In this document: piece after piece, positions 1-26,840 of the stretch | Position numbering within the stretch: the stretch's first letter is position 1 | Layout: every line of letters starts with the position of its first letter | Virus record (IMG/VR): IMGVR_UViG_3300027970_000119 | Span: 1-26,840 of that record | DNA from: a virus | DNA: 26,840 nt | Reading direction: 5' to 3' (one strand) | The notes under the pieces: generated by a model | What the model was told of the DNA's origin: nothing | Databases searched by the model: none | The model's input: only the letters and a program-made list of their open reading frames with translations | Program-made: the position numbers and the translations under genes

Positions 1-1
1 G

Positions 2-70
2 ATGCAACAGATGCAAGATAATTTTAAACAGATTAATATTAAGCTTGATAAACTAATTGAAAAGCTATAA
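2..70 (+). CDS. C-terminal end of a coiled-coil protein (partial)
   Basis: Frame 2 is open from the window edge to a TAA at 68-70 and encodes 22 residues rich in Gln, Lys, Ile and Leu. Hydrophobic residues recur with heptad-like spacing (INIKLDKLIEKL at the end), so this is probably the coiled-coil tail of a protein whose body lies upstream. The AbrB-like gene begins 4 nt after its stop, which suggests cotranscription. Two in-frame ATGs (2 and 11) exist, so a tiny complete gene is possible but less likely. Function cannot be assigned. Confidence 0.4.
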   Translation: MQQMQDNFKQINIKLDKLIEKL

Positions 71-74
71 CCAG

Positions 75-257
75 ATGAATTACACCCTTGAAATTCAAGA
101 AGACAGCAACGGAGATTATTTTATTGAGTTTCCCACTGAAATAGTAGAAGCTCTTGGCTGGACAGAAGGAGATATTTTAGAATGGAAACTAAAAGGCCAA
201 GGCGTAATTTTATCAAAACTTAATGATCCAACAGGATATGAAGCAATAGAAGAATAG
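75..257 (+). CDS. AbrB/MazE-like small DNA-binding protein
   Basis: A 60-residue protein with the look of a SpoVT/AbrB swapped-hairpin domain: a beta strand (YTLEIQED), a turn (NGDYF), then FPTEIVEALGWTEGDILEWK, the typical 'P..i...lgw.eGD.l.w' core. Members of this fold bind DNA as dimers, either as transition-state regulators or as antitoxins. Similar miniproteins occur in cyanophages. I chose the ATG at 75, directly after the previous stop; a TTG at 57 in the same frame would overlap the upstream gene. No toxin-like partner is visible. It sits immediately upstream of the head genes, so a role in controlling late transcription is possible but is inference. Confidence 0.6.
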   Translation: MNYTLEIQEDSNGDYFIEFPTEIVEALGWTEGDILEWKLKGQGVILSKLNDPTGYEAIEE

Positions 258-262
258 GTTGA

Positions 263-268
263 TAGAAT
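263..268 (+). promoter_or_regulatory. Possible -10 element (TAGAAT)
   Basis: TAGAAT lies 22 nt before the ATG at 291. Similar TA(T/G)AAT hexamers recur about 15-28 nt before several other starts in this window (7036, 7781, 10100, 17598, 21923, 24156). No convincing -35 box is present, so this is only a weak prediction. Confidence 0.25.
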
Positions 269-290
269 AGAAACAATAATAAATAGATAA

Positions 291-1157
291 ATGAGAGTAA
301 GCGGACTTGCAAACATACCTGGAGCACCTGGAAATTTAGAGTTTTTTAATACACAAAGAATGCAACCTAGGTTACCGATGACTTTTGGTGGAAGTGAAGC
401 TGAGCCACAAGTAGCTAATGCATTTACTGATTGGTTATTTGGTAAAAAGTCGTTATCTGATATAGTTGCTCCAGGTGTGGATAGAACTTTAAAGGGAATT
501 CCTGATCCTACACGAATCAATGGTTCCCCTGGTATTCGTGACACTCGAAACAAACAAGAACAAATAATTGAGCAGCTTCGTAAAGGTCAATCTTTTGTTC
601 CAAAAGAAAATACTTTTCTTGCACAAGCTTTTCCAGGAGGACAAAACATAGGTAACGTAGGTGGAATGATGCAGCCCCCTCAAGAATTTATACCTATGAC
701 AAACTTTGAAGGATACGGACCTCCTCAACCGACAGGGCCTTCACCAGAACAGTTAAAAGCATTACAGGTATATGATGCGGCTAAACAACAAAAAGAAGCT
801 CAAAATGCAGCGATTCTTCAACAAGGAATACAAGCTAGAAATGAAATGCTAGAGAAATCTCCTACGTCTTCTAAACCATTGTATTTAGATATCAATGCAG
901 TGCCTACAGGACTAGAATCAGTGGGGGCAGGAGCTAAGGTTGATCTTGGACGTAATCAAAACCTTAATTTTGGAGGCATGTTTACCCCTGGATATGCAGA
1001 ACAAGGAGTTCAGATTCCCCAAGGGTATACATTAAAAGCTGGTTATGGCACTCCAAGTCTTGATGTAAATGTGAACTTTAGAGAAGGTAGGCGAGGATTA
1101 GGGCCACAACAAGGTGGTGGCTTTGGTGCTGAAGCAATGTATAACACTCGTTTTTAA
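291..1157 (+). CDS. Unknown probable virion protein upstream of portal
   Basis: A 288-residue protein that I do not recognise. The first half is Pro/Gly-rich and loop-like (AFTDWLFGKKSLSDI around residue 45). Residues 150-190 are a Gln/Ala/Lys-rich stretch likely to be helical. The last 80 residues are Gly-rich with alternating hydrophobic residues (TLKAGYGTPSLDVNVNF), suggesting beta strands. There is no signal peptide or membrane segment. No clear Shine-Dalgarno precedes the ATG at 291. Its place between the AbrB-like gene and the portal fits a head-assembly or internal virion protein; a terminase subunit is unlikely because no Walker or nuclease motifs are seen. Confidence 0.6.
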   Translation: MRVSGLANIPGAPGNLEFFNTQRMQPRLPMTFGGSEAEPQVANAFTDWLFGKKSLSDIVAPGVDRTLKGIPDPTRINGSPGIRDTRNKQEQIIEQLRKGQSFVPKENTFLAQAFPGGQNIGNVGGMMQPPQEFIPMTNFEGYGPPQPTGPSPEQLKALQVYDAAKQQKEAQNAAILQQGIQARNEMLEKSPTSSKPLYLDINAVPTGLESVGAGAKVDLGRNQNLNFGGMFTPGYAEQGVQIPQGYTLKAGYGTPSLDVNVNFREGRRGLGPQQGGGFGAEAMYNTRF

Positions 1158-1216
1158 ATCCCAAAAAGTTAATAAAGATGCTAAGATTTACAAAACCAAA
1201 CCCTAATAACTAATCT

Positions 1217-3505
1217 GTGGACGCTAACTCTCGCCTAAAAGAAATTGTTGATTCCTATCTTGAGAAAGATGGCGGAGTAAACATTGACACAGGTATTGTT
1301 GCGTCCCACGTAGCCCAAATGAAACTCTTTGGTATCCGCCAAGGGGTAGAATTTTTTCCTTCTCAAGATAATTTTGGTAATCAACGCAAAGATTTTGTCG
1401 ACAGAGTACTTAAATACAACAGGATGGATACACGCCTAGATTCAATCTGGGAGTATTTCCTGTGTGATGGACAAGGTTTGTTTTATATCAGACCTACTGA
1501 GTCTAATTACCGACTTTACTTTTTCCGTCAACATGAATATCGTTCTTACTACGGCATTAATGGCGAGCTAGAAGAAGTAATTATTATCTATAGCTATAAA
1601 GTAAGACAGGGAACAGGCTTTAGCGATGGCGTTAATATCACCAATATCTCAGGTACTGCTATTACTGGCCCACAGGGGGCCAAACGATATATCAAATTAT
1701 CAATCAAAGACAAGGTAATTGAAGAAACACATAGTGAAGGAGAGATGTCCTTTGACTTACCTAGTTATAATGTCCCAGGGCGTACTCAAACATTCCGAAA
1801 CACACTCGGATTTATTCCTTGTGTAGAAATATTTAATAGTCCTAAGGGTTTTTCTAACGAAGGAGTAGGCGAATTTGACGCATTAGCCAATCATATTGTC
1901 ACGCATGACGAAATGGTACGCACCATGCGTAAGAATGTACAGTTCTTTGGTAATCCAACCCTTCTCTCATCAAGACCTAAGACAGATCTGATGGAATCTG
2001 GGTCAGATTCTACAGTTCAACGTCCTTCTATTGCAGCAAACTCCGGTTTTACTGGATTAGGAGCCTTAAGTCAGTCAAGATTTAAGTCTGATCCACTCTC
2101 TAGGGGTATGGATGGGCAAATTAGGGTGCCTAGGGTGATTGCCAACCTGGAACCTAACGACCGTGTTGGTTATATTGTCCCAGATGCTATCACTGGGGAC
2201 CAAAATAACTTTGCACGTCAGTATCGAGAAGAAATACGGACAGCTTTAGGGGGTGTAGACGACCTTTCTATCTCCGCTGGTATCACAGCAACAGAATATA
2301 AGTCATTATTCGGTCGTGTATCAGCAACATCTAAGAAAAAAGCAAATGCTATTTATACATATGGCATTTGTAGGTGTTTAGAGTTAATCATTTATCAAGA
2401 AGAGCGTTTATTCCGTGATACCTTAGCTGCTGCCACAGGAATTGAGAAGCCAGTTGAGCCAACAGAGAACGCAGCTAAAGAAGAAATTGATTTATACGAA
2501 GCAGGTTTAAAAGGATTTGAAGAAAAGATTAAACAAATAATGAAGGCATGTGTAGAGACTCAACATATACCTACAGGAGTCATCGGCCTAATACCAGACG
2601 GGGATCTGACCATGCTTTGGCGTTGGTTAGGTCCTGTTTACGAAGACTCTACACAAGATATTTTAAATAATTCTATCGTGGTACGTAACCTCCAAGAATT
2701 AGGTGTTGATAGTATTGAAGCACTGAAGTACCTCTTCCCGTCAAAAACGGATGAGGAGCGGGCCGCGATGTTATCGGGGTTTCCGTTCAGGATGGTCAAC
2801 GAATTGCAAGGTGCTTACTCAGCTTTTGCAAAATTAGTGGGGGGCATGATGCAGACCCCTCACCCGCAGTCACCAGATTTACCGATGGCTGCGGACCCAC
2901 GTCTTGACCTTACACCTTATCTGTATCGCACCTTAGAAGCATTACAAAAGGAGATGAGTTATGCAGGACGCTACCGTCCAATCGATCCCACAGATGAGCC
3001 AAGTACCAACAGCAGTAGCACCAAGCAGCTACGTGGCAGTACCAGCGCCTCAGGCTCCGGGACAGAGCTACCAGGGACCGATCAATTACCAAGTGGGTAC
3101 CAGTTACCCCCAAGCGGTGCCACAAGCACCTATCAGCTACCAATCAAGCCCTACTCAGTACGCCCCCCAATCCCAACCGGCGGCACCCCAGAGCAGCCCA
3201 TGGGAATCGGCGTTCAACAAGGTGGTGGGTCTGCTGAGCGCACCAGTCCAATCCCCGTTCCAGGGTCAACCCTCGGCTCCGACGCCAACATACGCCCCGG
3301 CCAATTACGGTCAGACGTACAACGGCCAACCTATGCCCAGCTTGGGGACGCAGACCTCGTATCCCAACCAGGAATACTCAGCCAACTATTCCCAAACCTC
3401 CTCCAGTCCCTCACTGGCGGACGTAGCGGATTACCTGGGCCTGAGCAACGAAAGCCGCCAGGTGATCGACGCGTTCGGGGTAGAAGCACCAGCCGTCCTA
3501 AATAA
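1217..3505 (+). CDS. Portal protein with overprinted C-terminal tail
   Basis: A 762-residue protein placed directly before scaffold and capsid, as expected for the portal, the dodecameric ring through which DNA enters the head. Residues 1-580 are a compact mixed alpha/beta protein with portal-like stretches (LDSIWEYFLCDGQGLFYIRP at 74-93, and a long helical region around 370-470). The start is a GTG at 1217; an in-frame TAA at 1211-1213 excludes extension. From about residue 582 the protein becomes a Pro/Ser/Thr/Gly-rich tail of about 180 residues encoded in the same DNA as the scaffold N-terminus, in another frame. The portal frame has no stop before 3503, so the tail must be translated unless the sequence is wrong. 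Without the tail, the length of about 580 residues is normal for podovirus-type portals. Assignment rests on context and overall character. Confidence 0.7.
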   Translation: MDANSRLKEIVDSYLEKDGGVNIDTGIVASHVAQMKLFGIRQGVEFFPSQDNFGNQRKDFVDRVLKYNRMDTRLDSIWEYFLCDGQGLFYIRPTESNYRLYFFRQHEYRSYYGINGELEEVIIIYSYKVRQGTGFSDGVNITNISGTAITGPQGAKRYIKLSIKDKVIEETHSEGEMSFDLPSYNVPGRTQTFRNTLGFIPCVEIFNSPKGFSNEGVGEFDALANHIVTHDEMVRTMRKNVQFFGNPTLLSSRPKTDLMESGSDSTVQRPSIAANSGFTGLGALSQSRFKSDPLSRGMDGQIRVPRVIANLEPNDRVGYIVPDAITGDQNNFARQYREEIRTALGGVDDLSISAGITATEYKSLFGRVSATSKKKANAIYTYGICRCLELIIYQEERLFRDTLAAATGIEKPVEPTENAAKEEIDLYEAGLKGFEEKIKQIMKACVETQHIPTGVIGLIPDGDLTMLWRWLGPVYEDSTQDILNNSIVVRNLQELGVDSIEALKYLFPSKTDEERAAMLSGFPFRMVNELQGAYSAFAKLVGGMMQTPHPQSPDLPMAADPRLDLTPYLYRTLEALQKEMSYAGRYRPIDPTDEPSTNSSSTKQLRGSTSASGSGTELPGTDQLPSGYQLPPSGATSTYQLPIKPYSVRPPIPTGGTPEQPMGIGVQQGGGSAERTSPIPVPGSTLGSDANIRPGQLRSDVQRPTYAQLGDADLVSQPGILSQLFPNLLQSLTGGRSGLPGPEQRKPPGDRRVRGRSTSRPK
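2948..2953 (+). promoter_or_regulatory. Internal Shine-Dalgarno for the scaffold gene
   Basis: AAGGAG at 2948-2953 lies 7 nt before the ATG at 2961, inside the portal coding sequence. It fixes the scaffold start and makes the 545-bp overlap with the portal frame a designed arrangement rather than an annotation artefact. Confidence 0.75.
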
Positions 3506-3929
3506 TTATGCTCTCCAACTGGAAAGCATGTTGGATAGTGCAGTTGCATGGGGCTCTAAAGCCAGCGGTTTACTGCATGGCTACGCCAACTTTGCTGTAA
3601 ATGAACATCAAGAGAATCTCGCTTATAACGAAATTCTGACTAATCCTGATGTACTGAGTGACTACACTTTGAAGTTCTTCGGTCCTGAAGGTCCTTATCC
3701 TGTTTACGAAAGTGAGCAAGATTTGAATACCCCTGGCTATCGCACAGAGCAAGTAGTACCTGGGTATGGGAATTTCCCTGCACCTCCTGAAGCTGCTGGC
3801 CCACAACAACCCCAAAACTTCTGGGGCGGCTTCAATGAAATCATGGCACGAGATCCCCAGAATGCCTGGCGTGTTCTTAACCAAGCTCAACCTAATACTG
3901 TAGCTAACAAGCTATTTGTAATGGAGTGA
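2961..3929 (+). CDS. Capsid scaffold-like protein
   Basis: A 322-residue protein between portal and major capsid, the usual scaffold position. Residues 1-150 are Pro/Gln/Ser/Tyr-rich and disordered (repeated PQAP, SYPQ, NYGQ). Residues 150-245 are predicted helices (SLADVADYLGLSNESRQVID, then a Leu/Ala-rich stretch) and continue into ILTNPDVLSDYTLKFFG. The C-terminus is again Pro/Gly-rich. Scaffolds guide coat assembly and leave the head or are degraded. The start is supported by AAGGAG 7 nt upstream. Its first 181 codons overlap the portal tail in the +1 frame, and DNA in that stretch is visibly more GC-rich than its surroundings. The stop at 3927-3929 lies 4 nt before the next ATG. Scaffold identity is inferred from position and composition. 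Confidence 0.6.
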   Translation: MQDATVQSIPQMSQVPTAVAPSSYVAVPAPQAPGQSYQGPINYQVGTSYPQAVPQAPISYQSSPTQYAPQSQPAAPQSSPWESAFNKVVGLLSAPVQSPFQGQPSAPTPTYAPANYGQTYNGQPMPSLGTQTSYPNQEYSANYSQTSSSPSLADVADYLGLSNESRQVIDAFGVEAPAVLNNYALQLESMLDSAVAWGSKASGLLHGYANFAVNEHQENLAYNEILTNPDVLSDYTLKFFGPEGPYPVYESEQDLNTPGYRTEQVVPGYGNFPAPPEAAGPQQPQNFWGGFNEIMARDPQNAWRVLNQAQPNTVANKLFVME

Positions 3930-3933
3930 GGCC

Positions 3934-4431
3934 ATGCGTCCACTTCTTAAATACGGAATCCCTGCAGCCGCTGGTTTAGCAACAGGTGGATATGCTCTTT
4001 CTCAAGGTGAAGATCCAGGATCTGCAGCTCTTGCAGGAGTTGGTGGCGCCCTTGGCGGAGCTGCTGGTTTACTTGGTGCTCGTCGGTTAGCTGGTAAGTA
4101 TTCTCCTGAAATAAGGAGCAGGATAGAAGATGCCGCCACTAGACCAGGTATTCCTACTTTTCTTCAGGAGGTTCTTGAAGAACCATTACAGCTTTCACCT
4201 AAAGAATTAGAAAGGCGCCTTGGTAAGGGTACTGCTAGTCTCGCTGTTCCTGCTGCCGCTGGTCTCGCTGGTCTAGGAGGTGTTGCCCTTGGAGCCATCC
4301 CTGGCTCTATGGGTGTACCAGGATTTACAGATCAACGTATTGATCCTGAATCTTACGGATCTAGTAATTCACCAGGTGCCCGGTACAAACAAACAACAGG
4401 CACTGCGGGTATTAGTAACTATCAACGATAG
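3934..4431 (+). CDS. Gly/Ala-rich membrane-like virion protein
   Basis: A 165-residue protein with two long Gly/Ala/Leu segments, at about residues 9-50 (GIPAAAGLATGGYAL, then AGVGGALGGAAGLLGARRLA) and 103-127 (SLAVPAAAGLAGLGGVALGA), separated by a charged amphipathic stretch with RPGIPTFLQEVLEEPLQLSP. The spacing of glycines resembles glycine zippers, which pack as membrane hairpins. It could be a minor head or ejection protein that inserts into membranes; a holin is less likely given its place between scaffold and capsid. It starts 4 nt after the scaffold stop, with GAGG just upstream, so it is translationally coupled to it. I do not recognise the family. Confidence 0.55.
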   Translation: MRPLLKYGIPAAAGLATGGYALSQGEDPGSAALAGVGGALGGAAGLLGARRLAGKYSPEIRSRIEDAATRPGIPTFLQEVLEEPLQLSPKELERRLGKGTASLAVPAAAGLAGLGGVALGAIPGSMGVPGFTDQRIDPESYGSSNSPGARYKQTTGTAGISNYQR

Positions 4432-4526
4432 TTAAATTAATACCTGCTAAAATTTTCATAGATAAAGACAGTTGTACGTCTGAATCTTTTCACCATACAT
4501 CCTGCAATATAGGAGGATAAACTAAA
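4432..4526 (+). promoter_or_regulatory. Capsid gene leader with strong RBS
   Basis: The 95 nt between genes hold a good Shine-Dalgarno, AGGAGG at 4511-4516, 10 nt before the GTG start at 4527. An in-frame TAA at 4518-4520 forces that GTG. TTGTAC near 4471, followed 17 nt later by ATACAT, could be a weak promoter for the capsid gene, but neither box is close to consensus. Confidence 0.4.
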
Positions 4527-5693
4527 GTGTTTATTGATACCGATTTTCCAAAAATCTTAGGTGCAGAACTTTACCGTCCTCACCCTGCTTACATCTGCGA
4601 GATGGCCGTAGAACCAGTAGTGGTTCATGACTTTACTCGTCAGCCTGGTCAAACCGTTCAACTTGATCGCTACAAATTCTGGGGCACTCCTGGTACTAAG
4701 GATAGCCGCGAACGTATTTCCGATCAAACCATTGGTACTGCTAACAGCCGTAACATCACTAAGGAGAAAGTCCTTGTGGTGCTTAAGGAATACACTGGCC
4801 CTGCGGATCCTTCTGATCCTACTCAACCCAGTACCTTTAAGATTGCTCGTGAAACTCTGATTACTGCTCAGCGCATGTTGCTGGACACAGGTAATCTGAA
4901 TATGTTCCACCAGTCTATTGGCTCCCTTACACTTCTTGATGATTATCGTCGTTGGCGTGATCGTGTGTTTATTGATGAACTAGCCAAAGCAGAAGCCAAT
5001 GGTGAAGCATCAACATCACAAGGTGGTTACTATTTCCCAACTGGCGCTGCTAAGGATTCCAGTGGCCGTATTTCTTACACCACTGCTCAGTACACAGCTA
5101 ACTCACAACAGTTCCACGTATCTACCGACCTGTTGAATGTAGTTAAGGATCTCCGTAAGCGCAACGTACCTACCTTCTCTGATGGTTTGTATCGTTGTAT
5201 TTGCGATCCTACTTTCATGATGCACTTGCGTCGTGATGCTGACTTCCGTGAAATCGCACGTTATTCAGGTAATCCTGGCCAAGGCATGTATATGTCTGGC
5301 AATCCCATGATGCCTAATAACGCTAGCTTCTATCAAGGTCCTCAAGCGGGCCAAGGTTACTTCCTGGCTGGTGAACCTGTAATGCCTACTGGCGTTCAGT
5401 TTGAAGGTGTTAAATTCTATGAATCTACCAACTTCCCAACCAAGAATATTACAGCTAGCTTTACTGACGCTCCTGCTTATACTTCCCAGGAAGTAGCCCA
5501 AGGTTTCTTCTTTGGTCCTCAAGCAGTAGGCGTTGGTGTAGGCGGTCCTAATGCTCAAGTTCTCATTAACAATAATGATGACTTCAGCCGCTTTATCATT
5601 CTTATCTGGCAACTGTATGCTGGTTTTGAAATCCTGAACAAGGACTTTGTTACCACTGCTTACAGCTTCGTCAGCGATGACGGCGTTCTTTGA
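4527..5693 (+). CDS. Major capsid protein
   Basis: A 388-residue protein downstream of portal and scaffold with the best ribosome-binding site of the head module, as expected for the most abundant virion protein. The N-terminus carries VHDFTRQPGQTVQLDRYKFW (about residues 34-53), typical of coat proteins of the HK97/P22-like type in which an N-terminal arm leads to a beta hairpin. The long central region has SADLLNV-like helices and a conserved LYRCICDPTFMMHLRRDADF stretch. The C-terminus (SRFIILIWQLYAGFEILNKD) resembles the axial-domain end of such coats. It starts with GTG. It is followed after 30 nt by a second structural gene with its own strong Shine-Dalgarno. The assignment rests on position, length and these features. 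Confidence 0.8.
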   Translation: MFIDTDFPKILGAELYRPHPAYICEMAVEPVVVHDFTRQPGQTVQLDRYKFWGTPGTKDSRERISDQTIGTANSRNITKEKVLVVLKEYTGPADPSDPTQPSTFKIARETLITAQRMLLDTGNLNMFHQSIGSLTLLDDYRRWRDRVFIDELAKAEANGEASTSQGGYYFPTGAAKDSSGRISYTTAQYTANSQQFHVSTDLLNVVKDLRKRNVPTFSDGLYRCICDPTFMMHLRRDADFREIARYSGNPGQGMYMSGNPMMPNNASFYQGPQAGQGYFLAGEPVMPTGVQFEGVKFYESTNFPTKNITASFTDAPAYTSQEVAQGFFFGPQAVGVGVGGPNAQVLINNNDDFSRFIILIWQLYAGFEILNKDFVTTAYSFVSDDGVL

Positions 5694-5723
5694 TACAATA
5701 AATAAAACAACAAGGAGAAATAA

Positions 5724-6557
5724 ATGACTTATTTGACTTCCAAAAAGATCTACCCTGGTAACTGGGTAGAAGCTCTTAATGGCTGGTACAAAAACTTTGA
5801 TTCCACTGGCGCTGGTGGAAGTGCAGATGCGTCTAAGGCTGGTCCTACATCTGTTCTAGCTATTCCTGGCTATCGTTACTTTCAGCAACGTGGTTATGTT
5901 CCTGTAACCTGGGTGTCTGGTGATTCTGCTACTTATGGTCAAACCATGAGTGTTATCATCCCATCTCCTTACAGGCAAGATGATACTCGTACTGATATTA
6001 CCGGAATGGTAATCAGTGGCAACTCCACCCAAGCAGGCTATGTTTACCGCGCTGCAATCTCCGTTGGTTCTGGCTGGGGAGACAATCGTGTTGCTTCTGG
6101 CGTGTATAACACTACAGGTAACGTAATTGCTTTTGGTCGTGACAGTTCTGGTCCAGTTGCTGCTTCTGGTGAATCAGTAGCTGCTGCTGTATTATCTTCT
6201 ACTGTTTCAGGTGAAGGTGCAGGTACTGTTTATTTTGCAGGTGGTAATCAAGCCTTTGGTTCAGTTCCTGTATTTATTGGACCTGCCTCAGGTCTACAAG
6301 TTACAGCTGGTTCAGGTTTCGTAAACAGTGGCGCTGTATACAAACAGATCACTTCTGCTACAACCTTTAAGGTATACTCTAAAGCTTCTGGTGATGCCAC
6401 TGCTGTTTCAGGCGGTGTGTACATCTCACAAGCAGACAAAAATGCTGGTTTAACCGGTTATCTGTTTGTGGAAGTTTGCTACCTGGTTCCTGATAACGCC
6501 CCTGATTACAGTGATTTGGAAGCTTATCTTAATAATCGGACCGTCAGTTCGACTTAA
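5724..6557 (+). CDS. Structural protein after capsid, possible decoration protein
   Basis: A 277-residue protein rich in Gly, Ser, Ala, Val and Tyr with many short alternating hydrophobic stretches, so mostly beta structure (GSVPVFIGPASGLQVTAGSG). The N-terminus (SKKIYPGNWVEALNGWYKNF) is a short amphipathic segment. It starts with ATG 6 nt after AAGGAG, the same signal strength as the capsid gene, which suggests high expression. Its place directly after the capsid suggests a head decoration or other abundant virion protein, but the family is not recognised. It has no transmembrane segment or signal peptide. Confidence 0.6.
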   Translation: MTYLTSKKIYPGNWVEALNGWYKNFDSTGAGGSADASKAGPTSVLAIPGYRYFQQRGYVPVTWVSGDSATYGQTMSVIIPSPYRQDDTRTDITGMVISGNSTQAGYVYRAAISVGSGWGDNRVASGVYNTTGNVIAFGRDSSGPVAASGESVAAAVLSSTVSGEGAGTVYFAGGNQAFGSVPVFIGPASGLQVTAGSGFVNSGAVYKQITSATTFKVYSKASGDATAVSGGVYISQADKNAGLTGYLFVEVCYLVPDNAPDYSDLEAYLNNRTVSST

Positions 6558-6571
6558 TTAGGGTAAACTAA

Positions 6572-6588
6572 TACCAGAACACCTGGTA
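6572..6588 (+). other. Hairpin immediately upstream of a start codon
   Basis: TACCAG (6572-6577) and CTGGTA (6583-6588) form a perfect 6-bp stem with loop AACAC, ending 3 nt before the ATG at 6592. No Shine-Dalgarno is visible there. It could modulate initiation of the HHH gene; this is inference. Confidence 0.4.
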
Positions 6589-6591
6589 CCC

Positions 6592-7002
6592 ATGCTTTAT
6601 CAACACACCAAAACCGGCGCTCGGGTCAAAGTTATTAGTGAATGGGATAACGGCGAATGGTTCATGGTCGAAGATCAGGACGGTCGCCTTTATACCGTAT
6701 ACAAGACTGAGATCAAACCGGATGAGTCAGCCACTAAAACGGTTAAGACTCTACAGGTAAAAGATAAAGCAGCAAAGGAAGCGCCCCGTGCTTTTCCCCC
6801 AGATCATCGCTTGAATATTAATTCAGCAACCGCTCAAATGATTGCTGACCATATTAAAGGGATTGGTCTCAAGACAGCACGTGAGATTAAAGACATACAG
6901 ATGAGTCTTTCTGGTGAAAAGTTCAGCAATCTAGATCAGTTAAAACAGATCAAACGTGTTGATTGGGACTCTGTATTTGCTGCTAACCTGGTACGCGTGT
7001 GA
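6592..7002 (+). CDS. Helix-hairpin-helix protein (ComEA-like domain)
   Basis: A 136-residue protein. Residues 1-45 form a small beta-rich, SH3-like part (TGARVKVISEWDNGEWFMVE). A Lys-rich linker follows. Residues 78-136 read as a tandem helix-hairpin-helix (LNINSATAQMIADHIKGIGL, then KTAREIKDIQ, NLDQLKQIKRV), close to the ComEA/competence pattern 'lNiNtA....L..i.gig...A..I', which binds DNA backbone non-specifically. Within a head module it might touch packaged DNA or act at the connector. No good ribosome-binding site precedes it; a hairpin ends 3 nt before the ATG. It is the last gene before a strong terminator. Confidence 0.65.
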   Translation: MLYQHTKTGARVKVISEWDNGEWFMVEDQDGRLYTVYKTEIKPDESATKTVKTLQVKDKAAKEAPRAFPPDHRLNINSATAQMIADHIKGIGLKTAREIKDIQMSLSGEKFSNLDQLKQIKRVDWDSVFAANLVRV

Positions 7003-7005
7003 TAT

Positions 7006-7035
7006 AAGCCCTGCTTCGGTGGGGCTTCTTCATTT
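7006..7035 (+). terminator. Rho-independent terminator closing the head operon
   Basis: AAGCCCTGC (7006-7014) pairs with GTGGGGCTT (7019-7027), with two G-U wobbles, around a TTCG loop closed by C-G, the extra-stable cUUCGg tetraloop. CTTCATTTT follows. The stem starts 4 nt after the HHH gene's stop. Confidence 0.85.
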
Positions 7036-7041
7036 TAGAAT
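7036..7041 (+). promoter_or_regulatory. Possible -10 element (TAGAAT)
   Basis: TAGAAT directly follows the terminator and lies 17 nt before the ATG at 7059. A fresh promoter is expected here because the terminator would otherwise silence the genes beyond. No -35 box is seen. Confidence 0.3.
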
Positions 7042-7058
7042 TGAAATAAAGTAGTAAA

Positions 7059-7763
7059 ATGGCAAACTCAGGTGGTAGGTTCTTTGTAGGAAATATTGGC
7101 AGTACTGGTACAGCCACTGGCCCTCATATTCATAAATACGTTAAGGATTTAAAAACAGGTTCTTATATTGATCCATCAACAATTAAAAGCGCTTTAACCG
7201 GGATTCAGATCGGAGAGAAAAGAACTCCTTTGGTTAGACGCACCTCTACGGGTGGTTTTGAGTGGAATCCAGATACAGGATTAGTGGTTACCTCACCGTT
7301 TGGCCAAAGGACAGCACCAACGGCTGGAGCATCGACTGATCATAAAGGCATCGATTTTGGTGGCGCAGCTGGAACACCAGTTTATTTACAAGGTTATGGT
7401 AAAGCTTTACCTGTACCATCAGCAGGTGGTTACGGTAACTTAATGACGTTTAGAACAGGAGATAATAAATATGAATTAGGTTTTGGACATATGAGTAAGC
7501 TGGGACCAGAAGCGCAGGTATATGCATCAAATTTAAATTCAAAACCAGCAGTACCTTCAATTGAACAACGTCAACAAGAACAGTTAATAGGCGCTGGTAC
7601 AGCATTGGCTTTAATAAGTAAATTATTTGGACAAGCAAAAAACGATAAAGATAGTTCCCGTGGTTTATACAGCAGTTTAGTTGGATCAATGTTAAACCCT
7701 AAACAAGACACAACCACAGATTTTTTAATGAATTACATGATGCAAAATCCGTATGAAGCATAA
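7059..7763 (+). CDS. M23-family peptidase with circularly permuted motifs
   Basis: A 234-residue protein with every hallmark of a lysostaphin-type M23 zinc endopeptidase, but in rotated order. Normally HxxxD comes first and GSTG..TGPHxH last. Here the N-terminus carries GSTGTATGPHIHKYV (His23, His25) followed by a GxYIDP turn at 34-39. After a linker come TSPFGQRTAP (78-87), DHKGIDFGGAAGTPV (His95, Asp99), YGNLMTF and FGHMS (His144). All expected residues are present: zinc ligands His95, Asp99 and His25, and catalytic His23 and His144. M23 enzymes cut peptide crossbridges in peptidoglycan, so this is a likely virion-associated entry enzyme. The C-terminus has a helical tail rich in Leu and Met. 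Upstream DNA is a terminator, so no missing N-terminal half can be hidden there. Confidence 0.75.
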   Translation: MANSGGRFFVGNIGSTGTATGPHIHKYVKDLKTGSYIDPSTIKSALTGIQIGEKRTPLVRRTSTGGFEWNPDTGLVVTSPFGQRTAPTAGASTDHKGIDFGGAAGTPVYLQGYGKALPVPSAGGYGNLMTFRTGDNKYELGFGHMSKLGPEAQVYASNLNSKPAVPSIEQRQQEQLIGAGTALALISKLFGQAKNDKDSSRGLYSSLVGSMLNPKQDTTTDFLMNYMMQNPYEA

Positions 7764-7780
7764 GATTGATTTATTACACC

Positions 7781-7786
7781 TATAAT
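7781..7786 (+). promoter_or_regulatory. Possible -10 element (TATAAT)
   Basis: A perfect TATAAT lies 22 nt before the GTG at 7809 in a 45-nt intergenic gap. No -35 box at 16-18 nt spacing is seen. Confidence 0.35.
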
Positions 7787-7808
7787 AAAAGAATGATGGT
7801 AACAAGAA

Positions 7809-8270
7809 GTGCAGCTATCTGATTTTGACAAAAGTAGAGTAAGGTACCATCTAGGTTATTTTACTGTTTCTATTCCAGCAGGAGACTATGCTCGTCTGGA
7901 AGAAGCAATGAATACTATACCTGATTCTTATTTCTACAATAAGATTACTATTCAGGTTGGTCGTTGTGATACAGCAGAAAAGAAAACTGAAGTTGCAAGT
8001 TCTCCTTCTACTAGGATTGAAAGTATTCTTGGAGACGTAGACCGTACTATTCGATCTTCTAATGCAAAAGAAGCTCTTAAAGTATGGGATGAAATATACT
8101 TGTATGAAACAAATCGACTAGCCATGATTCTTTATGTGCCAAATTATAAAGATCCATTCCAAGCTCGATATCGTTATGAGCGTTCAGGTGCTGAATATAT
8201 TCAAGCATTACCTGGACCCGCAGATACTGCCGTAGGTAGTAATCTTTATCTTCACGTAAACCACAGGTAG
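7809..8270 (+). CDS. Conserved small virion protein, possible head-tail connector
   Basis: A 153-residue mainly helical protein. It begins LSDFDKSRVRYHLGYFTVSI and continues PAGDYARLEEAMNTIPDSYF, then a helix-rich C-terminal part (TRIESILGDVDRTIRSS, EALKVWDEIYLYETNRLAMI). A short protein starting 'DKSRVRYHLGY' with 'PAGD.ARLEEAM..IPDS' resembles conserved cyanophage/cyanobacterial phage structural proteins of head-completion size, but I cannot name the family with certainty. The start is GTG at 7809, forced by an in-frame TAA at 7800-7802. The stop lies 4 nt before the next ATG, so the two genes are coupled. Confidence 0.6.
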   Translation: MQLSDFDKSRVRYHLGYFTVSIPAGDYARLEEAMNTIPDSYFYNKITIQVGRCDTAEKKTEVASSPSTRIESILGDVDRTIRSSNAKEALKVWDEIYLYETNRLAMILYVPNYKDPFQARYRYERSGAEYIQALPGPADTAVGSNLYLHVNHR

Positions 8271-8274
8271 TGTC

Positions 8275-9156
8275 ATGAATCCATTTGAGAAGTTTATTCA
8301 AAAAGCATCCGGATTAAATCCAGTCGGTAGAGTTGGAGGATTATTTAATAAACCAATTGGTAGATTAAGCTCTGTAGGCGCTTTAGTAGACACTGGATAT
8401 AAAGGAGCTACACAGCAATCACGTCTAGGAGGGCTTTTTACCCCTGAAGGAGCCGCATATAATGTAGTAAGAAATGCTACAGGAGGCCCCTTTTCGCTAT
8501 TACCTCAAGTGGTATCGGGACTACAAGAGTTGCCTTATGGCTCAAGGACACTTGGCCTTGCCACAAACAGTCTTGCTAATGAAATAAAATATGGTGGATC
8601 AAAAATAGCAAATGAATCCAATTATATTATTGATCGTTTAAAACTAGGTAATCTACCTTATGGCGAAGTAGATAGGCGTATAAACACAGGTGATTATGGA
8701 AGGAATGCTCCTCCAGGAAGCGGTAAGTTCTTTGGGACAATGACGTATTCCCCAGAAGGCTCTCTTGATAACGCTCCAGCTCGTGAACGCGCTTATGCTG
8801 CAGAGCTTTCCAGTACTGCGCAACAAGCAGCACAGAATCCTATGTTAAATCAATATAGATCTTTAAGTAAAACAGATCCAACAGCGGCCCTTAATTTAGG
8901 CATGCAAATGTGGGCACAAGCAAACCCTGGCTTGGCACAAAAAGTTAAACCTGGTCAGTCAGGATATGAGGCTATTCAACCGGCCATTGATAATTATTAT
9001 ACTAATCAGTACCGTGATTATGGAGAACCTGCCTCAACACCTATTACTCCCCCTGGACCGACAGAAGAAGAAATACAAGCTTATTATAAAAACCAATACC
9101 GCGATTATGGTGAACCAATATTTAATCCTGCTGAAATGTTAAACTATAAAAAATAA
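8275..9156 (+). CDS. Unknown virion-associated protein with duplicated C-terminal motif
   Basis: A 293-residue protein of unknown family. The N-terminal 100 residues are Gly/Leu-rich with positive charge (NPVGRVGGLFNKPIGRLSSV). The middle is helical, with Ala/Gln-rich stretches (TAQQAAQNPMLNQYRSL). Near the C-terminus the 12-residue motif YYxNQYRDYGEP occurs twice, at residues 241-252 and 270-281. It starts 4 nt after the previous stop. There is no hydrolase motif or membrane segment of convincing length. Context says structural or internal virion protein. Confidence 0.55.
   Translation: MNPFEKFIQKASGLNPVGRVGGLFNKPIGRLSSVGALVDTGYKGATQQSRLGGLFTPEGAAYNVVRNATGGPFSLLPQVVSGLQELPYGSRTLGLATNSLANEIKYGGSKIANESNYIIDRLKLGNLPYGEVDRRINTGDYGRNAPPGSGKFFGTMTYSPEGSLDNAPARERAYAAELSSTAQQAAQNPMLNQYRSLSKTDPTAALNLGMQMWAQANPGLAQKVKPGQSGYEAIQPAIDNYYTNQYRDYGEPASTPITPPGPTEEEIQAYYKNQYRDYGEPIFNPAEMLNYKK
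8995..9117 (+). repeat. Two copies of a YYxNQYRDYGEP coding motif
   Basis: Copies lie at 8995-9030 and 9082-9117, 87 bp apart and in the same frame. The DNA differs at several third codon positions (for example TAC-CGT-GAT against TAC-CGC-GAT, and GGA-GAA-CCT against GGT-GAA-CCA) while the peptide is kept apart from one residue. Confidence 0.8.
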
Positions 9157-9388
9157 TAATTATTTAATTCTTGGCATTGTAAACCATATAAGTCCAAGCC
9201 AGCTGGATAAGAATCTTTGATTCACGGGGACCAGTGTTGTTGCAATAAACTGATGATTCTTTGCCCTAATTTTGTTAGACGCCTTGCAGCTACAGTGAGT
9301 TTAATTACGTCTGTTCAAGCCGTATTCACGCCAGGTCTCAAGGCTGAGTCAAATTGGGTTAACTGAAACACCATTAAAAATAGAATTT
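9157..9388 (+). other. 232-bp gap with doubtful 37-codon ORF (9253-9366) and hairpins
   Basis: No secure gene. A 37-codon ORF at 9253-9366 encodes a basic then hydrophobic peptide (FVRRLAATVSLITSVQAV) but has no ribosome-binding site. The reading frame of the downstream hydrolase is open back to 9305 without ATG, GTG or TTG. CCAGCTGG at 9199-9206 is an 8-bp palindrome, and GAATC-TTT-GATTC at 9211-9223 is a small hairpin. TAGAAT at 9381-9386 sits only 2 nt before the next ATG. The stretch could be decayed coding sequence, a leader or a small RNA locus. Confidence 0.4.
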
Positions 9389-10087
9389 ATGGCACCACGT
9401 ACAGTACAACAGCTTTTTGGGTTTAAAGATCCAGAAGTTAATATGCTTACTGTCCTTTCTGGATTAGAAGGATATAGGGGGCACGGTGGAAAGGACACTG
9501 CTGCTGTAGCTGCAAACGCTCTTTCTAGAATGTTAAGTGGACAGTGGGGAGGTAAAGATATTGGTAGCGTCATCAAAGCCCCTGGGCAATATGAAGCTGT
9601 TTTTAAATATTCAAAACAACAATTAGCTGATCCTGCTTTTGGCGCAAAAGTATTAGGTGGACAAGACGAATACAATCGAATACGAAACCTTGTAAATAAT
9701 CCAGATCTTGTCAAACAAGCGTATGAAGCTTCCAGAGGAGCACAATCTTTTCGTGGTACAGCTGCATATGCGCACAAAAAACCCACTGATTACGTACCTG
9801 TCCCAGGGAAAAGTAACTATTACTTTGATCCTTTAGATAAGACTGTTTACAATAAAGGGCTACAGCTCTTTGGTGGAGCAGGAGCACCCCCAGTAAAACC
9901 TAAAGAAGTTTCTTCTGCTCTGGGATTAGAAAATCTTGTTGCAGGAGGTAATTTATTTGGTAAAGAAACATTGGAAAACATTATGAAACAAGGTGTACAA
10001 GAAGAACTTTTAACTAGTTTGATTCAACCTGAAGAAGACAATACCAATCTGTTTACTCAACTTCTGAATCAAACTAGACCATATTAA
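9389..10087 (+). CDS. SleB-like cell-wall hydrolase, probably virion-associated
   Basis: A 232-residue protein. Residues 20-75 (TVLSGLEGYRGHGGKDTAAV, AANALSRMLSGQWGG, SVIKAPGQYEAV) match the SleB/Hydrolase_2 pattern: a Glu near a Gly-rich turn, then 'AVA.v.LnR', then 'v..pgQf'. The likely catalytic Glu is Glu27 in GLEGYRG. Enzymes of this type cleave the glycan strand (lytic transglycosylase-like). Residues 125-145 (GTAAYAHKKPTDYVPVPGKS, then NYYFD) fit the end of such a domain. The C-terminal 70 residues are helical and unrelated. The ATG at 9389 has no Shine-Dalgarno, and the frame is open for 28 more codons upstream without a standard start, so the N-terminus is uncertain. Confidence 0.5.
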   Translation: MAPRTVQQLFGFKDPEVNMLTVLSGLEGYRGHGGKDTAAVAANALSRMLSGQWGGKDIGSVIKAPGQYEAVFKYSKQQLADPAFGAKVLGGQDEYNRIRNLVNNPDLVKQAYEASRGAQSFRGTAAYAHKKPTDYVPVPGKSNYYFDPLDKTVYNKGLQLFGGAGAPPVKPKEVSSALGLENLVAGGNLFGKETLENIMKQGVQEELLTSLIQPEEDNTNLFTQLLNQTRPY

Positions 10088-10099
10088 AGTTCAATAAGC

Positions 10100-10105
10100 T
10101 AGAAT
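10100..10105 (+). promoter_or_regulatory. Possible -10 element (TAGAAT)
   Basis: AAGCTAGAATTTAAATA resembles the AAGCTATAATTAAAA found before the second tail fibre at 24152. It lies 28 nt before the TTG start at 10134. No -35 box is seen. Confidence 0.3.
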
Positions 10106-10133
10106 TTAAATACGAAGAATTAAGGTAAGGAAC

Positions 10134-10919
10134 TTGTCATCTACTTCCACAAATAAACAACCACTGTTTATTGATCGTCCTTTATTTGATACTGTACGTG
10201 TAACAACACAGACAGTTGGTAGTGCAGGCTCCAATACACTAGAGGTACAAGGTGGGCAGGTTCCTTCTATCCTTGTTGATGTAGATGCAGCTCTTAGTGA
10301 TGACACGAACAATGGTGTTGTTGTAGACGCTATCACAATTGCCCGCAGTGATTTCTATAGGCCAGCAGATTACACCCTGAGTGCAGGCACATCAGGTACG
10401 GTAGTTTCAATTGCCAGCGGTCAAATTATCAATGTAACGACAACAGGAAGTTTCACTGGTGCAGGCGTTGTTGAAAGCGGCATTGGTTATTACACATATA
10501 CAGGATCAACTACATTAACAGGCGTCAACACAACACTACGTTACTCAGGTGGCACCTCCTCAGGTTTTACATATAAAGGTGTATCCTATGGGCAACAACC
10601 TGCCGTAACGTTTGTCTTCTATCAAACCCGTGGTACAACAGTACCAATCCCCGCATCTTTTGACTACCACATATTATTTGCTAAGACTGTTCCTGATGGT
10701 AGCGGTGTGATTGATTGCTCTGATGTGATGCCTCAATTGGCTGCTCCTGTTATGTCTGCTGGTAATACCAACGGTTTAGGTAGTACTGCACCACTACGCA
10801 ATAAAGGAATATACCTGGAACGAGGCGACCGTTTATATGTAGGTGTTTTCCCTGATGGACCTAATATTGGTGGGTATACCCCAGGAGCTTATGTGTATGC
10901 ACAAGGTGGTTTCTTCTAA
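10134..10919 (+). CDS. Beta-rich virion protein (unknown)
   Basis: A 261-residue protein dominated by Thr, Gly, Val and Ser with short beta-strand patterns (TVVSIASGQIINVTTTGSF). It ends with a jelly-roll-like stretch: KGIYLERGDRLYVGVFPDGP, then a Gly/Tyr-rich tail. The start is TTG (encoding fMet, then SSTSTNK), with AAGG 8 nt upstream; no in-frame ATG is near. Its stop is 2 nt before the next ATG, so it is expressed with the 522-residue protein. It is probably a tail or baseplate component; the family is not recognised. Confidence 0.6.
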   Translation: MSSTSTNKQPLFIDRPLFDTVRVTTQTVGSAGSNTLEVQGGQVPSILVDVDAALSDDTNNGVVVDAITIARSDFYRPADYTLSAGTSGTVVSIASGQIINVTTTGSFTGAGVVESGIGYYTYTGSTTLTGVNTTLRYSGGTSSGFTYKGVSYGQQPAVTFVFYQTRGTTVPIPASFDYHILFAKTVPDGSGVIDCSDVMPQLAAPVMSAGNTNGLGSTAPLRNKGIYLERGDRLYVGVFPDGPNIGGYTPGAYVYAQGGFF

Positions 10920-10921
10920 CA

Positions 10922-12490
10922 ATGCCTCTTAAAGGCAATACTAGTTTTGGATCCTTTGGTAGACCAAAAGACTTTAAACCTTTTGAAATAAAACCGATCA
11001 CCACAGAATTTTCACAAGGTGGTGTACCAGGTTCAATTACTGTATTAAACAGAGAATCAGCATGGGCTAGATGGCGTCGTGGCTATGAAATATATTCTTC
11101 TAATATCTATAACAACCCATATGAGTTCAAATTTATTTATAATATTCCCTTCCCTTCTGGAACAATAACTCCCTCCGGTTCTAATCCGACATCCATCGTC
11201 TCAGGTGCTTTTAAAGGTTTTCCAACTCGAACAAAAGAATTTGGAATGCATTGGACTGGATTAAGACGAGGGGGAAATATGCGTACAGATAATTTACTTG
11301 ATTCAGCTGGCACCAGGCTTTCTATCGCAGGTGTAACAGAAGATTCTTCTTATTGGTACGTACAATTAGCCGGAACCTGGAGCTCAGGTAATCCTTTACC
11401 TTCTCCTTTATTTGCCACGGTATCTGGTATAACAACACCTTTGAAACCAACTAACGGTGAAATACTAGAAGATAGAATCCTCACTGTTAGTGGCGAAGTG
11501 CTCACACCTGATTCTATTAATCCAGATACACAAAGAAGATATGGTTATGTACAGGCTGTTTTGGTAGATGTCATTGAAGACACAGGCGTCCTAAAACTAA
11601 AGAAGGCAGGGTCAGTAGAAGTCACACATGATAAACAATTCTTAACCCCCTCGACAAAACCTCCTGCTATTGGACGATTCCTATTGACAGGTAATAGATA
11701 TGCCTGCACGTGTCAAGACTTTACACGCAGAGAATATACCTTTATGACAACAATCAATGATACAAGTAAAACTAAAAGGAGAAAATACTTTCCTCACTCT
11801 AGTGTTGCTTCTGTTAAGCCAGGAAGACACGAAGACATTTTAAGTGACGGCGTATATAACAATAATGCAATGGTAACATCTTTAGAAAACAGATCTTTGA
11901 ATGTAGAAGCGCCTGCCGCATCGTTTGTACTACCTGATTCAATTGCAACATCAGCAGTAAACCGCTTATCAACAAGAGACAACCCTGGTATATATCAAGA
12001 TTTTGGAGCTACGTACAAACGTAATATAGAAGCTCCGTCTCTCCCTGGTAACAAACCAGATGGTTTACCTGTATACGAAGACTACACTGTTTCTCAAGAC
12101 GTCATAACTTCTTTGGGAGATTACTGGGAACCTGTATTAGATGAGATGCGTTATTGCAAACATGTCTATGCACTTAAGTTTGCAGAAAAAGTATTTCCTC
12201 CTGAGCCTTCCGATTATCCTGTTGAGTATGAATCAATGGCGGAATGGGAACAAACCTTAGTACAAGAAGCAGAAAGTAATCAACAAAGATATGAAACGTT
12301 TCAAGTAACCAAGAATTCTTTAAGCTATATGGATGTTCCTCCTTATAATTGTCAATCACCAACTGTTGCACCCATGTTGCAAAAGCTATTTAATATTCCT
12401 AATCAAATCGTATTCTTGTCAGGGTTCACCATGATAGACAAGACAGGGCGTACATATGTACCAGCCTCAGGTGAAAAACCTTCCCTTTAA
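10922..12490 (+). CDS. Virion protein with a split SWIM-like zinc motif
   Basis: A 522-residue protein cotranscribed with its upstream neighbour (2-nt gap). Most of it is beta-rich and structural in character (SSYWYVQLAGTWSSGNPLPS near 140-160; a strand-rich domain at 180-250). Residues 260-270 read RYACTCQDFTR (Cys262, Cys264) and residues 410-420 read RYCKHVYALKF (Cys412, His414). Together these are the two halves of the SWIM finger CxC-x(n)-CxH, including the usual flanks (CTCpDF and CKHvyAl). In known SWIM domains n is roughly 6-25; here 147 residues separate the halves. SWIM fingers bind zinc and contact DNA or protein. The region 425-480 is acidic and helical. A tail-wall or adaptor role is likely from context; the zinc site is inferred. 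Confidence 0.6.
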   Translation: MPLKGNTSFGSFGRPKDFKPFEIKPITTEFSQGGVPGSITVLNRESAWARWRRGYEIYSSNIYNNPYEFKFIYNIPFPSGTITPSGSNPTSIVSGAFKGFPTRTKEFGMHWTGLRRGGNMRTDNLLDSAGTRLSIAGVTEDSSYWYVQLAGTWSSGNPLPSPLFATVSGITTPLKPTNGEILEDRILTVSGEVLTPDSINPDTQRRYGYVQAVLVDVIEDTGVLKLKKAGSVEVTHDKQFLTPSTKPPAIGRFLLTGNRYACTCQDFTRREYTFMTTINDTSKTKRRKYFPHSSVASVKPGRHEDILSDGVYNNNAMVTSLENRSLNVEAPAASFVLPDSIATSAVNRLSTRDNPGIYQDFGATYKRNIEAPSLPGNKPDGLPVYEDYTVSQDVITSLGDYWEPVLDEMRYCKHVYALKFAEKVFPPEPSDYPVEYESMAEWEQTLVQEAESNQQRYETFQVTKNSLSYMDVPPYNCQSPTVAPMLQKLFNIPNQIVFLSGFTMIDKTGRTYVPASGEKPSL

Positions 12491-12494
12491 CTTT

Positions 12495-12510
12495 TTGTAG
12501 TATAATACAA
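12495..12510 (+). promoter_or_regulatory. Operator-like dyad 1 over a TATAAT box
   Basis: TTGTAGTATAATACAA is an inverted repeat of TTGTA and TACAA with a 6-nt centre. A perfect -10 hexamer TATAAT (12501-12506) lies within it. It precedes the integrase-like gene. The same half-sites with the same spacing occur before the HTH gene at 13228-13243. A protein bound here would block the -10 box. Confidence 0.6.
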
Positions 12511-12604
12511 CAAAGGTTAAAAACCTTGTAAGTTTAAGGGCCGACAAATCTTGTATTCAGGGTCGGTTCTGTCTATAGTCCAGGTAAAAATATGATCCCC
12601 TCCC
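12511..12604 (+). other. Structured leader before the integrase-like gene
   Basis: AAGGTT-AAA-AACCTT (12513-12527) is a perfect 6-bp hairpin, and CCGAC (12541-12545) pairs with GTCGG (12562-12566) around a 16-nt loop. Neither is followed by a T-run, so they are probably leader structures rather than terminators. No Shine-Dalgarno precedes the ATG at 12605. Confidence 0.4.
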
Positions 12605-13030
12605 ATGACCCATGTAATTTCCCCTCCTCTAGATCAGAGGATAGTTGACGATTTTTTCCAGCTGGCACAAAGCAGAAAAACCTATAAGCTAGCCTGGTTC
12701 TATGGAATGCTTGCCACCTTTGGTGTAAAAGCTGAACATCTCTGGGGTTTTACCTGGAACCCAGATGGTACTATCAACATCCAAAACAAAAAGAAACCAA
12801 TTCGACCCATGCACCCGCAGTGGGTTTTCTTGTTTCAACTAAAAGAAAAACAGCCTTCAGATCTTGAAGACTGTTGGAAAGATGCTTGGTTACTAATCTA
12901 TAAAGCAATGGCATGCAAAGAAGTTCAATGCAATGTGTTTGAACTACTCTTGGCCTATAAGATGCGTAAAGCCTTCTACAAGCCCTCTAAAGCATCGAAG
13001 GTACTAGAACCTGCTCTTGCTTGTTCATAG
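12605..13030 (+). CDS. Degenerate tyrosine-integrase-like protein
   Basis: A 141-residue protein reminiscent of a cyanobacterial-type tyrosine recombinase catalytic domain reduced to its core. YKLAWFYGMLATFGVKAEHL corresponds to the box I helix 'mLatyGLR.hEl', with the catalytic Arg replaced by Lys. The stretch DGTINIQNKKKPIRPMHPQW resembles the beta-hairpin Lys region and following 'R...P..w'. LLAYKMRKAFYK resembles 'Y.LRHAyair', with Arg kept but the flanking His replaced by Lys. There is no C-terminal Tyr box. It is therefore probably inactive as a recombinase, or repurposed for DNA binding. Its last 44 bp overlap, head-on, the excisionase-like gene on the other strand. An operator-like dyad covers its likely promoter. 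The homology is my reading of patterns, not a search result. Confidence 0.45.
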   Translation: MTHVISPPLDQRIVDDFFQLAQSRKTYKLAWFYGMLATFGVKAEHLWGFTWNPDGTINIQNKKKPIRPMHPQWVFLFQLKEKQPSDLEDCWKDAWLLIYKAMACKEVQCNVFELLLAYKMRKAFYKPSKASKVLEPALACS

Positions 13031-13214
13031 TCTTCTGAACAGCTCTGCGGTTCCATAGGTAACTCCCCCTGGAGTATGTCTTACCTTTGAATGCAGCATA
13101 GTGACGTCCTAGCTTTAATGTGCCATCATCTCGCATACGCAATAGGTCTGTGCGAGGGACTTCAAGCGTTTCTGCCATTTGATTGGTTGTCAACCATCCA
13201 GTGGGTGTACACAT
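12987..13214 (-). CDS. Excisionase/MerR-like HTH protein
   Basis: A 75-residue protein with a winged-helix pattern common to excisionases and cyanobacterial MerR-like regulators: GWLTTNQMAETLEVPRTDLL (helix-turn-helix), then RMRDDGTLKLGRHYAAF (wing), then YLWNRRAVQKTM. I chose the ATG at 13214, which leaves AAGG upstream and places the dyad at 13228-13243 just before the gene. Starts at 13235 or 13268 would add an unconserved hydrophobic N-terminus, and the 13235 start would lie inside the dyad. It converges on the integrase-like gene with a 44-bp 3' overlap. Likely roles are directionality factor or autoregulator of the pair; this is inference. Confidence 0.6.
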   Translation of the reverse strand: MCTPTGWLTTNQMAETLEVPRTDLLRMRDDGTLKLGRHYAAFKGKTYSRGSYLWNRRAVQKTMNKQEQVLVPSML

Positions 13215-13227
13215 AAAATAAAAGGCC

Positions 13228-13243
13228 TTGTACATATTTACAA
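13228..13243 (-). promoter_or_regulatory. Operator-like dyad 2 before the HTH gene
   Basis: TTGTACATATTTACAA on the + strand carries the same TTGTA-N6-TACAA half-sites as 12495-12510. It ends 14 nt before the chosen start of the HTH gene, where a promoter would lie. I found no third copy in the window. Confidence 0.6.
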
Positions 13244-13350
13244 TACATAAAAGGACACCTGATAGCAAGGGTTTAACAAAGGCTTTATAAGTTTACTATT
13301 CGTCACAGAGATTGGGCTATCTTAAAATTAGGTAATGGCAATTATAGAGT

Positions 13351-13719
13351 ATGTTCGCAACAGAGCATGACCCTCTCGCCCTACTGGTTGAATTAACCCC
13401 GAAGCTTGCTAAAAGACGTTTTCGAGAAGAGATATACAAATCCTGGGATCACTGCTGTGGTTATTGTGGGGCTACTGCAACAAGTCTTGATCACATTATT
13501 CCACGTTTTAGGTCTGGCTCTAGTAATAGAAATAATCTTTTACCTTCTTGCCAGCAATGCAATAATCATAAAGGCAGCACCAAGATGGAAGAATGGTACA
13601 TGACACAAGATTTTTTTAGTGATGAAAAATACCAACGAATCAAAGACTGGACAAACCAAGAAGTTCTTGATCTTTTCCAGTACACTAGTGATTATATGAA
13701 TTATAAACAGACAAGTTAA
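13351..13719 (+). CDS. HNH endonuclease
   Basis: A 122-residue protein with a clear HNH nuclease fold: CGYC at 36-39 and CQQC at 67-70 form the structural zinc knuckle, DHIIPRFRSG at 47-56 carries the catalytic His48, NNLL at 61-64 gives the central Asn, and NNHKGS at 71-76 gives the final His. HNH enzymes nick or cut DNA. In phages they occur as homing endonucleases or as packaging-associated nucleases. It does not interrupt another gene. Its stop codon shares one base with the ATG of the next gene (TAATG), so the two are translationally coupled, which argues for a fixed phage function. No strong ribosome-binding site is seen. Confidence 0.85.
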   Translation: MFATEHDPLALLVELTPKLAKRRFREEIYKSWDHCCGYCGATATSLDHIIPRFRSGSSNRNNLLPSCQQCNNHKGSTKMEEWYMTQDFFSDEKYQRIKDWTNQEVLDLFQYTSDYMNYKQTS

Positions 13720-16604
13720 TGAGTGTTAAATACGATCCAACAACTAAAACATGGACCAAAACGCTAGAAGCGTTAGAGCAAGAAGAGTCTTTGCCCCATG
13801 ATCTTTCTACATACGCACCTATATATCGAGATGTTTTAGATCAATCAACAACGCCTTCAACTCCAACAGGAGGGAAAACAGGTTCTGGTAATTTACCTTC
13901 GACGACAGGAAAAAATCAACCAACTACGTCAACTCCTCCCATACCAACAATTAAATATAAAAAAGTTCTTACAGGATATAGTTCTTCAAAAAAAATCATA
14001 ATAGATGGAGAAGAAAAAAATGCCCCACCAATAATGCCAGGACAATATAATGATATGGTAAACGCTAATAATGCAGTAGAAAAAAATAATGAAACTAAAC
14101 GCGCTAACAATGCACCTAAAATAAACGCTAATGATAAAACAGAACAAATATATAATAAAATAATAACGATAACAAAAAATACAACAGGTGCAGATTATAA
14201 AGAAAAAAAAGAACTTATAAAAAGATTAGAAACTAATGGTGAGATTGATAAAAACACACGCGAAGACTTAGAACGTAATTTTAATACTTTCTACACAACA
14301 GAAAAAGTATCTCCTTGGGATCCAAACTCCAGAGTAAGGCCTCCTTCACCAGGGGATAAAAAAGAAATCGATCTTGATTTCTATAAATCACAAGTACCAG
14401 AAGCTGTTAAAGCCTGGGAAGAAGCAAATAAAGAAGGAGAAGAAGACCTTGATATAACTGGACGATATCTAACAGAACAAGAATATTACCAGTGGCACTA
14501 CACGCAACATGGTAAACCTAGTGGAATAAGAGGATACTCCAAAGAAGACACTGCTATTACCAACGCCTACTTAGAAAAACCAACAGACGCAGAAAAACAA
14601 CAGATCACAGATATTGCAGCTTTAACAGAAGAAGAAAAGCAAAAAGAAGGAAGTGACTATGAAAAATTTATTACACGAATACTAGGACCAAAAGAAATAG
14701 AAAACACAAAAAAATATGGAGCACTTACACAAAATGTATTAAAAGATACCATTGCAGAATTAAACAAAAATAAATTAAAAGAATCTCAATTTGATTTGTA
14801 TCGTAACCTTGAAGGATTTTCTGAAATTCTTGATTTAAATAAAACGCTCGCTAATTCTATTTTAGGAGATTCTGGAGTAGGTGGTTATTTAGCAAAAGCA
14901 CAAAATAAATCAGAAGAAGATATAACAAAAGATTTGGAAACACAACTAGGAAAAATGACAGGTCTACAAAGTAATGTTGGATACAATTGGCAAAAATGGT
15001 TTGATGAAAAACTTACTGAAAAATATGGAATAGATTACAAGCAATTTGAATCAACAGAGAACACACTTGATGTTGTTAATGCAGCATTAAAAACTGATGC
15101 TACTAAAATATATGATTCTAAAAATAAAAAATTTACCGATGCTTTTATCCAAAAAGCAGGGTTTAAATCAGATGAAGAACTTACACAATTTTTAAAAAAA
15201 CAAGGAGCTTCAGGTACAGAATTATTAACCAGTTTACAATCAGGGGTTATAGATATAACTAAATTTGAAAAAGACAGAGAATTACTTGAAAACAAAATAG
15301 CTGAATTAGATGCAACTAAAAATAGAGATCTAAAATTAACTTACACAGAAAAAAATAAAATACCGGAAGAAGTAACAGTAGAAGCTTCTTTTGCGCGTCA
15401 GTTTATTGATGATTATTTAAAACCACGTTTTGATTATTCTAAATCAATGGATGAATTTAAAGATTATATGGCTGTGTCTAAAGAAGATAAAAACCCTTTT
15501 CAAACAACTGATCGTTTAACAACAATAAAAGATTATGGTCAAAGTGTAGCCAAATCAATACAGCCTGATCTAGCAAGTAAATTTGATTATAAATTTGACA
15601 CAGAATTTTATTTTAATCCAGAAGATAAAAATGCCCCCTTGGTAAAACAAGAAACATACACAAAACAAAAAGAAAAAGTAGCAGCAGATTGGGAGTCGGC
15701 TAAAACAAATCCAGATGCTTATATTAATCCAAGTAACCCAAGCCTAGGAACATGGGCGCAGAATGCTTATTTATATGGTATAGATAACCCAGAAGATTTA
15801 AAAAACAAAGAGACATTTGCTAAATTACACTATCAGCTCATTGGCTCGCAAGCAAATCAAACTGGATTGAATACTGCATTTGACGGCGCTATTGATCCAG
15901 GGACGATATTAAAACTTAAATTTGAAAGTCCTATATATACAAAAGCACAAAAAATTGGAACTGTATTTGATGAGTTTATTACGCCAGAAGGATTTGCAGA
16001 TACGATATTAAAAGGCATTGATCCACTAAAAGACAATGCCAACTGGAAAAAATTAATAGATCAATATGATTTAAAAGAAACAGCTTCTTTAGATGAAGTT
16101 AAAAAAGCCATAACAAATAGTATTACACTAGGGTCTGCAGAAGAAATAAGAGCAAACATAAAAACTTTACAAGAACTAGAAAAAACACCTACGCAAGCAG
16201 AGTTAGGGGTATCTTATATTGAACGACCAGAAGACAAAGGACCAGAACAAGAAAAAACAGAGTTATATAATGTATTTAAAAGTAAAGGGTATCAAGGTAC
16301 AGAAAAAGAATTTTACACAGACTATATGCCTGATACTAGCAGAGAAGATTTAAAGCTACTAAGTAGTGTAGCCAAAGGAAAAAATCCTGAACTTGATTTA
16401 AGTTTTATGGAATCAAAAAGTCTACGTGAAGATCCAATGGGAGCTTTGTCTAAAGTGTCTGAATTAGCAACACCAAAATCCACTGAATCAACCAAAAGAA
16501 AAACAGATAGTTACTTTAAAATAGGATTAGATGATGACGAAGAAGAAGACCTTCCTTCCCCTGAATCTTTCCTTGGTGACTTTACCTCTATACTTAAAAA
16601 ATAA
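13719..16604 (+). CDS. Large Lys/Glu-rich protein, probable internal virion protein
   Basis: A 961-residue, highly charged protein without recognisable catalytic motifs. Residues 1-90 are Thr/Pro/Ser-rich and disordered. The rest is a series of helical segments rich in Lys, Glu, Asp and Asn with short aromatic punctuation (LTEQEYYQWHYTQHGKPSGI near 250-270). The C-terminus is strongly acidic (LDDDEEEDLPSPESFLGDF). It is the largest gene in the window and very A-rich on the coding strand. Size, charge and location between HNH gene and lysozyme fit an internal core, ejection or tape-measure-like protein. Coupled starts (TAATG) occur at both ends. A tape measure would usually show long hydrophobic helices, which are absent, so an ejected core protein is favoured. 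Confidence 0.6.
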   Translation: MSVKYDPTTKTWTKTLEALEQEESLPHDLSTYAPIYRDVLDQSTTPSTPTGGKTGSGNLPSTTGKNQPTTSTPPIPTIKYKKVLTGYSSSKKIIIDGEEKNAPPIMPGQYNDMVNANNAVEKNNETKRANNAPKINANDKTEQIYNKIITITKNTTGADYKEKKELIKRLETNGEIDKNTREDLERNFNTFYTTEKVSPWDPNSRVRPPSPGDKKEIDLDFYKSQVPEAVKAWEEANKEGEEDLDITGRYLTEQEYYQWHYTQHGKPSGIRGYSKEDTAITNAYLEKPTDAEKQQITDIAALTEEEKQKEGSDYEKFITRILGPKEIENTKKYGALTQNVLKDTIAELNKNKLKESQFDLYRNLEGFSEILDLNKTLANSILGDSGVGGYLAKAQNKSEEDITKDLETQLGKMTGLQSNVGYNWQKWFDEKLTEKYGIDYKQFESTENTLDVVNAALKTDATKIYDSKNKKFTDAFIQKAGFKSDEELTQFLKKQGASGTELLTSLQSGVIDITKFEKDRELLENKIAELDATKNRDLKLTYTEKNKIPEEVTVEASFARQFIDDYLKPRFDYSKSMDEFKDYMAVSKEDKNPFQTTDRLTTIKDYGQSVAKSIQPDLASKFDYKFDTEFYFNPEDKNAPLVKQETYTKQKEKVAADWESAKTNPDAYINPSNPSLGTWAQNAYLYGIDNPEDLKNKETFAKLHYQLIGSQANQTGLNTAFDGAIDPGTILKLKFESPIYTKAQKIGTVFDEFITPEGFADTILKGIDPLKDNANWKKLIDQYDLKETASLDEVKKAITNSITLGSAEEIRANIKTLQELEKTPTQAELGVSYIERPEDKGPEQEKTELYNVFKSKGYQGTEKEFYTDYMPDTSREDLKLLSSVAKGKNPELDLSFMESKSLREDPMGALSKVSELATPKSTESTKRKTDSYFKIGLDDDEEEDLPSPESFLGDFTSILKK

Positions 16605-16891
16605 TGTCTGATAAACACAAAAAAGCAGCAAGTGCCGCTGGTCGCTACAAAAAAGAATCAATGGAATGCAACAAACCAAGACGTGCTCCAGCTGGTGACA
16701 AGCACAAGTATGTGGTAAAGGGATGCCAGGATGGCAAGGAAGCAATTGTTCGTTTTGGTCTAAGAGGATACTCTGATTACCTTTCGCATAAAGATGAAAA
16801 AAGACGAGCTAACTTTAAAGCTCGCCACAACTGTGATGAGAAGAAAGATAAATTAACTCCTGGTTATTGGGCTTGTAACCATAATTGGTAA
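16604..16891 (+). CDS. Small basic conserved cyanophage protein
   Basis: A 95-residue, Lys/Arg/Cys-rich protein. It begins SDKHKKAASAAGRYKKESM and has CNKPRRAP, VVKGCQDGKEAIVRFGLRG, then RRANFKARHNCDEKKDKLTP and a terminal YWACNHNW. The pattern 'vvKgc.dGke.ivrFG' followed by 'R..FkaRH.C...kDk.tp.YWac..nW' is one I associate with a small family of unknown function in cyanophages and some giant viruses. Conserved Cys and His residues suggest metal binding. The ATG overlaps the preceding TAA (TAATG). The role is unknown. Confidence 0.7.
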   Translation: MSDKHKKAASAAGRYKKESMECNKPRRAPAGDKHKYVVKGCQDGKEAIVRFGLRGYSDYLSHKDEKRRANFKARHNCDEKKDKLTPGYWACNHNW

Positions 16892-16957
16892 CTATTCCTA
16901 AAGCTAACAAAATTAAAATATTGTATGTATGATAGGTGTAATGTGTCTACCTTTATC

Positions 16958-17593
16958 ATGCAAGACTTACCCACTGGCATTGACATCATTATAAATTATG
17001 AAGGGTACAATGAAAAGGCGTTTCCAGATCCAACTACCGGTGGGGCACCCTACACGATAGGTTTTGGAACACAATACTACCCTGATGGTGAACCAGTAGA
17101 ACGAGGGCAACTTTGTACCTATAAAAAAGCCAAAGAATATCTTCTGCATGAAGTAGAGAAAATTAATAAACTTTTAATGAAAGAAGTACCTGATCTAGAC
17201 GAATGTATGAAAGAAGCTTTGATTTCTTTTATCCACTCCATCGGATGGGAGCCTTTTCTTTACAGCGATATCCTGGATGCAATAGAAGAAAACAAATGGG
17301 ACGCCGCAGCAGAAGAAATGTATAGATGGGTATTTGATCAAGATTACCAAGTAATTAGTAATTTGATCCATAGGCGTAGGGATGAAATTGATTTGTTCTT
17401 AACAGGGGTACAGAAGAACGGTTGTGGGTTTAGCGGACAACTTTTACTGAATGCTTTTATGCTTTTTGATTCATCTCCTAATCAAATCAAAGCTATTAAA
17501 CGTCTAGAGTCGGGTATTCATGCCGTTATCCTTGCTGAATTTGCTAACGAATTCAAGTTGCCGGTATTGCACCAAGGTGAAATTACAGTGTAA
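16958..17593 (+). CDS. GH24-type phage lysozyme (endolysin)
   Basis: A 211-residue muramidase-like protein. INYEGYNEKAFPDPTTGG then APYTIGFGTQ matches T4-lysozyme family motifs: Glu15 as catalytic acid, Asp24 nine residues later as in T4 lysozyme, and Thr33 in YTIGFG with a three-residue longer hairpin. LISFIHSIGWEPFL fits the family's 'alisF.fN.G...f' helix, and HRRRDEIDLFLTG the 'RR..E..l...G' end of the domain. It cleaves glycan strands of peptidoglycan, probably for lysis. The C-terminal 60 residues are extra. No signal peptide is seen, so a holin is needed for release. A second in-frame ATG lies at 16925; I prefer 16958 because it gives the family's usual short N-terminus. Confidence 0.8.
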   Translation: MQDLPTGIDIIINYEGYNEKAFPDPTTGGAPYTIGFGTQYYPDGEPVERGQLCTYKKAKEYLLHEVEKINKLLMKEVPDLDECMKEALISFIHSIGWEPFLYSDILDAIEENKWDAAAEEMYRWVFDQDYQVISNLIHRRRDEIDLFLTGVQKNGCGFSGQLLLNAFMLFDSSPNQIKAIKRLESGIHAVILAEFANEFKLPVLHQGEITV

Positions 17594-17618
17594 GCTTTAG
17601 AATAGATACAGGCGGAAA

Positions 17619-17930
17619 ATGAAACCTCTAATGGACCCCTCATGTGAGCCCAAAGAATTAGAACTCCCCCTAGAGTTTAAATTTGCTATGCGCAAAGCTG
17701 AGTTACGTGCATCAGAAATGACATGGGAGCAGCTTCACCAAGCTCTACTGAACCTATATCAACAACGCCTTATTGAGATCACAGCTATCAAAGACATAAT
17801 GGAAGAAGAGGGCGTCAATATTGAATTTGATATCCCCACAGAACTGGAACTAGAAGAACTAGCTTTTATGTGTGGTGATGACGAAGAAGATGACGAGGAA
17901 ATTGATGAGGACAATCTTCAGCCATTCTGA
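17619..17930 (+). CDS. NblA-like phycobilisome-degradation protein (putative)
   Basis: A 103-residue protein whose residues 15-65 resemble NblA, the small helical adaptor that brings phycobilisomes to the Clp protease: LEFKFAMRKAELRASEMTWE, then QLHQALLNLYQQRLIEITAI and KDIMEEEG. NblA proteins share 'F.lr..e.qv..ms.eql...l..ly.q.m....', with two helices. NblA itself is about 60 residues; here an N-terminal extension and a very acidic tail (GDDEEDDEEIDED) are added. Phage-borne NblA is known from freshwater cyanophages such as Ma-LMM01. The gene follows lysozyme by 25 nt and overlaps the convergent DUF3310 gene by 13 bp. NblA identity is pattern-based; an unrelated two-helix protein remains possible. 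Confidence 0.5.
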   Translation: MKPLMDPSCEPKELELPLEFKFAMRKAELRASEMTWEQLHQALLNLYQQRLIEITAIKDIMEEEGVNIEFDIPTELELEELAFMCGDDEEDDEEIDEDNLQPF

Positions 17931-18295
17931 AGACGGTCCAGATACCACGTGGCTTTCTTGAGGGATTCATCTTGTCCCTTCAGGCGTTCGCGCCATACAT
18001 ATTTAATTGCATTACCCTTGCAGTAACCACGAAATTCTTCAGGTGTTAATGTTGCTTTGATTGCTTCAATACACTCAACAGATCCCTGGTTGTAGTGAGG
18101 AGGGTTATTGATTGGATCTACTAGATGCCGCGACGCATCGCTGACAACTTCTTCTCCCGTGTTGGTATTGCACCTAGATCCAGTACTACTGCACCCTTCG
18201 GTAGAGGAGCAGCTCCCACTTCCATCCCCTCCTCCACACTTGGAATATATCCCGTCAATCCGGGACGAGTGTTTGACATTGGTGAAGTCGGACAT
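17918..18295 (-). CDS. DUF3310 protein with overprinted Cys/Ser/Gly-rich N-terminus
   Basis: A 125-residue protein. Residues 60-125 are a typical DUF3310 domain (NNPPHYNQGSVECIEAIKAT, LTPEEFRGYCKGNAIKYVWR, LKKATWYLDRL), widespread in phages, function unknown, often near nucleotide-metabolism genes. Residues 1-58 are low-complexity, with GGGDGSGSCSSTEGCSSTGS and four Cys. That part is encoded entirely within the 3' end of the upstream gene in another frame. The ATG at 18295 has AAGG about 7 nt upstream. No ATG, GTG or TTG occurs in frame between it and the domain, so the extension must be made if the domain is. Confidence 0.8.
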   Translation of the reverse strand: MSDFTNVKHSSRIDGIYSKCGGGDGSGSCSSTEGCSSTGSRCNTNTGEEVVSDASRHLVDPINNPPHYNQGSVECIEAIKATLTPEEFRGYCKGNAIKYVWRERLKGQDESLKKATWYLDRLQNG

Positions 18296-18504
18296 TGGTT
18301 ACCTTCTAGGGCAAGGTTTTGACGAGGCCGGTCTGCTTGGGTAACAGCCAGACCTCTATTATACTGATCATACAAGGGAACGTCATTCTCTTCGTTATCC
18401 AGTTGTTCACCAAAGTCACAGGCAGTTAGTGTCCGTCTGTTAACTTCGTCACCACTGTGCATGAAACCGTCAAGGAAATCGTGAGCACCTATTGCGTTAT
18501 GCAT
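18121..18504 (-). CDS. Unknown protein overlapping the DUF3310 gene
   Basis: A 127-residue protein without recognised domains. It starts MHNAIGAHDFLDGFMHSGDE, has an acidic middle (LDNEENDVPLYDQY) and a Pro/Gly-rich C-terminal part (NTRPGLTGYIPSVEEGMEVG) ending in a basic tail. Its last 58 codons overlap the DUF3310 N-terminus on the same strand. It is divergent from the + strand gene at 18537, with a 32-nt gap holding both control regions. Only a weak AAGAAG lies upstream of the ATG. It is more likely coding than a shadow because it is the longer and earlier frame, and it contains the Shine-Dalgarno for DUF3310. Confidence 0.55.
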   Translation of the reverse strand: MHNAIGAHDFLDGFMHSGDEVNRRTLTACDFGEQLDNEENDVPLYDQYNRGLAVTQADRPRQNLALEGNQCPTSPMSNTRPGLTGYIPSVEEGMEVGAAPLPKGAVVLDLGAIPTREKKLSAMRRGI

Positions 18505-18524
18505 TTGCTTAAATCTTCTTCGTT

Positions 18525-18530
18525 TACAAT
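18525..18530 (+). promoter_or_regulatory. -10 element suggesting a leaderless start
   Basis: TACAAT ends 6 nt before the ATG at 18537, so transcription would begin at or next to the start codon. The geometry equals that at 21574-21579 on the other strand. No Shine-Dalgarno precedes either gene. Confidence 0.35.
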
Positions 18531-18536
18531 ATTAAC

Positions 18537-18902
18537 ATGGGACGATTCAACCAACCACTAAATAAAGCAGGGAAGCAATCAATCCCTGGTACTTACGACC
18601 CGTCACTTGACGCGGGAACATCAGCAACAGATACGTCAGATCTTAATCCAGGTCGTTCATACGATGTTGATATTCGACGTCTAGATAACGATGAACGTAC
18701 CATTGCTAAAAGAACTGATAATGAAGGTCAGCAAGAAAGAATAAATAAATTTATGGCGGCTGCAAAGTCAGCAGGTAAGTTCAGACAAAGTGCATTACTT
18801 AATGAACCAACCAGTGCTGATCAAGGAGAGACCTTCTCTCCTGTCGGAAGTGTAGGGTATGCCCGTAAACCACAACCTAACTTTGGATCACCCTTCATCT
18901 AG
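18537..18902 (+). CDS. Unknown protein isolated on + strand
   Basis: A 121-residue hydrophilic protein, probably largely disordered, rich in Asp, Ser, Gly and Arg (DPSLDAGTSATDTSDLNPGR; then VDIRRLDNDERTIAKRTDNE). A central helix, QQERINKFMAAAKSAGKFRQ, precedes a Pro/Gly tail. No domain is recognised. It is the only + strand gene inside a - strand block of about 3.6 kb. Its 3' end overlaps the convergent gene by 15 bp. It could be a small virion protein, judging by composition similar to other structural genes here. Confidence 0.55.
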   Translation: MGRFNQPLNKAGKQSIPGTYDPSLDAGTSATDTSDLNPGRSYDVDIRRLDNDERTIAKRTDNEGQQERINKFMAAAKSAGKFRQSALLNEPTSADQGETFSPVGSVGYARKPQPNFGSPFI

Positions 18903-19106
18903 GTAATGTCCATAATCTTGCATTTCTAAAGCGTCTTGTAATTGTTGAAACATCTCTTTGATCATGTTTAAAGTCCACTGAACATTGTCTGCTTTAAACC
19001 TAGATAGCTCAGCCATCAACAAAGGATTGTTTTGATGGACTACTGTATCAGTAATAATTTGTAACACCCTAAGGCGTTGATCTACATCAAGTGAAGTTGT
19101 TTTCAT
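18888..19106 (-). CDS. Small unknown helical protein coupled to dcd
   Basis: A 72-residue, mainly helical protein (TSLDVDQRLRVLQIITDTVV, then NVQWTLNMIKEMFQQLQDAL). Its ATG overlaps the TGA of the dCTP deaminase gene as ATGA, which decides this start over a GTG 9 nt upstream. It ends in a 15-bp overlap with the convergent + strand gene. No function is recognised; the repeated hydrophobic pattern suggests a helical oligomer or protein-protein adaptor. Confidence 0.6.
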   Translation of the reverse strand: MKTTSLDVDQRLRVLQIITDTVVHQNNPLLMAELSRFKADNVQWTLNMIKEMFQQLQDALEMQDYGHYLDEG

Positions 19107-19690
19107 ACTCGACACGTCACAATTTCTTTTGCTTGATCCTGGTACTTACCTGCGCGATCTTCGTAGGTAATGCTGCAAGGGTTACCACGGAAAAACAAGA
19201 GTTGAATAATACCTTCATTGGCATAAATACGATTAAACAATGGAGTAGCATTACTAATTTCAAGTGTTAAATGTCCACGCCACAATGCTTCCGCAGGCGT
19301 AATATTTGCAATAATCCCTGTTCTAGCATATGTACTTTTCCCCATTGCAACAACAGTTACATTCGCTGGTAACGATAACCGTTCTTCTGCTACTCCTAAG
19401 CAATAACTGTAAGGAGGAATAAGAAAGTACTTACCTCTTTCATCTTCTAATAATTCAACAGGACGTAAGATATCAAGATTAAAATTCTTTGGATCAGTTT
19501 CACCGACATCAATACGACCCAACACTAGACATTGCGTTGGCGACAGCCGAATATCATAACCGTAAGAACCAAGTCCATAACTTAGAACACGTCTCCCTTC
19601 CTCTTCCTTAACCATATGATCAACAAACGGACTGATCATCTCATGATTTAAAGCTAAATCCTTGATTTCAAGATCGCAAAGAATGCTCAT
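19103..19690 (-). CDS. dcd: dCTP deaminase
   Basis: A 195-residue member of the dCTP deaminase/dUTPase family. Key motifs are GSYGYDIRLSP at 41-51, GKSTYARTG at 117-125 (the nucleotide-binding signature) and RGHLTLEISNATP at 138-150. The last carries Glu144, corresponding to the catalytic Glu of E. coli Dcd (TLEfsN); it is followed by IYANEGIIQLLFF. It converts dCTP to dUTP, feeding dTTP synthesis during replication, and is common in cyanophages. The presence of the catalytic Glu argues for a deaminase rather than a plain dUTPase; a bifunctional enzyme cannot be excluded. The gene follows the methyltransferase-like gene after 54 nt and overlaps the next gene by 4 bp. Confidence 0.88.
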   Translation of the reverse strand: MSILCDLEIKDLALNHEMISPFVDHMVKEEEGRRVLSYGLGSYGYDIRLSPTQCLVLGRIDVGETDPKNFNLDILRPVELLEDERGKYFLIPPYSYCLGVAEERLSLPANVTVVAMGKSTYARTGIIANITPAEALWRGHLTLEISNATPLFNRIYANEGIIQLLFFRGNPCSITYEDRAGKYQDQAKEIVTCRV

Positions 19691-19744
19691 CTGATGCCTG
19701 ACTTTTGTTTACTGTACTGCAGTTACAAGGAAAGTGCTTGTTTC

Positions 19745-20320
19745 TTAATAAAGAACACGGCCTTTTTCTTCGTAAACATCAATAAATCTTTGAGTGGCTT
19801 CTCCAGAGTTATCCTTAGGCTGTAGGTAGACTAGTAAACTTGTACACGTCCGGTGTTTATCTATTCCTTTGCTGGAATATCTAATTAATTCAGGAGGTGT
19901 TTTAAGAATACAAATAGGAAAGTCAAATATTTTTTGCTCGTATCGAATCATGTCAGGACAGTTGGTAAAGAATAGACCCTGTTCAATTTCATTATTCAAC
20001 CAAGCACGATACAATCTCTGGAACCACACAGCATGAGATGACGTAACAGTACCAGCACTAACCCGAGTCATCTTCCATTTGTCTAGCGCTTTATTAAAAA
20101 AGTAAGATCCACTAGGTGGAAATAGATACACCTTACCAAACCATTGTTGTGCATTAAGACCATCGTCTTGAGGCGTGAAGTATTTTATAGCACCTACGTA
20201 TTCATTTGCAGTGTGGGAACTAGCAGGATCCAAGTCGATTTCACCCATCAACATATGAGCGGCTGCCACTAGATCAGAGTTTGTAATTAACTCTTGATCT
20301 TCTTTCCTTAATGGTTTCAT
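19745..20320 (-). CDS. Dam-like N6-adenine methyltransferase with altered motif IV
   Basis: A 191-residue protein resembling phage Dam-type adenine methyltransferases. IDLDPASSHTANEYVGAIKY (28-47) fits the 'elDpAs...n..v.a..yf' motif, followed by DDGLNAQQWFGKVYLF. The catalytic motif IV, normally N/D-P-P-Y/F/W, is read here as Phe67-Pro68-Pro69-Ser70 (LFPPSGS), so both the amide/acid and aromatic residues are missing. FFTNCPDMIRYEQKIFDFPI and ILKTPPELIRYSSKG occupy the usual C-terminal half. It may be inactive, or use a variant chemistry conserved in this phage lineage. The start codon overlaps the previous stop (ATGA). Confidence 0.6.
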   Translation of the reverse strand: MKPLRKEDQELITNSDLVAAAHMLMGEIDLDPASSHTANEYVGAIKYFTPQDDGLNAQQWFGKVYLFPPSGSYFFNKALDKWKMTRVSAGTVTSSHAVWFQRLYRAWLNNEIEQGLFFTNCPDMIRYEQKIFDFPICILKTPPELIRYSSKGIDKHRTCTSLLVYLQPKDNSGEATQRFIDVYEEKGRVLY

Positions 20321-20703
20321 TGGTCTGTTAGCTGGCTATAGTCTATTTGGAAATAGCGAATACCATCGTTATCATTGATGATATAACCAGCACTTGTTTC
20401 TGGATCAATCTTTTGAGCTGACTCAAGAATACGTCGCAAACTCTCTGCTAGATCACCATTATCATCTTGTTCACACGTTTCTTTTGCTGAATGAATTTCT
20501 TGAAGAGTCCAGTAAAACATACTACGTTCTTGTGACGTAGGTTGAAATACCATAACACCAGGACCTTCGGTATTCCAGAAATCAATATACATTTTACCCA
20601 TATCACTAAGGATAAAACGCACCGTGGTATCAAGGATCTTAGCCTTCTCTTGTGAGAAGTCTTTATCTAATAGGGTTGATAGTAAACGCTCACGTTTGTT
20701 CAT
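20317..20703 (-). CDS. Unknown protein of the - strand operon
   Basis: A 128-residue acidic protein, not recognised. The first 40 residues are helical (MNKRERLLSTLLDKDFSQEK). The centre has DFWNTEGPGVMVFQPTSQER, followed by a helix with Cys, Asp and Glu (SAKETCEQDDNGDLAESLRR). The C-terminus looks like a short beta meander (AGYIINDNDGIRYFQIDYSQ). It is coupled on both sides by ATGA overlaps, so it is probably needed stoichiometrically with its neighbours. No catalytic motif is seen. Confidence 0.6.
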   Translation of the reverse strand: MNKRERLLSTLLDKDFSQEKAKILDTTVRFILSDMGKMYIDFWNTEGPGVMVFQPTSQERSMFYWTLQEIHSAKETCEQDDNGDLAESLRRILESAQKIDPETSAGYIINDNDGIRYFQIDYSQLTDQ

Positions 20704-21158
20704 GATTGCACCAGGTTTTGTTTAACAAGAGATTCAAGAAGTTTAGGAAGGGGTTGGTAAACACACACCATTTTACCAATGGCACCACGGCGTTTGATCA
20801 GTACACCTTCATCATCTTTTAATTTATCAAACTCTTTAGCTCTAATCAAGTATTCAGCTACACACCTTAACCTTCTCTTAAGAGATAATTCAGCCTGTGG
20901 AAATCTTCCACAAATTGTATCAGGTTGCATGTTGGCAAAAGCAATACGAAGTCTATTGGCAAGAGTCAAACTTGAATTAGCGTCTTCCTCTTCATAATCT
21001 CTTATGTTTTTCAGGTATCGTTGCAGACAACCATCGTCAAAAGAGCCAGAAGGAGGCAGGAAAATCTTAACCTGCTTACCAATAATACTAGGTAGTAATT
21101 GAGAATAGTTCTCAAGAGTGACGGTTGTAACGTCTAGGTCTTCAATTAGATGTGACAT
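20700..21158 (-). CDS. Unknown protein of the - strand operon
   Basis: A 152-residue protein, not recognised. It starts MSHLIEDLDVTTVTLENYSQ and contains VKIFLPPSGSFDDG, whose PPSGS is also found in the neighbouring methyltransferase-like protein. A long basic helical region follows (LANRLRIAFANMQPDT; AELSLKRRLRCVAEYLIRAK), then a GVLIKRRGAIGKMVCVYQP strand pair. I chose the ATG at 21158, one base after the upstream stop; the frame is open to 21239, but that would overlap the HTH gene by 80 bp. It ends in an ATGA overlap with the next gene. It may bind nucleic acid, judging by the basic helices. Confidence 0.6.
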   Translation of the reverse strand: MSHLIEDLDVTTVTLENYSQLLPSIIGKQVKIFLPPSGSFDDGCLQRYLKNIRDYEEEDANSSLTLANRLRIAFANMQPDTICGRFPQAELSLKRRLRCVAEYLIRAKEFDKLKDDEGVLIKRRGAIGKMVCVYQPLPKLLESLVKQNLVQS

Positions 21159-21159
21159 A

Positions 21160-21567
21160 TCATAAGTGACTGCTATGACTACTTTGGTACAAAGACCTGT
21201 TCCTAAAATCAGTGACGTCTGCTTCTCTGTTCTTAGCAAAAGAACGGATCAGCTCGTTCCAGGGAATCCTAATGATAGCCTTTTTATTTTCTCTTGGGCA
21301 AATATTAATATAATGGATGCCTTCAATCCAACCTTTACCTTGAGTACTTTTAGATTGTGCAATCCAATTCCTGATGGTCTGATCTGATATCCCTAATCGT
21401 TTTGCACATTCCTCAGTCGAAATATATTCATCTGCATAAAGCTCTGGATTCATCAGATCAGTTTCTTCTGTCTTGTAGCGAGAATGCCACATGGAACCTA
21501 AGATTGTCCTAATGCCCTTCAACTCAGCAGCAATGTCCTCAAGACCTTTTCTTAACCCGTAATTCAT
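21160..21567 (-). CDS. HTH DNA-binding protein, first gene of the - strand operon
   Basis: A 135-residue protein. Residues 1-35 form a helix with Leu/Ile repeats, perhaps for dimerisation. Residues 48-70 (YISTEECAKRLGISDQTIRN) form a MerR/excisionase-like helix-turn-helix, followed by a wing region with GKGWIEGIHYINICPRENKK and AIIRIPWNELI. It heads the operon 21567-18888 and is divergent from the + strand membrane protein gene, so it could regulate both directions. TATATT ends 6 nt before its ATG, suggesting a leaderless mRNA. It shares the HTH type with the small gene at 12987 but not its detailed sequence. Confidence 0.7.
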   Translation of the reverse strand: MNYGLRKGLEDIAAELKGIRTILGSMWHSRYKTEETDLMNPELYADEYISTEECAKRLGISDQTIRNWIAQSKSTQGKGWIEGIHYINICPRENKKAIIRIPWNELIRSFAKNREADVTDFRNRSLYQSSHSSHL

Positions 21568-21573
21568 AATGTC

Positions 21574-21579
21574 AATATA
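21574..21579 (-). promoter_or_regulatory. -10 element of the - strand operon (leaderless geometry)
   Basis: Read on the - strand, TATATT ends 6 nt before the ATG at 21567, placing the predicted start of transcription at the start codon itself. No Shine-Dalgarno is present. The 44-nt divergent gap also serves the + strand gene. Confidence 0.35.
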
Positions 21580-21620
21580 ACTTTTTTTATGCTAGCTTTA
21601 AATCAAGTAAATTGTCACTC

Positions 21621-21914
21621 ATGGAAGAAAATCAAGTTCCTGCCAGCATGCCCTCACAGCCCATGCCCTTAATGGAAGACTATATAACACCTGAAAACCT
21701 GGAGCAACTTAAAGCACAGGCCCGTATGCAGGCCATGCAAGCAGCAAGAGTACAGGTGCCTCCACCCGGACGAGTTGTTTATGTACGACGAAATCTAACT
21801 GTTGCTGAGCTTATTGTTGTATTTTTAATCTCCTGTGGTCTTGTTCTAGGTGTCCAAGGAACCTGGCACCTTGCTAACAACCTTCCTCGCATTGAAGTTA
21901 AGTGGAGTAAGTAA
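21621..21914 (+). CDS. Single-pass membrane protein upstream of tail fibres
   Basis: A 97-residue protein (100 if a TTG at 21612 is used). The N-terminal half is Met/Gln/Pro/Ala-rich, with a helix EQLKAQARMQAMQAARVQVP. One transmembrane segment follows near the C-terminus (LTVAELIVVFLISCGLVLGV) and a short tail, RIEVKWSK. The basic RVVYVRR before the segment suggests an N-in, C-out orientation. It could be a holin or spanin-like lysis partner for the lysozyme, or a virion membrane factor; nothing decides between these. Neither start has a clear ribosome-binding site. Confidence 0.55.
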   Translation: MEENQVPASMPSQPMPLMEDYITPENLEQLKAQARMQAMQAARVQVPPPGRVVYVRRNLTVAELIVVFLISCGLVLGVQGTWHLANNLPRIEVKWSK

Positions 21915-21922
21915 AAGGGACC

Positions 21923-21928
21923 TATAAT
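21923..21928 (+). promoter_or_regulatory. -10 element before first tail fibre
   Basis: CTATAATTAAAA at 21922-21933 occurs identically before the second fibre at 24155-24166. The distance to the ATG at 21957 is 28 nt. GGAG at 21936-21939 is 17 nt from the ATG, rather far for a ribosome-binding site. Confidence 0.45.
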
Positions 21929-21956
21929 TAAAATAGGAGTATTTGTCGCTTAATAG

Positions 21957-24134
21957 ATGGCTAACAGAAGGATATCTGAACTTCCTTTATTAGATGGAAC
22001 ACTGGTAGCAGAACAGGATCTGTTTACCATGGTCCATGTTTTTGAAGTCGATCCAACGTTAAAAAATAAAAAAATTACCGTATCAGGTTTAAAGCAATAT
22101 CTAAATACGTATTACCTAACAGCAAGCGGATCTACAGTTTATGGTTCTTTGGTTGTTCAGAATAATTTAACAACATCTGGACTTATAGTATCAAATTTAT
22201 CAACCCTTTCAGGTGTAATTGTACAGAATAATTTAACAACCTCGGGTACAATAAGTGGCGCTACCGTAACCGGTAATACAGGACAATTTACAAATATAAC
22301 ATTTGTTAGCGGGTTTGGCACTGCTCAAATTTCAGGCGCTCTCATTACTGGTAACACAGGCCTTTTTACCACGGTTACCGGCGCCAGTGGAATCTTTACC
22401 AGTTATTTATTTGGTGCAACAATTACTGGTAACCAAATCAGTGGAACAACAGGTACGTTTGGAACCTTGATTACTAGTGGGCACACTGTACAAAACAACC
22501 TAACTGTATCAGGTAATCTTAGTGTTCTAGGATCCGGTGCTTTTGCTTCTGGTGTAACAGTAACAGGGACGCTAAGCGGAACTACATTTACAGGAACAAC
22601 AGCTAACTTTACATCTGGTAACTATGTAGCACTAAGCGGCACCACGGTTACAGGTAATATTGGACAATTTACTACAGTAACGGGTGCATCAGGTGTATTT
22701 ACTACACAAATATCAGGAGCGACCATTACAGGTGACGTTGCTCAATTCACTACGGTAACAGGTGTTTCTGGTGTATTCACTACGCAGATATCAGGAGCAA
22801 CCATTACTGGAAACCAAGTAAGTGCAACAAGTGGTACGTTTGGAACCCTTGTAACTAGTGGACATACTATTCAAAACAATCTTACTGTCTCAGGAAACTT
22901 AAGTGTACTTGGTTCAGGTACCTTTGCTTCTGGTGTAACGGTAACAGGAACTTTAAGTGGAACCACAATTACAGGAACCACAGCACAATTTACTACTATT
23001 ACAGGAGGAGTTGCGGGATTTACCAGTATTACCGGAACAACTATAACTGGCACTACCGCTAATTTTGTTACTGTTTCAGGCACTACTGTTACAGGGACAA
23101 CTGCTCAATTTATATCAGGTATATTTACTACGCAACTATCAGGAACAACAATCACTGGCACTCAAGTCAGTGCAACAACAGGTACCTTTGGTACCTTAGT
23201 CACCAGTGGACATACTGTTCAAAACAATTTAACTGTATCAGGTAATCTTAGTGTCCTAGGCTCAGGTACTTTTGCTTCTGGTGTAAATATAAATGGAACA
23301 CTTAGCGGTGTAACCATCACTGGAACAACAGCTCAATTTACTACTGTTACAGGAGGGACGGCAGGCTTTACAACCCTTACAGGGACAACAATCACAGGAA
23401 CCACTGCTAATTTTGTAACAGTATCGGGTACAACTGTTACTGGAACAACAGCACAGTTTACGTCAATCACTGGTGGTACAGCAGGTTTCACAGCGCTTAC
23501 GGGAACAACAATCACAGGAACAACAGCTAATTTTGTAACTGTTTCAGGGACAACAGTAACCGGTACAACTGCTCAATTTGTCTCTATTACTGGAGGAAGT
23601 GCAGGTTTTACAACACTTACAGGAACAACAACTATTGGAACAGTGGGTGATTTTACCACCGCTACTGGTACCAGTGCGAATTTTACAAGTTTCTCAGGAG
23701 GCTCTGGAATATTCACAACACAATTATCAGGAGCTTTAATAACAGGCGATACTGTAAGAGCAACTTCAGGTGTATTTCAATTTTTACAAGCTGTTAACCA
23801 AACTTTTTCAGGCAACCTAACTTTTTCAGGAGACACGTTTACTCTTGGCTCTGGATACTTCAGTTCAGGTATAAGTGTTTCAGGAACAATCAGTGGGCAA
23901 ACAGTCACTGGCACCACTGCACAATTTACTACTATCACAGGAGGAACAGCTGGATTTACTACGGTCACAGGAATAACAGTTACAGGTACAAACGGTTTAT
24001 TTACAAACATAACTGGAACAACACTACACGTAACAACACCATCTGGCGCCACACCAGCAATTATTTGCTCGGGTGTTGTATCTGGTAGTACAGCAGGGTT
24101 TGTTATTCAAGGACCATTAATAATTCTCCCCTAA
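21957..24134 (+). CDS. Repeat-rich tail fibre protein 1
   Basis: A 725-residue protein. Residues 1-60 (MANRRISELPLLDGTLVAEQ, then KKITVSGLKQYL) form a virion-attachment-like N-terminus of a type common in cyanophage fibres. The remainder is almost entirely Thr/Gly/Ser/Val repeats built on a TG-T-TA-x-F-x-x-x-x-G theme of about 16 residues, expected to form a long trimeric beta shaft. A 53-residue super-repeat, starting GTFGTLxTSGH, occurs three times. Unlike its downstream paralogue it ends abruptly (GFVIQGPLIILP), with no receptor-binding or S74 domain. It may be a shaft or linker to which other tips attach. Confidence 0.75.
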   Translation: MANRRISELPLLDGTLVAEQDLFTMVHVFEVDPTLKNKKITVSGLKQYLNTYYLTASGSTVYGSLVVQNNLTTSGLIVSNLSTLSGVIVQNNLTTSGTISGATVTGNTGQFTNITFVSGFGTAQISGALITGNTGLFTTVTGASGIFTSYLFGATITGNQISGTTGTFGTLITSGHTVQNNLTVSGNLSVLGSGAFASGVTVTGTLSGTTFTGTTANFTSGNYVALSGTTVTGNIGQFTTVTGASGVFTTQISGATITGDVAQFTTVTGVSGVFTTQISGATITGNQVSATSGTFGTLVTSGHTIQNNLTVSGNLSVLGSGTFASGVTVTGTLSGTTITGTTAQFTTITGGVAGFTSITGTTITGTTANFVTVSGTTVTGTTAQFISGIFTTQLSGTTITGTQVSATTGTFGTLVTSGHTVQNNLTVSGNLSVLGSGTFASGVNINGTLSGVTITGTTAQFTTVTGGTAGFTTLTGTTITGTTANFVTVSGTTVTGTTAQFTSITGGTAGFTALTGTTITGTTANFVTVSGTTVTGTTAQFVSITGGSAGFTTLTGTTTIGTVGDFTTATGTSANFTSFSGGSGIFTTQLSGALITGDTVRATSGVFQFLQAVNQTFSGNLTFSGDTFTLGSGYFSSGISVSGTISGQTVTGTTAQFTTITGGTAGFTTVTGITVTGTNGLFTNITGTTLHVTTPSGATPAIICSGVVSGSTAGFVIQGPLIILP
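22452..23339 (+). repeat. Three copies of a 53-codon super-repeat inside fibre 1
   Basis: Copies at 22452-22610, 22833-22991 and 23181-23339 encode nearly the same peptide (GTFGTL, SGHTVQNNLTVSGNLSVLGS, FASGV). The offsets are 381 and 348 bp, whole codons. Copies differ mostly at third positions, such as GGAACC against GGTACC. Shorter 16-residue units fill the spaces between them. Confidence 0.85.
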
Positions 24135-24155
24135 TTTTGATCAAGTTTTTGAAGC

Positions 24156-24161
24156 TATAAT
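24156..24161 (+). promoter_or_regulatory. -10 element before second tail fibre
   Basis: TATAAT within CTATAATTAAAA, the same 12-mer as before fibre 1. It lies 21 nt before the ATG at 24183. TTGATC at 24137 is only 13 nt away, too close for a normal -35 box. Confidence 0.45.
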
Positions 24162-24182
24162 TAAAAAAACAGCTAAATAACC

Positions 24183-26579
24183 ATGGCATACGGAACCGTC
24201 AAGGTAGACAACGTTACCTTTACCTACAATTCAGCAGACGCAACAACCACTTTCTCTGGTATCTATGCATCAATAACAAATAATTTAACGTTATCAGGAA
24301 CAGCAACAGCGGCAACTTTCACTGGCACCACAGCTAATTTTACTAATGTAAATGCTCAAAATATTAGCGTTACAACTTCATTAAGTGGGCTTGCTATTAC
24401 AGGAGGGACAGCAGGTTTTACCACTATTACAGGAACAACCGTTACAGGTACCACAGCTAATTTTGTAACTATTTCAGGTACTACGGTAACAGGCACGACT
24501 GCTAATTTTGTTACTGTTTCAGGTACTGCGGTAACTGGAAATACCGGTCAATTCACTAACCTTGCAGGAGCAGCGGCTGGATTTACTACTGTTACAGGCA
24601 CAACTATTACAGGAACAACAGCTAATTTTGTATCAGGTGTATTTACCACTCGAATATCAGGTACAACAGTCACAGGAACAACAGCTAGTTTTACCAGTGG
24701 AATATTTACAAGTCTCAGTGGAACAACACATACCATTACATCAGGCGTATTTGCGTTAGGTACAGCAGCTCTTCCAAGTATAAGTTTTGTAAGTGATCCA
24801 AACACTGGCATCTATAGCCCTGGTGCAGACCAAGTAGCGGTAGCAACTAATGGGACTGGGAGGTTGTTTGTCAATAACACAGGGATTGGGGTAGGGGTTG
24901 CACCGAGCAGGTCTATTGATGTATATAGAGGTGATGCCGGGCAAGCAATTCTCAGACTTTCGGATGTTGATAGTCGAAATATAGAACTCAGATCGCCTGA
25001 TGGGACTGGAAACCAAGGAAGTATTGGCACAGTAACCAATCATGATTTTATAGGCATTACTGGCAACACCGAACGACTGCGCATCACCTCAACCGGGGCT
25101 CTTAACTTCGTCGGTGCTGGTACGGCAGGATCCACGCAAGCCGTTAGTTTTAATGGCAGCGCACCAGTTAATAGCCTGGTTATTGACTCCAGTGGGCGAT
25201 TAGGCATAGGGACTTCTGCGCCCACCAGCGGCAAACTTCATATTTACCATTTAAATTCTAATGACACTCCAAACGTAATTTATAGCGAAATAGTTGGCGT
25301 TGTTTATCCTGGAACCGATAATATGTCGACTGGTAAGTTTGTCAACGGTGCCATTGGCGCTAACGCTTATGGTATTTGGGCGGAAACTACTGACACTAGT
25401 TATGGCGTTCGCTATGCTGGCTACCTTAAATGTGCGGGTTATGTTTATGGCAATAGCTATGGTTTATACGCCGAAAATACAATGCCTAATGTGGCTGGAG
25501 GGGGCACTGCTTATGCTGGATACTTCAAAGTACTAAGCGCAGGCACAGGTACTGTAGGCGCCATATATGGTCTACGAGTTGAGAACACAGCAGCAGTCGG
25601 GGGCATCTCTTACGGGGCATTTATCAGCACGGTTGCTGGCCCTTCAACTGTTATTCCTTTACGAATTGATCATGCAGGCAGCGAAAAACTCCGCGTTGAT
25701 TCAAGCGGCAGGCTCTTAGTTGGTACGTCTACTGACACTAACAACGCAAGACTGCAAGAAAAACTTGCATTAGTGACGATTGGTTCTGGAAATATAGGGG
25801 GGATGGCGATTACTAACTATGGGGGGACGGGCGCTGGTTCTCGCCCACTTTTAGATTTTCAGCGTTCTCGTGGTACGACAGATGGATCTTTTACGGCTGT
25901 TGCTAGTGGAGATCAATTGGGCTCCATCATTTTTAGGGGGGCGGACGGATCTCAGTTTACCGATGCGGCTTTTATCAACTGCGAAGTAGACGGCACCCCT
26001 GGCGCTAATGACATGCCGGGGCGGTTAGTGTTCTCCACTACCGCAGATGGGACAGCATCCCCGACGGAGCGGATGAGGATTATAAGTAATGGTCACATGC
26101 TTCTTAATACAACAAGCGATTTAGCACATCTTACTGTTGCTGATAGCACTTACGGCGCCAGTGATATATTTATCCGAACTTTTGGCTTGAGTGGCACTTC
26201 TTTTCTCGTTCGAGGTGATGGGGACTGTGAAAATACAAATAACTCTTACGGCGCATTTTCGGACATTAAATTAAAAGAAAACATAGTAGGAGCCAGTTCC
26301 CAGTGGAACGACATAAAAGCTCTGCAGGTTCGAAATTACAACCTGAAGTCGAACCCGTCGTTCGCTCAGATTGGACTGGTTGCCCAAGAGGTTGAAACGG
26401 TTTCACCTGGTCTTGTTAGCGAGCTTCCTGACCGCGACGAAGACGGTAACGACCTTGGCACTGTCACTAAAAGTGTCAAGTATTCGGTACTCTACATGAA
26501 GGCAGTGAAGGCGTTGCAGGAAGCAATGGAGCGGATCGAAACCCTTGAATCCCGGATAACTGCTGCTGGGATCGAGTAG
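24183..26579 (+). CDS. Tail fibre protein 2 with S74 intramolecular chaperone
   Basis: A 798-residue protein. Residues 1-30 are a short N-terminus (TVKVDNVTFTYNSADATTTF). Residues 35-190 are the same Thr/Gly repeats as fibre 1. Residues 200-690 are non-repetitive beta-rich fibre segments (SDPNTGIYSPGADQVAVATN, ERLRITSTGALNFVGAG, SSGRLGIGTSAP), ending before FSDIKLKENI. That motif is the S74 self-cleavage site: cleavage is expected between Ser693 and Asp694, with Lys698 as the likely partner. The released 105-residue chaperone (GLVAQEVETVSPGLV, YSVLYMKAVKALQEAMERIE) ends in a coiled coil. S74 chaperones trimerise the fibre and then leave. Codon and base use change at about 24790-24840, from AT-rich repeats to GC-richer sequence, suggesting an acquired tip. 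Confidence 0.88.
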   Translation: MAYGTVKVDNVTFTYNSADATTTFSGIYASITNNLTLSGTATAATFTGTTANFTNVNAQNISVTTSLSGLAITGGTAGFTTITGTTVTGTTANFVTISGTTVTGTTANFVTVSGTAVTGNTGQFTNLAGAAAGFTTVTGTTITGTTANFVSGVFTTRISGTTVTGTTASFTSGIFTSLSGTTHTITSGVFALGTAALPSISFVSDPNTGIYSPGADQVAVATNGTGRLFVNNTGIGVGVAPSRSIDVYRGDAGQAILRLSDVDSRNIELRSPDGTGNQGSIGTVTNHDFIGITGNTERLRITSTGALNFVGAGTAGSTQAVSFNGSAPVNSLVIDSSGRLGIGTSAPTSGKLHIYHLNSNDTPNVIYSEIVGVVYPGTDNMSTGKFVNGAIGANAYGIWAETTDTSYGVRYAGYLKCAGYVYGNSYGLYAENTMPNVAGGGTAYAGYFKVLSAGTGTVGAIYGLRVENTAAVGGISYGAFISTVAGPSTVIPLRIDHAGSEKLRVDSSGRLLVGTSTDTNNARLQEKLALVTIGSGNIGGMAITNYGGTGAGSRPLLDFQRSRGTTDGSFTAVASGDQLGSIIFRGADGSQFTDAAFINCEVDGTPGANDMPGRLVFSTTADGTASPTERMRIISNGHMLLNTTSDLAHLTVADSTYGASDIFIRTFGLSGTSFLVRGDGDCENTNNSYGAFSDIKLKENIVGASSQWNDIKALQVRNYNLKSNPSFAQIGLVAQEVETVSPGLVSELPDRDEDGNDLGTVTKSVKYSVLYMKAVKALQEAMERIETLESRITAAGIE

Positions 26580-26716
26580 TCCCCTTCTCTACTATGTCTA
26601 GCTAAACCATTTTCGTGACACCACGAAATTGGTCTGGTTGCTCGGTAACTTGCTCGGTAACTTGCTCGGCAACTTGCTCGGTAAGTAGTCTTTGACACTA
26701 CTGTGTCTAGCTAAAC
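26575..26716 (+). repeat. 33-bp imperfect direct repeat flanking tandem repeats
   Basis: AGTAGTC-N7-CTACT(A/G)TGTCTAGCTAAAC occurs at 26575-26607 and 26684-26716, 109 bp apart and with identical internal spacing. The first copy contains the stop codon of the fibre gene. Between the copies are a 7-bp hairpin (TTTCGTG-ACAC-CACGAAA, 26611-26628) and the 12-bp tandem repeats. Confidence 0.85.
26639..26686 (+). repeat. Four tandem 12-bp repeats (TGCTCGGTAACT)
   Basis: Units start at 26639, 26651, 26663 and 26675. Units 1 and 2 are identical; unit 3 has C for T at position 8, and unit 4 has G for C at position 11. The length is a multiple of three, but no supported gene covers the array. Confidence 0.95.
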
Positions 26717-26721
26717 ATAAT
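26692..26721 (+). promoter_or_regulatory. Sigma70-type promoter after the last fibre
   Basis: TTGACA (26692-26697) and CATAAT (26716-26721) are separated by 18 nt, the best promoter match in the window. The -35 box opens a small dyad GACAC-TACT-GTGTC (26694-26707). Transcription would start near 26728. Confidence 0.6.
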
Positions 26722-26738
26722 GTTTTTGCGCACCACAG

Positions 26739-26779
26739 GTCTGGCAAGCATGTTTTTTGTTTGCTAGACTTGTTTTTTC
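26739..26779 (+). terminator. Rho-independent terminator
   Basis: GTCTGGCAA (26739-26747) pairs with TTGCTAGAC (26761-26769), with one G-U pair, followed by TTGTTTTTT. With the promoter at 26692 it bounds a transcript of about 50 nt. It may also end transcripts reading through from the fibre gene. Confidence 0.65.
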
Positions 26780-26840
26780 ACGATTCTAGCAAAAGTCGAT
26801 GCTATGAAAATTCTAGTTGGGGCAAGCAATGTCTATTGAT

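Follow-up and report, generated by a model that had tools for sequence, protein, structure and literature searches.

The stretch of viral DNA analysed here, referred to as the window, is 26,840 bases in length, and the closest named relative of the virus is the cyanophage S-EIV1. On the minus strand it carries two genes which share part of their DNA; the upstream gene is designated X, and the downstream gene, which encodes a DUF3310 protein, is designated D. The features of the locus are as follows.

17918–18295, minus strand: gene D, 125 amino acids, with a DUF3310 domain of the T7 gp1.7 type; ATG start at 18295
18121–18504, minus strand: gene X, 127 amino acids, upstream of D, an open reading frame conserved in S-EIV1-like phages
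18121–18295, minus strand: X/D overlap, 175 nt, with D in the -1 frame of X
18293–18295, minus strand: ATG start codon of D, the sole start in the open stretch, formed from the X codons CAA-TGT
18292–18294, minus strand: TGT (Cys) codon of X, imposed by the start codon of D
18302–18307, minus strand: Shine-Dalgarno-like AGAAGG, formed from conserved Leu-Glu-Gly codons of X (dG -4.7 kcal/mol against the anti-Shine-Dalgarno sequence)
18299–18301, minus strand: TAA stop in the D frame, two codons ahead of the start
17936–18112, minus strand: DUF3310 domain, residues 62–120 of D (Pfam match)

The domain of D matches the whole of the Pfam profile (positions 1–60 of 60; E value 5.6e-19; 68.4 bits against a curated cut-off of 24). 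The overlap DNA encodes residues 1–58 of D, which include four Cys, as well as X from roughly residue 70 to its C-terminus; the domain begins just past the stop codon of X, and the N-terminal part of D amounts to 61 residues, mostly overlapped with X. The first-pass annotation had described a DUF3310 frame devoid of a start near its domain, a start inside the 127-residue gene with AAGG upstream, and an extension coextensive with the overlap. These elements were confirmed: the ATG at 18295–18293 is the only in-frame ATG, GTG or TTG ahead of the domain, AGAAGG lies at 18307–18302, and both reading frames stay open across the overlap. Both genes, together with their overlap, are also conserved in relatives, in support of the claim that the extension is read from the DNA of X in another frame. 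On the other side of D, a 103-residue open reading frame (17619–17930, plus strand) resembles NblA, a phycobilisome degradation protein (E value 3.7e-5; 24.5 bits against a cut-off of 25), and converges on D such that the two ends overlap by 13 nt.

The product of X has no match in Pfam or PHROG, and its structure model was unusable (pTM 0.18). An antisense open reading frame of 65 amino acids (18125–18322, plus strand), likewise without a Pfam or PHROG family match, is also present in the overlap region. X might accordingly be thought untranslated, with the stretch belonging either to the DUF3310 frame or to the antisense frame. We find this scarcely credible: the DUF3310 frame runs into stops further upstream in X, and we consider X a real gene because it has a homologue annotated in S-EIV1 (49.6% identity), because its residues are strongly conserved over 48 sequences (24 invariant columns), and because it is retained in relatives where DUF3310 is not overlapped and D imposes nothing on it.

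The window sequence by itself is not significant. When the amino acids of X were kept and codons drawn by usage, the D frame was free of stops with P = 0.087 and contained an ATG with P = 0.55, and the open-frame test on the window alone was discarded as an argument. The significance comes from the relatives, which were assembled as two sets. The first was obtained by IMG/VR scans and comprises 76 distinct sequences in which X is complete enough to score, S-EIV1 and the window included; the second comprises 47 new distinct loci, classed only by the continuity of the frame through the stop of X. Over both sets, the -1 frame is open into DUF3310 in 103 of 123 distinct X genes, among them that of S-EIV1. 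The first-pass annotation had proposed comparing the N-termini of DUF3310 homologues in near relatives, and in this comparison the start inside X was kept, at one of three places, in 103/103 of the overlapped relatives (102 ATG, 1 GTG).

Among the 61 overlapped sequences of the first set (61/76), in which the -1 frame is open to the stop of X and on into DUF3310, the open stretch contains exactly one start codon in every case (60 ATG and 1 GTG). It is found at one of three columns of the X alignment, namely 60 (n = 32), 77 (n = 18, with the window) and 88 (n = 11, with S-EIV1). The start is built from X codons of the form NNA-TGY, hence every sequence carries a Cys in X at whichever site it uses (32/32, 18/18 and 11/11, respectively); the preceding codon ends in A in 60 of the 61, while the exception ends in G and so gives GTG. 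At these sites Cys occurs in no aligned sequence of the first set that does not use the site in question, separated ones included. The second set contains 42 overlapped and 5 separated loci, and all 42 of the former have an ATG at sites of the same kinds, along with the Cys. The sole locus with a second start is L259, an overlapped member of this set with an extra GTG at the last codon of X. Over the history of the group the start has occupied three positions in X, each one forcing a Cys on X and fixing the last base of the preceding codon.

In the mechanism which we propose, the ribosome would translate X, and a second initiation at the internal ATG, in the -1 frame of the same message, would yield the DUF3310 protein, in which the domain stands behind a flexible N-terminal extension. 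In the window's clade, this initiation could employ the Shine-Dalgarno-like AGAAGG or AGAGGG supplied by the conserved Glu-Gly codons of X, for which dG ranges from -4.7 to -9.8; the signal is weaker or variable elsewhere, and relatives which start at site 60 often have a weak one (median dG -3.0 vs a background of -1.7). A Shine-Dalgarno sequence was therefore rejected as a general rule, as it is clear in the window's clade only.

The -1 relationship of the two frames corresponds to a usual direction of programmed slippage, and D might instead be made as an X-DUF3310 fusion by programmed frameshifting, the internal ATG being incidental. Heptamers of the slippery type do occur at a few loci, e.g. 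GGGAAAC in 5/18 loci of the window's clade, but no single one is common to all members of a start-site group, and none occurs in the window. Moreover, slippage needs no ATG, yet a single start is kept at three positions which covary with the Cys of X, and the separated relatives are predicted to produce DUF3310 from a start of their own. The window, L004 and L016–L018 each have a stop two codons ahead of the ATG; in the window this TAA confines any frameshift from X to the DNA downstream of it. Because a shared slippery site is lacking and the conserved single start would be left unexplained, we regard frameshifting as very unlikely.

Whether the extension is selected as protein was approached through the synonymous sites of X. 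In the clade which starts at column 60 (A60), a sister clade of that of the window, the synonymous third-base diversity of X is 0.06 at columns 90, 92, 138 and 139, as compared with 0.55, 0.63, 0.52 and 0.71 at the same columns in the separated clade. Columns 90 and 92 encode the N and G of an NDG motif in D, and columns 138 and 139 encode a W and an F; the start Met of D is likewise among the synonymous sites of X that are frozen in this clade. Pooled over the whole overlap, the synonymous constraint in A60 is weak (P = 0.077). The pattern at the individual sites points to selection on the protein sequence of the extension in this sister clade, at its NDG and WF motifs. No synonymous slowing was observed in the window's clade, where the differences per 4-fold site are 0.61 in the overlap vs 0.45 upstream, and both the WF motif and the Cys module CPGGVCPVPW have been lost. 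Many relatives, L061 for example, have a conserved module of the form C[PK][GD]G[VF]CP[VM]P between the stop of X and the domain; it is possibly a metal site.

The Gly/Ser/Cys-rich composition noted in the first-pass annotation probably follows in large part from the codons of X, and we make no claim that the 58 residues of the window are selected as a sequence, as the constraint is absent from this clade. In the AlphaFold2 model, residues 1–60 of D have a pLDDT of about 40–50, while the helices of the domain (72–124) are mostly at about 88–94; a fold search with D returned nothing significant, and a sequence search for D returned no solved structure. The extension of the window is probably a disordered or flexible by-product which persists as the start lies upstream, no start being left closer to the domain.

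DUF3310 proteins elsewhere often start 5–8 residues ahead of the domain, and in those found without X the N-termini are unrelated. Together with the lack of synonymous constraint on the window's extension, this short form would suit a D whose translation begins close to the domain at a non-canonical codon, with the upstream open frame untranslated. This reading is also very unlikely, marginally more so than frameshifting, since the window has no ATG, GTG or TTG near the domain, the frame is open with a start in 103/103 overlapped relatives and broken when the genes are separated, and residues of the D frame within the overlap are frozen in the A60 clade. Initiation inside X remains the preferred reading. 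In S-EIV1 and in some relatives from the window's clade, a further ATG is located after the stop of X near the domain; thus, a short form of D could be made there.

The annotated DUF3310 gene of S-EIV1 (AHV82246) starts past the stop of X, with the N-terminus MPQPK. The D frame is, however, open upstream of this point from an ATG in X, which lies within the X codons CGA-TGC, and reads MRTNGLHTECGTR and WFAPVESECKDGF; the annotated start is preceded by WFAPVESECKDGFCP, a stretch that relatives also conserve. The overlapped version (L001:4213–4629) would have 138 amino acids, with DUF3310 at 68–131. The S-EIV1 annotation is thus probably too short, its start having been placed too far downstream. 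Elsewhere in the window, a portal/scaffold-like overlap of 545 nt (2961–3505, plus strand) is kept in S-EIV1 (KJ410740, 59287–60261) in both frames, with an identity between the two phages, within the overlap, of 131/178 residues for the second frame and 120/178 for the first; here too, the S-EIV1 annotation (AHV82225) begins the second gene only past the overlap. The first-pass annotation had paired this locus with X/D and proposed that extensions generally arise in this phage by reading through a neighbour. The companion overlap does hold, as it is conserved, but the general rule is an extrapolation from two loci and we do not adopt it.

In the remaining 20 of the 123 relatives, DUF3310 is apart from X and the open -1 frame has been lost. 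In the 15 separated loci of the first set, D has its own ATG and the -1 frame of X carries 4–7 stops in the last 66 codons, where 4.0–5.6 are expected. A tree was built from X without the start-site columns together with the domain, and rooted at the midpoint. The 15 sequences form one clade (support 95/95) inside the overlapped ones, consistent with a single change of state. A second event is represented by L170 and L174, which are close to S-EIV1 (83–84% identity in X) and are also separated; L170 keeps CGA-TGC, while L174 has CGC-TGC, a change that removes the ATG but spares the Cys. The overlap, as judged from the tree, is older than the window's clade and is not peculiar to this phage, contrary to what had been assumed, and separation is derived and arose at least twice. 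A start directly before the domain, which the first-pass annotation had held would speak against the overlap, does occur in relatives, yet it is derived, and the X genes concerned have lost the open -1 frame.

The N-termini of separated D proteins are in agreement with this order of events. Sequences like ATESRGSTSRNDWFAP are matched in L113 by the overlapped extension (SVESRGATSWNDWFDP), and none of 400 shuffles of the query scored as well. Similarity before the WF is driven in part by X, as synonymous resampling gave a mean best score of 33.9 and a maximum of 45 vs the observed 42, and we have therefore relied only on the match that includes WF.P. The end of X and the N-terminus of D share DNA when overlapped and both survive when apart, which makes overlap first the simpler order.

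Most of the separated loci share a further feature, an open reading frame of 162–217 amino acids on the opposite strand which ends exactly at the stop of X (11/15 in the first set and 5/5 in the second). It belongs to the endonuclease VII family phrog_1035 in all five cases tested (E values 7e-9 to 4e-13), while Pfam gave nothing significant.

At the stop of X, strand opposite to X: endonuclease VII-like open reading frame in L024, L170, L174, L224 (2848–3378, minus strand) and L269, from two lineages

An endonuclease VII-like gene would thus have been inserted at the stop of X in at least two lineages, after which D would have taken a new start and the -1 frame would have gained stops. The two genes were likely parted by a mobile endonuclease gene that inserted at a single site, and the four separated loci without the open reading frame may have lost it later. 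A literature search returned nothing to the point on endonuclease insertion into overlaps or on the separation of overlapped genes.

With respect to function, T7 gp1.7 carries DUF3310 (PF11753) as a C-terminal domain, and nucleotide kinase activity has been reported for it, as cited in PMC9339283 from Tran et al. 2008, 2012 and 2014. The D gene is adjacent to a dCTP deaminase gene, and D likely has a role in nucleotide metabolism, its enzymatic activity being predicted. D resembles gp1.7 in that the domain stands behind a long N-terminal part, but in D this part has 61 residues, mostly overlapped with X, and is not necessarily related to that of gp1.7.

Terminal overlaps and overprinting are established phenomena, as is the shift of a gene to an upstream start (PMC8227390, PMC2268670), and overlaps of more than 50 nt are found in 61% of dsDNA virus reference genomes (PMC7017920). 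As in other terminal overlaps, such as A/K of phiX174 (PMC8227390), the 3' end of the upstream gene and the 5' end of the downstream gene share DNA in different frames, and the extension is probably disordered, a property reviewed for overlapping proteins. X/D differs from overlaps of the A/K type in having a start at three positions, each with a Cys in X, and separated relatives that serve as internal controls. In genes whose start has come to lie inside a neighbour, an N-terminal extension results, as in D; in some lineages here, however, the reverse order is suggested, with overlap first and separation after insertion. Likewise, the opposite-strand gene in the relatives resembles phage endonuclease VII/HNH-like genes (phrog_1035) and sits at one exact place, flanked by two conserved genes, in separate lineages; any homing or cleavage activity is putative, and the gene is absent from the window itself.

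Taken as a whole, the evidence argues for a genuine terminal overlap conserved in S-EIV1-like cyanophages, with a second initiation inside X and later separations, a reading to which we assign a probability of roughly 90%. It is an unusually well-controlled example of an established kind of overlap and is well supported, with translation from the internal start as the predicted step. Long overlaps are usually argued from one or a few sequences, while more than 100 overlapped and 20 separated relatives allow a direct test of the cost. Here, the start codon of one gene dictates a residue in the product of the other, synonymous sites are frozen at positions which the second protein requires, and the freezing vanishes once the genes part. 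The results also suggest that mobile endonucleases can dissolve gene overlaps. A more complete account, for which we would offer about even odds, is that of an overlap whose start has moved, with a Cys printed into X each time, and which has been broken repeatedly by a site-specific endonuclease-like gene, the old frame then decaying. If this account is true, the separated D proteins would keep residues that were born inside a neighbouring gene, and these phages would constitute a natural experiment on the formation of overlaps, the constraints they bring and their dissolution.
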